Shown in pieces: positions 1 to 64,000 of a stretch of DNA of 64,000 nt. Source of the stretch: Verrucomicrobiia bacterium (lineage in GTDB: Bacteria; Verrucomicrobiota; Verrucomicrobiia; Verrucomicrobiales; DEV007); contig JAUIAH010000002.1 in assembly GCA_030425385.1 (NCBI GenBank), positions 310,001 through 374,000 of the forward strand, written 5' to 3'. The notes beneath the pieces were generated by a model that had not been told where the DNA came from, did not search any database, and saw only the letters and a list, made by a program, of their open reading frames with translations. Every line of letters starts with the position of its first letter. Positions within the stretch are counted from its first letter, which is position 1. Both the position numbers and the translations under genes were made by a program.

Positions 1-1112
1 ATGTTCTGCTGAGAGGTATTCGAGCGCGGCTCGAAGACCGCCCAGATCTTCCCTTGAGGATACTGGCGTCGCATCGCCTGCACCGCCTGCCCGATCGCGG
101 TGGGATGATGGCCAAAGTCATCGATCACGCGTACGCCGCGCACGATCCCACGCACTTCTTGCCGCCGGGCAATGCCCTCGAATGTGGTGAGCGCCGCTTG
201 CACCTCCTCAGGCGACAGGCCCGCGTGCCGCGCGGCAGAAACGGCCATGGCTGCATTCCTCACATTGAACTCGCCCGCCATGGGCACCTCATACGTTTCC
301 CCCGCCAGGGTGAATCTACTTCCGGACTCCTCATAGTGCACGTCCGTGATTCGTCGATCACAACCCTCGCCCAAACCAACGGTGCTGATTGGCGCCGGTG
401 CCCCATCGGCAACTGCCAAGCAATTGGGATCGTCTCCATTGACGAAGGCCATTCCATTTCTCGGAACAATGTTAAGCAAACGACGGAAGGTAAGCTTGAT
501 CGCGTCGAGACTATCATAGATGTCCGCGTGATCGAACTCAATGTTATTGATGATGGCCACTTCGGGAAGGTAGTGGAGAAACTTCGAGCGCTTGTCAAAG
601 AAGGCCGTGTCATACTCGTCCCCCTCCAAGACAGTGTAGGCACTCTCCGTGAATCGCGCCCCCACGCCAAGATTCTTGGGCAAGCCGCCAATCATGAAGC
701 TCGGCTCGCGTCCGGCATGCTCGAAGATCCAGGCTAACAAAGAAGTTGTTGTCGTTTTCCCATGGGTTCCCGCCACCACGTAGTTGCTTTTCCCACGCAA
801 GAACTCTGTCTTAAGGATCTCAGGCAGGGACACATAGAGCAGTTTGCGCTCTAACACCGCTTCTGCCTCGTCATTCCCACGACTGATGGCATTTCCAATG
901 ATCACTTGATCTGCCGTTGCCGGGATGTTCTTGGCCGCATACCCCGACACGATCTCGACGCCTTGCTCTAGCAGAAAGGTAGACATGGGAGGATACACAT
1001 TCGCGTCCGAGCCGGTGACGGTGTGCCCGCGCCGTTTCATCGCCGCAGCCACCGAGCCCATGGCTGTCCCACAGATGCCCACAAAGTGAAAGTGTTTCGT
1101 CGATTCTGCCAT
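1..1112 (-). CDS. mpl: UDP-N-acetylmuramate:tripeptide ligase Mpl (3' end outside window)
   Basis: Cytoplasmic Mur-ligase-family enzyme of murein recycling; it joins the recycled tripeptide L-Ala-gamma-D-Glu-meso-DAP to UDP-MurNAc using ATP. The frame is open from the ATG at 1112 to the window edge, about 370 residues, so the C-terminal part is missing. The N-terminus HFHFVGICGTAMGSVA is the nucleotide-binding loop typical of Mpl, GTHGKTTT is the ATP P-loop, and ARRQEVRG, DDFGHHPTAI and FEPRSNTS follow in the order expected. FEPRSNTS and the HFVGICGT start favour Mpl over MurC. The next gene upstream on the same strand is a transporter 96 bases away with no visible functional link. Start chosen because it places the glycine-rich loop about ten residues in, as in the family. 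Confidence 0.88.
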   Translation of the reverse strand, partial: MAESTKHFHFVGICGTAMGSVAAAMKRRGHTVTGSDANVYPPMSTFLLEQGVEIVSGYAAKNIPATADQVIIGNAISRGNDEAEAVLERKLLYVSLPEILKTEFLRGKSNYVVAGTHGKTTTTSLLAWIFEHAGREPSFMIGGLPKNLGVGARFTESAYTVLEGDEYDTAFFDKRSKFLHYLPEVAIINNIEFDHADIYDSLDAIKLTFRRLLNIVPRNGMAFVNGDDPNCLAVADGAPAPISTVGLGEGCDRRITDVHYEESGSRFTLAGETYEVPMAGEFNVRNAAMAVSAARHAGLSPEEVQAALTTFEGIARRQEVRGIVRGVRVIDDFGHHPTAIGQAVQAMRRQYPQGKIWAVFEPRSNTSQQN

Positions 1113-1208
1113 AAGTCCGCGCCAGACTAGGGCAGAAGGCCGATTTGGCAAATCGAAGCCGTGTCAGACCGCAAGTCTGATCACAAGGAGGCGCATTCCC
1201 GGCACTCC

Positions 1209-2933
1209 CTAGTGACCGCCAGCAGCGACTTTCGCATAATACTGCGTTTCCACCAAGTCCCCTGCCTTGTTGAGCACCTTGCTACAGCCAGGATCGAGAT
1301 GGGTCAGGTGGAGACGCTTGCCGAGGCTCCGATACCGCTCACTGACATTGTGAATGGCCTCAATAGCAGAGTGATCGCATACCTTGGATCGCCGGAAACT
1401 GACATAGATATCGTCAGGATCGTCTTTGGGATTGAAGAGATCCTTGAATGGCTGAATGGAGCCAAAGAAGAGCGTCCCACGCAATTTATAGTAGCGCTTC
1501 CCTTCCTCTTCTTGGTGCAATTCAAGGCGGATCTCCTTCGACCGCTCCCAAGCATAACACACCGTCGAAATGACGATGCCAATCCCCACGGCGAGGGCCA
1601 GATTATGAAAGACCACCGTGACCAGCGACACCGTGAAGATGACCCATAGATCCGTCGCTGGCACTTTGCCAATGAGACGGAAACTGGACCATTCAAAGGT
1701 CGCAATCACCACCATGAACATGACACCGATGAGGCAGCCCATGGGGATCATCTCAATCAATCGCGGGGCGAAGAGAATGAAGACGAGGAGAAAGGCCGCT
1801 GCGGACATGCCCGAGAGACGCCCACGCCCTCCGGAATTGATGTTGATCATGCTCTGGCCGATCATGGCACAGCCGCCCATGCCACCAAAGAAACCGGTCA
1901 CTATATTCGCAACGCCCTGACCCACACACTCTCGCCGAGTGGAACCGCGTGTTTCTGTCAGTTCATCGATCAATGATAAGGTCATCAGCGATTCCACCAA
2001 TCCGATGCTCGCCAGCGCAATGGCCAAGACCAACACGGCCTGCAGCGCTGTCTGATTTCCAAGATCGATCTTGGGAATGGCAAAGGAAGGTAAGGATGCT
2101 TGCAACCCTTTGGGAAGATCGGCAACAGCCTCACGCTCACTTTCTGTCAAAGAGCGCTCGGCCACAGCTTGCCCACGCGCGGCGACCTCTTTGACCAAGA
2201 GATCGGACTCAATCTCGGCAAACTCCGCAGCCTTCACTTGAGTCTCATATTGCAACGCCCGCTGCTGGTCCACCACATCGCTCACTGTTAGGGTTTCAAG
2301 TGGCGTGAAGGCCACCAGGCAAGTGCCGAGGACAATCGCGACCAGAGGAGCTGGCACCGCACGGGTGAACCGTGGCAGAAAGTGGGCGATCAGCATAGTC
2401 ATGATGATCAGCCCAAGCGTGATTTGCAACGCGGGCGACGAGAACGACATCCAATCGGCCTTCGTGAGGAATCCGACTTCGGGATCATAGACCACGCGGT
2501 GATTGGTCTTAAACTGCCCAAACTGCGCCAGGCCTATCACAATAGCCAAACCATTGACAAACCCAAGCATGACCGGATGCGGAAGGATGCGAATGAAGCG
2601 CCCCAACTGCAAGAGACCAGCAAGGACTTGAAGGATGCCCGCGACGACGACCGCCATCAGGAGATACGGCAACCCGAAGAGCACCACGACCGAAGTCATG
2701 ACGACCGCCATGGCTCCTGTCGCCCCCGATATCATGCCTGGCCGGCCACCGATCGCGGCTGTGATGAATCCAACAATGACAGCGGCGTAGAGTCCCACGA
2801 GAGGATCCACGCCCGCAACGAAGGCGAAAGCGACGGCTTCCGGAACCAACGCCAGAGCAACTGTTAGTCCTGAGAGAAGGTCGTCTTTCCAACGAATTCC
2901 CTGGCCGTATTTCCGGTAGATGAGTCGAAACAT
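1209..2933 (-). CDS. SulP family inorganic anion transporter with STAS domain
   Basis: Inner-membrane secondary transporter of the SulP/SLC26 family (sulfate, bicarbonate or related anions; substrate cannot be read from sequence). 574 residues. The SulP signature region is near residues 20-55 (LTVALALVPEAVAFAFVAGV), followed by many hydrophobic helices and a C-terminal cytoplasmic STAS domain (about residues 470-560). Odd: a highly charged stretch of about 60 residues, rich in Glu, Gln and Arg, sits at roughly residues 220-280 where relatives have a short loop before the 'P-x-GL-x-x-LP' segment. STAS is degenerate but recognisable. Stands alone between mpl and the next minus-strand gene. Confidence 0.88.
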   Translation of the reverse strand: MFRLIYRKYGQGIRWKDDLLSGLTVALALVPEAVAFAFVAGVDPLVGLYAAVIVGFITAAIGGRPGMISGATGAMAVVMTSVVVLFGLPYLLMAVVVAGILQVLAGLLQLGRFIRILPHPVMLGFVNGLAIVIGLAQFGQFKTNHRVVYDPEVGFLTKADWMSFSSPALQITLGLIIMTMLIAHFLPRFTRAVPAPLVAIVLGTCLVAFTPLETLTVSDVVDQQRALQYETQVKAAEFAEIESDLLVKEVAARGQAVAERSLTESEREAVADLPKGLQASLPSFAIPKIDLGNQTALQAVLVLAIALASIGLVESLMTLSLIDELTETRGSTRRECVGQGVANIVTGFFGGMGGCAMIGQSMININSGGRGRLSGMSAAAFLLVFILFAPRLIEMIPMGCLIGVMFMVVIATFEWSSFRLIGKVPATDLWVIFTVSLVTVVFHNLALAVGIGIVISTVCYAWERSKEIRLELHQEEEGKRYYKLRGTLFFGSIQPFKDLFNPKDDPDDIYVSFRRSKVCDHSAIEAIHNVSERYRSLGKRLHLTHLDPGCSKVLNKAGDLVETQYYAKVAAGGH

Positions 2934-3059
2934 AGAGGTAGACCCACCGACCTCCCGTCAGCGGGGCAGAGGAGCTAGGCGGTCTTGCCTTCTTGCGCAA
3001 CCGGTTTCACCCAGTTTCTTGTCAATCCCCAATCACATGAATCTCCATATAGGAAAGCG

Positions 3060-4010
3060 TCAGTTTTCATCGCCACCGGGATCGTAGGCGAGCGCGCCAG
3101 ATGCATTCAACCGCAGCCACCGCGCGAGGGCGTCCACTTCGCGCTCTGTCAGGTTGGGAACGCCAAAGAACTCCCCATCAAAGGCACCACCTTCCACGGT
3201 CTTCCCTATCGACACTTCTCGAATGACTTCCGCTGCCGACGTTCCCTCGAACGCCGCACCTGCCGCCTGCGCCGCCGCAAAGACGGACGAAACATTCTGC
3301 GCATTGCGACGGGACCTCGCTTCCCACGTTCGCTCCCAATTACCCATCAACGCTTCGATTCCAGAGGCGGGCAAGCCAGTTTCCACCAATCGTTCTTCTG
3401 CTAGAACAGGAGGGTATCGAAACTGCTGATACCCCGCACGCCTAGCTGCTCTATACTTGATCAATGGATTGTCGATCTGCGAAACCCAACGCAAAGCGGA
3501 TTCGGGATCGGAGTTGGCAATCCCCCGCGTGAGCCCCTCGATTGCGGAATCGCGATGTTCCGAATCGGACTGGGCAATCAACCATGCCGAGGCTTTCTCG
3601 GGATCGATCTCACTCCACATTTGCACCAACCACCGCGTCATCTCTTGGGGATGTTTCGTCGCCTCTGTGAGGTAGCCAATCGCACCCTCAGGATCCTGGG
3701 CCAGCCAAGCACGAACCGCCTCGGCGTATTGATCACTATCCATGACGCTCGCAAGCGCGCTCAACATCTTCAGCACCTCCGGCGGAATCTCACCAGGCGA
3801 TGCCTCTTCCGAAACGGCCTCATCCGCTTCATTCGCATCCACCTCCGCCACTGAGGCATTCCCGGGCAGCGGCGGCAACATGGAAACTAGTGGTTGGAAC
3901 GGCGGCGCGGGCATTCCTTCAACGCTTGGATTCACGGACAAACGCCCAGCGAAGAATCCCAGCGCCACCAAGAGAGCGATTCCCATCCCACGAATGACAT
4001 AAGCAGGCAT
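3060..4010 (-). CDS. Membrane-anchored W-x(n)-D-P repeat protein
   Basis: Function unknown. 316 residues. One N-terminal hydrophobic segment (about residues 8-25) ends in GFFAGRLS, then a Pro/Glu-rich spacer to about residue 85, then alpha-helical repeats carrying W/A-x(2-4)-D-P-x-x-A motifs: AWLAQDPEGAIGYL, MWSEIDPEKASAWL, GIANSDPESALRWV. The same architecture is seen in two larger proteins at 51568-52962 and 52959-54509, so this is one member of a paralogous family. The anchor and repeats suggest a periplasmic or surface-facing scaffold, by inference only. No enzymatic motif seen. Confidence 0.7.
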   Translation of the reverse strand: MPAYVIRGMGIALLVALGFFAGRLSVNPSVEGMPAPPFQPLVSMLPPLPGNASVAEVDANEADEAVSEEASPGEIPPEVLKMLSALASVMDSDQYAEAVRAWLAQDPEGAIGYLTEATKHPQEMTRWLVQMWSEIDPEKASAWLIAQSDSEHRDSAIEGLTRGIANSDPESALRWVSQIDNPLIKYRAARRAGYQQFRYPPVLAEERLVETGLPASGIEALMGNWERTWEARSRRNAQNVSSVFAAAQAAGAAFEGTSAAEVIREVSIGKTVEGGAFDGEFFGVPNLTEREVDALARWLRLNASGALAYDPGGDEN

Positions 4011-4063
4011 CCACGAGAATCACGCAGAAGTATCCATACGCAATGAGATTTCCAGAACCCTGC

Positions 4064-4912
4064 CTACCGCCGCAGCCACCCCTTGCCGTGGAGCAGACGT
4101 CGCCGGGGGGCCATGGGATCTTTCTGCACGCGTCGGAGGATCTTCTTCACTTTGTGCCCGGCACGGACTTTGGCAAAGATGATATCAAACCCGCCGGTGC
4201 CCGCCGAGGAGAGTTTCACATCGCCCACATTTAAGAGGCCTAACAACCCGGGCTTATCGACATCGATCCGGCGGATGTCAGAAATACGCACTTCGTTAGA
4301 GCTCTTCGCAATGATGCCACGCACGACTTCCGCCCGCGTGCGCGTGATGAGGTAATTGTCAAAGTGACGGAGGATGATCAGCCAGAGGGACAGCAATAAG
4401 GCGAGACCGATTGCCGAGCTCTTGGCTTGGCCCAATGGAACCCCGATATAGGGTCCGATCACGATGAGAAAGGCGGCGGCACTCCCAAAGAGGATGATGA
4501 GAAAGAGTAGTTTGGGGTATCCAAAGAGAGATGGATGCAATCGGCAGATGATTTCGTCAGGATCAGGCTCATCGCTTGCTGAGGCTTGAGCCGTCGACAC
4601 CGGAACATCGTCATCATCTTCCTCATCCGCCACCCAGATGCCTTCTCCGAAGGGCACTTCCTCAAAGAGGCTTTCCAATTCAGCCTCATCGTCATCTTCG
4701 GCCGATTCACGGTCATCTGCAGAGGCCTTCGGGGCCTCATCGCCGACCCATTCGAGCAGTTCCTGAATCTGTTGCATCTCGCCATCCCCTACTCGGATGC
4801 ACCACGACTCCATCCCAATCTCGCCGTCATCGAGCATCCTGGCGAGTTGCCTCAAATCGTAAGGGCCGTACTTGCGCCCTTCGCTGAGCAAATTATAGCG
4901 CGGCTCAGCCAT
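4064..4912 (-). CDS. GYF_2 domain and bacterial PH domain membrane protein
   Basis: 282 residues from the start I prefer. The N-terminus (about residues 1-50, with GRKYGPYDLRQLARMLDDGE) is a GYF_2-type domain, a small peptide-binding module. An acidic linker follows (about 60-120), then two hydrophobic segments (about 135-190), then a YdbS-like bacterial PH domain (about 195-265, with NYLITRTRAEVVRGII and the DIRRIDVDKPGLLGLL core). Likely an inner-membrane protein with a cytoplasmic sensor or scaffold role; no specific function can be given. The frame could start 14 codons earlier, but the ATG at 4912 begins exactly at the GYF domain and lies 5 bases after the stop of the upstream gene, which fits a two-gene operon. 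Confidence 0.72.
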   Translation of the reverse strand: MAEPRYNLLSEGRKYGPYDLRQLARMLDDGEIGMESWCIRVGDGEMQQIQELLEWVGDEAPKASADDRESAEDDDEAELESLFEEVPFGEGIWVADEEDDDDVPVSTAQASASDEPDPDEIICRLHPSLFGYPKLLFLIILFGSAAAFLIVIGPYIGVPLGQAKSSAIGLALLLSLWLIILRHFDNYLITRTRAEVVRGIIAKSSNEVRISDIRRIDVDKPGLLGLLNVGDVKLSSAGTGGFDIIFAKVRAGHKVKKILRRVQKDPMAPRRRLLHGKGWLRR

Positions 4913-4917
4913 CGCAG

Positions 4918-5421
4918 TCACGGCGATTCGGGAATGGTCACCGGAGGCAACCAATCCTCACGTTGCAACAAGCGCGCCACATCCAGATGAATGACGGAGG
5001 CGGGGTCTTGCTTGTGCACTTCCGCCAGCAGCGGGGTCAGGCGGTCCATTTCCGCCACGGCAGCATGCACCAAGGCCTGCAAGATAGCGGCATTGGCAGC
5101 TTGCTTCTCAGGGAATAGATTGGTGGCGCGAAAGAGCACCTGTCGACGATCCCATACCGCCTCGAAATTCCCGATCGTCAGGGTTTCCGAGGTCCGCATG
5201 AGCAGTTCGGAAAGTTTGAACAGATGATAGGATTCAAACTGATAAGGCGAGGTGGCGACAACATGAATGCCATGGATCGGGGCAAAGGCCTGCACGTGGA
5301 CGTGGACACGCGTGTGATGCGCTTCAAACGATAGTTGGAGCACGTCCTGATCGGGCACGCGTTCGTAGGCCCAGCCCTTGGCATCGAAGGCGTCCTGGAT
5401 GGATTGGAGAAAGCTGGGCAT
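4918..5421 (-). CDS. YbjN-like small protein
   Basis: 167 residues. The fold pattern (an N-terminal helix MPSFLQSIQDAFDAKGW, then beta strands LQLSFEAHHTRVHVHVQAF, then a helix-rich half with NFEAVWDRRQVLFRATNLF) looks like the YbjN/type III-chaperone-like superfamily of small cytoplasmic proteins. No catalytic motif. The stop lies 5 bases before the GYF/PH gene, so the two are probably cotranscribed. A start five codons upstream is possible; I chose the ATG at 5421 because the homologous part begins there. Assignment is by pattern and moderately sure. Confidence 0.62.
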   Translation of the reverse strand: MPSFLQSIQDAFDAKGWAYERVPDQDVLQLSFEAHHTRVHVHVQAFAPIHGIHVVATSPYQFESYHLFKLSELLMRTSETLTIGNFEAVWDRRQVLFRATNLFPEKQAANAAILQALVHAAVAEMDRLTPLLAEVHKQDPASVIHLDVARLLQREDWLPPVTIPESP

Positions 5422-5567
5422 GGTGCGGACTATCATTCAAGCACGCGCACGGTCAAGGCGTGGAAAGAATGGAGGTCGCGTGAATACCAGGCAACGGCAC
5501 CGCGTCCACACCTGTGCGCGCGGCAGATTTCCTCGCGCAATCAACCCTGTCTATGCTACCCTTCACC

Positions 5568-6869
5568 ATGCGATGTCGCTTGCTCTCGCACTGGAACCTA
5601 CTCGCTGTAGGCTTACTCACTCTATCCTCCTTCGCCCGTGCCGACCTGGCCGATGCCTATTGGCAGGCTCGCGATCAATTCGATTGGGCAACGGCAGCCG
5701 AGCGGGCCCAGCGCTGGCTTGAGGCCGATCCGAGCCAGCAACACCTGCTAGGGGCCATCGCCGAGGCGCGTTTGCAGCTGGGCGATTCCGATGCCTGTGA
5801 AACGTGGTTGGCCCGCTGGGAAGCCACCGTCGACACCCCGACGGCTCCAATGCGCGCCCTGCGCGGCGAACTCGCGTGGGCTCGAGATGAGCGGGAAGAA
5901 GCACGCGTTCATTGGCTCGAAAGCTATGCGCTCGCCAAGGATCTCGATGTGGCGCGACGGCTCCTTTCTCCTCAACTGTGGGCACCCGAGGAGCGTGCCC
6001 AGTATGAAACCATGATGAAGCGGGTAGCCGACGATTATCGCTTCGTCGCGGCGATGGACGTGGCGGGCGAAGCTGCCGTCCGCGAGCGCGACTGGCAGAC
6101 GGTGGAGGGACTGATCAATCGCTTGAATCAAGGAGGCACGCGCAGCGGGATGAAGACGGCCGCTAGCTTCGAAGCGCTCTTGCGTGAACGCGAGGCGCTC
6201 CGTGCGCTCGATGATGCCATTGCCACAGGCGGCAACGCGCAAGCACGCGCTCGACGGGCTGATTTCTTCTTCAACCATGAACGGTATCAATTGGCATGGG
6301 AAGACACCACGTTAGCCCTCACACAAGCACCACGCGCTGTTCTGCCCAAGCTGACGCTCGCTCGACTCCATGCCCGGAACCACCGTCATGAGGAAATTCG
6401 CGCCCTGCGCGTCGTGACCCAGAACGATCACGCCATCCTCGACACTCATGAGCGCCTTACCTTGGAAGAGGCAGACGGAGCTCTCTCACAGAAACTCATT
6501 TCTCCGGATGCCTTTCTTCACCGTGCCTTGCTCCTGGCGCAAGCGAAACAGCCGTTCCTCGCTCTGGACGATCTCAAGGCGGCCGGACCTGCTCTAGAGA
6601 AATCCGCCGCAGGCTATCACTGCCAAGCCCTCTGTTTCCTAGCACACCAACAGAAACAATCAGCGTTCGAAGCCTTTCACCAAGCTCTCGAAGTCGATCC
6701 TAACCACGAAGGTGCCTGGGCGGGCCTGGCCAAGTTGGCCATGGAGCGCGCGGACTACACCGAGGCTATCGACCGTTACCAATGGCTGGTGCAACACCAT
6801 CCGAAGCATGCGCGCTACCAGCAAGAACTCGCGAAAGCCTCCGCGCGACTGCGCCCTGAAGAATCCTAA
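5568..6869 (+). CDS. Secreted tetratricopeptide-repeat protein
   Basis: 433 residues with a signal peptide (LLAVGLLTLSSFARA, cleavage near residue 25) and TPR-like helical repeats along its length; the clearest are near the C-terminus (AFEAFHQALEVDPNHEGAWAG, then DYTEAIDRYQWLVQHHPKHA). It should be exported and act as a protein-protein interaction scaffold. It ends 21 bases before the alpha-2-macroglobulin gene on the same strand, so the two are probably one operon and the TPR protein may work with the macroglobulin. The frame is open further upstream; the ATG at 5568 is preferred because it puts the signal peptide at the very N-terminus. Confidence 0.75.
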   Translation: MRCRLLSHWNLLAVGLLTLSSFARADLADAYWQARDQFDWATAAERAQRWLEADPSQQHLLGAIAEARLQLGDSDACETWLARWEATVDTPTAPMRALRGELAWARDEREEARVHWLESYALAKDLDVARRLLSPQLWAPEERAQYETMMKRVADDYRFVAAMDVAGEAAVRERDWQTVEGLINRLNQGGTRSGMKTAASFEALLREREALRALDDAIATGGNAQARARRADFFFNHERYQLAWEDTTLALTQAPRAVLPKLTLARLHARNHRHEEIRALRVVTQNDHAILDTHERLTLEEADGALSQKLISPDAFLHRALLLAQAKQPFLALDDLKAAGPALEKSAAGYHCQALCFLAHQQKQSAFEAFHQALEVDPNHEGAWAGLAKLAMERADYTEAIDRYQWLVQHHPKHARYQQELAKASARLRPEES

Positions 6870-6890
6870 CCAACTCCTTTTCCTGTCGCC

Positions 6891-9800
6891 ATGAACGCTC
6901 TCTTTCTCACCCTTCTGCTAGTGCTGCTGTCGCTAGCACCTCTCACCGCTCAGCGCACCACCAGTGCCGATCTCGAAAAGGCTGCCGAGACCATCACCGT
7001 CACGCCGTCTGGAGGGGATTTCAGCGCGGGCGACGAGATTCGAATCAGTTTCCCAGCGGCTATGATTCCGTTGGAAGCCATTGGCGCAGCAGCGTCGATT
7101 CCCATCACTATTCTTCCTAACATCGCGTTCACCGCAGAATGGCGATCGACCAGCCTCCTCGTGCTCAAGGTCACCGGCCCTCTCACACCGGGCCAGGGTT
7201 ATACCCTCGATCTTTCCCCAAACCTCACTGACGGCGATGGCAATCCCCTGCCCACGTCGTCATGGCAGGCGGTGGCCTTTCAGGCTCCCGCACTCGACGT
7301 GAAGAGCCGTTTCCGCCCCCAGGGTGATCGACTCGCCGCCATGCCCGAAGTGGATCTTCGCGTGAACTACCCCGTATCAGTCGCCAATGTCCGGCAATCG
7401 ATCTTCTTCCAGAACCGGGACACGCGACGTCGCCATGCCACCGCGGTCTTGCTTCCGGCCGTGGGCGATGGGAGCGATGACGACAATGATTGGGATCGCG
7501 CCCTATCACATCTCCAAGTAACACCGAGAGCTCCCCTTCCCGTGGATGGCACCTATGATTTGATCATTGATGGGCTTGCCGATGCCGCGACCCAAACGTC
7601 CCTCCCCGCCGTCCAAGCGATTCCGCTGGGAAACACCCGCACGGTGACGGTGACGGACGTTTCCGTCCATACCCATCCGTTGGAGAAGCCTATCATTCAT
7701 CTTGAAACTACCGGGGCTCTCGACAACACAACGCTGACACCAGAGGCAGTGCTGTTAGAACCAGCGATCGCTGATCTGAAAGTTCTCAACACGCCATCAT
7801 TCGTCCGTTTGCAAGGCGACTTCGATACTAGCCAGACGTATCGTGTGACCTTCAAGGACAGCGTGATAGGAGCGTCCGGGTATCCGCTCGCCTCCCACGG
7901 CCCTTACGAGGCCACTTTCAAGGGAAGACAGCCAGCCATCCTTTTCCCCCAGGCCACATTCTATCAGCGCGTGGCGCGCGGTCTTGATGTGACCGTGATG
8001 CAATCCCATTGCCCCGAGACCACTTGGACCCTGGCCAGGATCCCCTTGGCCAAACTCTCGGTCGTTCACCATCGGTTGAAGGAATTTGAGGGTAGTGCCA
8101 GAGATCCATTCACCGGCGAACACGTGGGACCCTTTCAAACCGAGTTGCTCGTCGATGCCCTCGAACTGGAGACCGCCGCACGCGGGACACTTCCTGGCGC
8201 CGGTCTTCACGACGTGCGCTACGCATCGATCCAGTGGCGCCCCGAAGAGGGCACCCTTACCTCAGGAGCGTATTTGTTAGAAGCGCACGCGCAGCTACCT
8301 GATGGAGAGCTGGTGGGCAATCGCTCCATCGTCTATTTTAACGAGATCGTCCTGCATCGCCGTTTCACCCACGACTCGTGTCTCTTGAAAGCTTTCGCCA
8401 TGGATGACGGACGTCCCATCGCCAATGCCACCCTCACGGTGATTGATCCTGACAATGTCAAATTGGGAGAAACCGTGACCAATGGAAACGGCGTCGCCAC
8501 ACTCTCACGCGCTCCTTTAGAGCCTAGCAAACATCCAGGAGCCGCCTATTTCATTCTCCGATCATCCAGCGGCGGGGCCATTCAACCTTACCGTGGCGCT
8601 CGTTTCCACAGTTCTGGCTGGGTCAGCAGTCGGCTTTCCCAGGGCCGAGATCGCGCCACCCTCGCGGGTGACGCCTTCGCGGATCGCAATCTCTATCGCC
8701 CAGGCGAAGCGATTCATGTGAAGGGCACCGTCCGCTCTCGCCGGACCGAAACCTCGGGGGCCTATCATTTAAGCATTCCCGAAGGCGAAGTGTCATGGTC
8801 CATCCGCCAAGGCTACCGTGGCGCGCCGCTCGCCCAGGGCAAAGCCGACCTTGATGCCTATGGCGGATGGGAAGCCACTTGGGAGATCCCGGCTGGCGCC
8901 AAGCTCGGCGACTATCGCATGGCCTATCAAATAGGCGAACTTTCGGACACCGTCTATTTCCAGGTAGAAGAGTACAAGCCTCCCCTTTTCGAAATTCAGC
9001 TCACGCAAGGAGGCAATCCCGATCGTCTCCAAATTCGATCGCACTATTTCCACGGATCTCCCAATGCCGGAGCGCGGGTCGAATGGGATCTCGCCTGGTC
9101 CGAAGACGATTCTTGGGACGAGGAATATCGCAAGACTGATGCGCACTCACCCTTTCGCCAAGAAGCGCTCAACAACACCTTGCAGGAGGGAACCCTCACA
9201 CTCGACGAGCACGGCCTTGCCACCATTGATCTCGCCGTTCCCTTCCCCAAGCCCTGGCCTTGCGGCCAGTTCCGAGCCTTCCTCAATGTGGCCATCCTTT
9301 CGCCAGAAGGCCAGGTAGTGGAAGCGGCGGAAGCTTTTCAGGTCACCCCTCAGGCGCTCGTTCCCAGCATCAAATGGGAGCGCCTTCCTGATAGTGACGA
9401 CTTGCTCGTGCACCTGCGGACCCGCGATCGGGAAGGTGCGATCGTGGACGGCCAGCCCATGGCCCTCACGATATATCGAAAGGAAACGCACACCGTGAAA
9501 GAGCGGCTCGGGCCCAGCATCTATCGCTACCGCAATACGCCTCAGTTTCACATCGAGACGCAGGCCAACGTGACCACTGGACAGAGCTTCCGTTTCACTC
9601 CCAAGACCAGCGCGCACTACGTGGCTTACGCCAAATTGTCAGGATTAGAAGGTAGCCATGGGGTCTCGGACTTGATCCATGTGGTCGGTGACGAGCCCGG
9701 CTACTACGAGATTCGCAACGACGGCGAAATCACCGTCCGGACGGACAAGGAACGCTACGTGGCGGGGCAAGAAACAGCGCAACTCGCCGTGGAATCACCC

Positions 9801-12425
9801 TTCGGTGGGCAGGCGTGGGTCTGTGTCGAGACCGATACCTTGTTAGACGAGTTCCTTATAGATCTCCCGTCTAACAACACACCCATATCCCTCCCAATCA
9901 AACACAGCTATCATCCAAATGTGCATGCCAGCGTCTATCTCCTGCGCCCCGGAGGTGCGGATCGCCTGCCAAGCGAGCGCTACGGAAGTGTGACGATCGA
10001 GGTGGATCGCCCTGACCTCGTTCTGGACGTGGCACCATCGCTCACCGTGAATACGTTAGAGCCCGGCTCCCCCGCCGAAGGCGTCGTTGAGGTAAGGTGT
10101 CAGGGGCAACCTGTCACCAACGCTGATGTCACCGTATTTGCCGTGAATCGCGCCGTGCATGAGCTGGGTCAGTGGACCATGCCCGCGTGGTTTCCCAAGA
10201 TGTATCCTCGTCGCTTTCTCAATGTGGCCGCCTATCGCGGTTTGGCTGAGCACTTCGAGAAGTTTGAGGAAAGCGAGGTCACGGAGAAAGGCTTCCTCAT
10301 AGGAGGCGGTGCCTACGCCCCCGAGATCGAGGGAGCAGGGCCGCAGTCATTTCGTCAGGATTTCCGAGCCCTCGCTTTCTGGGAATCGTCCTTGCGAACA
10401 AACAACGCGGGCAACGCAACGTTCGCTTTCGAAGCACCTGACAGTCTTACCAGTTACCATCTGGTCGCCCTCGCTCAGACAAAAGAACATCAGTTCGGCC
10501 AGGGAGACGCCACCTTCGAGGTGAAGAAGCGGCTCATGGTGGAGCCGGGTTTGCCGCGCTTCGTGCGCCAAGGCGATGCCATTGATCTCCGCGCGGTGGT
10601 CCGGCAGAACTATCGGGAGGAAATCACCGCTCGTGTCGTCGCCAGCGTGGAGGGAGATATCGAGTGGCTGACCGAACCCACTGCGCTTGTCCTCTCACTA
10701 CAACAGAACGTTCCCCAAGCGGTCGCTCTCCCCATCAAGGTTCTAGGTGGTGATGCCGTCGTCGTCCGCTTCGAAGCCCACGGTGAGGGTGATCCTCAGT
10801 TGCGCGATGCCGTCGAAGTCACCCTTCCCGTCCATGCACCAGGCATTCGTCAACGGACGGGGCATTTCGGCCGCATCCCGAAGACCCTCGCCACGTATCC
10901 CCTCCACGAACAGCTGCCGGACACGTGGAAACAATCAGAGGGCGACTTTCGGCTCACCCTTTCACACACCCCCTTCCTTCCAGAGCTCCAGAGCCTCCCA
11001 GAGGTGCTCGACTATCCCCACGGTTGCCTCGAACAGCGCACCGTCCGCTATCTGAGCTATGCTATCATGCTCAGTCTGTTAGACTATCTGCCAGAACTGC
11101 AGGATCGCCATGGCAACTATGCGGAACGCCTGGAGGAGGCGGTAGCCTTCTACGACAATCACCTCCTCTCTAACGGATTCCTTCCCTACTGGCAGGGCGG
11201 CACCACTCCCAACGATTGGGTCACGTTGTTAGCGTATTGGTTTAAGGAAAGCGTGAAAGCCCAAGGCATGGCCATTCCTGAGTCCCTGGACACAGAATTG
11301 ACAAAGGCGCACCTCATCCTGGCGCAAGGTCGCCGAGACCATCCCAAGATTTCCCTCACCACGCGGGCCTTCGCACTCTTTGTCCACGCCGAGAGCGGCC
11401 AAGCGCTCGGTGAATTGGCACCTTTATTCGTCGATCTGCACGCCCGCCGTGGGGACATGGAAACGGACGCTCTCACCTTCCTCTTACTCGCTATGGAACG
11501 ACAGGACTTCATGGCAAAGGAACAAACCGCGCTGGCCAAGGTGATCCGCTCGGAACGCCGAGAACGTGAAATCGCTTTCGATCCCAATCACTTTGGCTCC
11601 AGTCATCGGGACAACACCTTGCGTTGGCTCACCGAATGTCGCCTGGCATCGTCTCCACTGGCACAGCGCCAGGTGAGCGAGGCCTATTTGAAAGAAAGTG
11701 AGGCCCAGGGCAATCGACTCCTTTCCACACAAGAGCACTTCTGGCGCGCTGTTCTGTTAGGCCAGATGGTGGCTCTGGATCACCAGCACACTTTCGAGGC
11801 GGCATCCCTTCAGCCGGCTCCCGATCTTATTTCCAAGAATGCCGTCTCCATTGCTTGGCGCACGCGCTCCCTAGAGCACCTGCGCGACCTCGCCCTGCAA
11901 CTCGGCGAGGGATCGTCCGACCGTCACTACCTGCTCGAAGCGACGGTGGTGCGCACGCCTGACACCACCACCAAGATGGAAGACCGCGGCTTCCGTCTGG
12001 AACGCGTGGTGACTAATCTCACCGATCCGACCCGACTCGGCACGGAGGAAGCGCCGTTCGCTTTAGGCGACGAATTGCTCCTCACGTATCGATTTGAAAG
12101 CAAGCAACACCAACACTACGTCGCCTTGGTCGATGAGCTTCCCAGTGGCCTGGAGATCGTGAACTTCAACCTTCCTCAAGTGGCCATGGTCTATCAATTG
12201 CCCAATGATGTCCGCGCCACGCTCTCCCTCAGTCACAGTGAGTTCCGCGATCAATCGGCCAATCTCTATTTCGACAATGTGCCGCTTGGTCACCACGTCT
12301 ACGCCGTGCTCGCGCGCGTCACGGCGGCTGGCGAGGTCACCTGGCCCGCGGCCCAGATCTCACCGATGTATCAGCCCTACGTGACCGGTCTCGCCGCCGG
12401 GCGTCGCGTGCATTCAGATAGTTGA
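6891..12425 (+). CDS. Bacterial alpha-2-macroglobulin family protein (thioester type)
   Basis: 1844 residues, signal peptide MNALFLTLLLVLLSLAP. Bacterial alpha-2-macroglobulins are periplasmic protease traps: cleavage of a bait region exposes a thioester that captures the protease. Macroglobulin-like beta domains fill the first two thirds (FADRNLYRPGEAIHVKGTV marks an MG domain). The A2M core signature AFWESSLRTNNAGNATFAF lies near residue 1162. The thioester motif GCLEQRT has Cys at about residue 1379, followed by the alpha-helical toroid. CLEQ is intact, so thioester chemistry is expected. No penicillin-binding protein 1C gene is adjacent, unlike the classic pairing; a TPR protein precedes it instead. 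Confidence 0.9.
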   Translation: MNALFLTLLLVLLSLAPLTAQRTTSADLEKAAETITVTPSGGDFSAGDEIRISFPAAMIPLEAIGAAASIPITILPNIAFTAEWRSTSLLVLKVTGPLTPGQGYTLDLSPNLTDGDGNPLPTSSWQAVAFQAPALDVKSRFRPQGDRLAAMPEVDLRVNYPVSVANVRQSIFFQNRDTRRRHATAVLLPAVGDGSDDDNDWDRALSHLQVTPRAPLPVDGTYDLIIDGLADAATQTSLPAVQAIPLGNTRTVTVTDVSVHTHPLEKPIIHLETTGALDNTTLTPEAVLLEPAIADLKVLNTPSFVRLQGDFDTSQTYRVTFKDSVIGASGYPLASHGPYEATFKGRQPAILFPQATFYQRVARGLDVTVMQSHCPETTWTLARIPLAKLSVVHHRLKEFEGSARDPFTGEHVGPFQTELLVDALELETAARGTLPGAGLHDVRYASIQWRPEEGTLTSGAYLLEAHAQLPDGELVGNRSIVYFNEIVLHRRFTHDSCLLKAFAMDDGRPIANATLTVIDPDNVKLGETVTNGNGVATLSRAPLEPSKHPGAAYFILRSSSGGAIQPYRGARFHSSGWVSSRLSQGRDRATLAGDAFADRNLYRPGEAIHVKGTVRSRRTETSGAYHLSIPEGEVSWSIRQGYRGAPLAQGKADLDAYGGWEATWEIPAGAKLGDYRMAYQIGELSDTVYFQVEEYKPPLFEIQLTQGGNPDRLQIRSHYFHGSPNAGARVEWDLAWSEDDSWDEEYRKTDAHSPFRQEALNNTLQEGTLTLDEHGLATIDLAVPFPKPWPCGQFRAFLNVAILSPEGQVVEAAEAFQVTPQALVPSIKWERLPDSDDLLVHLRTRDREGAIVDGQPMALTIYRKETHTVKERLGPSIYRYRNTPQFHIETQANVTTGQSFRFTPKTSAHYVAYAKLSGLEGSHGVSDLIHVVGDEPGYYEIRNDGEITVRTDKERYVAGQETAQLAVESPFGGQAWVCVETDTLLDEFLIDLPSNNTPISLPIKHSYHPNVHASVYLLRPGGADRLPSERYGSVTIEVDRPDLVLDVAPSLTVNTLEPGSPAEGVVEVRCQGQPVTNADVTVFAVNRAVHELGQWTMPAWFPKMYPRRFLNVAAYRGLAEHFEKFEESEVTEKGFLIGGGAYAPEIEGAGPQSFRQDFRALAFWESSLRTNNAGNATFAFEAPDSLTSYHLVALAQTKEHQFGQGDATFEVKKRLMVEPGLPRFVRQGDAIDLRAVVRQNYREEITARVVASVEGDIEWLTEPTALVLSLQQNVPQAVALPIKVLGGDAVVVRFEAHGEGDPQLRDAVEVTLPVHAPGIRQRTGHFGRIPKTLATYPLHEQLPDTWKQSEGDFRLTLSHTPFLPELQSLPEVLDYPHGCLEQRTVRYLSYAIMLSLLDYLPELQDRHGNYAERLEEAVAFYDNHLLSNGFLPYWQGGTTPNDWVTLLAYWFKESVKAQGMAIPESLDTELTKAHLILAQGRRDHPKISLTTRAFALFVHAESGQALGELAPLFVDLHARRGDMETDALTFLLLAMERQDFMAKEQTALAKVIRSERREREIAFDPNHFGSSHRDNTLRWLTECRLASSPLAQRQVSEAYLKESEAQGNRLLSTQEHFWRAVLLGQMVALDHQHTFEAASLQPAPDLISKNAVSIAWRTRSLEHLRDLALQLGEGSSDRHYLLEATVVRTPDTTTKMEDRGFRLERVVTNLTDPTRLGTEEAPFALGDELLLTYRFESKQHQHYVALVDELPSGLEIVNFNLPQVAMVYQLPNDVRATLSLSHSEFRDQSANLYFDNVPLGHHVYAVLARVTAAGEVTWPAAQISPMYQPYVTGLAAGRRVHSDS

Positions 12426-12475
12426 TCAGTGATTGGTGAGTCGGCAACTAACCAAACCACACGACTAGCGGCACG

Positions 12476-15154
12476 TTATCCCAGCAGCGTCTCGGCCTTG
12501 GCGAGGAGGTCCTTGATCTTGCCGGTCTCTGTCCCTGCGCCGCGGGCCATTTCTGGTTTGCCACCACCACGTCCACCGACGACGGGGGCGAGTTCCTGGA
12601 TGAGCTTGCCCGCTTGAAAGGTAGCGGTGTGGTCCTTGGAGACATAGGCTCCAAGATGAGCTTTCTCGCCGTCATCGACGACAAAGAGGCCCACACCAGA
12701 GAATTGACGCTTCTTGAGCCCGTTGAGGGCTTCTTGAACGAGCCCCGCATCTCCTTGAAGTTTCATGACAATGCGAGGAGGCGTTTGTGAAGCGGCTTCT
12801 GCCTGGGCGACAGCTTCGCCTAACAAACGATCCGCTTCGCGCGCCAGCGCCGCGCTTCGTTCCTTTTGCAAGGTTTTGTTAGCGTTCGCAAGCTTCTCCT
12901 CAAGCTTGGCAATGACCTTGTCCTTGGCAACGAGTTGTTCTTGGACATGAGCCACGGCAGCGACACCTGAAACGGCTTCGATACGACGGACACCGGAGGA
13001 AATGGACCCTTCGGAAAGAATCTTGAAGAAGCCAATATCACCCGTCCGCTGGACATGGGTGCCCCCACAAAGTTCCATGGAATAGCCGTCGAGAGCACCT
13101 GGCGCGCCTCCGATCTGAACGACCCTCACCAATTCCCCATACTTATCCCCAAAGAACTGCATGATGTCCTCCCGTTCGTTGATGTCACCATGCGGCACTT
13201 CCTTCGCGGAAACGGCACCGTTCTCGGCAATGCGCGCATTGACACTCGTCTCGATCGCGGTCAGTTGGTCCGAGGTAAGGGCTTTGCTATTGAAGTCAAA
13301 GCGCAAGCGATCTGGCCCCACATAAGAGCCTTGCTGGGCGATGTCGGCACTTACTTCTTCATGCAAGGCCCAGTGCATGAGATGCGTGGCCGTGTGATGC
13401 GCCTCGATGGCATGACGACGCGCTGTCGCCACGCGCAGAGTCACGGCGAGCGGTTTCCCTTCCTGGTAAGCTGTGGGACGTTCAGCGAGATGGAGAGCGA
13501 TGGCTTCGCCAATCTGATAGACATGAAGCACCTCGATCTCATCGCCTCCGACCACGACCACGCCTTCATCACTTACCTGACCGCCCTTCTCGACATAGAA
13601 TGGGCAGCGATCCACGAGGGCGAGACAGACATCCTCTTTCTCGTGCAATTCCAGAATCTTCGCCTCGGTCTCACACTCATCGAAACCGGTAAAAGTGGTC
13701 ACCACATCCGTGCTGATGTCTTCCGCGCTGATCACATCGACGGATCGGCTCTGCTTGCTGCGTTCGCGGATTTCGTCCATGAGGACCTTCACTGCTTTGG
13801 CATCGACAGCCATGCCGCGCTCCTCCGCCATGAGCGCGGTGAGATCTAACGGAAACCCATAGGTATCGTAGAGAGTCACGGCCGTCTCAGCAGGAAACGC
13901 TTTCTCCCCTTCTGGCAGTTTCGCCACGGCCGACTCGAAGAGTTGGAGCCCGCGGTCGAGGGTGCGATTGAAGCTTTGCTCTTCCTGATCGAGCGTTTCG
14001 ACGATGCGATCGCGATGGGTATCCAACTCGGGGAACGCGGTGCCAAACTCCGCCACCAAGGTAGGCACGAGCTGACTGAGGAATGGCGTCCCATCTTCAC
14101 CCAGGCCTAACACCCTCCCGAATCGCACTGCGCGTCGGAGAATGCGCCGCAAGACGTAATTCCGATCCTTGTTTCCCGGAAGGATCCCATCGGCAATGGA
14201 AAAGCTGAGGGTACGGATGTGATCGCCAATCACGCGGAAGGCAACGTCTACTTGTTCTTGCTCACTGACCGATTGGCGAGACGCCGGCAAGGTCCGTTGA
14301 TAGGTCTTTCCGGAAATTGCTGCCAATTTCGCGAACAGAGGCGCGAAGACATCGGTATCGTAGTTAGAGATCGGCTGGGAGAAATCGGTGAGACCTTGGG
14401 TTCCCTGCAGGATGCTACACACCCGCTCAAATCCCATGCCGGTATCAACGTGTGTGGCCGGGAGCGGACGGAAACTCCCGTCTTGCTCCGCGTTGTATTG
14501 AATGAAGACGAGGTTCCAGATCTCGATGCATCGCGGATCGTCCGCATTGACCAATTGGCCTTTGGTATCTCCGTCAGGAGTGAGGTCCACGTGCAGTTCG
14601 GAACAAGGCCCACAGGGACCGGTCTCACCCATCATCCAGAAATTGTCATCTTTATTCCCATCGACAATGTGAATGCTAGGATCGAGCCCCACGTCTTTAA
14701 AGCGTTTCTCCCAGAAAGCATAGGCTTCTTCATCCCGCTCGCCGGGATCGCCCTCACCAGGCTGATAGATCGTCGCGTAGAGACGGGAGGCGGGAAAGCC
14801 CCACCGCTCCACGATCAATTCCCAGGCCCACGCGATGGCCTCCTCCTTGAAATAATCGCCAAAGCTCCAATTGCCCAGCATCTCGAAGAGCGTGTGATGA
14901 TAGGTATCGTAACCCACATCCTCGAGGTCATTGTGTTTGCCCCCCGCTCGGATACACTTCTGCGTGTCTGCGGCGCGCGGCGGGGTGAAGGGTGCCTTCT
15001 CGGTGCCGAGGAAATAGGGCACGAACTGGTTCATGCCGGCATTGGTGAAGAGAAGATTGGGCGACGTTGGCATCAACGACGCCGAAGGCACTACGGTGTG
15101 CTCTTTCTCTTGAAAGAAATCGAGGAAGGACTGGCGAATCTCTTGTGAGGTCAT
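12476..15154 (-). CDS. alaS: Alanyl-tRNA synthetase
   Basis: 892 residues, full length for AlaRS. Charges tRNA-Ala with alanine and edits mischarged Ser/Gly. The N-terminal class II catalytic core begins directly (SLMPTSPNLLFTNAGMNQF, CIRAGGKHNDLEDVG). The editing domain has the zinc ligands HHTATH and the CGGTH motif. A coiled coil and a DHHA1 tail (GGRGGGKPEMARGAG) close the protein. Convergent with the macroglobulin gene, 50 bases apart, and divergent from the lipoprotein gene. Long plus-strand frames inside it are antisense shadows. Confidence 0.98.
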   Translation of the reverse strand: MTSQEIRQSFLDFFQEKEHTVVPSASLMPTSPNLLFTNAGMNQFVPYFLGTEKAPFTPPRAADTQKCIRAGGKHNDLEDVGYDTYHHTLFEMLGNWSFGDYFKEEAIAWAWELIVERWGFPASRLYATIYQPGEGDPGERDEEAYAFWEKRFKDVGLDPSIHIVDGNKDDNFWMMGETGPCGPCSELHVDLTPDGDTKGQLVNADDPRCIEIWNLVFIQYNAEQDGSFRPLPATHVDTGMGFERVCSILQGTQGLTDFSQPISNYDTDVFAPLFAKLAAISGKTYQRTLPASRQSVSEQEQVDVAFRVIGDHIRTLSFSIADGILPGNKDRNYVLRRILRRAVRFGRVLGLGEDGTPFLSQLVPTLVAEFGTAFPELDTHRDRIVETLDQEEQSFNRTLDRGLQLFESAVAKLPEGEKAFPAETAVTLYDTYGFPLDLTALMAEERGMAVDAKAVKVLMDEIRERSKQSRSVDVISAEDISTDVVTTFTGFDECETEAKILELHEKEDVCLALVDRCPFYVEKGGQVSDEGVVVVGGDEIEVLHVYQIGEAIALHLAERPTAYQEGKPLAVTLRVATARRHAIEAHHTATHLMHWALHEEVSADIAQQGSYVGPDRLRFDFNSKALTSDQLTAIETSVNARIAENGAVSAKEVPHGDINEREDIMQFFGDKYGELVRVVQIGGAPGALDGYSMELCGGTHVQRTGDIGFFKILSEGSISSGVRRIEAVSGVAAVAHVQEQLVAKDKVIAKLEEKLANANKTLQKERSAALAREADRLLGEAVAQAEAASQTPPRIVMKLQGDAGLVQEALNGLKKRQFSGVGLFVVDDGEKAHLGAYVSKDHTATFQAGKLIQELAPVVGGRGGGKPEMARGAGTETGKIKDLLAKAETLLG

Positions 15155-15248
15155 GCGTGGTGCAGACTCAGCCTTCAGAAGGGCGCGCGGTCAATGGCGG
15201 AAGTCAGTTGAAATCCATGCTATTCGCGTTCACAATCCCACAACTGCT

Positions 15249-15782
15249 ATGAAACCAGCACTTCAGTGTCTCGCGTCGATTCTCCTCCTCCTTGGCTTCT
15301 GCGCGTGTTCCAGTCTCATCGCCACGCGTCAGCCTCCGAAACGCGATCTCGCCGTGCTGGATCCCGGTACGCCTCGGGCAAAAGTCATAGCGGAGCTGGG
15401 ACGCCCTCTCCTCACCGAGACTCGCCGCGGACGCATCGTCGACGTCTTCGCTTTCCGCCAAGGCTACAGTAAGGCGAATCGGACCACGCGTTCCTTGCTC
15501 CATGGAGCGGCCGCAGTGGCCACGCTCGGTCTCTGGGAAATCGTGGCCACGCCGACCGAAGGCCTCTTTGATGGCAAGGAGATCCAAGTCGAGCTCTACT
15601 ACGATGATCTCAACCGGGTTCAGTGGTTGGAGCCTCTCAACAAGGGGCTGAAGGTGAAGAAGATTCAGCATCGTCCCCCCACCGAGATGACCATGCCCGT
15701 TCCCATGCCTCGGCCGCTCTTTGCGCCGTCGGCTGGGCCAAGTGGTCCCCTCGAGCCCTACCTGCCCCACGCAGGCATGTGA
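15249..15782 (+). CDS. Small lipoprotein, possibly BamE/SmpA-like
   Basis: 177 residues. The N-terminus CLASILLLLGFCACSS looks like a lipoprotein signal with a Cys near residue 20, although the residue three before it (Phe) is unusual for a lipobox. The stretch LDPGTPRAKVIAELGRPLLT resembles the start of the SmpA/OmlA (BamE-like) fold, in which 'G-x-x-x-x-x-V-x-x-x-x-G-x-P' is typical. The C-terminus is proline rich. Probably anchored in the outer or inner membrane. Function unknown. The frame runs further upstream, but the ATG at 15249 starts directly at the signal peptide. Divergent from alaS. Confidence 0.65.
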   Translation: MKPALQCLASILLLLGFCACSSLIATRQPPKRDLAVLDPGTPRAKVIAELGRPLLTETRRGRIVDVFAFRQGYSKANRTTRSLLHGAAAVATLGLWEIVATPTEGLFDGKEIQVELYYDDLNRVQWLEPLNKGLKVKKIQHRPPTEMTMPVPMPRPLFAPSAGPSGPLEPYLPHAGM

Positions 15783-15797
15783 ATTGGCCACCCCACC

Positions 15798-17432
15798 TCA
15801 GTGCACGCCCTGAGCCGTCAGGCGGAAGAAGACGCTGTCCCAAGGATCCAAGGTGAGCGTCTCCGTGATGGAGAGGATGTCATTCGTGGGCACCCCTTCC
15901 ATGGGAACCGATAATCCATCGGTCGTCCACTCCGTCAGGTCAGTCGAATACTCCAAGCGCACAGACTCTAACAGAACATCTTCGTGCTTTTCAAAGGTCA
16001 CGGTGAAGTCATTTCCCGAGACGGCGATTTCTAACATCAGCTCATCATAGGCGTTTGGGTCCCGCCCTTCATAGTATTCCAATTCATTGGTCCACCCATC
16101 TGCATCCGGATCCGCTTTGCGACCCCAGACGCTGGCTTCTTTGGCAGGATCACCGAAATCTGATCCAAAGGCATCGGCTGCCCAATCGCGGTATAGAATG
16201 GCATTGGCCAACGCGCGGCCGATCTTCTCATAGCCCGCCGCACTAGGATGCAAGCCATCTCCATTTCGCAAATCTGGTGATGGGATGTATTGAGGCGGCG
16301 AATCGGGATCCGTCGTGTTGATCGCGCGGATCAGCATGGGATCCACGCAGGTGTATTGGCTGCCACGGCTTTCTGCGAGAGCCGCCAGCTGCGGATTGAA
16401 GACATCCACCATCGCTTTGAGCGTCACTTTTGCCGATTGAAAGCTGGCGTCCCCGAAACCTCCTGCCGCATCTGTGCTAGGGATGGGAACCAAGAGGAAA
16501 TGCGCGGTCGGAAACGCTGCCGCCAAGACATCGAGGAAGGTTTCATAGCGGTCAATGAGAGGCTCGACCACGTGGAGTTCGCTCTCGGTGGGTATCTCCC
16601 CATAGGTCCCCGCCCCAAGGTCCACCCCGTGATCCACAAAGATCCCGCCATCAGTGAAATCATCATTCCCCGAAGGAAGCGCCCCACCGGAAGCCGGGAA
16701 ATCACCTGCCACCGTTCCCGGGACGAAGGTATCGTCGCTGTCATGCGGGGCGATCAATTCAATCATGTCATTCACGCCTAACAAGACCACGATATAATCT
16801 GGCACGTCATTGTTAGATTGCAGCATGCCCTCAATGCGCTCAAAGTGATCTTGCGCCCCACGGCGAGAATTGAACGGGGCTGGCGGCGTGCGTCCGATGA
16901 TATTGCCATTGCCGCCGATCATCGGCTGCCCAGTATCCGTCAACGACAGGAGTTCGGTCAACTCCGCGGCCTGCTCGATCCGCACACGCTTCTCCAGTGC
17001 CGTCATCGCCGAGGCATCCGGAAACGGCACCTGCTCCAGAAAGGCCTTGAGATTGTCATGCACACTCGCTGGTTGGCTCAAGCCCGACTCGTCTTCATCC
17101 ACCGCGACATCCCCATTCCCATCAAAGATGCGTACATGAAGAGCTCCATCTACAAGTGCGATCACGACCAGCTGCGTGCCCGTTGCGGTGAGCTCGCCCG
17201 TCGTTGTGACGCTTTCCAAGACGAGATCGTAGCCCTCCACGGGATCGCCCGCATAGGTGATCGGACTGAGCAATTCGCCCAACACCGTCTGATAACTCAC
17301 CTCATCATTCATGGGAAAGCCTACCGAAATGGAGTCACCCACCACGAGGAGGCGATGCTGCGCGCACACGCCGACGATGCTCCCGTAGAGCATCGCGCCG
17401 AGCATGAGCATGCGTGCGAGGGTCTGGATCAT
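15798..17432 (-). CDS. Secreted SGNH/GDSL hydrolase with C-terminal calcium-type module
   Basis: 544 residues with a signal peptide. The SGNH blocks are visible: LLVVGDSISVGFP (catalytic Ser in GDS), VVLLGVNDMIEL (block III Asn), and DGLHPSAAGYEKIG (catalytic Asp/His). Likely an esterase or carbohydrate deacetylase acting outside the cytoplasm; substrate unknown. An insertion of about 100 residues separates block I from block III. The C-terminus carries DPDADGWTNELEYYEGRDP, a short Asp-rich module common at the ends of secreted proteins in this phylum; a similar one is in the CotH protein of this window. Convergent with the lipoprotein gene 15 bases away. Confidence 0.85.
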   Translation of the reverse strand: MIQTLARMLMLGAMLYGSIVGVCAQHRLLVVGDSISVGFPMNDEVSYQTVLGELLSPITYAGDPVEGYDLVLESVTTTGELTATGTQLVVIALVDGALHVRIFDGNGDVAVDEDESGLSQPASVHDNLKAFLEQVPFPDASAMTALEKRVRIEQAAELTELLSLTDTGQPMIGGNGNIIGRTPPAPFNSRRGAQDHFERIEGMLQSNNDVPDYIVVLLGVNDMIELIAPHDSDDTFVPGTVAGDFPASGGALPSGNDDFTDGGIFVDHGVDLGAGTYGEIPTESELHVVEPLIDRYETFLDVLAAAFPTAHFLLVPIPSTDAAGGFGDASFQSAKVTLKAMVDVFNPQLAALAESRGSQYTCVDPMLIRAINTTDPDSPPQYIPSPDLRNGDGLHPSAAGYEKIGRALANAILYRDWAADAFGSDFGDPAKEASVWGRKADPDADGWTNELEYYEGRDPNAYDELMLEIAVSGNDFTVTFEKHEDVLLESVRLEYSTDLTEWTTDGLSVPMEGVPTNDILSITETLTLDPWDSVFFRLTAQGVH

Positions 17433-17640
17433 GGACTAGGGGGTGCCTGCCGAGGAGCGTCCGCTAAAGGGGGCTTGATGACGGAATGCTCACCGAAGGT
17501 TGCTGTATTGGTTGCCCTTTCTGTCAGGAAATCCAGCAGAACTTGGCCATTATAAACCCTGGCAGTCAGAAAGGATCATATTTATGAAAGCGACGGTATT
17601 TGCACTCTAGACAGAGACAGCGACTGAGCGATCCTCTTTC

Positions 17641-20600
17641 ATGACGCTCTCTCGGATACTTCTCGTCGGTCTCAGCCTCACCAGCCTCGATGCCTGGGCC
17701 GCCGAAGGTCATGGCACTTCTTCAGGAACCGCTCGCAAGAGCCAAGGGCCGCCGCTCACCGTCGAGACCTTCGCGGATGCCAGTCAGGTGCAGAATGTCA
17801 CGGCAATCTGTTTCGATGATCACGGACGGCTCTACGTGGCCGAAAGTGGCCGCTGGCGCAACGGCGTGGAGGACAATCGGGATCATCTCTTCTGGGTGAT
17901 GGATGACCTGGCCTCGCAGACCACGGCCGATCGCCGAGCCCTGTTGGAAAAGTGGAAGGACAAGTTTGCCCCCGACTACTTCACGCGGAATGAAGAACGC
18001 GTCGTGCGGCTGGAGGATACAGATGGCGATGGACGAGCCGATGATCGCACCGTCTTTGCCGATGGGTTCAACGACGCTCTCGATGGCCCGGCGATTGGCC
18101 TTCTGTCAGGATTCGGCAAGATCTACCTGACAAACATCCCTCATCTCTGGGCCCTGACAGATGCCGACGATGACGGCATCGCCGAGAAACGCGAATCCCT
18201 GCAGGAAGGATTTGGGCCTCGCTTCAGTCTCAGTGGCCACGACTTGCACGGGCTCGCCTGGGGACCCGATGGTAAGCTCTATTTCTCAATGGGTGACCGC
18301 GGCTATCATGTGCAAACGCGGGAGGGCAAGGTCTTGTCTGACCCAGGAGCCGGAGCCGCCTTCCGTTGTGATCCCGATGGATCCCATCTGGAGGTCTTCT
18401 ACTATGGTCTGCGCAATCCGCAGGAACTCGCCTTCAATGAGTATGGCGATCTCTTCACGGTCGATAACAACTGTGACCAGGGAGATTCTGCTAGAGTCAC
18501 CTATCTCATGGAAGGAGGAGACACCGGGTGGCACATGGGACACCAAGCCCTCACCACCTTTTCTGACCAGGTCGACGACGGTCACATGGAGCAAGATCCT
18601 CACTGGATGAGCGAAGGTCTCTGGAAGAAACGGTATCCGGACCAGCCTGCCTGGATCCTGCCCGCACTCGACTATCTCACCGCGGGACCCTCGGGATTGG
18701 TCTTCGATTCAGGCAATGCCCTTTCACCACGCTATCAGAATCACTTTCTCGTCTGTGACTACAAAGGCTCCAGCAATCAGTGTTTCCTCTACAGTTTCAA
18801 AGTCGCGCCGGAAGGGGCTGGCTACGTCGTGCGCGATCCTCACATCTTTCACAGCGGCATCACCGCTGCCGACGTGGATGTGGGCTATGATGGCAAGATC
18901 TACCTAGGAGACTTCGGCGGGGGCTGGATCCGCCCTGATCGCGGTAATATCTTCACCTTACACGACCCCGAACACATCGGGAATCCCGTCGTCGCCGAAA
19001 CGCAGCAACTCTTTGCAGAAGGCTTCACCAAGCGCTCCGTGGGCGACCTTCGCCAACTCCTTGCTCACGCCGATTGGCGTGTTCGCTTGCGGGCGCAATT
19101 CACCTTGGCCGCCATGGAAGACGAGAAGGCCATCGCAGCCCTTCTCGACACCGCACACGACGAAGAGGCTCCCTTGCTCGCCCGTCTCCACGGTCTCTGG
19201 GGACTCCGGCAGCGCGCCCTCTCAGCGCCTCTCAGAAGATTGCTAGAGGATCGCGAAGCCGAGATCCGCGCTCAGGCCGCTCGTGCCCTGGGCGAGCTCC
19301 GCACCAACGAAGCAGCCCCGGCCCTTACCAGCCTCCTCACTGACGAAAGCACACGCGTGCAAGCCTTCGCCGCCATTGCTCTCAGCAAAGTTGGATCCAT
19401 GGAAGCCTTCCCTCACGTCGTCACGCTGCTAGAGCGAAACGCCGGGGTAGACCCCTTCCTACGTCACGCAGGCATCATGGCTTTGAAAGGCATCGCTCCC
19501 ACCAATGCACTCCTGGAATTGACCGCCCATCCTTCACCCAGCGTGCGCCTGGCCACCGTGCTCACGTTGCGCAAACGTCAGGATGCAACCATCGTTGCCT
19601 TTCTCGACGACCCCGACCCCCGCATCGCCCAAGAAGTCATTCGCGCCGTGAATGACCTCGATCTGCAAGACGGTCTCGAAGCGGTCGCCGCAACCAGCGA
19701 ACGTCTTTGCCGATCCTTTCCCGCCAACACACTCCCAGACGAGATGATCTTTCGGCGCCTACTCAATGCGAACTTCCGGTTAGGCAGTCCGCTAGGAGCC
19801 AAGCGACTCCTCCTCATGGGTGCCAATGCTTCTCTGCCAGAGAACTACCGCGTGCTGGCGCTCAAAGCGCTCTCTGTCTGGCCGCAACCACCTAGCATTG
19901 ACCCCACCACAGGCATCTACCGCCCCCTACCTCTCAGGGAGGCGCCCCCAACGCTCGCGACCATCGAAGACGATCTAGGCAATTTGTTAGAACAATCCAA
20001 GACGCCCTCCATCATCGCAGAGGCCATCGGCGTCGCCAGGGCTTTCGAGTTCGCCGTGAATCCCCGCCTCCTTCGCGGCTGGCTGCTCGATCGCAACCTG
20101 GCGTTCCCTGCCCGCCGAGCCGCCTTGCATGCCTTGGAAACGCAACTACCCAAAGCCTTCAAACGTGATCTGGATCAACTCCAACAAGACCCCGATACGC
20201 AAATGCGTGTGGCTGCGGCCGAGAGCATGGTGCACGTCTTTCCCAAAGAGGCGATGCGGGTCGCTCAGCAGTTGTTACGCGGAGGAAGCACTGCAGAACG
20301 TCGCGGAGCCTACACCATCATTGCTACGTCTGACGATGAGTCTTTGGGATCACTGCTAGAGGAAGAACTCAACCTTCTCCTAGACGATGAGGTGCCCGCC
20401 GCGGCCGCTCTGGACTTGATCGGTGCCGCACAATCGTCCCCCCACCAGGGTGCCATGGGGGCCTTGGCAAACGTACAAGCCAAGCTCTCGAACGACCCTC
20501 TCGGAGCCCTCGTCTACACCTACGAAGGCGGGGATCCCATCCGAGGCGAGCGGGTATTCGCCAACCAGGGCACCTGTCGCAAGTGTCATCGGGTGGAGGG

Positions 20601-20946
20601 TGACGATTCCGAAGACGCGGGCCCCTCTTTGGAAAGCTTGGCCTCTCGCCAGAGCCCTCAAGAAATTCTCCATTCGCTCGCCTTTCCCAACGAGATTGTG
20701 GTGCCGGGCTATGGCATCATGAGCCTCACATTGGAAGATGGAAGCGTCATCACGGGCTCGCCCATTGCGGAAACAGAGGCCACCATCACGGTCAAGACCG
20801 CTGATAGCGATCCTATCATCGTCACCAAAGCAGACATCGCCTCGCAAACCCCGGCCCTTTCACCCATGCCCCCCATGGGACTCGCACTCCCACCTCCGGA
20901 TATCCGCGATCTCATGGCCTACCTACAGACCTTGAAGATGCCGTAG
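17641..20946 (+). CDS. PVC-type membrane-bound dehydrogenase-like protein with HEAT repeats and cytochrome c domain
   Basis: 1101 residues, signal peptide ending near AWA. Order: a beta-propeller dehydrogenase-like domain of the planctomycete/verrucomicrobial type (about 40-440; GLAWGPDGKLYFSMGD and LRNPQELAFNEYGDLF are characteristic), HEAT-like helical repeats (about 450-930), and a C-terminal cytochrome c domain with heme motif CRKCH near residue 980. Such proteins are thought to be periplasmic quinoprotein-like oxidoreductases that pass electrons to their own heme; the substrate (usually supposed to be a carbohydrate or alcohol) is not known. The recQ start lies one base after its stop. 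Confidence 0.9.
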   Translation: MTLSRILLVGLSLTSLDAWAAEGHGTSSGTARKSQGPPLTVETFADASQVQNVTAICFDDHGRLYVAESGRWRNGVEDNRDHLFWVMDDLASQTTADRRALLEKWKDKFAPDYFTRNEERVVRLEDTDGDGRADDRTVFADGFNDALDGPAIGLLSGFGKIYLTNIPHLWALTDADDDGIAEKRESLQEGFGPRFSLSGHDLHGLAWGPDGKLYFSMGDRGYHVQTREGKVLSDPGAGAAFRCDPDGSHLEVFYYGLRNPQELAFNEYGDLFTVDNNCDQGDSARVTYLMEGGDTGWHMGHQALTTFSDQVDDGHMEQDPHWMSEGLWKKRYPDQPAWILPALDYLTAGPSGLVFDSGNALSPRYQNHFLVCDYKGSSNQCFLYSFKVAPEGAGYVVRDPHIFHSGITAADVDVGYDGKIYLGDFGGGWIRPDRGNIFTLHDPEHIGNPVVAETQQLFAEGFTKRSVGDLRQLLAHADWRVRLRAQFTLAAMEDEKAIAALLDTAHDEEAPLLARLHGLWGLRQRALSAPLRRLLEDREAEIRAQAARALGELRTNEAAPALTSLLTDESTRVQAFAAIALSKVGSMEAFPHVVTLLERNAGVDPFLRHAGIMALKGIAPTNALLELTAHPSPSVRLATVLTLRKRQDATIVAFLDDPDPRIAQEVIRAVNDLDLQDGLEAVAATSERLCRSFPANTLPDEMIFRRLLNANFRLGSPLGAKRLLLMGANASLPENYRVLALKALSVWPQPPSIDPTTGIYRPLPLREAPPTLATIEDDLGNLLEQSKTPSIIAEAIGVARAFEFAVNPRLLRGWLLDRNLAFPARRAALHALETQLPKAFKRDLDQLQQDPDTQMRVAAAESMVHVFPKEAMRVAQQLLRGGSTAERRGAYTIIATSDDESLGSLLEEELNLLLDDEVPAAAALDLIGAAQSSPHQGAMGALANVQAKLSNDPLGALVYTYEGGDPIRGERVFANQGTCRKCHRVEGDDSEDAGPSLESLASRQSPQEILHSLAFPNEIVVPGYGIMSLTLEDGSVITGSPIAETEATITVKTADSDPIIVTKADIASQTPALSPMPPMGLALPPPDIRDLMAYLQTLKMP

Positions 20947-20947
20947 C

Positions 20948-23158
20948 ATGAGCATAGATGCGATTCTGCAACAGACTTTCGGCTTTCCCGCCTTTCGTGA
21001 GCATCAGCGGGATCTCATCGATGGTGTCTTGGCAGGACGCGATGTCTTTGGCGTGATGCCCACAGGGGGTGGCAAGTCCCTCTGCTATCAACTTCCCGCG
21101 ATCGCGCAAGAAGGGTGCGCCATTGTCGTCAGCCCTCTCATTGCGCTCATGAAGGATCAAGTGGATGCCGCCAAGGCCAACGGCATCCGCGCGGCCTGCG
21201 CCAATAGTGCTGTCTCTGACGCCGATCGCTATGAAGCAACCAAGGCCTATCGAGAAGGCCAACTGGACCTCCTCTACCTAGCCCCCGAACGCCTCGCGAT
21301 GGCTGGTGTGTTAGATCGCCTACGCGCCTGCCCCTCGGGAAAGCCAGCTTTCTTCGCCATTGATGAAGCCCATTGCATCTCTGAGTGGGGCCATGATTTC
21401 CGACCGGACTACCTTGGCCTGCAACGGCTTCGCGAGGCTTTTCCTGACATTCCCATAGCCGCATTCACCGCCACCGCGACTTCCAAAGTCGCCCAGGACA
21501 TTGAAACGCGTTTGCGGCTGCGAGACCCCATCCGGGTGCGCGCGTCCTTTGATCGAGCCAATCTCTTCTACGACGTCCGCACCAAGACGAAATGGAAAGA
21601 ACAGCTCGTGGGATTTGTGCGCGAGCGTCAGGGTCAATCTGGGATCATCTATCGCGCCACTAGGAAAGCCACCGAAGACACCGCCGCCTTACTCATGGCC
21701 AACGGCATCGATGCCCGCTGCTATCACGCAGGCATGGATCCCCAAGAACGCGCCCGTACCCAGGAAGCGTTCATCCGCGACGATGCCCCTATCATTGTCG
21801 CCACCATTGCTTTCGGCATGGGCATCGATAAGGCGGACGTGCGCTTTGTCGTCCATGGCGATCTCCCGAAGAATGTCGAATCCTACTATCAGGAAACGGG
21901 GCGCGCGGGACGGGATGGCGAGCCGTCGTATTGCCTGCTGCTCTTTGGCACTGGCGACGTCATCAAACAGAAACGGATGCTCGAAGGCATCCTCGACGCA
22001 GACGAACGGCACCGCACCCTATCACTGCTCAAAGAAATGGAGCGCTTTGCAGCCACGCCCAGTTGCCGGCGCCGCGCCCTCCTCCGCTACTTTGGTGAAG
22101 ACTATGGAAAGGAGAACTGCGGCAGCTGCGATTACTGCACAGGAGAGTTCCGCGCGGTCGATGCCACCCGTGAAGCTCAGATGGTGCTCTCCGCCATGGC
22201 ACGGACAAACGAACGCTTTGGAGCCGTGCATGTTTGTGACATCGTCAGCGGTGCCAACACCGCCAAGATCAGGCAGTTCGGCCACGATCAACTCAAGACA
22301 TTCGGCGTGGGCAAGGACAAGCCGAAGACGCATTGGCGACGCCTTCTCGACGCACTCGTCGTTGGTGGCATTGTGAGAATCGATGACAGCGACAGCTTCG
22401 CCATTCCCAAGCTGACGCCTGAAGCATGGGAAGTCCTTCGCGGGAAGCGATCCTTTGAAAGGCAAGAGGACACGCGGTCTGAACCGGGAAGGAAACAGCG
22501 GGGCGCCACCCTAACCGATGGCGATCCACCACATGACGCCGGTCTCTTCGCCCACCTTCGCGAGACGCGCAAAGCCCTCGCCGATGCCGAGGAAGTACCA
22601 CCTTATGTCATTCTGACAGACCGCAGTCTCCGCCTACTGGCCGCTCATTTGCCGAGCACCTTGCCCGAACTTGAGCCCATCCACGGCATTGGTCAGCATC
22701 GTCTACAACGCTATGGACAGCCATTTCTCGATGCCATCGCAGCCTATCGGAAAGACCATCCTGAACTGACGCCCACCGCGGATCCGCCTTCGCCCCGCAT
22801 GGAAACCGCTGTTCCCATAGCAGACGTCCTCAGCAGCACCATTCTCGAAACGGAATCTCTCCTGAGTGAGGGCCTTTCGTTAGAGGAGATCGCGTCGAGA
22901 CGAAACCTCAAATCGGGCACCATTCGGAAACATATCGCGCGCCTCATCGAAGACGGGCGCGACATCGATTGGAAACGTTTTGTAGATGCAGATACGGAAG
23001 CCGTCCTCCGCCCGCTCTTCGCCAAACATGGCCCAGCTTCCCTCACGCCCATCGTGCAAGAGGCACAAGGCAGAGCCATGTATGATCACGCCGAGATCCT
23101 GCGCGCCGTCTTGCTCCGTGAGGCTGAAGACAGCGTCACCTTTGGGCCCGAAAGCTGA
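20948..23158 (+). CDS. recQ: ATP-dependent DNA helicase RecQ
   Basis: 736 residues. 3'-5' DNA helicase for recombination and repair. Motif I GVMPTGGGKSLCYQLP, motif II AIDEAHCISEWGHDFRP (DEAH), motif VI QETGRAGRDG. The RecQ zinc cluster follows (CRRRALLRYFGE...CGSCDYCTG), then the RQC winged helix, an HRDC domain (about 540-610) and a C-terminal helix-turn-helix extension (SLEEIASRRNLKSGTIRKHI) as in longer RecQ proteins. The ATG is one base after the stop of the preceding dehydrogenase-like gene, so translation is probably coupled even though the functions differ. Confidence 0.97.
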   Translation: MSIDAILQQTFGFPAFREHQRDLIDGVLAGRDVFGVMPTGGGKSLCYQLPAIAQEGCAIVVSPLIALMKDQVDAAKANGIRAACANSAVSDADRYEATKAYREGQLDLLYLAPERLAMAGVLDRLRACPSGKPAFFAIDEAHCISEWGHDFRPDYLGLQRLREAFPDIPIAAFTATATSKVAQDIETRLRLRDPIRVRASFDRANLFYDVRTKTKWKEQLVGFVRERQGQSGIIYRATRKATEDTAALLMANGIDARCYHAGMDPQERARTQEAFIRDDAPIIVATIAFGMGIDKADVRFVVHGDLPKNVESYYQETGRAGRDGEPSYCLLLFGTGDVIKQKRMLEGILDADERHRTLSLLKEMERFAATPSCRRRALLRYFGEDYGKENCGSCDYCTGEFRAVDATREAQMVLSAMARTNERFGAVHVCDIVSGANTAKIRQFGHDQLKTFGVGKDKPKTHWRRLLDALVVGGIVRIDDSDSFAIPKLTPEAWEVLRGKRSFERQEDTRSEPGRKQRGATLTDGDPPHDAGLFAHLRETRKALADAEEVPPYVILTDRSLRLLAAHLPSTLPELEPIHGIGQHRLQRYGQPFLDAIAAYRKDHPELTPTADPPSPRMETAVPIADVLSSTILETESLLSEGLSLEEIASRRNLKSGTIRKHIARLIEDGRDIDWKRFVDADTEAVLRPLFAKHGPASLTPIVQEAQGRAMYDHAEILRAVLLREAEDSVTFGPES

Positions 23159-23168
23159 AGTGAACTCC

Positions 23169-25277
23169 CTACGCTTGCAGGTACTTGCGCACCCAAGTTT
23201 CGAAATCTTGCCGTTGGATCAAGTCGATGAATTCTAATGTCCTCTCATGGCAGCGGAAGAAGAGCCGGTGGCTCCGTCCCAAGCGCTGCCGCATCACGCC
23301 TTGAGTTTGCTTGAGAAGTCGGCAGCCATTCCAGGCGTGTTTATCTCCTGCAGCAAGTCGCCCTGCCATGATCACCGCTTGGGCCGCGAGGTTGTCTGGC
23401 ACCCTCTCTAGGGCTTCGGCAAAGCCGTCGGCGAACACTGGCAAACACACCCGCACCCGCACCCGCTCAGGAACAGGCTCCAAATGATCCCGTTCAGAGT
23501 CTTTGTGATCGGCCTCGTTGTCCTCAGCTGGTGCAACCGTTTGGGCGGAGGCGAGTTGTTCCTGAGCTCTCTCCAATTGTTGTCGCACGCGTTTGTGCTC
23601 TTCGTGCTCGACTTTGAGATTGGTCTTCAGGCGTTTGATCTCTGCTAGACGTTCTTGAATCTCGTTATCGGATCGTAAAGCAACCGGCTCCGCCTTGGCA
23701 CTTGGAGAGGGTGATGTCTTCTCCGTCGCCTTGTTTTCCAGTTTCTTCAGATCTTCTTCGAGAGCCGAGATGCGCATCTCCAGTTTCGCCGCTTGTTGCC
23801 GTCGCGTTTCCACTTGCTTCTTGGCTCTCGCCTGTTCTTTGGACAATTTGAAAGAGGTCTCAAAGGCCACATCTTCATTGTCCATGATGGCTTGCGAAAT
23901 CTGCACCGCTTGATCATCACCAGCAAGCCCAAGCTCATCGCGCGCATCCTCAATGGTGTCGAGAATAAGGTCGTGATGCAGGCCCTCCGCATCTTTCAAA
24001 CAGCCACGCGCGATGAGAATGCCCAATGGTTTGGAAAGAAAGAACGCCGCATGAGCCACATTGGCGTAGTGGACCCGCGCGAAAGGTTCGCCAGCCAGCG
24101 TCGCCGCAAACGCCATCTCCACCTCGCTGATTAACATCGACACTAATTCTTCTCGGCTGGCCAGCAAGGTTTCGGCCTCGAAATGGGGTTCGAAATACCC
24201 CTCAGCCCACTCTGAGAACCAGGCGAGCAAGGAGCGATCTCCCTGTTTCGCGTGCTCGTAGACGTCATAGTAGATGACTTCCAATCCGCGCAAATCGTAG
24301 TCCTTGGGTGCCTTGTGTTCTAGCACTTCACGAGCGCGGGCAAGGTCTTCGAACAAGATCAAGCGCTGGACCACCGAGATCCGTACCGTATCCGGGATCT
24401 TCTCTGGCCGCAGATTCCACACTTCATAGCTGCGCATGTCCCTAACTTTGGCCTCCGTAAGACCCAGTTCCGGTACGTCCTTGAGCTCCGAGAGCTTGAG
24501 GCCATCCGCAGAGTAGTCATCAAAACCCTTAGACTTTCCCAAACAACACTTCTTGTACTTCTTCCCGCTGCCGCAGGGACAAGGATCATTGCGCCCGATC
24601 CGAGGCGTCTCTCTGATCAAGGTCGACCCTGAGTGTACCCTCTCTTCACTTTGGAGCCCAGTCAGCAACGCCACACTCCAGAGTGACTCCGCTTGACGCC
24701 GAAACTTCGCTAGGCTTGTCTCGACACCGAAACGGTCTTTGAGCGAAGCCGTGAGCGCTGTGATCACGGGGTCATCCGTGAATTTCACGAGAGCTTCGTA
24801 CTGAACCAGAGCCATGAAACAACCCTCTCGCAGGGCCGTTCTAACCTTTCGTCGGCTAAGAAGGATCAACTCGTGAGGCACCTCCATGTCCTGCTCGTTG
24901 CACGAGTGCCACGCCAATAAGAGGCAAATCGATTCCCGCTCGACAGACATTCGCCCTCGCCGGACAGCCTCGGTGAGGGCGGCGACGATGTCGCCCTGCA
25001 CCTTGAGAACTGTGCATAACAAGAGTCGAACGTCTTCAATGAGAGCCGCTCCCTCATGCAAGCACGTGGCAGGAATCGCGCGTTCCCCGGTCAGCGCCGC
25101 GAAATAGAGAGCTTGGAAAGCGCGGGCGTTTCGCCCTTCAGACGCCATCATCAAGGCTGTGGAGAGAAGCTCATCGCTTTCCGGCAAACGAGACACAAAC
25201 GCTTGGACCAGCTCCGGCTTCAAAGCCACTTCGCTCGCTTCGGCGATGAGTGAATCAATCTGATCTTGGGATTCCAT
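23169..25277 (-). CDS. SEC-C zinc-motif protein with coiled coil and RelE/ParE-like C-terminus
   Basis: 702 residues. Region 1-220 is helical and unrecognised. A SEC-C metal-binding motif lies near residues 227-248 ([20 protein letters not shown]). A long helical region follows, then a coiled coil at about 466-575 ([19 protein letters not shown]). The last 100 residues read like a type II toxin fold of the RelE/ParE kind: a strand with [13 protein letters not shown], a helix, then [17 protein letters not shown] and a final [15 protein letters not shown]. This fusion is unusual; whether the toxin-like part is active is unknown. SEC-C motifs often bind zinc in translation- or secretion-related proteins. 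A start 7 codons upstream is possible. Convergent with recQ, 10 bases apart. Confidence 0.75.
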
Positions 25278-25392
25278 GCTCGTGCCCAACCAGACCATAC
25301 TCCGTCTGGAGGCGAAAGCGAATTCAAGCCCTAACGTTGCTCTTCATCGACGATCCGGCCGTCACGAGATGGATGGGCAAACTACCAAGTCG

Positions 25393-26124
25393 CTACGCTT
25401 CCGCCGCAGATTGACTCTTGGCCAGGCCAGATGGCCCATCACTCCAGGACGCCACGGCGTGTATGATGATGCTGACCACCGTATCGTCCGAGAGTCGATC
25501 CGTATTGATGATGAGATCGTAGCTCGCGGGATCCTCGATATCCTCACCAAGATGCGCTTTCACATAGCGCCGCCGCCCATTGTCTCTCGTATCCAGGTAG
25601 TCATCCGCCGCCTTCTCCGTCATGCCAAACTTCTCCATGACGTGGTCACGACGGCAGGCAAACGATCCAACAAGGCGCACTCTGAACGTGTTGGCGAGGT
25701 CTGCAGCGATGTGATTGCCACCCCTCCCGACGACGATGGCGTGGCCCATGTCGCAAAGCTTACGGATCGTGTGCACGGTGTGTTCAAAGAGTGTCCAGTC
25801 ACTCGGCTTCTTTCGGAACACTTCGCGCACGGCGTCACCTATCATTGAGACACTGTCTTCCGGCATGTCCTGCTCGGTTCCCGGTGGCAGATCATTGTCC
25901 TCCACGATCGTCCTCACCAAATCCTGATCGAACAAGGTCCAGTGCGGATCCTTGAGCGGCGAGTCCTCTTGCAGGGACTGGACCAATTTCTCCCCGATCG
26001 ACACAGCTCGCGCCCCCGCTTGTCGCGAGAGCGTGATCGAGGGCTCCTGGGAAGCATAGGCTCGCGCCGCGCTAAGTTCTAACTTTGCTGCCAAGAATCG
26101 ACGAAAGGGAACCACTTCACTCAT
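25393..26124 (-). CDS. Cytidylate-kinase-like family protein
   Basis: 243 residues. Matches the cytidylate kinase-like family: ITLSRQAGARAVSIGEKLV is the degenerate P-loop region, WTLFDQDLVRTIVEDNDLP the 'D-x-x-L/I' segment, HAIVVGRGGNHIAADL a conserved strand/helix, then VRLVGSFACRRDHVM and DNGRRRYVKAHLGED (lid-like). The normal GxxGxGKS loop of true CMP kinase is replaced, as usual in this family, so the substrate is uncertain. The start at 26124 is preferred over an upstream ATG because the homologous part begins there. Minus-strand neighbour of cbpM, 68 bases away. Confidence 0.75.
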   Translation of the reverse strand: MSEVVPFRRFLAAKLELSAARAYASQEPSITLSRQAGARAVSIGEKLVQSLQEDSPLKDPHWTLFDQDLVRTIVEDNDLPPGTEQDMPEDSVSMIGDAVREVFRKKPSDWTLFEHTVHTIRKLCDMGHAIVVGRGGNHIAADLANTFRVRLVGSFACRRDHVMEKFGMTEKAADDYLDTRDNGRRRYVKAHLGEDIEDPASYDLIINTDRLSDDTVVSIIIHAVASWSDGPSGLAKSQSAAEA

Positions 26125-26192
26125 GCCGAACGATGAACTCCCCCTCTCCTGGACGCTCCGCTTTGCTTGGTGTGCTCTGCGTCCATCTTGGT

Positions 26193-26519
26193 CTACCCCA
26201 ATCGCTCCCGCAGCCAACGCACCTCGCGTTCCGTCGTTTCCAGGCGGTCGAGGAGTTGCATCACCAATCGGATCGTGCGCATCTGCGCACGCTGATGGGT
26301 GCGGAGGTATTCGATTTGGCGCAAACGATAGATCGCCTCATCATCAAAGTAGGGTTCGCCTGCGCTGCTTTCCCGAACACAGACGACGAGTTTGGCTCGC
26401 ATCACTTCTTGAATCATTTCCGGATGCATTCCCGAGAGCGCGCTGGCCGCGTCGAGATCGACCACTGCCTGTGCGGCCTCGCTAGAGGTTGGCACCATTG
26501 CCGAAGATGAATGACTCAT
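26193..26519 (-). CDS. cbpM: Chaperone modulator CbpM-like MerR-type protein
   Basis: 108 residues. Helical protein with a MerR-like 'Y-F-D-D-E-A-I-Y-R-L-R-Q-I-E-Y-L-R' pattern (EPYFDDEAIYRLRQIEYLRT) and a C-terminal coiled helix (LVMQLLDRLETTEREVRWLR). This is how CbpM, the inhibitor/modulator of the DnaJ homologue CbpA, looks. Its start lies 13 bases after the stop of the cbpA-like gene, the same order as cbpA-cbpM elsewhere, which is strong support. The Ser-rich first 20 residues are not conserved. An in-frame upstream start would lie inside the cbpA-like gene and is not used. Confidence 0.78.
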   Translation of the reverse strand: MSHSSSAMVPTSSEAAQAVVDLDAASALSGMHPEMIQEVMRAKLVVCVRESSAGEPYFDDEAIYRLRQIEYLRTHQRAQMRTIRLVMQLLDRLETTEREVRWLRERLG

Positions 26520-26532
26520 GAGAATCGCTTTG

Positions 26533-27504
26533 TTAGGATTGATGAAGGTCTTGGAGTTGTTTCCAAAGGGCTTTCGCTTCCTCGGTCGTGCTCTCCGGCA
26601 CTTCGAGGCGTATCTTACAATAGAGGTCTCCATGCGCGGACCCCGAACCTTTTGGAAGGCCCTTGCCGCGGAGGCGAAGTTCCGTGCCGTTGGCCGTGCC
26701 TGCGGGGACCTTCAGCTCGATGCGCCCGTGCGGCGTGGGGATGGTGGCTTGCCCACCTAGGACCGCATCCCATGGTGGGATGGGCAACTCATGATGGAGA
26801 TCCTGTCCCGTGATGACGAAATCGGGATGCCGTTGGAGGGCCACGCGCAGAAAGAGATCGCCCGGATCGCCCCCTTGATTGCCTGGCTCCCCCATGCCAG
26901 CACACCGGATCATTTGCCCCTCCTCCACACCTTTGGGGATGCGAACGCGTATCGTGTGCGCGCTGCCAGTTTCTCCCGGGATACCGGTTCGTTGCAATGT
27001 GAGAACGCGCTGTCCGCCGTGCATGACTTCCTCAAGGGTCACGAGGATCTCGGCCTCGATGTCACGACCACGGTGCGGCATGGATGCTGTCCCCATGTCG
27101 CCATAACCCGCAAAGCCGCCACCACGGGTGCGTTGACCAAAGAACTGTTCGAAGAAGTCCGAGAATCCGGTGCCGTCGAAATGGTATTCGAATCCACCTC
27201 CACTGGCACCGCCACCAGTCCTTGCCCCGGCGAAGCCGCCTCCACCTCCTGGCGGCGGCGTGAAGTCGCGCATGTGCTGCCAATCGGGGCCTAGCTGATC
27301 ATACTTTTCCCGTTTCTCAGGATCACTCAGGACTTCATAGGCTTCATTCAACTCCTTGAACTTGTCCTCTGCCTGGGCCTTGTCCTCGGCGACGTCCGGG
27401 TGGTATTTCCTGGCCAACTTGCGGAAGGCTTTGCGGATATCATCCTGAGAGGCGGATCGCTCTACGCCTAAGACCTTGTAGTAGTCTCGAAACTTCACTG
27501 ACAT
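26533..27504 (-). CDS. cbpA: DnaJ-family co-chaperone CbpA (no zinc finger)
   Basis: 323 residues. Co-chaperone that stimulates DnaK; CbpA is a class B DnaJ that also binds curved DNA in E. coli. The J domain covers residues 1-70 ([22 protein letters not shown] motif in KYHPDVAED), followed by a Gly/Phe-rich linker (about 75-130) and the two beta-barrel C-terminal domains (about 140-310; [38 protein letters not shown]). There are no CxxCxGxG repeats, so it is not DnaJ itself. Start at 27504 chosen because the J domain begins immediately. Operon with cbpM; divergent from the hemoglobin gene across 172 bases. Confidence 0.92.
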
Positions 27505-27676
27505 GCCATTCGTAATATACTGGGAACCTACGCATAGTTCGGCCCGAGATGGCAACTTCTACCGCGCACCGTTTGCGTTGCGACGTGCACGAGTTGGCTC
27601 TCGTGGTTAGTAACACTGGAACCTGGCGGTGTTTCGGCCCATGTTCACGGCACCTTCTAACAACGCTCGTGCCTCT

Positions 27677-28054
27677 ATGAATGAAGACGCTTCTCTCTAC
27701 GAACGGATCGGTGGTGAATCCACGGTCCGCAAATTGGTCGATACCCTCTATGAGCGCGTGATGGCTGACGAGGTGCTCGCGCCTTTCTTCGAGCACAGTT
27801 CGGTGGAAGGCATACGACGCATGCAGCGCGAATTTCTGGCAGCCGCACTCGGTGGCCCTATCGTTTATGCCGGGAAGACGCTTCGGGAAGCGCACAGCGG
27901 GCGCGGTATCACTCGTGAACATTTCTCCCGTTTCATCGATCACTTGATGGCGGCTTTAAAAGCACACGACCTGTCCGATCAAGACGCCTACGACGTGATC
28001 AGTCGATTGAACACCTCGGTGGACGCGGTCGTGGGTGACACGACCAACGGTTAG
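27677..28054 (+). CDS. Truncated hemoglobin, group I (trHbN-like)
   Basis: 125 residues, normal for group I truncated globins. Heme protein that binds O2/NO; often acts in NO detoxification. SLYERIGGESTVRKLVDTLY is the classic N-terminus, followed by ERVMADEVLAPFF and the proximal heme His in TLREAHSGRGITREHF. It is followed 12 bases later by a UbiB-family kinase gene on the same strand, probably an operon. Start at the ATG at 27677, directly before the conserved N-terminus. Confidence 0.92.
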   Translation: MNEDASLYERIGGESTVRKLVDTLYERVMADEVLAPFFEHSSVEGIRRMQREFLAAALGGPIVYAGKTLREAHSGRGITREHFSRFIDHLMAALKAHDLSDQDAYDVISRLNTSVDAVVGDTTNG

Positions 28055-28065
28055 GCATCCTTCGC

Positions 28066-29718
28066 GTGAATGTCCTATCACAAATCGATGGCGGTGCGAA
28101 ACGCCTGAGTGAGATCGTCGGGACATTCGCCAAGTATGGGATCGCCAATTGGTTGAACGATACCAAGATCCAATGGGTCGAGAAGCTCTTGCGGAGTCAC
28201 CGTGGTGAGCCTCTGACGCAACGCACCACGGAGGAGCGCATTCGCCTAGCCCTGACCGAGCTGGGCACGACGACGATCAAATTAGGGCAAATGTTAAGCA
28301 CGCGCCCGGATCTGGTCGGGCCTGAACTCGCAGAAGAACTCACCAAACTCCAATCCAGCACGCCTCCTGATGACCCCACGGTGATCCGGGAGATCATCGA
28401 GGAAGAATTGCCCGGCAGTCTGGAGCGCGACTTCGCTACCTTTGATGATCGCCCGAAAGCCTCGGCATCCATCGGTCAGGTTCATCAAGCGACTCTCAGC
28501 TCAGGCGAGCGGGTGGCCGTGAAAGTCATGCATCCCGGGATCGAGGAGCCGATCCATCGGGATCTCGCGTTGCTGACATTCCTGGCGGACTTGATGGAGA
28601 AACACTCGTCTGCTCTCCGGCAATATCGTCCGGTGGCCACAGTTCGCGATTTCCGTACGACCTTGCTACGCGAGATCGACTATCACTACGAGAAACGCCA
28701 TTTGGAGACCTTCGGGAGACAGTTCAAGGATGATCCCACCGTAACCTTTCCCACTGTCTACCCGGCCCTGTGCACGCGGCGCGTGCTCACCATGCGCTGG
28801 CTCGATGGGGTGCCGGTGTCCGATCGCGCTGGATTGGAGGCGACGAAAGACGACCTCACGGAATTCGCGAGACGCGGCGCGGTGATGTATTTGGAGATGA
28901 TCTTCCGCGATGGCTTCTACCATGCTGATCCTCATCCTGGCAATCTGATGCATCTGCCAGGGAACGTCGTGGGTGTGGTCGATGCGGGCATGGTGGGCCG
29001 AATCGATGAGCGCATGCGTGAGGACATCGAGGCGCTCTTGTTAGCCTCGGCGGGCCCTGACGCGGAAGAAATGGTCGACATTGTCTGCCGGATGGGTTTG
29101 GCCCCGCCGGATTTGAACCCCCGCGAACTCACTCATGATCTCACTGAGATTCTTGCGGACTACACCACGCAATCCATCGATCAGTTTGACCTCAGTGGCG
29201 CCCTGGCACGGATCATCGGCCTCATCCGCGACTATCAGATCATCCTTCCTCAGGGATTCGCCCTGCTTCTCAAGACCCTCATCATGCTGGAGGGCACATC
29301 CCAGAAAGTGAGTCCAGCATTCAGTCTCGCCGAATTGTTAGCCCCTTACTACAAGAAGGCTGCTTATCGACGCTTCGCCCCCAAGCGCCTTCTTCGCGAG
29401 GTCTCCCGCTCCAGCCGCCAGTGGCATCGCATGTTTCAAATGCTGCCCCGCGATTTCACGGACATCATCAGCCGCTTTCGCGACGGGAGCTTCGAGATCC
29501 ATCATGAACACCGGCGGCTCGAAGACACTGTCGATCGTCTCGTCGTCGGTCTGTTAGCGTCGGCACTCTTCATGGGCTCGTCCATGATTCTCAGCCGAGC
29601 TGTGCCCCCCACCATTGGCGGGGTTTCCGTGCTCGGAGCTCTCGGCATTCTCGCTTCGATCACCCTCGCGGTACCACTCTTGTGGGCCATTCGCAAATCT
29701 TCCCGACATCGGGACTGA
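28066..29718 (+). CDS. ABC1/AarF/UbiB family atypical kinase
   Basis: 550 residues, GTG start 12 bases after the hemoglobin stop. Family members are atypical protein kinase-like ATPases; UbiB supports ubiquinone or other isoprenoid-lipid metabolism at the membrane. Visible: TTIKLGQMLSTRPDLVG (KxGQ motif), PKASASIGQVHQATLSSGER (Ala-rich loop in place of a P-loop), DGFYHADPHPGNLMHLPG (catalytic loop), GVVDAGMVGRID (metal-binding D). Two hydrophobic helices at the C-terminus (about 480-545) anchor it in the membrane. No ubi biosynthesis genes are nearby, so the exact role is open. Confidence 0.92.
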   Translation: MNVLSQIDGGAKRLSEIVGTFAKYGIANWLNDTKIQWVEKLLRSHRGEPLTQRTTEERIRLALTELGTTTIKLGQMLSTRPDLVGPELAEELTKLQSSTPPDDPTVIREIIEEELPGSLERDFATFDDRPKASASIGQVHQATLSSGERVAVKVMHPGIEEPIHRDLALLTFLADLMEKHSSALRQYRPVATVRDFRTTLLREIDYHYEKRHLETFGRQFKDDPTVTFPTVYPALCTRRVLTMRWLDGVPVSDRAGLEATKDDLTEFARRGAVMYLEMIFRDGFYHADPHPGNLMHLPGNVVGVVDAGMVGRIDERMREDIEALLLASAGPDAEEMVDIVCRMGLAPPDLNPRELTHDLTEILADYTTQSIDQFDLSGALARIIGLIRDYQIILPQGFALLLKTLIMLEGTSQKVSPAFSLAELLAPYYKKAAYRRFAPKRLLREVSRSSRQWHRMFQMLPRDFTDIISRFRDGSFEIHHEHRRLEDTVDRLVVGLLASALFMGSSMILSRAVPPTIGGVSVLGALGILASITLAVPLLWAIRKSSRHRD

Positions 29719-29746
29719 CAGACGCCTCGATCCACGAATCGCAAGC

Positions 29747-31006
29747 TCACTTCACGACACCATCACTCGTGATGAGGTATTTGTAAGAAGTCAGTTCTGG
29801 CAGGGCCATGGGCCCACGGGCATGCAACTTGTCTGTGCTGATACCGATCTCTGCTCCGAAGCCAAACTCTTCCCCATCGGAAAAGCGCGTGGAGGTATTC
29901 CAGAAGACGGCAGCAGAATCGACCATATTCATAAAGCGTTCTGCCCGCTGCGCGTCTTTGGTCACGATCCCATCACTGTGACGCGATCCATACTCATTGA
30001 TGTGATCGACAGCATCCTCTAACGAATCCACTGTCTTCACCGCAAGGATGAGTTCCAGGTATTCCGTCGTCCAGTCGTCGTCCGTGACTTGCTCCACCTT
30101 TCCCGGATGCGCGGCTTGCAAATCCGCCTCGCCACGCAAGGCGACACCTGCATCGAGAAGGGCTTGGCCACCATCCGCGTAGAATGCCGGTGCCACGTCG
30201 CGGTGCACAAGCAAGGTCTCTAACGCATTGCACACACTGGGTTTCTGCGTCTTTGAATTCACCACGAGCGCTTTAGCCATTTCTAAATCAGCATCTTTGT
30301 CGACGTAGAGATGACAGATACCATCGTAGTGCTTGATCACTGGCATGCGCGCTAACGAAACCACCGTTTCGATCAAGCCTTTCCCTCCGCGCGGGATGAT
30401 GAGATCCAAGTATTGATCCATCTGCGCGAGATACTGGACGGTGGCACGGTCTGGCGTCCGGATGAGTTGAATCGCTCCTTCTGGCATGCCCGCCTCGCGC
30501 CCACCAAAGGCGAGCGCATCCGCAATGGCGCCATTGGAGTAGATGGCCTCTTTCCCGCCACGCAAGATGGTGGCATTGCCAGACTTGAAACAGAGAACGG
30601 CGGCATCGCTGGTGACGTTGGGCCGCGATTCGTAGATGATCCCAATGGTCCCAATGGGCACGCGTTTCTTGGTGATGTGGATGCCTTTCGGGCGATCCCA
30701 TTCCGCCAACACCTCTCCTACAGGATCAGGCAAGGCAGCCACTTGACGCACGCCATCCGCCATCGCCGCCACGCGGGCGCTGTCCAGAAGCAGACGATCA
30801 GTCATGGCCGAACTGAGTCCATTGGCTTCGGCGGCGGCGAGATCCTTGGCGTTGGCCTCGAGAATAGAGGCCTCTGCTGTGATCAAGGCATCCGCCATCG
30901 ACTCCAGAATGGCGTTCTTCTGCGCCGTGGTCAGATTGGCCAGCGTCAGGGCGGCTTTCCGCGCGCGCTTGCCCATCTCAAGGATTTCCTGTTCTAATGC
31001 GTCCAT
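29747..31006 (-). CDS. proA: Gamma-glutamyl phosphate reductase
   Basis: 419 residues. NADPH-dependent reduction of gamma-glutamyl phosphate to glutamate semialdehyde, the second step of proline synthesis; cytoplasmic. KKRVPIGTIGIIYESRPNVT is the family signature, followed by SGNATILRGGKEA, IPRGGKGLIETVV, and the catalytic Cys in QKPSVCNALETLLVH. proB is not in the window. Convergent with the UbiB-like gene and divergent from nadA. Start at 31006 is the ATG directly before the conserved N-terminus; an upstream in-frame start would add 12 weakly conserved residues. Confidence 0.96.
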   Translation of the reverse strand: MDALEQEILEMGKRARKAALTLANLTTAQKNAILESMADALITAEASILEANAKDLAAAEANGLSSAMTDRLLLDSARVAAMADGVRQVAALPDPVGEVLAEWDRPKGIHITKKRVPIGTIGIIYESRPNVTSDAAVLCFKSGNATILRGGKEAIYSNGAIADALAFGGREAGMPEGAIQLIRTPDRATVQYLAQMDQYLDLIIPRGGKGLIETVVSLARMPVIKHYDGICHLYVDKDADLEMAKALVVNSKTQKPSVCNALETLLVHRDVAPAFYADGGQALLDAGVALRGEADLQAAHPGKVEQVTDDDWTTEYLELILAVKTVDSLEDAVDHINEYGSRHSDGIVTKDAQRAERFMNMVDSAAVFWNTSTRFSDGEEFGFGAEIGISTDKLHARGPMALPELTSYKYLITSDGVVK

Positions 31007-31128
31007 CCGCCTACTCCAAGACACGGAGACCACACTTGTCAAAAGGCTTGGCTCGGGAAATCACCCACAACCCGCTTGCCACCAGGCCTTCCGCGCACGT
31101 AGGTGAGCCTTTCCAACACAAACACACC

Positions 31129-32070
31129 ATGGTGACCACAGCATCCATCGACCTCGAATCGGAAATCCTGCGCCTCAAGGAGGAACGCAACGCCATCATC
31201 CTAGCACACAATTATCAGGTGGGTCCTATCCAAGACCTCGCGGATTATGTGGGGGATTCCCTCGGCCTCTCTTACAAAGCCCGCGAAACCGATGCGGAAG
31301 TCATCGCCTTCTGTGGCGTCCATTTCATGGCGGAGACTGCCAAGATCATCAATCCTGACAAAACCGTCATTCTTCCTGACAAAGACGCCGGTTGCTCTCT
31401 GGAACAAGCGTGTCCTGGACCGGAACTCGCCAAGTATCTGAAGGAACACGCCGATAAGAATTATTACGTCATTGCCTACATCAATTGCAGTGCGGAGGTG
31501 AAGGCGCTTTCGGATCTCATTTGCACGAGTGGCAATGCGGTCAAACTCGTCGAGTCCGTACCCGAGGATCGCAACATCCTCTTCGTGCCGGATCAGAATC
31601 TTGGTGCCTGGGTGATGGAACAGACCGGGCGCAAGATGGATCTTTGGCAGGGTGCCTGCTACGTCCATGTCGAATTCACCCGCGATAGCATCCATGGCAT
31701 CAAAGAGGAACATCCTGATGCCGTCGTCGTGGCCCATCCCGAATGCACCTACTCGGTCCGCATGCTCGCGGACGAAGTGTGTTCCACCGAGAAGATGGTA
31801 GATTTCTGCCGCGACACGCCTGCGAAGAATATCATCGTAGTCACCGAATCCGGCATGCTGCATCGTCTGCGCAAGGAAGCCCCTGACAAGAACCTCATCG
31901 CCGGGCCCACGGACAAGTGTCACTGCGCGGACTGCCGCTACATGAAATTAAACACCATGGAGAAACTGCACGATTGCCTCCTCCATCTGCAACCAGAGGT
32001 CACGCTTCCCGAGGACGTGCGCAAACGGGCGGAAGAACCCATTCTCCGCATGCTCGAGCTCAGCAAGTGA
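31129..32070 (+). CDS. nadA: Quinolinate synthase
   Basis: 313 residues, the short (NadA type II) form. Makes quinolinate from iminoaspartate and dihydroxyacetone phosphate for NAD synthesis; carries a [4Fe-4S] cluster. AIILAHNYQVGPIQDLADYV is the signature N-terminus; cluster cysteines are visible in INCSAEVKALSDLICTSGNA, in HPECTYSVRMLADEV and in the C-terminal CHCADCRYMKLNTMEKL. nadB and nadC are not in the window. The frame runs farther upstream, but residues before 31129 are not conserved. Confidence 0.97.
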   Translation: MVTTASIDLESEILRLKEERNAIILAHNYQVGPIQDLADYVGDSLGLSYKARETDAEVIAFCGVHFMAETAKIINPDKTVILPDKDAGCSLEQACPGPELAKYLKEHADKNYYVIAYINCSAEVKALSDLICTSGNAVKLVESVPEDRNILFVPDQNLGAWVMEQTGRKMDLWQGACYVHVEFTRDSIHGIKEEHPDAVVVAHPECTYSVRMLADEVCSTEKMVDFCRDTPAKNIIVVTESGMLHRLRKEAPDKNLIAGPTDKCHCADCRYMKLNTMEKLHDCLLHLQPEVTLPEDVRKRAEEPILRMLELSK

Positions 32071-32164
32071 GCGGATCCGCTTGATCCCCCGTAGACTCTG
32101 AGTCAACGTCCCTCGAAATCTGGTCTCCAGAACACCTCATACCTCAACACCTCAATCGCACATC

Positions 32165-32773
32165 ATGGCACACACGCTTCCCGACCTTCCCTTCGCACAC
32201 GACGCCCTCGAACCTCACATCGATGCCCGCACGATGGAAATCCATCACAGCAAGCATCATAACACTTACGTCACCAGTCTGAATGCCGCGCTAGAAGGGC
32301 AGGATGCCCTCGCAGCCAAGTCTGTCGACGCGTTGATCAGTGATCTCGACGCCGTGCCCGAAGACATCCGCGGCGCCGTGCGCAATCACGGTGGCGGCCA
32401 CTCCAACCACTCCCTGTTCTGGAGCATCCTCGGACCCAACAAAGGCGGCACCCCCAGCGGTGATCTCGCGGCCGCCATCGATAGCACCTTCGGGTCCTTT
32501 GATGCCTTCAAAGAAGCCTTTGCCAAGGCAGCCGCCACTCGTTTCGGATCCGGCTGGGCCTGGCTCAGCGTCAAGGACGGCGCTCTCGTCGTCAGTTCCA
32601 CACCCAACCAGGATAGTCCCATCATGGAAGGGGCCACGCCGATCCTCGGAATCGACGTGTGGGAGCACGCTTACTACCTCAACTATCAGAATCGTCGCCC
32701 TGACTACATCGCAGCCTTCTGGAATGTGGTCAATTGGGACGCCGTGGCCGAGCGCTACGCCGCCGCCAAGTAA
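32165..32773 (+). CDS. sodA: Superoxide dismutase, Mn-type
   Basis: 202 residues. Converts superoxide to H2O2 and O2. Metal ligands are His27 ([12 protein letters not shown]), His82 ([11 protein letters not shown]), and Asp/His in [20 protein letters not shown]. The GGHxNH sequence and the Gln in [10 protein letters not shown] are the residues that mark manganese rather than iron enzymes; a cambialistic enzyme cannot be excluded. Followed by a strong terminator hairpin, so it is transcribed as a short unit. No signal peptide, so cytoplasmic. Confidence 0.96.
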
Positions 32774-32796
32774 GGCAACGAATCCACTTTCGTTGA

Positions 32797-32826
32797 AGAA
32801 GGGCGACCTCCTCAGGTCGCCCTTCT
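32797..32826 (+). terminator. Intrinsic terminator after sodA
   Basis: Perfect 13-bp stem AGAAGGGCGACCT (32797-32809) with AGGTCGCCCTTCT (32814-32826) around a CCTC loop, 24 bases after the sodA stop. The run of Ts after it is short (CTTT). It separates sodA from the CotH gene. Confidence 0.85.
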
Positions 32827-32918
32827 CTTTGCCATCTCCCCTAACATTCCCCCCTTTCGCATTCCCTCGCTTTCCCCTTGGCAATCCCTTCCCCTTCCAT
32901 CAGTCTCAGCCGTTACCC

Positions 32919-35900
32919 ATGAAGAAGCCCCTCTTTGCCCTTGCCCTCGTTCTCTGGAGTGTCGCGTGTCTGCACGCTCAGGGAACACCCGTCATTTCCG
33001 AGTTCATGGCCTCCAATCTCACCGCGATCCTTGATGATGACGACGATGCTTCCGACTGGATTGAGATCTACAATCCTAGCGGAACCACCTACGCGCTGGG
33101 AGGGCATTTCCTCACCGATGACCGGCGTAATCTTCGCAAATGGATGATTCCCTCCAATCTCAACGTACCCGCCAATGGCTACGCCCTCGTCTTTGCCTCC
33201 GGGAAGGATCGCTCTGGCATCTTCGCCACCACCTATCACAGCAACTTTGAACTCTCGACGGATGGGGACTACCTCGCCCTGGTGGCGAGTGATGGGGAAA
33301 CGATCTTGAGCGAATTTGCCGAGCGCTATCCGAAGCAACGCACGGGACTTTCCTACGGGATTCGCAACAATGAAAGTGGCGGCAATACGTTAGGCTACTT
33401 TGAAACACCCACACCGAAAGCAGCCAACGGCGAAGGACGCGATGATCTGCCACCTCAAGTGGCTGACACGAAGTTTAGTGTCGGGCGTGGTTTCTTCACG
33501 GAACCATTCACCGTCGAAATCACCACCGCTACCGAGGACGCTCTCATCTACTACAGCACTGACGGCAGCGATCCAGGACCAGGTTCCGTCTTTCAACCAG
33601 GCAAGCAGTACACGGAGCCCGTCGCCATTGAGGGCACGACCATTCTGCGCGCACGAGCCTACAAGGAAGGCCTTGAGCCCACAAACATTGACACGCATAC
33701 CTATCTCTTCATCGCCGATGTGCTGCAACAGTCCGACGACCAACCAGGGCTGCCCGATCGATGGAATGGTCAGCGCGCCGACTACGGCATGAGTCCTGAC
33801 ATTGTCGAAAGTCCTGACTATCAGGATCGCATCCACGATGCCTTCGTGGCTCTTCCGACGCTTTCCATCGTCACAGATAGCGATCATCTCTGGGCCTCCG
33901 ATGGGCTCTATCTGAATACCACCCGTCGACCTGCCAGCGGTGAGGGGGCGGATTTCGCCTATGAATTCGAGGTGTCGGCAGAACTCATCCACCCCGATGG
34001 GAAGGACGGCTTTCAAGTCCACGCCGGCCTCCGCGCGCAAGGTGGCGCCAGTCGCAACGCGGATCGATCCTCGAAGCATGCGCTCAGCCTCCGTTTCCGT
34101 CGTGTCTACGGCACGGGTCGGCTCGACTATCCCGTTATTCCCAGCAGTCCCGTCCAAAGTTACAATTCGCTTCACCTCCGCGCGCGCTACAACAACAGTT
34201 GGATCCACAGCAACAGCGGCCAGCGTGATCGGGCGCAATACATCCGCGATCAATGGGCGCGCGATTCCATGATCGAGATGGGCACACCCTCGGCAGGCCA
34301 TGGCGACTACGCGCACCTCTATCTGAACGGTCTCTATTGGGGCATCTATGTGATGCAAGAGCGCCTGGATTCCTCACACTATGCTAGCTACTACGGCGGG
34401 CGCGATGATGAGATCGATGCCGTCAACGGCGGTCGCGCCACGGATGGCGATCTCAATGCTTACAATGCTATGCGCGCCATCGCACGCGCCAAGGACTGGG
34501 AAGGTCTGCAAAGCACGCTGGACGTCGACAACTACATCGACTGGCATATTATCCAACGCTTCGCCAGCAATCGTGATTGGAAGAATGATGGCAATTGGAA
34601 AGCGGCAGGAGGTGGCCCGGACAATCGCCCCTGGCGCTTCTATGCCTGGGATACCGAACGCATTCTCGAGGGATTGCGTGAGGGCGTGCCTGGGCCGTCT
34701 TCCGATCCCTCCATGATCTTCAACAGTTTGGATGATATGCCAGAGTTCGTGCGCCGCTTTGGTGATCGCTTGCATAAACATCTCTTCAACAGCGGTGCCC
34801 TCACCCCTGAACGCAACGTCGCGCGCTATCAGCGTCGCGCCATGGAACTCGATGTGGCCATCATCGCGGAAAGCGCGCGTTGGGGAGACAACCGGCGAGG
34901 CACCCCCTACGAGCGGGACGATGAATGGGTGGCGGAACGCGATCGCATCCTCAACGATTACTTTCCAGAGCGCACCGCCGAGGTGATCGATCAGTATCAG
35001 GACGCCGGTCTTTACCCCAAGACCCTGGGCGTCGACCTCAACCAGTTCGGAGGCCGCGTGCCCACCGGTTTCGAACTGACACTTTCGTCCAAAGGCACCT
35101 CGGTCTTCAATCCTGGGAAGATCTACTACACCACGGATGGGAGCGATCCCATCGGCCTGAACGATGCGGTGAGTGCCGCGGCCACCGAGTATGCCACGCC
35201 CATTGCCCTGACAGAATCGCTCACTTTCAAGGCACGTGTACGCTCCACGAGCGGCGAGTGGAGCGCGCTCACAGAGACCTTCTTTGCCGTCGACACGAAC
35301 ACGCCATCCGCTGAGACCGTGACCGTTTCCGAGATCATGTATCATCCTGGCCCCCCGACCGCTGAGGAATCAGCCGCGGGCCACGTCAGCAGCGATGATT
35401 TCGAATTCATTGAGTTGCACAATGTCAGTGACAGCACCCTCGATCTCGCTGGAAGCCGGTTTGACCGTGGAATCGATTTCCACTTTCTGCCGGGTCACGA
35501 CGCCATCCTGGCACCCGGTGCCACCCTCCTACTCGTCCGCGATGCGGCCGCCTTTCGCTATCGCTACGGTGATACGATTCCTGTCCATGGCGTCTACTCG
35601 GGCGCGCTCGCCAACGGAGGCGAAACCCTCCAACTCACCGGCGAAGATGGCAACGCGATCCATGCGATTGACTACAGTGACCGTGGCAACTGGCCCCGCA
35701 CCGCCGATGGAGAGGGTTTCTCCATGGTATTGCAAGGAGCCGATCCTGACAAAGCCACGTCCTGGCAAGCAAGCGTCGTCTACGGAGGATCTCCGGGACA
35801 GATTGAAGACGTTGATACCCCGCAAGTGGTGATCCATGAAATCCTCACAAACTCCGAGCCACCTGCTGTCGATGCCGTCGAACTCCACAATCTCGGCTCA

Positions 35901-37184
35901 GAACCGATCGACGTCAGTGGCTGGTTTCTCACCGATGATCCTAACACGCCTTCGAAATATGCCATCGCAGCGGGAACCCTCATCGCGCCCGGCGGTTACC
36001 TGGTCATCGAAGAGGATAATGACAGCAATCCTGACAATAATGCTGATTTGCCAGCCAACTACTTTGGCCAAGCCTTCGGTCTCAGCTCGCGCGGGGATGC
36101 CATTCACCTCTTCGCTGCCAGTGATGGAAATCTTAGCGGCTACAGTGACGGGTTCTCCTTTGGCGCGGCCGCGCAAGGCGTCACCTTTGGACGCGTGACC
36201 GATTCCCAAGGACGGGTCGCCTACCCACCCCTCGCGGTGCCCACCCTGGGCAGTGCCAACGCCGCCCCCGCCATCGGCCCCATCGTCTTCTCGGAGATCA
36301 TGTATCACTCTGACAAAAGCCTCGGCGAGATGACTGACGCAGGCGAATACGTGGAACTCGCCAATCGCTCGGAGACAAGCATCCTGCTCGACGGATGGGA
36401 GATCGACGGGCTCGGGTTCGCCTTTCCGTCAGAAATCACCATCGCCCCAGGAGAAGCCATTCTCATCACGCGCCTGGCTGCGGCCGACTTTCGCACCCTC
36501 TACACCGTCCCGGAGACCGTTCAGATCTTGGGCCCCGCAGGTGGGCGGCTCGATAATGACGGCGAGCGCCTCACGCTCACGCGTCCAGGCGAAACCTACA
36601 CCACCGAAGCCGGCGCCGAACGCACCACGCAAGTCATCGTCGACTCCGTGCGCTACAACGACGCCTCCCCATGGCCGGAAAGCGCCGACGGCATGGGACG
36701 TTCGCTCGAACGCACCGCGCTCGATGCCTACGGCGATGAAGTCGGGAACTGGGCGGCGGGTAACGAGGCTCAGGGCACACCCGGCATCATTGGCAATGCC
36801 GCCCCCACCGAAGACGGCTTCACGGATTGGGTGAGCACGTATTTCACCGAAGACGAACGCGCGAATCCCGGCATCACGGGCCCAGCATCGGATCCTGATG
36901 CCGATGCCCTCCCCAACCTGGTCGAATACGCCCTCGGCACGGATCCCTCCGTTTCCCAGCCCTCGCCTCTTACCGTCCATGCAGATGCCGATGGATTCAT
37001 GGTCCACTACCCGATGAATAGCGCGGCCACAGATCTCCGTCTACGTCCCGAAATCTCCGACGACCTGCAATCCTGGCAAGACGCCACGGCCCTTGGCACT
37101 CCAATCGATGCCGCGCCTCACAGTGGCTGGCGGTTTCCCTTGGCACTCGGTGGACGCTACCTGCGCATCCACATCGAGCGCTGA
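32919..37184 (+). CDS. Giant secreted CotH-kinase and lamin-tail domain protein
   Basis: 1421 residues, signal peptide MKKPLFALALVLWSVACLHA. Domains in order: lamin-tail domain (about 23-150, VISEFMASNLTAILDDD), chitobiase/hexosaminidase C-terminal-like domain (about 165-250, ALIYYSTDGSDPGPG), CotH-type kinase-like domain (about 290-660; LYLNGLYWGIYVMQERLD, GNWKAAGGGPDNRPWRFYAWD with the conserved Asp), a second hexosaminidase-like domain (about 690-770), three more lamin-tail domains (about 780-1280; SEIMYHPGPP, IHEILTNSEPP, SEIMYHSDKS) and a C-terminal Asp-rich module (DPDADALPNLVEYALGTDP). CotH kinases phosphorylate proteins in spore formers; the role of these secreted bacterial giants is unknown. 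A pyrimidine-rich tract (about 32830-32900) precedes the start. The upstream extension of this frame through sodA is accidental. Confidence 0.88.
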   Translation: MKKPLFALALVLWSVACLHAQGTPVISEFMASNLTAILDDDDDASDWIEIYNPSGTTYALGGHFLTDDRRNLRKWMIPSNLNVPANGYALVFASGKDRSGIFATTYHSNFELSTDGDYLALVASDGETILSEFAERYPKQRTGLSYGIRNNESGGNTLGYFETPTPKAANGEGRDDLPPQVADTKFSVGRGFFTEPFTVEITTATEDALIYYSTDGSDPGPGSVFQPGKQYTEPVAIEGTTILRARAYKEGLEPTNIDTHTYLFIADVLQQSDDQPGLPDRWNGQRADYGMSPDIVESPDYQDRIHDAFVALPTLSIVTDSDHLWASDGLYLNTTRRPASGEGADFAYEFEVSAELIHPDGKDGFQVHAGLRAQGGASRNADRSSKHALSLRFRRVYGTGRLDYPVIPSSPVQSYNSLHLRARYNNSWIHSNSGQRDRAQYIRDQWARDSMIEMGTPSAGHGDYAHLYLNGLYWGIYVMQERLDSSHYASYYGGRDDEIDAVNGGRATDGDLNAYNAMRAIARAKDWEGLQSTLDVDNYIDWHIIQRFASNRDWKNDGNWKAAGGGPDNRPWRFYAWDTERILEGLREGVPGPSSDPSMIFNSLDDMPEFVRRFGDRLHKHLFNSGALTPERNVARYQRRAMELDVAIIAESARWGDNRRGTPYERDDEWVAERDRILNDYFPERTAEVIDQYQDAGLYPKTLGVDLNQFGGRVPTGFELTLSSKGTSVFNPGKIYYTTDGSDPIGLNDAVSAAATEYATPIALTESLTFKARVRSTSGEWSALTETFFAVDTNTPSAETVTVSEIMYHPGPPTAEESAAGHVSSDDFEFIELHNVSDSTLDLAGSRFDRGIDFHFLPGHDAILAPGATLLLVRDAAAFRYRYGDTIPVHGVYSGALANGGETLQLTGEDGNAIHAIDYSDRGNWPRTADGEGFSMVLQGADPDKATSWQASVVYGGSPGQIEDVDTPQVVIHEILTNSEPPAVDAVELHNLGSEPIDVSGWFLTDDPNTPSKYAIAAGTLIAPGGYLVIEEDNDSNPDNNADLPANYFGQAFGLSSRGDAIHLFAASDGNLSGYSDGFSFGAAAQGVTFGRVTDSQGRVAYPPLAVPTLGSANAAPAIGPIVFSEIMYHSDKSLGEMTDAGEYVELANRSETSILLDGWEIDGLGFAFPSEITIAPGEAILITRLAAADFRTLYTVPETVQILGPAGGRLDNDGERLTLTRPGETYTTEAGAERTTQVIVDSVRYNDASPWPESADGMGRSLERTALDAYGDEVGNWAAGNEAQGTPGIIGNAAPTEDGFTDWVSTYFTEDERANPGITGPASDPDADALPNLVEYALGTDPSVSQPSPLTVHADADGFMVHYPMNSAATDLRLRPEISDDLQSWQDATALGTPIDAAPHSGWRFPLALGGRYLRIHIER

Positions 37185-37281
37185 GCCAGCGCTGTCCACG
37201 CACGTTCCAACCATCGGGAGCCGCCCAGTGGGTGCTGCGGACTCGGCCCATTCTCACTCGTAATAATTGATTCTTGTTTTT

Positions 37282-37360
37282 ATGGTATTTCTTTTGAGAT
37301 AGTTCCAACTCGTGGCAATGGTGACTCACCATTGAAATCTTTCTCAATTAGAAATACCAT
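37282..37360 (+). promoter_or_regulatory. Structured leader that can pair over the start codon of the sugar transferase
   Basis: ATGGTATTTCT (37282-37292) is the exact reverse complement of AGAAATACCAT (37350-37360), and the pairing continues inward with TTGAGA (37294-37299) to TCTCAA (37342-37347). The outer arm contains two of the three bases of the start codon at 37359. Inside the loop is a 15-base palindrome ATGGTGA-C-TCACCAT (37318-37332). As RNA this gives a long hairpin enclosing the ribosome-binding region; as DNA it could be an operator with repeated ATGGT/ACCAT half-sites. Which of the two is inference. The surrounding 100 bases are clearly more AT-rich than the genes. Confidence 0.55.
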
Positions 37361-38015
37361 GAACATCTCCTCCCCAAAGCCTGAAAGCCTCGCGAACCCT
37401 CTGCTCACGGATCCCCTTTCGGATGACGCCAATGCCTATCTCAGCGAGCATGGCCTCTCCAAGCGTCTTCTCGACATCGCCGGATCGATTGTTGGCCTCA
37501 TCCTCGCCGCCCCCCTCATGGTGGTCTTTGGCTTGCTAATCTACCGCGAATCCCCTGGCAACATCATCTACAAGCAGCGCCGGGTAGGCCGCGATGGCAA
37601 CGAATTCACCATCTATAAGCTCCGCAGCATGAAACTCGACTCCGAGGTCAACGGAGCGGGATGGACCGTGGAGAATGATCCTCGTTGCCTCCAAGTCGGC
37701 AAGTTCATCCGCTCATGGAACATCGACGAGGTGCCTCAGTTCTGGAACGTGCTCAAAGGAGACATGAGCCTGGTAGGACCACGCCCTGAGCGGCCCGAAC
37801 ACATCGAGCGTCTCTGTGAAGAGATCCCTGGATGGGAGAAGCGCCTCGCAGTGAAGCCAGGGCTGACAGGATGGGCACAAGTGAATGGATGGCGCGGCGA
37901 CACCGATCTCAACGAGCGGGTGCGCCACGACACGGATTACATCAAACGCGGCAACTTGCTCTTTGATCTCGTCATCATGGCCCGCACGCTGGTCAACAAA
38001 GAGAACGCATACTAA
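37359..38015 (+). CDS. Undecaprenyl-phosphate sugar phosphotransferase (bacterial sugar transferase)
   Basis: 218 residues. Inner-membrane enzyme that transfers a sugar-1-phosphate to undecaprenyl phosphate, the first step of an exopolysaccharide or O-antigen repeat unit. The N-terminal membrane helix (DIAGSIVGLILAAPLMVVFG) is followed by the core motifs YKQRRVGRDGNEFTIYKLRS, SWNIDEVPQFWNVLKGDMS, VGPRPERPEHIE and KPGLTGWAQVNGWRGDT. It lacks the N-terminal four-helix/CoA-like part of WbaP-type enzymes, so it is the short PglC-like form. No other polysaccharide genes are directly next to it. The ATG at 37359 is chosen; a TTG nine codons upstream would lie inside the leader structure. Confidence 0.9.
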   Translation: MNISSPKPESLANPLLTDPLSDDANAYLSEHGLSKRLLDIAGSIVGLILAAPLMVVFGLLIYRESPGNIIYKQRRVGRDGNEFTIYKLRSMKLDSEVNGAGWTVENDPRCLQVGKFIRSWNIDEVPQFWNVLKGDMSLVGPRPERPEHIERLCEEIPGWEKRLAVKPGLTGWAQVNGWRGDTDLNERVRHDTDYIKRGNLLFDLVIMARTLVNKENAY

Positions 38016-38090
38016 CACACACTTTGCGCCATCTGTGAGTGACCTGGGGAGGTGCTCGCAGCTGGTGCAGTCGAAGAAAGAGCAGCAGAA

Positions 38091-38120
38091 GACCCCTACT
38101 GGATACGTCCGGTAGGGGTC
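38091..38120 (+). terminator. Intrinsic terminator between sugar transferase and Gfo/Idh gene
   Basis: Stem GACCCCTAC (38091-38099) with GTAGGGGTC (38112-38120), continued through a T-G pair and GGA/TCC around a TACG loop, about 13 pairs. It is followed by GTTCTGTTT on the plus strand. It lies 75 bases after the sugar transferase stop and overlaps the last codons of the convergent gene, so it could serve both. Confidence 0.8.
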
Positions 38121-39241
38121 GTTCTGTTTACCGTTGGGGTCGCCACCGCTACCCAGCGCCCGTCTTGAACCGAGGACGCCGCTGCGTCCGTGAATGCCTG
38201 AACGGCCAGACCATCGTCCAAGGTGGGATGCTCACTGGACTCACCGGCTACCACTCGGCTCAACGCCGGAAACACATAGGACTGGAACCGATTGGCCGTG
38301 CCCTCGTCCGGCAAGACCGCCACGACTTCCGGTTGGTTCGAACCCGAAGCCAATCGCAAAGCCCCAGAAAGGCGACACACACTCAAAGAACCTTCCGTCC
38401 CATGAAGCTCCAGCTCAGGTGCCATGCGCCTACGGAAATACGGCGCGTGTGAAAGCACTAACGTTCCCACGGCCCCACTATCAAATTCCCAAGCAATCGA
38501 TGCGTAATCCACCGTTCCGCTAGTGGCCGGCGTTCCCTCTTGACACTCCTCCCCAAGACGGAGCGCTTCGATCAGATTCACGTCGCCATGATCCACCCTC
38601 GGGGAGAGAGTGGCCCCATGCACGAGCACGCGCTTCGCATCGTCACCCATGATCCACCGCACGGTATCGTAGGCATGCGAGCCCACATCAGCGATGCTTC
38701 CAGACGATGAGATCTGCGGATCATCACGCCAGGTTCTCGGCATGTGCATGGGACGCGGATTGTGCCAACGATAGACCACGCCACGCACCTCACCGAGATC
38801 TCCGGCCGCCACCATCGCCTTGGCTCGCTGCATCGCTTCCGCGTAACGGACCCAGAAAGGCACGAAATGTCCCAGCAACGGTCGGGCTGTGTAAGCCGCT
38901 GCCATGGCACGCGCCTCTCTCACGTTCAGACCCACAGGCTTCTCACAAAGCACGTGTTTCCCAGCCTCTGCACACGCCATCACGGCTTCATAGTGGCAGG
39001 CGTCAGGCGTCGCTACGATGACCACATTCACCTCCGGATGCGCCACCACCTCTCGCCAATCATCAGAGATCAAAGAAGCCCCATCCTCTGCAGCCGCCGT
39101 CTCTAACAAGTCGCGACGCCGCGCCGCCAGCGCCACGATCTTCACCCCCTCACAAGCGCGCAATTCTCGACGGTAGGGAGTGCCAATGTATCCTGTCGCC
39201 CCGAGGACGCCGACTTTCCAGATGGGTTGATTTGCAGCCAC
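38096..39241 (-). CDS. Gfo/Idh/MocA family oxidoreductase (cytoplasmic)
   Basis: 381 residues, GTG start. NAD(P)-dependent sugar or inositol dehydrogenase family. The Rossmann loop is GVLGATGYIGTPYRREL; the active-site motif is HVLCEKPVGLNVREA with the catalytic Lys, and DVGSHAYDTVRWIMGD supplies the usual Asp/His region. No Tat signal, unlike the homologue at 54681-56045, so this one stays in the cytoplasm. Substrate unknown. Its 3' end overlaps the terminator of the convergent sugar transferase gene; the Hsp20 terminator lies just upstream of its start. Confidence 0.85.
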   Translation of the reverse strand: MAANQPIWKVGVLGATGYIGTPYRRELRACEGVKIVALAARRRDLLETAAAEDGASLISDDWREVVAHPEVNVVIVATPDACHYEAVMACAEAGKHVLCEKPVGLNVREARAMAAAYTARPLLGHFVPFWVRYAEAMQRAKAMVAAGDLGEVRGVVYRWHNPRPMHMPRTWRDDPQISSSGSIADVGSHAYDTVRWIMGDDAKRVLVHGATLSPRVDHGDVNLIEALRLGEECQEGTPATSGTVDYASIAWEFDSGAVGTLVLSHAPYFRRRMAPELELHGTEGSLSVCRLSGALRLASGSNQPEVVAVLPDEGTANRFQSYVFPALSRVVAGESSEHPTLDDGLAVQAFTDAAASSVQDGRWVAVATPTVNRTTPTGRIQ

Positions 39242-39297
39242 CTGGAACCTTGGCCTTTCCTTGGCCGCCCTGCCAATGAATATCGTCTCAACAGAAA

Positions 39298-39327
39298 CAC
39301 CGCCGCGGCTCGAAAGCCACGGCGGTG
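39298..39327 (-). terminator. Intrinsic terminator after the Hsp20 pair
   Basis: CACCGCCG (39298-39305) pairs with CGGCGGTG (39320-39327), plus an inner GGCT/AGCC stem with a CGAA loop. Read on the minus strand the hairpin is followed by TTTCTGTT, as expected for a terminator of the Hsp20 transcript, whose last gene ends at 39377. Confidence 0.85.
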
Positions 39328-39376
39328 CCGCTCTGTCTTCTCTTGCTTCGTGCTTACGAATCTTGCAGGCGTCCCG

Positions 39377-39772
39377 CTAGGCCACGTCGATGACTCGTGG
39401 CTTGTCCGCTTCTTTCAGCGGCAAGCCGATATCGAGAACGCCGTCTTCCACTTTGGCCGTGATGCGTTCGGGATCGATCTTGGCATTGAGCCGAAGGCGC
39501 AACCGATAATCTCCCTCTGGCAACTCTCGAGAGCGCGCTTGCCACCCTTCAGGGGCGGCATCTTCTCGTTTTGCTGTAATCGTTAGGACTTCTTCGGCCA
39601 GTGACAGGGTCACTCCGGATTTCCCGGCGCCCGGGACGTAGACCTTCACTTGATACCCATGATCGTCCTCACGCGCACGGTAACGGGGTTTGAGGAACCG
39701 TTCTTCGGTGGCAGCGACCGCTTTCTCATTGGCGCAGGTCAAGGTGGTGTCTTTGTCAGTAGTGCAGTTCAT
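39377..39772 (-). CDS. Hsp20/alpha-crystallin small heat shock protein (short form)
   Basis: 131 residues. ATP-independent holdase that binds unfolding proteins. The alpha-crystallin domain runs from about residue 35 to the end: HGYQVKVYVPGAGKSGVTLS, LTITAKRED, then YRLRLRLNAKIDPERITAKV and DGVLDIGLPL (the G-V-L motif). The N-terminal arm is short, with two Cys near the start, and there is no C-terminal I-x-I tail, so it may form smaller assemblies than typical Hsp20. A good Shine-Dalgarno sequence (GGAAAGAAG) stands just before the ATG. Second gene of the Hsp20 pair. Confidence 0.88.
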   Translation of the reverse strand: MNCTTDKDTTLTCANEKAVAATEERFLKPRYRAREDDHGYQVKVYVPGAGKSGVTLSLAEEVLTITAKREDAAPEGWQARSRELPEGDYRLRLRLNAKIDPERITAKVEDGVLDIGLPLKEADKPRVIDVA

Positions 39773-39833
39773 GCTTCTTTCCTTTCTAAATGATGATTGA
39801 TGGTAGTTGATGCGTTAGGTTAGCAGTCGCTTG

Positions 39834-40277
39834 TTAGGCGATTTCAATGGTGCGCGGCTTCAGTGTTGGCGCTTTGCCCACGGTCACTGTGAGCACACCA
39901 TCGGTGAGCTTTGCGGTGACTGATTCGGGATCGACGCCATCAGGGAGGGCGACGCGGCGACTCGCGCGAGCGACGAGAGCTTCGTCTTCCTCGCCTTGTT
40001 TCTCCTCACGCTCATAGCTGACGAGCAGCTCGCCCGATGGTTCCCAGCTGACTCGAACGTCCTTCTTGGCGATCCCCGGCAGATGGAACCGAAGCGCGTA
40101 ATGCTCGTCGTCTTCGAAGAGATCACAGGCAAGCCGCGAATCGTCTCCCACCAGATCTCGGAAGCGATGCCCGAGGAAGCGGGAGAAAGGCTCGAAGTCC
40201 GTGAAAGGCTCCCGGAACCAGCCGTTGAGTTCGTTCAAGGTGTGCGTCAGTGGATGATGGTAATGGATTGGTTTCAT
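39834..40277 (-). CDS. Hsp20/alpha-crystallin small heat shock protein
   Basis: 147 residues. Molecular chaperone of the Hsp20 family. The N-terminal arm contains TLNELNGWFREPFTDFEPF, and the alpha-crystallin domain (about 45-147) has HYALRFHLPGIAKKDVRVSW, ELLVSYERE, RRVALPDGVDPESVTAKLTD and GVLTVTVGKA. First gene of a two-gene minus-strand unit that ends at the terminator 39298-39327. An in-frame extension of 22 codons upstream exists, but it starts almost at the probable -10 box, so the ATG at 40277 is preferred. Confidence 0.9.
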   Translation of the reverse strand: MKPIHYHHPLTHTLNELNGWFREPFTDFEPFSRFLGHRFRDLVGDDSRLACDLFEDDEHYALRFHLPGIAKKDVRVSWEPSGELLVSYEREEKQGEEDEALVARASRRVALPDGVDPESVTAKLTDGVLTVTVGKAPTLKPRTIEIA

Positions 40278-40341
40278 GTGTTTAAAGTTTGGAATTTGCC
40301 TTAGGGTATATGCAGCCACCATGCCAAGCTTATCCATTTCC

Positions 40342-40375
40342 ACTTAATTCCCTTATTATAAACGCATTAAGTCAA
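40342..40375 (-). promoter_or_regulatory. Promoter region with inverted repeat upstream of the Hsp20 pair
   Basis: On the minus strand a perfect -10 box TATAAT (40355-40360) lies between the arms of an inverted repeat, ACTTAAT (40342-40348) and ATTAAGT (40366-40372). A TTGACT sequence (40370-40375) is present but only 9 bases from the -10 box, too close for a normal -35. The arrangement fits an operator covering a promoter. It does not match the CIRCE (HrcA) or HAIR (HspR) consensus as I know them. Confidence 0.4.
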
Positions 40376-40510
40376 TTTCACCCGATATTGCCCGAAGGAT
40401 CAGATGAGTCTTTCTGACACTTCCTGAATTGGGGATTACTTGACCAATAGAGCCATTTCGTCTCAATAAACCTGTCCGCTCGGAGATTGACCCATGGCGC
40501 GAGGCTCCTC

Positions 40511-42772
40511 ATGCTTGTCCGCATGGTTCGCTCATCGCTCACTCTCTTTCTTATACTCCTTTGTTGGAACATTGGATCACCCGCGCAAGAAATGCCACGC
40601 ATCGAGGGCGCACCGGCCCAGCCTCTCCTGCTGCAGACAGATCGCCTGGTGGAGGCACTCGACTTCCTGGGACAGCCGTTGAGCGTTGACGAGAAGCAGC
40701 GGCTTGCCCAGGCACGCGCGGAGCAAGAGGACGCACGCGCCACGCAGATCGTGCAAGAGGTCCTGGATCCCCACTGCCTGGCTCGCGTTCAGATCAATCC
40801 CGAGTCCCGCGTGAAAGTGGCGGAAGGTCCTTCTCCCCGCACCTTAGCACAGCACGGCTGGACACTCTTCCTCGTCAAGGTCCACAACGAAGCAGGGGTC
40901 ACCCACCCCCTGGTGGTGAAGAGCAATCAAGCGCAGCCCTTGCACAACGCCCCACCAGAGACGCTGCGCGATCGGTGGATGGACCTCGCCGTGTTCAATG
41001 ATAGACCCATGACAGCCCGGCTCTCCGGTTCTCTGCTAGAATATCGCATCATCCAACTCTATAGTCGCGACGCTGGCAATCGAAGCGCTGTGCTAGAGTT
41101 CTCTGTGGGCCAAGGCACTCAAGATCTCGGATTCCGGAGCGATCTCGTGGCAACCTTCAACGCCACTGCTAGTCGCGAGGTAACCTTCCACATCCGTGAC
41201 GAACACAACCAACCCACTACTGCGGCTCTCGAGATTCGGGATCACCTGAACCGCGTTTACCCTTCGCAATCGAAGCGTCTCGCACCCGATTTCTCCTTTC
41301 ACCCCCAAGTCTACCGTGCTCATGGGGAGAATGTGAAGCTTCCACTGGGCACCTACACCATCAAATGCACGCGCGGACCGGAATATCTTCCTCAAACGCA
41401 AGAGGTCACGATCACCGAAGCCTCTCCACCGGTGCGCTTCGAGCTTCGGCGCTGGATCGATCCCTCCTTGTTAGGCTGGTGGTCCGGAGATCATCACATT
41501 CATGCCGCTGGCTGCGCCCACTATAGCAATCCTACCGAAGGCGTCCACGCGCCTGACATGATGCGGCACTGCCTGGGCGAGGATCTCAAGATCGGCGCCA
41601 ATCTCACCTGGGGACCCTGCTTCGACTATCAAAAGCAATTCTTCACGGGCAAAGACGACAGCGTCTCTCAGTATCCCTATCTCTTGCGCTACGATGTAGA
41701 AGTGTCAGGGTTTGGTTCCCATCAATCGGGCCACCTCTGCCTCCTCCGTTTGCAACAACAAATGTATCCCGGAGGCAACTCGAAGGATCATTGGCCTACC
41801 CTCTGCCTCAATACCTTGCGATGGGCACAGCAACAGGGCGCCGTCTGCGGGCCCGCCCATTCGGGCTGGGGCCTCGCTCTCCCCTCTGCGGAACTCCCCA
41901 ACTACGATATCCCACCTTTCGATGGCATCGGCGCCTGCGAATACGTGGTCGATGTGACCCACGAAGTGCCAGGCCCCGATGGTGAACTCGTGCCCGCCGT
42001 GGATTTCATGTCCACGGTCGACACCCCCTATCCTTGGGAACTCAACATCTACTATCACACCCTCAATGCGGGCTATCGCACCCGCATCAGTGGTGAGACC
42101 GATTTCCCTTGCATCTATGGTGAACGCGTCGGCCTCGGGCGCTCTTATGTGAAATTGCCAGGACGCCTCGACTACGACAACTGGTGCCAGGGCATCGAAG
42201 AAGGCCGCGCCTATGTGTCAGACGGCTACAGTCACCTCATTGACTTCACCATCAACGACACGCAATTGGGAAGCGGCAAGCCAGACCTGAAACTCGACGC
42301 TCCTAGCACCGTCACGGCCACGGTCAAAGCCGCCTCTTTGTTAGACGAACAGCCGGATGCCTTTATCCGATCACGCTCCTTCGACCAACAACCCTACTGG
42401 CATGTGGAACGGGCGCGCCAAGGCGACACGCGCACCGTCAAGGTCGAAGTGATCGTCAATGGCTTACCGAAGACCTCTCAGACACTCACCGCTGATGGCG
42501 CGCTCCGCGATCTCAGTATTGAGGTGCCGATTGAGAAAAGTTGCTGGGTGGCCCTACGCATCCTCCCTAGCGCACACACCAACCCCATCTTCGTCGAGGT
42601 CGGGGGCAAACCCGTCCGCGAGAAGAAGAGCCTGGAGTGGTGCTTGAAATCCATCGAACAACTCTGGAGCCAGAAAGAGAAATTCATCGCCGAGGAAGAA
42701 ATGCAAGACGCCCTCGACGCCTACGATCACGCGCGACGAGTTTACGCAGCAAGACTAGCAGAATCCCCGTGA
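40511..42772 (+). CDS. Secreted CehA/McbA-type PHP metallohydrolase
   Basis: 753 residues with a signal peptide (LTLFLILLCWNIGSPAQ). Residues up to about 310 form beta-rich domains. A PHP-type metal-dependent hydrolase domain follows (about 320-600): WWSGDHHIHAAGCAHYSNP carries the HxH metal pair, and GPAHSGWG, VDFMSTVDTPYPW and GETDFPCIYGE supply later ligands. CehA/McbA relatives hydrolyse esters and phosphoester-like bonds; the substrate here is unknown. The last 150 residues are a beta-sandwich and a helical tail. The frame opens at a TTG eight codons earlier; the ATG at 40511 has a GAGG sequence in front. Confidence 0.75.
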   Translation: MLVRMVRSSLTLFLILLCWNIGSPAQEMPRIEGAPAQPLLLQTDRLVEALDFLGQPLSVDEKQRLAQARAEQEDARATQIVQEVLDPHCLARVQINPESRVKVAEGPSPRTLAQHGWTLFLVKVHNEAGVTHPLVVKSNQAQPLHNAPPETLRDRWMDLAVFNDRPMTARLSGSLLEYRIIQLYSRDAGNRSAVLEFSVGQGTQDLGFRSDLVATFNATASREVTFHIRDEHNQPTTAALEIRDHLNRVYPSQSKRLAPDFSFHPQVYRAHGENVKLPLGTYTIKCTRGPEYLPQTQEVTITEASPPVRFELRRWIDPSLLGWWSGDHHIHAAGCAHYSNPTEGVHAPDMMRHCLGEDLKIGANLTWGPCFDYQKQFFTGKDDSVSQYPYLLRYDVEVSGFGSHQSGHLCLLRLQQQMYPGGNSKDHWPTLCLNTLRWAQQQGAVCGPAHSGWGLALPSAELPNYDIPPFDGIGACEYVVDVTHEVPGPDGELVPAVDFMSTVDTPYPWELNIYYHTLNAGYRTRISGETDFPCIYGERVGLGRSYVKLPGRLDYDNWCQGIEEGRAYVSDGYSHLIDFTINDTQLGSGKPDLKLDAPSTVTATVKAASLLDEQPDAFIRSRSFDQQPYWHVERARQGDTRTVKVEVIVNGLPKTSQTLTADGALRDLSIEVPIEKSCWVALRILPSAHTNPIFVEVGGKPVREKKSLEWCLKSIEQLWSQKEKFIAEEEMQDALDAYDHARRVYAARLAESP

Positions 42773-43167
42773 AGTAGGACAAGCGCAAAACCCTTTCCCT
42801 ATGGAAATTCCAAGGCCCGAAGGCCGAACCGACGTCCGGTCGGCAGATTGATGCACCTTTCTCCCACCCTCGATCGGTCGCCCTTCCGCCGATGACTTCG
42901 GCTAGTGTCTCTGATCACTAATTCGTTGAACGGATAGTTCATGACGCATTCGGTTCACACAGGGGACTTGAAATCCCCATTTCATCTGAAGCGCAACAGC
43001 GCCCATGCTGGGCACGCACAGGGCGACCATCGCAAGCCTGATCACGTTGTGAGTTGATTGACTACCCTGATTCGATACTTAAAACTCCGATCGAGACATC
43101 GCCCTCAGATCAGGCTGCGATGGCTCAAACATAGTGCTTCTAAAGGAATGTCAGTATTGCCTATCCT
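42773..43167. other. Gene-free stretch at the start of the accessory segment
   Basis: 395 bases without a credible gene on either strand. It holds short inverted repeats just after the upstream gene (GGCCCGAAGGCC, and CCGAC/GTCGG around 42828-42842) but no hairpin followed by a T-run, so a terminator is only possible. The rest is unrecognised sequence with frequent stops in all frames. It looks like decayed or imported DNA compared with the tight gene spacing elsewhere. Confidence 0.5.
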
Positions 43168-43662
43168 ATGAAAGTTGATCCAGTCCAGCACGGGTTCGAA
43201 CTCAGATCGGACGGACTAATAGTGATGGACCCTGGGCACCCTCCAGGTTGCGGCGTCACCATCGAGAATTGTGTTCCAGGAGTCTGGAATGCGAGTGTCC
43301 GTCTTACACCAGCAGGCGATAAAGATGTTCTGCTAGCCAATTGCGACTTTCCGACTACGGGACTTCAGCGCGAGTGCATCGAAACTGGGATCATCGGATC
43401 AACCTGTTTCCATGCGATCTATGATAGAGGTGTCGTGGAAGAACAAGAGAAGTCAGGCGGTGATGCCTTCGAAAGAATCATGAAAAGGGTGAGCGAGGGA
43501 GGAGAGGCTCTTAGTGCTTATGAGAGTATCGCTAAGCCCATTGCAAGTATAGATGCTGGTTTGGTCTTTCTGTGGGACGGCGATGCTGACTGCTCAATTT
43601 ACAAGCAGGTCGAGTCTGATCGCGTCATTGCAGTAGAGATACACGGTCACTCACTTCACTAG
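43168..43662 (+). CDS. Hypothetical protein, possibly DUF4241-like
   Basis: 164 residues, function unknown. The pattern GFELRSDGLIVMDPGHPP, then VPGVWNASVRLTPAG, then a 'G-x(6)-F-x-A-I-Y-D' segment (IGSTCFHAIYDRGV) and a late beta strand (VIAVEIHGH) recalls the layout of DUF4241-type proteins ('GL-x-V-x-DP', 'PG-x-W-x-a-x-V', 'GxxxxxxxxFD'). Several of the usually conserved residues differ, so this is a weak assignment. It has no signal peptide. It lies in the accessory segment, and its codon usage looks less GC-rich than the flanking genes. Confidence 0.5.
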   Translation: MKVDPVQHGFELRSDGLIVMDPGHPPGCGVTIENCVPGVWNASVRLTPAGDKDVLLANCDFPTTGLQRECIETGIIGSTCFHAIYDRGVVEEQEKSGGDAFERIMKRVSEGGEALSAYESIAKPIASIDAGLVFLWDGDADCSIYKQVESDRVIAVEIHGHSLH

Positions 43663-43692
43663 ACCTCATTGTCACAGCCCTAGCAGTACAAT

Positions 43693-43983
43693 TTGGTGGA
43701 GAGGAACCAAGCCTTGGGCAATATGGACGAAGTGCTTGATGATGGGGACCGCATATTGGTTAGGGACCAAGGTCTTGAAGAATCAATCGATTTGAGAGAC
43801 ATCCGGCAGGTGAGCTCAACCATGATACGTCCAGCGGGAGTTTCGCTTCACCTTCGCCGAGACTCTGCCTTTGGTAGAAGAATCAAGTTCCTACCGTGTT
43901 CATCCTTGTTTCGCTTCTCAAGTTTGGCGAAGTCTCTGAACACGCGCATCAAACAAGCCGAATCGGGTAGAAGCAGGGTTTAA
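43693..43983 (+). CDS. N-terminally truncated small hypothetical protein
   Basis: Up to 96 residues; start uncertain (TTG 43693, GTG 43696 or ATG 43723). VLDDGDRILVRDQGLEESID, then IRQVSSTM, VSLHLRRDSAFGRRIKF and LNTRIKQ reads like the second half of a small PH-like beta protein family I know only as 'hypothetical', in which a further N-terminal part is normal. A TAG at 43681 blocks extension, so the gene is probably a truncated remnant or a shortened version. It follows the previous gene by 30 bases. Confidence 0.42.
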   Translation: MVERNQALGNMDEVLDDGDRILVRDQGLEESIDLRDIRQVSSTMIRPAGVSLHLRRDSAFGRRIKFLPCSSLFRFSSLAKSLNTRIKQAESGRSRV

Positions 43984-44207
43984 ATCGGTTTGACCCTGCT
44001 CCCCCACTCCACAGGCCATACGGGTCCGTAGCACGGCGATTCCGATACGCTACTGTTAGGGTAATTGACGTTGAGCCATTGTTCTGCAATCGAGGGCACT
44101 CCCTGACCGCTCAGCCAATCGTTGGTCAGCGCCATGCGGACCAGACGATGCGGACGCATGCGCAACGGACCTTTGCGACGCCGTGAGGCTTTCTTCACTT
44201 CCGGTCG
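43980..44207 (-). pseudogene. Remnant of a group II intron reverse transcriptase/maturase C-terminus
   Basis: Read on the minus strand this encodes RRRKGPLRMRPHRLVRMALT, followed by NDWLSGQGVPSIAEQWLNV and NYPNS, then a tail with CYGPVWPVEWGSR. Group II intron maturases commonly end in 'RKGPW-x-x-(S/A)-(R/K)-T-x(5)-A-L-(S/T)-N-x-W-L-x-x-Q-G-(L/V)-x-S-(L/V)-x-(E/D)-x-W-x(3)-(H/N)-Y-P', and their downstream sequence often reads like 'YGPVxTVVWEGxxRxxPYP'. A TGA stop lies just upstream of the surviving part and no reverse transcriptase domain (YADD) is present, so only a decayed C-terminal scrap remains. Recognition is from memory of the family, not a search. Confidence 0.5.
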
Positions 44208-44344
44208 TCAGTTCGGGGCTGACCGATCGTTCTCTCGAGTTGTGTTTTCCAGAGGCATCGGGTATCAGAAGGTTCATCCTGACGTCGAAGGCTTCCTTCG
44301 AGAGCGTTGACAGACTTCTAGAGGTTTTCCAAATCAATCTGAGC
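43984..44344. other. Stretch without an intact gene, containing the intron remnant
   Basis: About 360 bases between the truncated small gene and the ankyrin gene. Its left part is the maturase remnant on the minus strand. An inverted repeat CTGACC...GGTCAG lies near 44103-44129. No promoter or terminator can be recognised. The rest is unassigned. Confidence 0.45.
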
Positions 44345-44911
44345 ATGACAGAGTCACGGGACACTACCGCTGAAATGAATGCCAAGAAGCGTGGATTTAC
44401 GGGCACTTCAGAATTCTATGAAGAAGACGGCGAGCCGCGTTTGTATTTGATGGCCTATTGCGGACAAGCCGACCTCCTACTTGAAGCTTTTCAAGCAGGC
44501 TACGCTGCGCACGGCGGGTTATTGCATGATGCTTGCTGCGGCCGCCCGACCTTTCGAGGCTATTCGCATGATGGCCACTATCCCCATTGGCCAGATGGGT
44601 TTCGCGAAACGGTTCGTGTCCTGATTTCTCATGGAGCGGACGTGAATGAGAGAAACGCTTCTGGAAACCGCAAGTATGAGGGTTGTGAACCGTGGGTCAT
44701 GAACGGCGAGACGGCGCTTCACTACGCTGCGGGCGCTTGGGATGCGCCTATTGTCCGGCTACTGCTCGATGCGGGTGCGAAACGGGACGCCCCAAACGAT
44801 CATGGCGAAACGCCGTTCGATTGGGCAGTGCGCTATTCAGCTCCGCCAGCTGTCGTCAAGCTCTTGGACGTCGAACGCAGCGACGCACCCCTCGATCTTC
44901 ATGAAGGCTAA
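44345..44911 (+). CDS. Ankyrin repeat protein
   Basis: 188 residues. The repeats are visible as LLHDACCGRP, VRVLISHGADVNERNASGNR, then GETALHYAAGAWDAPIVRLL with LDAGAKRDAPNDHGETPFDW. Ankyrin proteins mediate protein-protein contacts; no enzyme domain or signal peptide. It closes the accessory segment. The frame is open 54 codons farther upstream, but that part looks like noise and overlaps the intron remnant; the ATG at 44345 or the one ten codons later is more likely. Confidence 0.72.
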   Translation: MTESRDTTAEMNAKKRGFTGTSEFYEEDGEPRLYLMAYCGQADLLLEAFQAGYAAHGGLLHDACCGRPTFRGYSHDGHYPHWPDGFRETVRVLISHGADVNERNASGNRKYEGCEPWVMNGETALHYAAGAWDAPIVRLLLDAGAKRDAPNDHGETPFDWAVRYSAPPAVVKLLDVERSDAPLDLHEG

Positions 44912-44937
44912 ACGGCTTGTGATCGAGTAGGATCTGC

Positions 44938-46116
44938 CTAGTGAACTTCATTCGCGTTCCAATAGATGATCACGTTCTTTGTGGCGCGACCAGCGGCGAT
45001 GAGATCCATCTTGCCATCACCATTGAGATCGGCGGCTTTGAGATCTTCACACGCCATGGTGTTGTCGTCGATCACGTGCGCGGTCCATCGATTATCCTGC
45101 CATTGATACATTCGAATCCCGACTTTCCCTTGGGCGTTCTTGTCGCGCCAGCCTGCTACGACTTGTTGCCGCGGTCCCTCAAGGAAGCTTCCGCATATGA
45201 GGGCATGGCCTTGCTTGAGCGTATCATCAAGCACTGTGCGCGTTTTGTCAGGATCATAGACGACGACTTGATGCCCGTGCATGGGCTCGATGGTGGCGAA
45301 GGTGCGCATGATGTCCATATCCGCAGTGGGGTTCGCCAAGAACGGCCCCCACCGGACTTCGCCGATGCCTCCAGATTCCAACGGTTTGCCCGGTTCGCCG
45401 ATCCAGTGGACCTTGTTCTCTGGCCGAAAGGGGTCGAGGAGAAGGAGACCCTCGGTGCCTCCAATGGCAAGCTCACCGCCGACATCGAAGTTGTGGGTCT
45501 TGTGTAAGGATTCATCGAGCAATGTGAGTTTCCAGTTAGAGGCTCGATCAATATGCGTTTGCGGCATTTGATAGGCGAAGATGCGGACGCCGTTGTCCCC
45601 TTCTCCCCCTCGGTTACCACTCCCGTGCAGCGGTAAGACGACTAACTGCGGCGCTTCGTTGTCGCGCGTGACCCAGTGCATGCGATGCACCGTGGGCTCG
45701 TGAGGAAGCGTGACGGCTTGCCACCGCTTGGTCCGATCATCCGGCGCGATGAGATAGTGCACAGATCCCGATTCACGTCGGGAGATGGTATTGCCAGGAT
45801 TCCAATTGGCCCCCACCGCGACCTCCACCTTGCCATCCCCATTGAGGTCCTTCGCGGCGATGCAAACATTATCCCGGATCGTGAGTTTGCTGGCCATCAC
45901 GTGCTTCTTCCAGGTCGGATTCTGATACCAAACGATGTCGAATTGGTCGGCTAGGAGGATGTCGTCTCTGCCATCGCCATCCACGTCTCCAATGGCGAGC
46001 CCATAGCCGACAAGGATCTCATCATCAATGGTTTGCGCCCGAAAGGTGGGATCCTTGGCCAAGGCAGACGTAGGGGAGAGAACGGTGAGAAGGAAAGCAG
46101 AAAGGAGACGCATCAT
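44938..46116 (-). CDS. Secreted FG-GAP/VCBS repeat protein
   Basis: 392 residues with a signal peptide (LLSAFLLTVLSPTSALA). Calcium-binding FG-GAP repeats forming a beta-propeller: AIGDVDGDGRDDILLADQFD, AAKDLNGDGKVEVAVGANW and the last KAADLNGDGKMDLIAAGRA. Such integrin-like propellers are found in secreted or surface proteins that bind glycans or proteins; no catalytic motif. Common in planctomycetes and verrucomicrobia. Divergent from the DUF1080 gene across 103 bases. Confidence 0.82.
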   Translation of the reverse strand: MMRLLSAFLLTVLSPTSALAKDPTFRAQTIDDEILVGYGLAIGDVDGDGRDDILLADQFDIVWYQNPTWKKHVMASKLTIRDNVCIAAKDLNGDGKVEVAVGANWNPGNTISRRESGSVHYLIAPDDRTKRWQAVTLPHEPTVHRMHWVTRDNEAPQLVVLPLHGSGNRGGEGDNGVRIFAYQMPQTHIDRASNWKLTLLDESLHKTHNFDVGGELAIGGTEGLLLLDPFRPENKVHWIGEPGKPLESGGIGEVRWGPFLANPTADMDIMRTFATIEPMHGHQVVVYDPDKTRTVLDDTLKQGHALICGSFLEGPRQQVVAGWRDKNAQGKVGIRMYQWQDNRWTAHVIDDNTMACEDLKAADLNGDGKMDLIAAGRATKNVIIYWNANEVH

Positions 46117-46219
46117 TCACTTAGCCTACGGCGATTCCGCCCCACGAGGCAAGCGACGGATAATCGCTTTACCGGCGTCGCAACCCGTTCCAGGGTTTGG
46201 CGTTACACACGTGATGATC

Positions 46220-46861
46220 ATGAAGAAATCCCTCTTACTTATCAGTTCGCTCGTTCTCACTAGCATGATTCCCGCGCTGGCGGATGATCACGCAGGGTGG
46301 GTCTCCCTCTTCGATGGCAAGACCCTTGAAGGGTGGAAGTCCAATGAAGAGAAACCGAATGTCTTCTCTGTCGTGGACGGAGCCATTCAAGTCAAAGGAG
46401 GCCGCGCGCACCTCTTCTATGACGGCGACGTCAATGACGGGAAGTTCAAGGACTTTGAAATCAAGCTCAAGGTGAAGACGACCCCCGGTGCTAATGGCGG
46501 CTTCTACTTTCACACGGAGTTTCAAGAGAAGGGTTGGCCGACCAAAGGGTATGAATGTCAGATCAATTCCACTCACTCCGACGATCGCAAGACCGGCAGT
46601 CTCTACGGCATTCAAGACGTGATGAAGAATGCGCCCTCCACGGATGGTGAATGGTTTGACTATCACATCATCGTGAAGGGTAAGACGGTCCGCATCTCCG
46701 TAGATGGCAAAGAAGTCGTCAACTACACCGAGCCCGACGATGTCCAGCGCCCTGACAACTTCAAAGGACGGCTCATTAAAGAAGGCACCTTTGCCATCCA
46801 AGGGCACGATCCCAAGAGCATCACCTATTTGAAAGACATTCAGGTGAAAGTCTTAGAGTAG
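46220..46861 (+). CDS. DUF1080 (3-keto-disaccharide hydrolase family) protein
   Basis: 213 residues. Secreted: signal peptide KKSLLLISSLVLTSMIPALA. The DUF1080 concanavalin-like fold is evident from WVSLFDGKTLEGWKSNEEK, GGFYFHTEFQEKGWPTKGYE, WFDYHIIVKGKTVRISVDGK and the ending GTFAIQGHDPKSITYLKDIQ. Some members hydrolyse 3-keto-glycosides produced by Gfo/Idh-type oxidoreductases, and two such oxidoreductases are encoded in this window, but a direct link is inference. Alternative start two codons upstream (ATG 46214). Confidence 0.88.
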   Translation: MKKSLLLISSLVLTSMIPALADDHAGWVSLFDGKTLEGWKSNEEKPNVFSVVDGAIQVKGGRAHLFYDGDVNDGKFKDFEIKLKVKTTPGANGGFYFHTEFQEKGWPTKGYECQINSTHSDDRKTGSLYGIQDVMKNAPSTDGEWFDYHIIVKGKTVRISVDGKEVVNYTEPDDVQRPDNFKGRLIKEGTFAIQGHDPKSITYLKDIQVKVLE

Positions 46862-46881
46862 GGCATCGACCGACGCTCCTC

Positions 46882-48000
46882 TCACTTTATCCTTTCTAAC
46901 ACATCAACGGCGCGTTGGTGGCAGCTGTAGAGGTCTTCCGTGACCCCGTAGGCGCCGCCAGCGCGCCGCATCACATACCGCGCCTCCTCATCAGCAAGGA
47001 GATCGGCAACCGCTTGATCGAAAGCGCTCTGCGTGAACGGTTCGGCGAGGGCTCGCCCTGCTTGCGAGGCAGTGAGGTGCGGGGCAAACCCACAGACAGA
47101 GCTCGCCACGACTGGAAGCCCCCTCACGATCGCTTCTAGGAGAACGGTTCCCGTGTTCTCGCTGTAGGCGGGATGCACGAGCAGATCGCAGCCAAGCATC
47201 CATCGATCCAGGAGATCGGCCCGGCCACCGAGGAAATGCACCCGATGGGCAACACCTAACTGATCTGCTTGCCTGCGAAAGGGTTCCGCGTGGTCTTGAC
47301 CCGCCACGGCAAGGTGCGCTTGCGGTTGGGAAACAAGCATTTGGATGGCGCGATCCAGCCCTTTCGTCCGAAAGCCCGAGCCTGCCAGAAGGAGGAGCGG
47401 CGTCTCTTCGGCAAGGCCCAGTTCTTCCCTCACCACGAACCGTGCTTCAGGACGTTTCTGGCTGATTTCATCAAGGTTCACCCGCTGGATGCCAGGAGGC
47501 AGGACATGGAGACGGTCTGGCTCCGTCCCGTAGTGTTTCTGATAGACATCACACTCTCCCGGATGCAGGAGGAGGATCTGCGTGCGGCTCCCTTTGGAAA
47601 AGACTGCTGCCTCCGCACGCGCGAACCGCCGATGGCGAGGCGTGCGCGCATACCACCCCGGCTTGAGTCGCCGCACCTTGGCGAGGTAGCAAGGATCGGC
47701 CGCAAAGTAGGCATCGATCCCTGACATTCGCAGAAACCCAAGGGTCACCTCAGGCTGATGGTCTCGGCACCAATCGTTCGCGGCGCGGGTGAAGTGCTTG
47801 TCGCGGCTCGCGTTGCTCCAGCCACGCCTCCCTAGCACATGAACACGAATACCTTCCTCCCTGAGCGTTTCTCCTTGCCAACTCCGTGTGACGATGTCGA
47901 CCCGGTGTCCACGGGAGGCAGCTTCCTGTGCGAGCTTCACACAATCCCGCGACATGCCGCCGTAGGGGCGATACTCATTCAAGAGGAACGCCAGAGTCAT
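46882..48000 (-). CDS. waaG: WaaG-like LPS core glycosyltransferase (GT4)
   Basis: 372 residues. UDP-glucose:heptosyl I alpha-1,3-glucosyltransferase family of LPS core synthesis; peripheral at the cytoplasmic face of the inner membrane. FLLNEYRPYGGMSRDCVKLA matches the WaaG N-terminus, IDAYFAADPCYLAKV is a WaaG hallmark, and RFARAEAAVFSKGSRTQILL with YQKHYGTEPDRLHVLPPGI is close to the family. The GT-B C-terminal domain has HPAYSENTGTVLLEAIVRGL (the E-x(7)-E motif). The acceptor sugar in this organism is unknown. The xylulokinase gene precedes it by 24 bases on the same strand. Confidence 0.85.
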   Translation of the reverse strand: MTLAFLLNEYRPYGGMSRDCVKLAQEAASRGHRVDIVTRSWQGETLREEGIRVHVLGRRGWSNASRDKHFTRAANDWCRDHQPEVTLGFLRMSGIDAYFAADPCYLAKVRRLKPGWYARTPRHRRFARAEAAVFSKGSRTQILLLHPGECDVYQKHYGTEPDRLHVLPPGIQRVNLDEISQKRPEARFVVREELGLAEETPLLLLAGSGFRTKGLDRAIQMLVSQPQAHLAVAGQDHAEPFRRQADQLGVAHRVHFLGGRADLLDRWMLGCDLLVHPAYSENTGTVLLEAIVRGLPVVASSVCGFAPHLTASQAGRALAEPFTQSAFDQAVADLLADEEARYVMRRAGGAYGVTEDLYSCHQRAVDVLERIK

Positions 48001-48024
48001 GTGTAGGGATCCTCGCCGGGGAAA

Positions 48025-49527
48025 TCAGAGCCAGCCACCCGCATGCAACTCGCGGGTGAGCTTGAGTTGCCGGTCCATTTGCGCGCCATAAGTCGCGTGT
48101 GTCTCTTTGTCAGGCTCACAGCGCGAGGTCTCGTCCACCTGCACGAGGCGCGACGTGAGGCTCGCAAGCCCGTCGCGATCAAACTTCCCGCCGCCCTGGC
48201 AACAAGCCGCCGCTTGGATGGCGGCTCCTAGACTCGCTCCTTCCGCCGTTTGCGGGCACACTGTGGCAGCCCCAAAGGCATCCGCCACGATCTGACGCCA
48301 GACGGGGCTCTTACTGCCACCACCCGTGAGCCGTACCTCGGTGGGAGAAAGGCCCAGCTCTGCGAAGCGTTTCATGCCATAGCCCAAGCCCAAGGTGACA
48401 CCCTCCATGGCTGCCCGCGCGAGGTGGGCAGGCGTCATGTTCTCTTCTGTCAGCCCGTGCAGCACGGCTTTTCCGTTAGGCAAATTGGGCGTGCGTTCCC
48501 CGTGAAGATAGGGAAGAAAGAGCAGCCCGCCTGCACCCGGCTCCACACTAGCAACGTGTTTCTCTAGATCCGGAAGCTCCCATGAGAACAGCCCCCGAGT
48601 CTTCTCAGTGAGCACGGTCACGTTCATGGTGCAGACCAGTGGCATCCATTGGTCCGTGCTATCGCAGAACGCGGCGATCTCACCTTTCGTATCAATGACA
48701 GGCTCACTTGCAGAGCCATAAAGGGTCCCTGACGTTCCAAGCGATGCCGTGATCACGCCGGCCCGCACATTGCCAGTCCCGATGGCCCCCATCATGTTGT
48801 CCCCACCCCCAGCACTCACCATCACGTCGTTCGATAGCCCCCAAGCCTTCGCCAATTCCGGCGTCAACGTGCCGTGCGCTTCTGCCGAGGAGCCTAACGT
48901 TGGCAGCATGTCATGCACCCTAGGATCAATGTGGTCGATCAATTCCTGATGCCAGGTACGATTGCGCACGTCGAGAATGGCCATTCCCGAGGCATCCCCG
49001 TATTCCATCCGTTTCGTCCCTGTGAGCCAGAAATTGAGATAATCGTGAGGGAGCAGGATACTCGTTGTCTTGGCAAAGTTGTCAGGCTCATTCTCCTTCA
49101 ACCAAAGAATCTTAGGGGCGGTGTAGCCAGGCAGCATCGCGTTGCCCGCCTTGGCAATGATGGCCGCCTGACCGCCAAAGTGGTGGGCCATGGCCTCGCA
49201 CTGAGGCGCGGTCGACGTGTCACACCACAGTTTGGCAGGGCGCACTGGCCGATCGTCCGCATCGAGCACTACCAACCCGTGCTGTTGCCCGCTCACGCCG
49301 ATCCCGCGAATCTCACGTTTGCGAGGGCCGAGATCCGCCAAGACGCTCGCGATCGTCTTCGCCGTGGCCTCCGTCCAGGTGGCCGGGTCTTGCTCCAGAT
49401 GGCCATTGGGCAGACCAGGCAGGAGGTCGTAGCCTTCCTGCGCCTGCGCGAGGATTTCTCCTGAGTCCACGTCCAGAGCGATGGTCTTGGTGCTCTGCGT
49501 GCCGCTATCAATGCCGAGAACGATCAT
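48025..49527 (-). CDS. xylB: Xylulokinase
   Basis: 500 residues, full length for FGGY-family xylulokinase; phosphorylates D-xylulose to feed the pentose phosphate pathway. Phosphate-1 motif GIDSGTQSTKTIALDVD; GVSGQQHGLVVLD is typical of XylB (substrate-binding region); LPHDYLNFWLTGTKRMEYGD holds the second substrate loop; GGGDNMMGAIGTG carries the catalytic Asp; LTGGGSKSPVWRQIVADAFG is the FGGY C-terminal signature. No xylose isomerase gene is next to it. Same strand as waaG, probably cotranscribed. Confidence 0.93.
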   Translation of the reverse strand: MIVLGIDSGTQSTKTIALDVDSGEILAQAQEGYDLLPGLPNGHLEQDPATWTEATAKTIASVLADLGPRKREIRGIGVSGQQHGLVVLDADDRPVRPAKLWCDTSTAPQCEAMAHHFGGQAAIIAKAGNAMLPGYTAPKILWLKENEPDNFAKTTSILLPHDYLNFWLTGTKRMEYGDASGMAILDVRNRTWHQELIDHIDPRVHDMLPTLGSSAEAHGTLTPELAKAWGLSNDVMVSAGGGDNMMGAIGTGNVRAGVITASLGTSGTLYGSASEPVIDTKGEIAAFCDSTDQWMPLVCTMNVTVLTEKTRGLFSWELPDLEKHVASVEPGAGGLLFLPYLHGERTPNLPNGKAVLHGLTEENMTPAHLARAAMEGVTLGLGYGMKRFAELGLSPTEVRLTGGGSKSPVWRQIVADAFGAATVCPQTAEGASLGAAIQAAACCQGGGKFDRDGLASLTSRLVQVDETSRCEPDKETHATYGAQMDRQLKLTRELHAGGWL

Positions 49528-49611
49528 GCCCTAGTCCTGACGGCTTTGGCTGAATTCTGCAAGTCGGACTTGCGTCTGAGGGAGACGGGCATTCATCATT
49601 CCCTCAAAGCC

Positions 49612-49992
49612 ATGGTTCGCAAACTCCTGCACACACGTTATCGGGTCGCCGATTTGGATAAGACACTCGCCTTCTATAAGGACGTCCTCGGCCTGGAAGA
49701 AGTGAAACGCCACGAGAGCCCGCGCGGCTCGAAGCTGGTCTTTCTCAAAGCTCCCGAGAGCGAGGAATTGATCGAGATCTGTCAATATGACGGCAGTGGT
49801 CCGGTGGAAGTCGGCTACGATCTCACCCACCTCGCCTTTGAAGTCGATGATCTGGATGCCTTCGCCAAACACGCCGCCGAGAAAGGCTATCCCCTTTCCG
49901 ATGGCCCCACGGAGAGCAAATCAGGCGTCTTCGCCTTCATTGATGCTCCCGAAGGCTACGAAATCGAACTCATCCAGCGACGCGCTTCCTGA
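49612..49992 (+). CDS. Glyoxalase I-like VOC family protein (lactoylglutathione lyase)
   Basis: 126 residues. Metal-dependent isomerisation of the methylglyoxal-glutathione hemithioacetal is the family reaction. LLHTRYRVADLDKTLAFYKD has the first metal His; LIEICQYDG the first Glu position; DLTHLAFEVDDLDAFAKHAA the second His; GYEIELIQR the last Glu. All four ligands are present, so glyoxalase activity is plausible, but other VOC substrates are possible. Start at 49612 is directly before the conserved part; divergent from xylB. Confidence 0.85.
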   Translation: MVRKLLHTRYRVADLDKTLAFYKDVLGLEEVKRHESPRGSKLVFLKAPESEELIEICQYDGSGPVEVGYDLTHLAFEVDDLDAFAKHAAEKGYPLSDGPTESKSGVFAFIDAPEGYEIELIQRRAS

Positions 49993-50031
49993 TTGCAATC
50001 CAGCTGAGCGCTCCTTTGTTACCTCTCGCCC

Positions 50032-50310
50032 ATGGAATTCGACTGGATAGACGTTCACTTCGATCTGAACAAGGTCATCCCCAAAGAGGTCGAGGAGAGT
50101 TTTGAGGATCCCTTCGCCATCAAGCTCCTGCCTGATGGCGACTATGGAAATTTGAAAGAGGCGCGCTATTTCAACCTCGGCAAGACCGTACAGAACCGCC
50201 CCATCTTCTGCGTCTTCTGGACAAACGGAAAGCAATTCCGCGCCATCCTCGCACGGCAGATGACGGATGATGAACTGAATTTCTACGAGCGTAAGAACGC
50301 GATGGACTAA
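50032..50310 (+). CDS. brnT: BrnT-like ribonuclease toxin
   Basis: 92 residues, the usual size. BrnT family (formerly DUF497) toxins have a RelE-like fold and cut RNA. MEFDWIDVHFDLNKV, then SFEDPFAIKLLPDGDY, EARYFNLGK, FCVFWTNGKQFRAILARQMT and DDELNFYERK follow the family pattern (N-terminal WD/N-K, F-x-DP, E-x-R, late R-x-I-x-x-R and E-x-x-Y). It is followed by a CopG-like antitoxin 19 bases downstream, toxin first, which is the BrnTA order. Confidence 0.72.
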   Translation: MEFDWIDVHFDLNKVIPKEVEESFEDPFAIKLLPDGDYGNLKEARYFNLGKTVQNRPIFCVFWTNGKQFRAILARQMTDDELNFYERKNAMD

Positions 50311-50329
50311 CACATCATCCCACTGACTC

Positions 50330-50596
50330 ATGAAGACGATCGAAAGCTGGGACGAGATCCCTGAATTCAAACACCGGAAAGACGAAGCCGCCTTCTGGAT
50401 GGACCATCAGATTGACCCCCGCCTGATGAATGCTTCGGTGCATCGCCCGAACAATCGGGAATCGACCACGATCACCCTGCGTTTCGACCCTCGCATGTTG
50501 GCGAGAATCAAACGCATCGCGAGTTCGCGCTACCTGAACTATCAGAGCATGATCAAGCAATGGCTCAGTGAGCGCCTGGAGCAAGAGCAGCAATAG
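50330..50596 (+). CDS. CopG-type antitoxin partner of the BrnT-like toxin
   Basis: 88 residues. The N-terminal half (EIPEFKHRKDEAAFWMDHQI) is the toxin-binding region seen in CopG-family antitoxins. The C-terminal half (TTITLRFDPRMLARIKRIAS, then NYQSMIKQWLSERL) is a ribbon-helix-helix DNA-binding domain. Such antitoxins bind and neutralise the toxin and repress their own operon. Nineteen bases after the toxin gene. Confidence 0.75.
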   Translation: MKTIESWDEIPEFKHRKDEAAFWMDHQIDPRLMNASVHRPNNRESTTITLRFDPRMLARIKRIASSRYLNYQSMIKQWLSERLEQEQQ

Positions 50597-50655
50597 CAGT
50601 CCGTTAAAGCGCCTCCATGGCTTGCCTCCGAGTAAGCCCTTCAGATAGTCCCGGC

Positions 50656-51561
50656 ATGTTTGGATTCAGCATCTTCAGGAGACTCGAGGGGAATGGTGAA
50701 TCGCACGGTTTGGGGAATGGCCTCGTACGGGCATGGTTGGCATTTGCCATGATCCTGCACTCATGGACGGCTCTCGCTGCCGAGGAGCGCCCTACCAATC
50801 TCCCAGAGCGCTTCACGGAAGTGACCCCAAGGATTGCCACGGGTGCGGAAATCCATGATGCCGCCGTCTTCAAAACCCTGAAAGAGGAAGGGTTTCAAGT
50901 CGTCGTCAGTGTTGACGGCCTCCGACCTCCCGTCGAGAAAGCCACCGCTGCGGGACTCCGCTATGTGCATTTGCCAGTCGGCTACGACGCCATCACGGTC
51001 GAGACCCAAGCCGCTCTTCGCACCCTTCTCCAGGAGACGGATGGGAAAGTCTTCATTCACTGCCACCACGGCAAGCACCGTGGGCCCGCCGCAGCAGCCC
51101 TTGCCGGGCTGGTCTCTGGCGACATCAAGCAGAAGAGCACAGCCCTTCAAGTTCTCGAACAATGTGAGACCAGCAAAGACTACGCAGGTCTCTGGCGAGC
51201 CGTCGAATCCTTCACCATGCCGCCAGCAGAGGCCGCCAGCGCCCCGCTCGTCGCTGTCGCCAAGGTCGAACCCCTGGTAGAATCGATGACCACGATTGAT
51301 CGCTTGTTTGAAGAACTCTCACACAAGCATAAAGAAGCTCTTTCTCAGAAGCAACAGTACGAGAAAGCCACCTTATTGTGGGAGCAATTCGGTGAATCCG
51401 CGCGCCACACCAAAGATTCTGAAATGGCAAAAGCCCTACAAGCCTCTGCCAAGGCAGCCAACGCCCTGCGCCAAGCGATCCACGAAGGAACGAACACGGC
51501 CACCCTGCTCACAGCGATGCGTCGGGATTGCCGCGCCTGCCACCGCAAGTTTCGGGATTGA
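50656..51561 (+). CDS. Dual-specificity-phosphatase-like domain fused to cytochrome c'-like domain
   Basis: About 301 residues; start uncertain (a TTG further in would give a cleaner signal peptide). A hydrophobic export signal lies near WLAFAMILHSWTALAA. Residues about 45-185 look like a tyrosine/dual-specificity phosphatase: GFQVVVSVDGLRPP and the C-x5-R loop HCHHGKHRGPAAAAL (Cys near residue 135). The last about 95 residues form helices and end in the heme motif CRACH (Cys292, Cys295, His296), the usual place for the CxxCH of cytochrome c'. A periplasmic redox-linked phosphatase is the obvious reading but is inference. Convergent with the following gene, 6 bases apart. Confidence 0.72.
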   Translation: MFGFSIFRRLEGNGESHGLGNGLVRAWLAFAMILHSWTALAAEERPTNLPERFTEVTPRIATGAEIHDAAVFKTLKEEGFQVVVSVDGLRPPVEKATAAGLRYVHLPVGYDAITVETQAALRTLLQETDGKVFIHCHHGKHRGPAAAALAGLVSGDIKQKSTALQVLEQCETSKDYAGLWRAVESFTMPPAEAASAPLVAVAKVEPLVESMTTIDRLFEELSHKHKEALSQKQQYEKATLLWEQFGESARHTKDSEMAKALQASAKAANALRQAIHEGTNTATLLTAMRRDCRACHRKFRD

Positions 51562-51567
51562 TTGCAA

Positions 51568-52962
51568 CTATGGCATGAAGGGCTGCAGTGGCCCGGGGAG
51601 ATTGCCGTCAAGGTTGCGCTGGATGATGGCGACCCACTGTTGGCGATGCCTTGGCTTTAGGGAATGGAGAAAGGTGGCAAGGGCTTCCTGGTGCGGCTGG
51701 TGGCCTAACAACACGCTCGCATCCGTCGCATAGGCAAGCCGAAAGACCATGTCGCGGCTGAAGGTGGTGGCGTCGTGATAGGACAAGGCCTCCATGGCAC
51801 TGACAAAGTCCTCCTTCACCCAGCGGCTCATCAATCCCTGCAAGGCCCCTGCCTGGGAAGCCGGATCTTCTAACGCATGCACCCAGGCGTTGAGTTCTTC
51901 AAAAGGCACCTCAGCGGCGGCTTCCGTGTATTCTTGGAAGAAGGCGTGCCGGTGTTGACGACTGGGCAACGCCATGGCTTGCGCAAAGGCTTTCTGCGGA
52001 TCCTGGGTGAACAGTGCGCGCAAAGTCTCCGTGACCAATCCCTTCACACCATCGATTCGCTGCTCCCCCGCTTCTAGCGCTTTCTCAAGAGCAGCTTGTG
52101 GATCTTCTTGCATGAGACGCCGCACCTCAGCTTCCGTTTGCAACCAGGCAACCTCACCTTGTCCAATCCAGTCGATCACGCGTTCTCGGAGCTCTCCCGG
52201 CATCGTCGCCACCTGCCCGACTTGCCCTCGGAGTTCATGCCCGAGAGAGGAGCCCTGACTGGCGCGAAAGCTTTCGGAGATGGGTAAGGAATCAAACCAT
52301 TTCAGTGCAGCCTTCGGGTCCTGACGCAACCACTTGGAGACTGTCGCCGAATCCACCACGCGAAACCACGTTTCCAGATCGTCCACCCCCACCGCCTCGC
52401 TCACTCTAGCCACGGCGGCGGCCGGATCGATCTCGGACCACTGATCGATCAAGGACTTGAGAATCACGCGACGAAATCGTTCACCCTGGGAAGCCAAGGC
52501 GAGGATAGCCTCTGGATCCTCGTTTGCCCCTGTCTGCGCAAAGACCTCCCAAGCATCCGCCTGCTGCCAACCTCCTGGCAGACGGCGAATGACATCTACG
52601 GCAACGTTAGGATTACGTTTGGTGAGCGTCGCCACCGCTTCGCGGAGGAGATCGCGCTGCTCGCGATTGGCTAGGCCCTTTGCGAATAATGACAGGAAAG
52701 CGACCGGATCGCGTTCCGCCAGTTGCGCGAGCAGCCTTTCTCGTTCCCGTCTTGCAGCATCGTTAGGTAATGATCCGGAATGCAGCGATTGAAGCCGACC
52801 AATGATGCCCTGCGGACCATCGGCCCACACCGACGCCTGCGGAGAAATGGAGGTCCGTGCCAATGGCGAAGCGACCTCTTGCGTCGCCCTCCTCCTTCCC
52901 ATGACGAAACCCAGGCCGAGGAGAGCCAGCGCCACGACCATTCTCGCAAGCACTCTTTTCAT
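51568..52962 (-). CDS. Membrane-anchored W-x(n)-D-P repeat protein
   Basis: 464 residues, function unknown. N-terminal helix (VVALALLGLGFVMGRRR) as in the paralogue at 3060-4010, then helical repeats with W/L-x-x-x-D-P-x-x-A motifs: DQWSEIDPAAAVARV, KWLRQDPKAALKWF, LMQEDPQAALEKAL, LFTQDPQKAFAQAM. Its ATG overlaps the TGA stop of the upstream paralogue by 4 bases (52959-52962), so translation is coupled and the two proteins are probably made in fixed ratio. Likely a periplasmic interaction scaffold. Confidence 0.75.
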   Translation of the reverse strand: MKRVLARMVVALALLGLGFVMGRRRATQEVASPLARTSISPQASVWADGPQGIIGRLQSLHSGSLPNDAARRERERLLAQLAERDPVAFLSLFAKGLANREQRDLLREAVATLTKRNPNVAVDVIRRLPGGWQQADAWEVFAQTGANEDPEAILALASQGERFRRVILKSLIDQWSEIDPAAAVARVSEAVGVDDLETWFRVVDSATVSKWLRQDPKAALKWFDSLPISESFRASQGSSLGHELRGQVGQVATMPGELRERVIDWIGQGEVAWLQTEAEVRRLMQEDPQAALEKALEAGEQRIDGVKGLVTETLRALFTQDPQKAFAQAMALPSRQHRHAFFQEYTEAAAEVPFEELNAWVHALEDPASQAGALQGLMSRWVKEDFVSAMEALSYHDATTFSRDMVFRLAYATDASVLLGHQPHQEALATFLHSLKPRHRQQWVAIIQRNLDGNLPGPLQPFMP

Positions 52963-54509
52963 GGAGTCACGTAGTCGGCTAGCAAGGCTTCTTTCTCCTC
53001 CTGAGAGAGCGCACTCTGATGAATAGTTTCTTCCAGAATCAGGGCACTCGCTTCCCAGAATTGATCTAACACTTGCCGTGTCAGCTCCTCTCGGAGAGGG
53101 GTATCGGTGACCACACTTGCCCAGTGGAACGCGCTCTCGGGATCCTCGGGAATCCCCGCCACAAGATCCTCGATCAATGCATCGCGGGACGCTCCTGGAT
53201 CGATCTCAGCGATGAGTTGGGAAGCGACGGCCGCATCATTCCCTGTCAGTCGTTCCGCCACCGCTCGGAGTGCCTCTTGTCTGGCGGCCGGATGCTCGAT
53301 GCCGAGCGCCCATTCCACCGCCCCTGGTGTATCATGTCCTACGCCAACCGCACTCGCGAAGTGAATGGCCCTTGAGAGCTGTTCCGATACAGCGGCCTCC
53401 AATGGAGACCCATCAACGAGATCGAGAATCCGGTCCCGCGCGACCTCAAGCCCCCTAGGATCGAAGCTTTGGATGAAGAGCGCATTTGCCAGAACATCAG
53501 AGGTAAAGTAATTCGAGCGCTCTAACATCCACTCCCATCCAGCATCTCCAAGCGAGGTCATGCGAGAACCGAGGGCTTTTGCCACACGCCCCTTCAATGT
53601 CTCAGGCACCTCTTGTTCAAAGAAGGCCAAGGCCTCCCCTTCATCGACGGCAAGTCGATTGCTCAAATAGCCAAAGTAGTAGGCGGCTCTAGCAGAGGGC
53701 GACGCGAGCGTTTCCGCGAAGGCATGTGCCTCCTCAGGCGTTTGCGCGGAAACGAGCACGCTATCGAGAGTAGGACCATCTTTGTTCTCAAGCACATCGA
53801 GATGGCCGAACGCCCTGAGATAGATCTCCGATCCCCCTCCGACCTCACTGAAGATGGTAAAGTTCGAAAGCGTCTGTGAGGCCAAGCGTTCCACTGCGTC
53901 ATCCTCTAGAGTGGTGATCCACGCGGCCGCCCCGCCTGGATCGAGAGTGACCCAGACACGAGCCGCCTGTCCCTGCAGGCGATCCGGCCACTCCGCAGCC
54001 TTCGCATTGCTAACCAATGCCCCCATGGCCCAAGGGTTCTCCGTCTCTAGCGTTCCCACCACACTGCTCGCAAGTTCCGTGCGAAGCGCTTGCGGGAAGT
54101 CTGTCAGGAAGCTCCCCACGGCTCCAGGATCTGAGTCCGCCCAAACATGCATCACCGTGTGGAGGGCCGAGGCGTCTCCCGTAGCAGCATGATAGTGTTT
54201 GGCAAGTGCTGCCGCCCTCTGAGGATTCCACAAGGCTAGTTCCCGAAATTTCCTCTGGCGCGTGTCTGCCTCTACCTCCGCAAGAGCCGCAAACCACTTT
54301 TCGGAATCAGGCTCCACCCCGAACCAATCGGCGAGTGCTTCTCGCGCCCAACCTGGTGATGGCGTGCCCACCTCTCCTAACACTGACGTTGTCACCCTTT
54401 GGGAGTCGTCGGCGTGATGCGCCTCCTCACCGGAAAGCACTTTCCCTAGGCACCACCCCAAGCTTACGAAAGCAAGCCCGAGGATCGTGGAGACGAGCAG
54501 CCGGTGCAT
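52959..54509 (-). CDS. Membrane-anchored W-x(n)-D-P repeat protein
   Basis: 516 residues, function unknown. The N-terminal hydrophobic segment (LLVSTILGLAFVSLGWCLGK) anchors it. Repeats: VWADSDPGAVGSFLTDF, VWVTLDPGGAAAWITTL, SQLIAEIDPGASRDAL and GIPEDPESAFHWASVV. Third member of the paralogous family in this window and first gene of the coupled pair with 51568-52962. No catalytic residues stand out. The 171 bases before it contain no other gene and presumably the promoter, which I cannot define. Confidence 0.75.
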   Translation of the reverse strand: MHRLLVSTILGLAFVSLGWCLGKVLSGEEAHHADDSQRVTTSVLGEVGTPSPGWAREALADWFGVEPDSEKWFAALAEVEADTRQRKFRELALWNPQRAAALAKHYHAATGDASALHTVMHVWADSDPGAVGSFLTDFPQALRTELASSVVGTLETENPWAMGALVSNAKAAEWPDRLQGQAARVWVTLDPGGAAAWITTLEDDAVERLASQTLSNFTIFSEVGGGSEIYLRAFGHLDVLENKDGPTLDSVLVSAQTPEEAHAFAETLASPSARAAYYFGYLSNRLAVDEGEALAFFEQEVPETLKGRVAKALGSRMTSLGDAGWEWMLERSNYFTSDVLANALFIQSFDPRGLEVARDRILDLVDGSPLEAAVSEQLSRAIHFASAVGVGHDTPGAVEWALGIEHPAARQEALRAVAERLTGNDAAVASQLIAEIDPGASRDALIEDLVAGIPEDPESAFHWASVVTDTPLREELTRQVLDQFWEASALILEETIHQSALSQEEKEALLADYVTP

Positions 54510-54680
54510 CGCTCACCTATCGCCCACTTCAACATTCTTGCGAGGCCAAGAACCGCCCCTGGCACATTCAATGCCGCCCAAACGCAAGCATGACCACGAA
54601 TAGCAACCATGATCCGCAAAAGCGTGAGAGAGCGATGACTGCGCACTGATTACGCAAGAACGGTCTTCGCATCCATGCGA

Positions 54681-56045
54681 TCACGCCCAGAGACTCTCGC
54701 CGTAGGCCCAGCCTGGACGGGCCGGCTCTTTGATCCAGGCATCCATTTCAGGCTCGCCTTTCACTTTCATGGCTTCGGCATCCCACTCGATTGTGCGGCC
54801 CGAACGTTGCGCGAGGGCTCCTAACAGAACCACTTCCGTCAGAGGCGCGGCGTATTCGAAATTCGAACCGGGCGCCTCGATTTCACCTTTGATGGCGCGA
54901 TAGAATTCGTCGATGGGACCTTTTCCAAGGGCCGGCAAGCGATCGATCTTGGCCAGCTCCGGCTTCATGGCTTGAAAGCGGGATGACGGCGTGAGCATGG
55001 GACTGTTAGGGCGCATGCCCTCGTGGAAGAGCGTTTCTTTCGTGCCTTCCATGTACATGCCGCCACCCTCGGGCAGTGGTTTCTCGGCATCCCAGCGCTT
55101 CGGCTTGGGCACATCGAAGCCGGCTTCATACCATTTCATGGTGACGGGCGGTTTCTCGCCGCGTGCGGGAAAGTGATAGGTGACAAGGGTGCCGTTCATG
55201 GGAATGAATTCCTCATGGGGGGGTGGCGTGCGTACCACGTCGACTTTGGTGGGCAGGCCGAGATCGAGCGCCCAGAAAGGCGCATCAAAGGTGTGGCACC
55301 CGATGTCTCCCAAGGCACCACAACCATAGGGCCACCACCCGCGCCAGGTCACCGGCGCGTAGTGCTTGCTGTAGTCCCGATGAGCGACCGGACCCTGCCA
55401 AAGATCCCAATCGAAGCCCTCAGGGATGGGAGACGTGGGCGCAGGAAAGCTGGCCGGTGGGACAAACCACGGTTTGTTAGGCCGATTCGTCCAGGTGACG
55501 ACTTCACGGACGTCCCCGATTACGCCGGCATCCGTCCATTCCTTAATGCGGCGCATGCCTTCAAAGGTGTGGCCTTGATTGCCCATCTGTGTGACCACTC
55601 CGTAGTGCCGGGCCGCTTTCCGCAAGGTGCGAACTTGCCAAATGTTATGAGCCAAGGGCTTCTGCACAAAGACATGCTTCCCGTGCTCCATGGCGCACAT
55701 GGCAGCAGCGAAGTGGGTGTGATCGGGCGTGGAAATGGAAACGGCATCAATCTCTTTGTGCATCTTGTCCATCATCACGCGGAAATCCTTGTACTTTGGC
55801 ACCTTCTCGTGCTCCTTGAAGGCGCGTCCCGCGTTGGCAAGATCCAGATCACACATGGCGACGAGATTCTCCTTTGCCGCCTGCCTCACGGCAAAGCTTC
55901 CCATGCCTCCACAGCCGACCACGGCGCAGTTGATGCGACTGTTAGGTGACCCACTTCCTTGTCCAATGGCAATGTGAGGGAAAGCGAGAGCGCCCGCAGT
56001 GAGGGTCGATTTCTTTAGAAATTGGCGTCGATTGGCTTTGTCCAT
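54681..56045 (-). CDS. Tat-exported Gfo/Idh/MocA family oxidoreductase
   Basis: 454 residues. Twin-arginine signal NRRQFLKKSTLTAGALAFPH, so folded with its NAD(P) cofactor and exported to the periplasm. Rossmann loop CAVVGCGGMGSFAVRQAA; active-site region HVFVQKPLAHNIWQVRTLRK with the catalytic Lys; CGALGDIGCHTFDAPFWALD supplies the Asp/His region. The C-terminal domain carries the GFDWDLWQGP segment typical of the planctomycete/verrucomicrobial exported subgroup. These oxidise or isomerise sugars, often next to glycan-degradation genes; a double sulfatase and a LamG protein are close by. The ATG at 56045 is used rather than one 12 codons upstream, because the Tat signal begins there. Confidence 0.9.
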   Translation of the reverse strand: MDKANRRQFLKKSTLTAGALAFPHIAIGQGSGSPNSRINCAVVGCGGMGSFAVRQAAKENLVAMCDLDLANAGRAFKEHEKVPKYKDFRVMMDKMHKEIDAVSISTPDHTHFAAAMCAMEHGKHVFVQKPLAHNIWQVRTLRKAARHYGVVTQMGNQGHTFEGMRRIKEWTDAGVIGDVREVVTWTNRPNKPWFVPPASFPAPTSPIPEGFDWDLWQGPVAHRDYSKHYAPVTWRGWWPYGCGALGDIGCHTFDAPFWALDLGLPTKVDVVRTPPPHEEFIPMNGTLVTYHFPARGEKPPVTMKWYEAGFDVPKPKRWDAEKPLPEGGGMYMEGTKETLFHEGMRPNSPMLTPSSRFQAMKPELAKIDRLPALGKGPIDEFYRAIKGEIEAPGSNFEYAAPLTEVVLLGALAQRSGRTIEWDAEAMKVKGEPEMDAWIKEPARPGWAYGESLWA

Positions 56046-56148
56046 GCTTGCTATCCAAGGCGAACGTAGTCCTGCAGACAAGCCCTGTTTCCATCACCAT
56101 GCCGTTTGCGCTGGCAACTCTCTCTCCATCTTGCTGTTTCTTCCTATC

Positions 56149-58725
56149 ATGAAGCCATCCTCACACCCGAGCATCACGCTCCTTTCCTTGTTAGGTCTCC
56201 TCGCGGTTGGCAACCCTTCTCAGGCCGCCGACCTCATCGCTCACTTTCCACTCGACGCCGATGGCGATTCCTCTGAGATCGGAGGATTCGCCGCCAGCGT
56301 GGTCACCGATGTGACCTTCGATGCGCCTGGCGCCACGGAATCCACGGGCACGGCAGCAACGTTCAATGGATCGAGCAGCGTGATCCAGCACGAATGGACC
56401 GCCGATCTGAATCCCGAGAGCTTCACGCTCGCTCTCTGGGCACGCTCCGAGGGCGGAGCCGGAGCGTGGAATTCGCCCGTGACGAGTCGACACGATCGCT
56501 TTGCCGATGGCGAGCAAAGTCAGGGCTATCTCCTTTACGATAACAATCCTACCGGTTCCTGGACATTCTGGAGTGGCAACGGAGAGGATCCTGGCAACTG
56601 GCAGCCCATGGATGGCTCCGAAGTGAAGTTAGGCGAATGGCAACATGTCGTGCTTCTTTATGATCACGAAGCCCCCATGAAGAAACTCTATGTGGACGGC
56701 GAATTGGTCGCGGAATCGGCAGACACCATCACTCCAAACGACACGACTCCGTTTAACATTGGCGCAGGCCAAGACTTTGGCGATGGCTTCCATTTCGTGG
56801 GCGACCTCGACGACATCGGCCTGTGGGATGGCCCCTTGACTGAGGATGAGATCATTCAGGTCATGGAGAGTGGTGTGCTCTCACTGACGGGAGGCGTGGA
56901 CCCTAACTTTGATCCAGATCGCGACGGAGACGGGATCCCCAACCGCCTGGAGGAGCCTAACGGCTTGGATCCTGACGTCGCGGACAGTGATAGTGATCTC
57001 GACAATGATGGCCTCACCGCCTTGGTTGAGATCAATGAGCTGAAGACGGATCCGACGAATCCAGACACGGACGGCGATGGACTGCTCGATGGTGCGGAAA
57101 CGAACACGGGCACCTATGTCGATGCTTCGAACACAGGCACGGATCCTCTCATGGCAGACACGGATGGCGATGGACTTGCAGATGGCATGGAAGTGCCAGG
57201 GTCGGCCGACGGGCCAGGCACGAACCCCCTCCTTGCAGACACGGATGGCGATGGTTTCGGAGACGGGAGTGAGATTCGTTCTGGCACCGACCCGTTAGAT
57301 GCTGCCAGTCAGTTAGGCCCTCTGGCCGCTTTCTTCCCACTCGATGCCGATGGGCAATCCTCAGATGGCTTCTTTGTCCCGAGTCTCGACGACGGCGTGA
57401 CCTACGGGGATACCGGAGCACGCCCATTCACTGGGAATTCCGCCCGCTTTGAAGGCGATTCCGTCATCCAGTTTGAGCACAGCGCCGATCTCAACCCAGA
57501 GTCGTTCACGCTCAGTGTGTGGGTAAAATCGGAAGGGGGCGCGGGTGCGTGGAACTCTCCTGTGACGAGCCGCCACGACCTCTTTGGGCAAGGCGAGGCC
57601 AGTCAAGGCTACCTGATCTACGACAACAATCCGAGTGGTGTGTGGACTTTCTGGAGTGGCAACGGAGAGGATCCAGGCAACTGGCAAACGCTCGATGGAC
57701 CTGAAGTGATGTTAGAACAGTGGCAACACCTCGCCATCGTCTATGATGACGTGGAGGGAATGAAGAAGCTCTACGTGGATGGCGAATTGGCGGTCGAGTC
57801 GGAAGACACGCTCACGCCTAATGACACCACTCCCCTCAACATCGGGGCCGGCCAGGACTTTGGCGATGGTTTCCACTTCATCGGGAACATCGACAACCTA
57901 GCAATCTTCCGAATCCCTCTAGGCGATGACGACATTCAGAACATCTATCAGAATGGCGTCGAAGCCTTCCTCGGCTTGAACTCCTTCCGAATCGAATCCG
58001 TTGCGCGTGAGACCAATGGCGACGTGCAACTCAGTTGGTCATCATTCCCCGGGGCGTTCTATGACGTCGAGCGTTCTACCGATTTGACACCGAACTCCTG
58101 GCAAGCCATCCTAACTGATTTACCAGCCGATCCGGATCCTGCCACGGTCACCACCATGTCCCTCACCGGGCTGGAGGGCACAGCCAACTATCTCCGGGTG
58201 GTGCGCGTCCCAACACCAGCCCTCTTTGAAGACAGCTTCGAGAATGGTCTGGGCGACTGGACGGTGAGCCTCTTGCCAGGCGGCCTGGAAACCGGAACCA
58301 CTTGGGAGGCAGGCATCCCCACCAATGGTCCCGGAGCTGCCAAGAGTGGCCAGAACGTGGTGGGCACCGGGCTGACTGCTGATTATGAAAGTGGGACCAC
58401 AGTTCAACTTCGCACGCCAGTGATCGATCCACTCGGAGCGACGAATTTGCGCCTCAGCTTTGCCTACTACCTGGAAGCGACGTCCGAAGAGGGTGGCCAG
58501 GTGCGTCTGTTAGAAGCAAACGGTGACGAGATTCAACGTTTCGAGCCTCCCTACATTGGGGGCGACGGCAACACAGAGACGTGGACAGATGCGAGCATTC
58601 GTCTTCCTGACCTTGATCCGGCGCGCTCCTTCATCATCGAGTTCGTCTTTCTGTCAGTGGATGACGGCAATCCAGACAATAATGGTGCCGGCTGGTTCCT
58701 CGACGACATCCGCGTGGGCAATTGA
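56149..58725 (+). CDS. Secreted protein with two LamG domains and thrombospondin-type-3 repeats
   Basis: 858 residues, signal peptide ITLLSLLGLLAVGNPSQA. Order: LamG/concanavalin-like domain 1 (about 25-245), thrombospondin type 3 Asp-rich calcium repeats (about 255-385; DPDRDGDGIPNRLEEPNGLD, NPDTDGDGLLDGAE, MADTDGDGLADGMEV, LADTDGDGFGDGSEI), LamG domain 2 (about 390-605), a fibronectin-like segment and a C-terminal MAM/LamG-like beta domain (about 690-858). The two LamG domains are near copies (both have GGAGAWNSPVTSRHD and NIGAGQDFGDGFHF). Likely a carbohydrate-binding surface protein. The frame extends 50 codons upstream without support. Divergent from the Tat-exported oxidoreductase. Confidence 0.85.
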   Translation: MKPSSHPSITLLSLLGLLAVGNPSQAADLIAHFPLDADGDSSEIGGFAASVVTDVTFDAPGATESTGTAATFNGSSSVIQHEWTADLNPESFTLALWARSEGGAGAWNSPVTSRHDRFADGEQSQGYLLYDNNPTGSWTFWSGNGEDPGNWQPMDGSEVKLGEWQHVVLLYDHEAPMKKLYVDGELVAESADTITPNDTTPFNIGAGQDFGDGFHFVGDLDDIGLWDGPLTEDEIIQVMESGVLSLTGGVDPNFDPDRDGDGIPNRLEEPNGLDPDVADSDSDLDNDGLTALVEINELKTDPTNPDTDGDGLLDGAETNTGTYVDASNTGTDPLMADTDGDGLADGMEVPGSADGPGTNPLLADTDGDGFGDGSEIRSGTDPLDAASQLGPLAAFFPLDADGQSSDGFFVPSLDDGVTYGDTGARPFTGNSARFEGDSVIQFEHSADLNPESFTLSVWVKSEGGAGAWNSPVTSRHDLFGQGEASQGYLIYDNNPSGVWTFWSGNGEDPGNWQTLDGPEVMLEQWQHLAIVYDDVEGMKKLYVDGELAVESEDTLTPNDTTPLNIGAGQDFGDGFHFIGNIDNLAIFRIPLGDDDIQNIYQNGVEAFLGLNSFRIESVARETNGDVQLSWSSFPGAFYDVERSTDLTPNSWQAILTDLPADPDPATVTTMSLTGLEGTANYLRVVRVPTPALFEDSFENGLGDWTVSLLPGGLETGTTWEAGIPTNGPGAAKSGQNVVGTGLTADYESGTTVQLRTPVIDPLGATNLRLSFAYYLEATSEEGGQVRLLEANGDEIQRFEPPYIGGDGNTETWTDASIRLPDLDPARSFIIEFVFLSVDDGNPDNNGAGWFLDDIRVGN

Positions 58726-58803
58726 GTTCGCAATTCTGGTAATGAAGAACGGCTCGCAGGGGATTCCCGTTGGGAAATTACGGGAATCATGGAATTCTGC
58801 GCC

Positions 58804-61800
58804 ATGTATACTCGGCGCGTATTCTCATGGTTCCTTACGCTCGCAGCGACGGCGAGCCTGGCGGTGGCCCAGAATGATCGGCCCAACATCCTCCTCTTCC
58901 TCGCCGATGACCTCGGCTACTCAGATCTCGGGTCATTTGGCGGAGAGATCGACACGCCGCACCTGAATCGCCTGGCTGCCGGGGGACTCCGGTTGACGGA
59001 TGTCTATTCGGCAGGCCGCTGCTGTCCGAGCCGCGCGTCTTTGCTGACAGGACTCTACCCCCACCAGGCCGGTCTGGGGTGGATGACGGCGGCCGATCTG
59101 GGCCGTCCCGCGTATCAAGGCGAGCTCTCCCAAGCGAGTGTGACGCTTGCCGAAGTGCTCAAGGAGGCAGGATATGGCACCTACGCAGCCGGGAAATGGC
59201 ACCTCACGCGGCACGATCACGAGGCAGCGACCACGGAGCACCCGTCATGGCCACGGCAACGCGGGTTCGATCGCTTCTTTGGTTCCTTGCGCGGTGGCAG
59301 TTATTTCGCACCACCTCGGCTCATGCAGGACAACACCGTGGTCAGTGCTCCCAAAGAAGGGTTCTTCCTCACAGATGCCATTGCCCAGGCAGCGAGTGGC
59401 TATGTGCAGGATCACCTCGCGCAATCTCCCGGCAAACCGTTCTTCTGTTATGTGCCCTTCACTGCCCCGCACTGGCCCCTTCATGCGGAGGAAGAAGCCA
59501 TTGCCAAGTATCGCCAACACTATGCGCGTGGGTGGGACGTCCTCCGCGAGGAGCGCTTCGCACGCATGCGGCAGATGCGCTTGTTAGAGCCCCACTGGAC
59601 CCTTCCTCCCCGCCCGGCAGAGGTCCCCGCATGGGACACCCTTACAGACGCACAGAGAAAGGCCATGACCGAGCGCATGGCCATCTACGCGGCGCAGGTG
59701 GAAGGCATGGACCGCGGCATCGGACAGATGCTTGCCGTGCTGGAGAAGCATCGCCAGCTCGACAACACCCTGATCCTCTTCCTCTCGGACAACGGCGCGA
59801 GCCCCGAGGGTGGCCCCTTGGGTTTCGAACGCTCGCCAGGGGGGCGACTGGGTTCTCAAAGCTCTTTCGCGAGCTATGGTGCGGGGTGGGCATCCTTGTC
59901 TAACATTCCTTTCCGAGGCGGCAAGGCCTCGCCCTACGAAGGCGGCATCGCATCGCCATGCATCGTCCACTGGCCCAGGCAGATCATTGCTAGGGGCCGG
60001 GCCCGAACGGATCCCGCTCATTTCATTGATATCATGCCGACTCTCGTGGAGATCGCTCAGGCACGGTATCCACAGAAACGTGGCGACCATCTCATCCCGC
60101 CGATGGAAGGCCGCAGTCTACGTCAACTCTTTCGAGGGATGTCAGGATCCTCTCAGCCTGTTCACTACTGGGAACATGAGGGACATCGGGCCATCCGACA
60201 GGGACATTGGAAACTGGTTTCCAGGTTTCAAAAGCCTTGGGAACTCTATCATTTAACGCACGATCGATCAGAGTCTCAAGACCTCGCCAGCCGCTACCCG
60301 GCAGTGGTCCAAGACCTGTCCTCGCGCTGGGACGCGCTTGCCTCAAGGCACGGCGTGCTTCCGCTAGACGGACGTGCATGGGGAGAAAGAGTCCCCCCAT
60401 CGCTCACCCAGACGGCAGGTTCAGAGGCGGCAGCGGCCCTCTCATGGGGGATGGTGTCAGACCCAAACGCTCCCCAGCTTCCAGGGGAGCCCGGCCCAGC
60501 CAGCGCGGCGCTCCTTCCCGACGCACCACGCCAGCCCAACATTGTCCTCATCTTCTGTGACGATCTCGGCTACGGCGATCTCGGATGCTACGGATCAGAG
60601 AACCATCGCACGCCTCACCTGGACGCCTTGGCAGCAGATGGGGCTCTCCTCACCAATTTCTACTCGGCCAGCGGTGTCTGCACGCCGTCCAGGGCCGCAT
60701 TGCTCACCGGTTGTTACCCACCGCGCGTGAGCATGCACATGAATCACTTGCCCCCTGGCACCAGCACCATGCGACAGGTTCTCTTTCCCGTCGCCCGCAA
60801 AGGCTTGCATCCTAACGAAATCACCCTTGCAGAAGCCTTAAAGGAGAATGGCTACGCCACTGCCTGTGTGGGGAAATGGCATTTGGGAGATCAGAAAGTC
60901 TTTCTCCCGACACGCCAGGGTTTCGATCACTACTTTGGCATTCCCTACAGCAATGACATGGGCAGCAAGCAATTTCCGGTCAATCCCCCGCTCCCTCTCC
61001 TTCGCAACGAGGAGGTGATCGAAGCGCCTGTCGATCAATCGACCCTCACCAAACGCTACACCGAAGAGGCCATAGCCTTCATCCGTTCCCATCAGGAATC
61101 GCCATTCTTTCTCTATCTTCCCCACACCATGCCTCACAAGCCCATTCACGTGAGTGAGGCGTTCAAAGAACACTCCGAGCATGGGATCTACGCGAGTTGT
61201 GTCGAGGAGATCGATTGGTCCACAGGCCAGATCCTGGAAGCGCTGCACGAGACCGGCTTGTCCGAGCAAACCCTGGTGATCTTCACCTCTGACAATGGCG
61301 CAGCCAAGGCTTGGGGTGGGAGCAATGCGCCTCTAGCAGGCTTCAAAGGCAGTGTCATGGAGGGTGGCATGCGCGTCCCCTGTGTCATGCGTTGGCCGGG
61401 ACACATCCCTCCACGCCTTCAAGTAGACGACGTCTCAGGAACGATCGATCTCTTTCCCACCCTGGTGACATTGGCAGGCGGAACACTCCCGGCGGACCGC
61501 GCCCTCGACGGCCGGAACCTCTGGCCGTTGCTCAACGGCCAGGAGCACTCTGCCGAGGCGCGTCCCTATTACTTTTACCAACAAGACCAATTGCAAGCCG
61601 TGCGCCTAGGGAAATGGAAACTTCACCTTCCACTCACCAAAGTGCGTCATCCCTTCCGAGGCATCGCCACCAAGACAAGCAAGGCCGCAAAGCTCTATGA
61701 CCTCGACACGGACATTGCCGAGAAACAGAATGTAGCCGATCAGCACCCCGACATTGTCGCCGAACTCACGGCGTTGGCGGACGCCGCCCGCGCGGATCTC

Positions 61801-61884
61801 GGCGATCTCGATACAATTGGGAAAGGGACACGTCCCGCAGGCCTGGTCGATCGCCCCCTCCCATTGGTGAAACCGTCAGAGTAG
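58804..61884 (+). CDS. Tandem double sulfatase (two complete arylsulfatase domains in one protein)
   Basis: 1026 residues, signal peptide FSWFLTLAATASLAVAQ. The first sulfatase domain (about 25-535) has NILLFLADDLGYSDLGSFGG, the formylglycine motif C73-C-P-S-R, GKWHLTRHDH and FLSDNGASPEG. The second (about 575-1026) has NIVLIFCDDLGYGDLGCYG, C626-T-P-S-R, GKWHLGDQKV and TSDNGAAKAW. Both keep the Cys that is converted to formylglycine and the metal-binding Asp/Asn residues, so both should be active, removing sulfate from sulfated glycans or aryl sulfates outside the cytoplasm. A Pro/Ala-rich linker joins them. The start at 58804 gives the shortest form with a good signal peptide. Confidence 0.92.
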   Translation: MYTRRVFSWFLTLAATASLAVAQNDRPNILLFLADDLGYSDLGSFGGEIDTPHLNRLAAGGLRLTDVYSAGRCCPSRASLLTGLYPHQAGLGWMTAADLGRPAYQGELSQASVTLAEVLKEAGYGTYAAGKWHLTRHDHEAATTEHPSWPRQRGFDRFFGSLRGGSYFAPPRLMQDNTVVSAPKEGFFLTDAIAQAASGYVQDHLAQSPGKPFFCYVPFTAPHWPLHAEEEAIAKYRQHYARGWDVLREERFARMRQMRLLEPHWTLPPRPAEVPAWDTLTDAQRKAMTERMAIYAAQVEGMDRGIGQMLAVLEKHRQLDNTLILFLSDNGASPEGGPLGFERSPGGRLGSQSSFASYGAGWASLSNIPFRGGKASPYEGGIASPCIVHWPRQIIARGRARTDPAHFIDIMPTLVEIAQARYPQKRGDHLIPPMEGRSLRQLFRGMSGSSQPVHYWEHEGHRAIRQGHWKLVSRFQKPWELYHLTHDRSESQDLASRYPAVVQDLSSRWDALASRHGVLPLDGRAWGERVPPSLTQTAGSEAAAALSWGMVSDPNAPQLPGEPGPASAALLPDAPRQPNIVLIFCDDLGYGDLGCYGSENHRTPHLDALAADGALLTNFYSASGVCTPSRAALLTGCYPPRVSMHMNHLPPGTSTMRQVLFPVARKGLHPNEITLAEALKENGYATACVGKWHLGDQKVFLPTRQGFDHYFGIPYSNDMGSKQFPVNPPLPLLRNEEVIEAPVDQSTLTKRYTEEAIAFIRSHQESPFFLYLPHTMPHKPIHVSEAFKEHSEHGIYASCVEEIDWSTGQILEALHETGLSEQTLVIFTSDNGAAKAWGGSNAPLAGFKGSVMEGGMRVPCVMRWPGHIPPRLQVDDVSGTIDLFPTLVTLAGGTLPADRALDGRNLWPLLNGQEHSAEARPYYFYQQDQLQAVRLGKWKLHLPLTKVRHPFRGIATKTSKAAKLYDLDTDIAEKQNVADQHPDIVAELTALADAARADLGDLDTIGKGTRPAGLVDRPLPLVKPSE

Positions 61885-61894
61885 CGACACCAAG

Positions 61895-61920
61895 AAGGGG
61901 CGACACAAGTGCCGCCCCTT
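61895..61920. terminator. Hairpin between convergent sulfatase and DUF4340 genes
   Basis: AAGGGGCG (61895-61902) pairs with CGCCCCTT (61913-61920), with a small inner CAC/GTG stem. On the minus strand it is followed by CTTGGTGT, only moderately T-rich, and on the plus strand by CCGAAAA. It probably serves both convergent genes. Confidence 0.6.
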
Positions 61921-61944
61921 CCGAAAACCGTTGTCTCCCTTAGT

Positions 61945-63567
61945 TTATTCTTCGGGAGCCTCTTCCGTCGTTGCCTCGTCGACAGCTTCTTTCACGGCGT
62001 CGACAGCATCTTGAGCAGTCTCTTTCACCGCTTCCGCAGAATCCTCGACGGCGTCTTTCACCGCTTCGGTTGCTTCCTCGACCGCTTCGGTTGCTTCTTC
62101 CGCCGCTTCAGTGGGGCGAGGTGGGATGGCGATAGGAGGCGTGGTAGCTGTGATCGGCTCTTTCTTCTCGGGAGCCGCCGGAATCTCGATGGGAGGCGAC
62201 GTCGCCGTGACAGGCTTCTTCACTGGCGGCACAGCCACGGGTTTGGAAACAACTTCGACATCCGTCTTGGTTTCCGTTGCAGACGTTGGTGGCGTCACGC
62301 CCGGAGGCAATTCGGGCTTCTGTAAGGATGTCGGCGGCGCTTCCGTGTCTTCTTCTGTCTCCTCTTCCTCGTCCTTGAGCAAATCGGGACGGGACTTGAG
62401 GAGGCTATCCACGCGATAGCTGCTCAGCGCGAACCAATGCCCTTCCAGCGCTTTCTCCAAGGCCAGCTTGTCTTCGAGCTTCTTCTTCTCTAACAAGAAA
62501 TCCCCATCCGCCTTGGCCTTCTCCTCCTCCGTCTCTTCCTTGCCTTCTTCGACCACGCGCTCTTGGGGAAACTCCCCAGCCACGGTGAACTTGATAGGAA
62601 TTTGATTACCCTCCTCATCCTTGGGTCCAATGAGGATATTATAAGTGAATCCTTCGAAGGTGGTGATGGCCACTTCCGTTGCCTTAGATTCATCGACCTC
62701 TGCGACCTCTTCTTCCGTGAGAAGATCTTCGAAGCTCGCGCTCGAAAGCACCGTCTTGAGGCTGCTCACTTTGCTGCCATCAAGGACTTTGCCCTCGGGA
62801 ATGTCACCTTCGAGCTTATAGTCGCCAGTATCACTCTCACGCATCAAGGCGTAACCTTCCTTCTCGCCATCCTTGTAGGTGACCGCAATGGACTTGGGCT
62901 TGTTCACTTTGATGAAATCCGTCTTGTTGAGCCAGCCACCAGGTTCGGCCTCAATGGACCCAAAGTTGTAGGGCCAACCGCTTCCTGACATTAATTCGGA
63001 GAAATTGTCTGCCACTTCGAGAACCAAATCGCTGTTCTTGGACGTCCGAAGGAAACGTCCCGTCTTGCCACCGGCACCAGCCATGGGGTTGGCACCAGGA
63101 GCGGCCTGCGGGGGATTGTTCTTGCCGACTAACAGGTGCCCAATCTCATCGCTACCTCCACTCTTGAAGGTAACCTTCGTCGCCATCTTCTCGTCATCAC
63201 CCTCACCAGAAGGATCGACCAGTTCCAGGCGGCTGTCTTGCGATTTGCCCGCCTCAAAGGCTTGCACAATGGGCGTGTCCCAAAGCTTCACTAACATCGT
63301 GTTCACTTTTGAGGAATCGGCAGGATAATCCTTACGGTCCGCCACCAACCATTGATTGTCCGGCTTCTTCAGGGTGACCTCTCCATCCGTGGATTGAATG
63401 TGAATTTCCTTCACATCATTGATCGCCCAACCTTCGAGAAGCTCCTTGCCACGCAACTCGGTGGCATCCGTCTGATCACCGCCCCCGGTGGAACGGCTCG
63501 CGATGAACGCAATGGCTCCCAAGACCGCCATGACGGCGGTCAAGATCACTAAGAGTTTCGGTTTCAT
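61945..63567 (-). CDS. DUF4340 protein with repetitive acidic helical tail
   Basis: 540 residues. N-terminal membrane helix (LLVILTAVMAVLGAIAFIAS), then DUF4340 beta-rich domains (about 35-330; VKEIHIQSTDGEVTLKKPDN, WLVADRKDYPADSSKVNTML, EGYALMRESDTGDYKLEGD). DUF4340 proteins occur next to GldG/GldF-like ABC transporters, as here, and probably face the periplasm. The C-terminus is unusual: a Pro-rich stretch with a repeated P-x-TAT-x-PPI-x-IP unit, followed by about 50 residues of A-E-E-A/V-x-x-A-V-K-E-A helical repeats. The GldG-like gene ends 24 bases upstream on the same strand. Confidence 0.82.
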   Translation of the reverse strand: MKPKLLVILTAVMAVLGAIAFIASRSTGGGDQTDATELRGKELLEGWAINDVKEIHIQSTDGEVTLKKPDNQWLVADRKDYPADSSKVNTMLVKLWDTPIVQAFEAGKSQDSRLELVDPSGEGDDEKMATKVTFKSGGSDEIGHLLVGKNNPPQAAPGANPMAGAGGKTGRFLRTSKNSDLVLEVADNFSELMSGSGWPYNFGSIEAEPGGWLNKTDFIKVNKPKSIAVTYKDGEKEGYALMRESDTGDYKLEGDIPEGKVLDGSKVSSLKTVLSSASFEDLLTEEEVAEVDESKATEVAITTFEGFTYNILIGPKDEEGNQIPIKFTVAGEFPQERVVEEGKEETEEEKAKADGDFLLEKKKLEDKLALEKALEGHWFALSSYRVDSLLKSRPDLLKDEEEETEEDTEAPPTSLQKPELPPGVTPPTSATETKTDVEVVSKPVAVPPVKKPVTATSPPIEIPAAPEKKEPITATTPPIAIPPRPTEAAEEATEAVEEATEAVKDAVEDSAEAVKETAQDAVDAVKEAVDEATTEEAPEE

Positions 63568-63591
63568 GAGTCTTTGTAAGGGTGTCTAGGG

Positions 63592-64000
63592 TTACTTCGC
63601 TGCGGTCTTCGATTTCCGGATGGCGGCCATGACCACTCCTACGAGAATCACGAGAATGGGCATGAGGAGGATGTTGGCAAACTTCACTTTGGCGAGAAGA
63701 CGCTCCTTGTCCTTCCGGCTATCCAGACGGATTTGGCGAAGTTCCTTCTTGGCATCAGCCAAGGTTTCACGAGTTTCCTCCAGAGCTTTCTGCGTTTCAG
63801 GGTCCAAATTATGAACGCTCACTGGCTTGCCATCCTCGCTCTTGGCTTGCACTAGCTCGGAGAGGCGGCGCTGGGCGTCATCGACATCCTGCTGACCTTC
63901 CGCCAAGGACTGACGATACTTCTTATCACTTTCCTCATCCATCTCGCGGAGCTTGGTGAAGGAACGCTGAGCGGCTGTGCGGCTACGAATCTTGATGAGA
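63592..64000 (-). CDS. GldG-like ABC-transporter auxiliary protein (5' end outside window)
   Basis: The visible 136 residues are the C-terminus; the frame is open to the window edge with no start needed inside. A coiled coil (RLSELVQAKSEDG, TQKALEETRETLADAKKELR, IRLDSRKDKERL) is followed by one membrane helix (FANILLMPILVILVGVVMAA) and a short basic tail. This ending, just before a DUF4340 gene, is how GldG-type proteins (substrate-binding-like component of a gliding-type ABC exporter) finish. The ABC permease and ATPase would be expected farther upstream, beyond the window. Confidence 0.72.
   Translation of the reverse strand, partial: LIKIRSRTAAQRSFTKLREMDEESDKKYRQSLAEGQQDVDDAQRRLSELVQAKSEDGKPVSVHNLDPETQKALEETRETLADAKKELRQIRLDSRKDKERLLAKVKFANILLMPILVILVGVVMAAIRKSKTAAK

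Follow-up and report, generated by a model that had tools for sequence, protein, structure and literature searches.

A lineage-specific inverted repeat over the start codon of a verrucomicrobial sugar transferase gene: a candidate constitutive damper of translation

The start codon of a stand-alone sugar transferase gene lies within the 3' arm of a long nested inverted repeat, whose predicted hairpin is more stable than expected by chance and is lacking in the related leaders. The chances appear about even that this is a lineage-specific inverted repeat at one start site, acting as a constitutive damper or stabiliser and not as a tuned or conserved switch; the same even chances apply to the assignment of the A+T-rich stretch at 37250-37358 as the promoter and untranslated leader of the transferase gene. 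If the hairpin does keep the start closed, it would be a natural case of strong translational damping gained by one inverted-repeat event, and the damped enzyme would be a sugar transferase that commits the cell to a polysaccharide. The hairpin opens no new class of regulator.

The locus and the architecture of the hairpin

The window, i.e. the whole analysed stretch of 64,000 nucleotides, corresponds to positions 310001-374000 of contig C6 in a genome of 8.0 Mb (G000). It was compared with other Verrucomicrobiales assemblies, among them three of the same genus (G001, G002 and G003; n = 4 with G000). The leader is located between a gene with LTD and CotH domains, which ends at 37184, and the sugar transferase gene, which starts at 37359. 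The hairpin region has a G+C content of 31-39% and lies in a much more G+C-rich neighbourhood. The upstream frame (32340-37184) is large and comprises four Lamin Tail Domain stretches as well as Fn3-associated, chitobiase C-terminal-type and CotH domains; since it begins within a superoxide dismutase gene, its true start must be further downstream. The features of the leader and the gene are as follows, with all stems and arms as given by the fold.

37251..37258, + strand: TTCTCACT box, possible -35 region, the counterpart of TTCTCAAT in G001-G003
37272..37277, + strand: position of the -10 hexamer in the alignment of the genus leaders, here a degenerate TCTTGT
37279..37302, + strand: 5' arm of the hairpin, with the predicted transcript start just before or inside its beginning
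37279-37292 with 37350-37363, + strand: outer stem, 14 pairs including one G-U
37294-37299 with 37342-37347, + strand: middle stem, 6 pairs
37301-37302 with 37339-37340, + strand: inner stem, 2 pairs
37312-37313 with 37337-37338, + strand: two additional pairs
37316-37323 with 37327-37334, + strand: apical stem, 8 pairs
37316..37334, + strand: palindrome CAATGGTGA-C-TCACCATTG with perfect 9-base arms, which forms the apical stem
37339..37363, + strand: 3' arm of the hairpin, over the start codon
37359..38015, + strand: stand-alone bacterial sugar transferase of the polyprenyl-phosphate sugar-1-phosphate transferase type, 218 aa, PF02397

The exact 11-base inverted repeat at 37282-37292 and 37350-37360, from which the first-pass annotation started, is present in the sequence. 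Its extension to a stem of about 17 pairs described real pairing but understated it, since the fold consists of nested stems of 14, 6 and 2 pairs plus the apical stem. Likewise, the palindrome in the loop is perfect as described, but it spans 19 bases with 9-base arms instead of 15. Only two bases of the ATG had been placed in the 3' arm, whereas the full-length fold pairs all three (37359-37361). Watson-Crick pairs make up 30 of the 32 pairs in the predicted stem, and the apical loop is ACU.

The hairpin has a minimum free energy of -33 kcal/mol. When 37260-37400 was folded against shuffled sequences, as had been proposed, none of 200 shuffles was as stable (z -3.45), and the same was true for none of 500 in the case of 37260-37389 (z -4.37). 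For background statistics we used a 464 kb sample of the same contig, in which the hairpin ranks first among 732 A+T-rich stretches of 110 bases (both strands counted). Exact 11-base inverted repeats with spacers of at most 90 bases occur 28 times in this sample, compared to 7-21 times in Markov sequence. The exact 11-base repeat alone is therefore close to chance, and the remarkable part is the complete nested structure, which exceeds chance. The other structured A+T-rich stretches of the sample did not reveal a class of leader hairpins, since the majority of those inspected lie across predicted coding frames. No second copy and no mobile repeat was detected in the own genome or in 75 genomes of the family, among which the element is unique to G000.

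The gene encodes a stand-alone sugar transferase. Residues 35-212 match Bac_transf (PF02397) with 216.7 bits, above the curated cutoff of 27. The NCBIfam matches to EPS sugar transferases, with TIGR03025 as the best one, all remain below their cutoffs because the N-terminal half is absent and only the catalytic half is matched. In the alignment, the start codon of the relatives falls on the ATG at 37359, in an invariant column.

Promoter, predicted transcript start and access to the initiation region

The leaders of the four genus genomes share a promoter footprint. TTCTCA and TTTTTAT are invariant in their alignment, and TTCTCAAT precedes TTTTTAT in all three other genomes of the genus; the combination TTCTCAAT-N(8-28)-TTTTTAT occurs once per genome in G001-G003, only at the transferase gene. 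The counterparts of the degenerate -10 hexamer of the window are TCTAAT in G001 and TATAAT in G002 and G003, and the distance from the -10 hexamer to the ATG is nearly constant (88, 88, 89 and 87 bases in the four genomes). Two genomes outside the genus possess TATAAT with much shorter leaders. From this footprint, the transcript is predicted to start at about 37284, or at about 37274 if AATAAT at 37262-37267 is used as a nearby alternative -10 hexamer. A scan with consensus promoters found no promoter-like site at the -10 position of the window and, since TCTTGT is a poor hexamer, the real start could lie elsewhere. As the predicted start is upstream of 37300, the mRNA should carry the hairpin.

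The mRNA would thus have its 5' end at the edge of the 5' arm or slightly within it, and the resulting 5'-terminal hairpin would end at the start codon itself and leave the initiation region poorly accessible. The predicted transcript from 37284 to 37389 still forms the stem (-28.2 kcal/mol, z -4.0, none of 500 shuffles as stable). In computations on isolated RNA, opening the region from -20 to +15 costs 16.0 kcal/mol with a start at 37274 or 11.3 kcal/mol with a start at 37284, compared to 8.2 in G003, 4.4 in G001, 2.3 in G002, 4.9 in G016 and 4.4 kcal/mol in G013. With a transcript start downstream of about 37300, the predicted cost drops to 4.5 kcal/mol. These values predict that the initiation region has lost accessibility in this species specifically. 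Translation would be expected to proceed at a constitutively low rate, and the mRNA might possibly be longer-lived, its 5' end being in a stem. Of the earlier proposal that the leader masks translation initiation, the masking itself is thus consistent with the strong hairpin over the start region and with a predicted opening cost of 11-16 against 2-8 kcal/mol in five relatives; a conserved switch, a thermometer and an operator with a regulon were not borne out.

Conservation and origin of the inverted repeat

Conservation of the switch was not found: the pairing is not kept in G001-G003 and they yield no consensus structure, an outcome of the kind that the first-pass annotation had itself named as refuting its proposal; these relatives are, however, distant, with 67-77% protein identity. 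RNAalifold detected no common pairs (0) in the four genus leaders. When the structure of the window is imposed on their alignment, 62.7% of the pair cells are paired, and five pairs are changed on both sides compared to a shuffled mean of 3.3, in a set of four diverged sequences, which gave no usable covariation. A fold kept despite sequence change might go unnoticed among these four leaders, which give no positive support for it. The leaders of the genus relatives form other, weaker hairpins with z-values of -1.3 to -1.4 each. That of G003 also has its 3' arm immediately before the ATG, and the opening cost there is intermediate.

The hairpin is probably a recent local change in the lineage of the window, which the relatives are too distant to date. 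It would most likely stem from a local event, for instance template switching between short inverted matches during replication, and not from an inherited regulatory element. Near-perfect inverted-repeat stems are known products of template switching (PMC8794818), and the likeness to such hairpins consists in a near-perfect Watson-Crick inverted repeat in one lineage; the near-pure Watson-Crick composition of the stem is what would be expected of a copied inverted repeat. By this analogy, a template-switch origin is plausible. Aligned arm by arm, neither arm fits the leaders of the relatives better than shuffled ones, in a comparison of distant relatives with no close outgroup.

Close orthologs of the transferase are present in 7 of the 75 family genomes (the own genome of the window counted), and their surroundings vary. 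The G001 and G002 copies are divergent from an adjoining sigma-54-type response regulator, which has no match in G000 at E ≤ 1e-100. The transferase frame contains an in-frame stop in both genomes (L033 in G001, L034 in G002) and in G002 it also appears to shift frame near the start; these are either decaying genes or assembly errors.

Alternative readings of the hairpin

It is possible, even if we consider it unlikely, that the inverted repeat has no effect at all, i.e. that it arose neutrally by chance or mutation and that the gene is weakly expressed or started elsewhere. The frequency of exact 11-base inverted repeats in the contig is in line with this reading, and so are the stops in G001 and G002 and the frame change in G002, which suggest that constraint on the transferase gene may be weak. 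However, no other A+T-rich stretch of the sample is as extreme as the complete structure, which is placed precisely on the initiation site. The hairpin stands beside an apparently intact gene and could be under selection.

A selected RNA regulator, in which the initiation region stays closed until a protein, a small RNA, a metabolite or a translating ribosome opens the hairpin, appears rather improbable. It would account for the strong excess stability and the exact placement over the start region, and a leader hairpin of some kind is likewise predicted in each of the three genus relatives. However, these individual hairpins reach a z of only about -1.35, the genus has no common structure, the element is unique among the 75 family genomes, and no alternative state is predicted on warming. 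The latter also argues against an RNA thermometer, which had been suggested: such elements likewise have a stem over the translation start, but here the computed mean unpaired probability of positions -20 to -1 in the isolated RNA is 0.16 at 4 °C, 0.17 at 37 °C and 0.24 at 60 °C, so that the start region stays closed from 4 to 60 °C. A described riboswitch or other cis-regulatory RNA is not indicated, since searches with Rfam gave no match in the window at the gathering threshold and, at a loose threshold, only chance matches outside the hairpin (E 0.43 and 2.7). A leader controlled by CsrA/RsmA is not indicated either, as the apical loop is ACU and the hairpin contains no ANGGA.

The closest functional parallel, by analogy, is the 5' UTR of psl in Pseudomonas aeruginosa, where a large imperfect stem-loop stabilised by RsmA closes the ribosome binding region; it pairs a Shine-Dalgarno sequence and requires RsmA and GG in the loop (PMC2984543). 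Both are large imperfect stem-loops in leaders of extracellular polysaccharide genes, and the one of the window would likewise close the ribosome binding region. In contrast, the hairpin of the window has a loop without GGA and pairs the start codon and the preceding A+T-rich bases, so that the defining RsmA features are absent. It is very unlikely that the leaders represent a new kind of verrucomicrobial leader RNA, one whose 5'-terminal hairpin changes quickly in sequence but retains its fold immediately in front of the start codon and controls translation of the committing sugar transferase.

The repeat might also act as DNA, as a site downstream of the promoter at which a dimeric repressor binds either the palindrome of 19 bases or the TTGAGA/TCTCAA pair; we regard such an operator, which might serve a single-target regulator, as improbable. 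The perfect palindrome does lie downstream of the promoter, its matches with two mismatches in G000 number 22 compared to 5 for the reversed control, and the adjacent ATTGAAATCTTTCTCAATTA is similar to a box that precedes a regulator gene in a second genus of the family. However, the palindrome is absent from the orthologous leaders, and the proposed genome search for similar sites pointed to no regulon: the exact inner 15-mer occurs once in the four genus genomes and has no further occurrence in G000 at one mismatch. The 20-base box beside the 3' arm that recurs in the other genus is possibly a chance match. There, the box CTCATAATTGAAATATTTCTCAATTATC is conserved with one copy per genome (L145, L146 and L147, near position 1501), lies about 165 bases ahead of a gene of the excisionase-like/response-regulator type and matches 23 of the 26 bases at 37325-37350 of the window.

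That the repeat terminates transcription of the upstream gene is hardly credible: a consensus scan flags 37316-37334 followed by AAATCTTTCT as terminator-like, but the stem is A+T-rich without an uninterrupted T run, and termination here would block the transferase gene, whose aligned promoter is just upstream.

The first-pass annotation had further stated that nothing else in the window has comparable pairing. This is not quite the case, since the region at 38021-38120 deviates more from its G+C-based expectation than the leader does. It lies between the transferase gene and a convergent Gfo/Idh/MocA gene and contains very stable, terminator-like hairpins, one of them with a 13-pair stem (38091-38120). 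Just past the oxidoreductase gene, two adjacent HSP20 genes are located on the minus strand (39377-40343).
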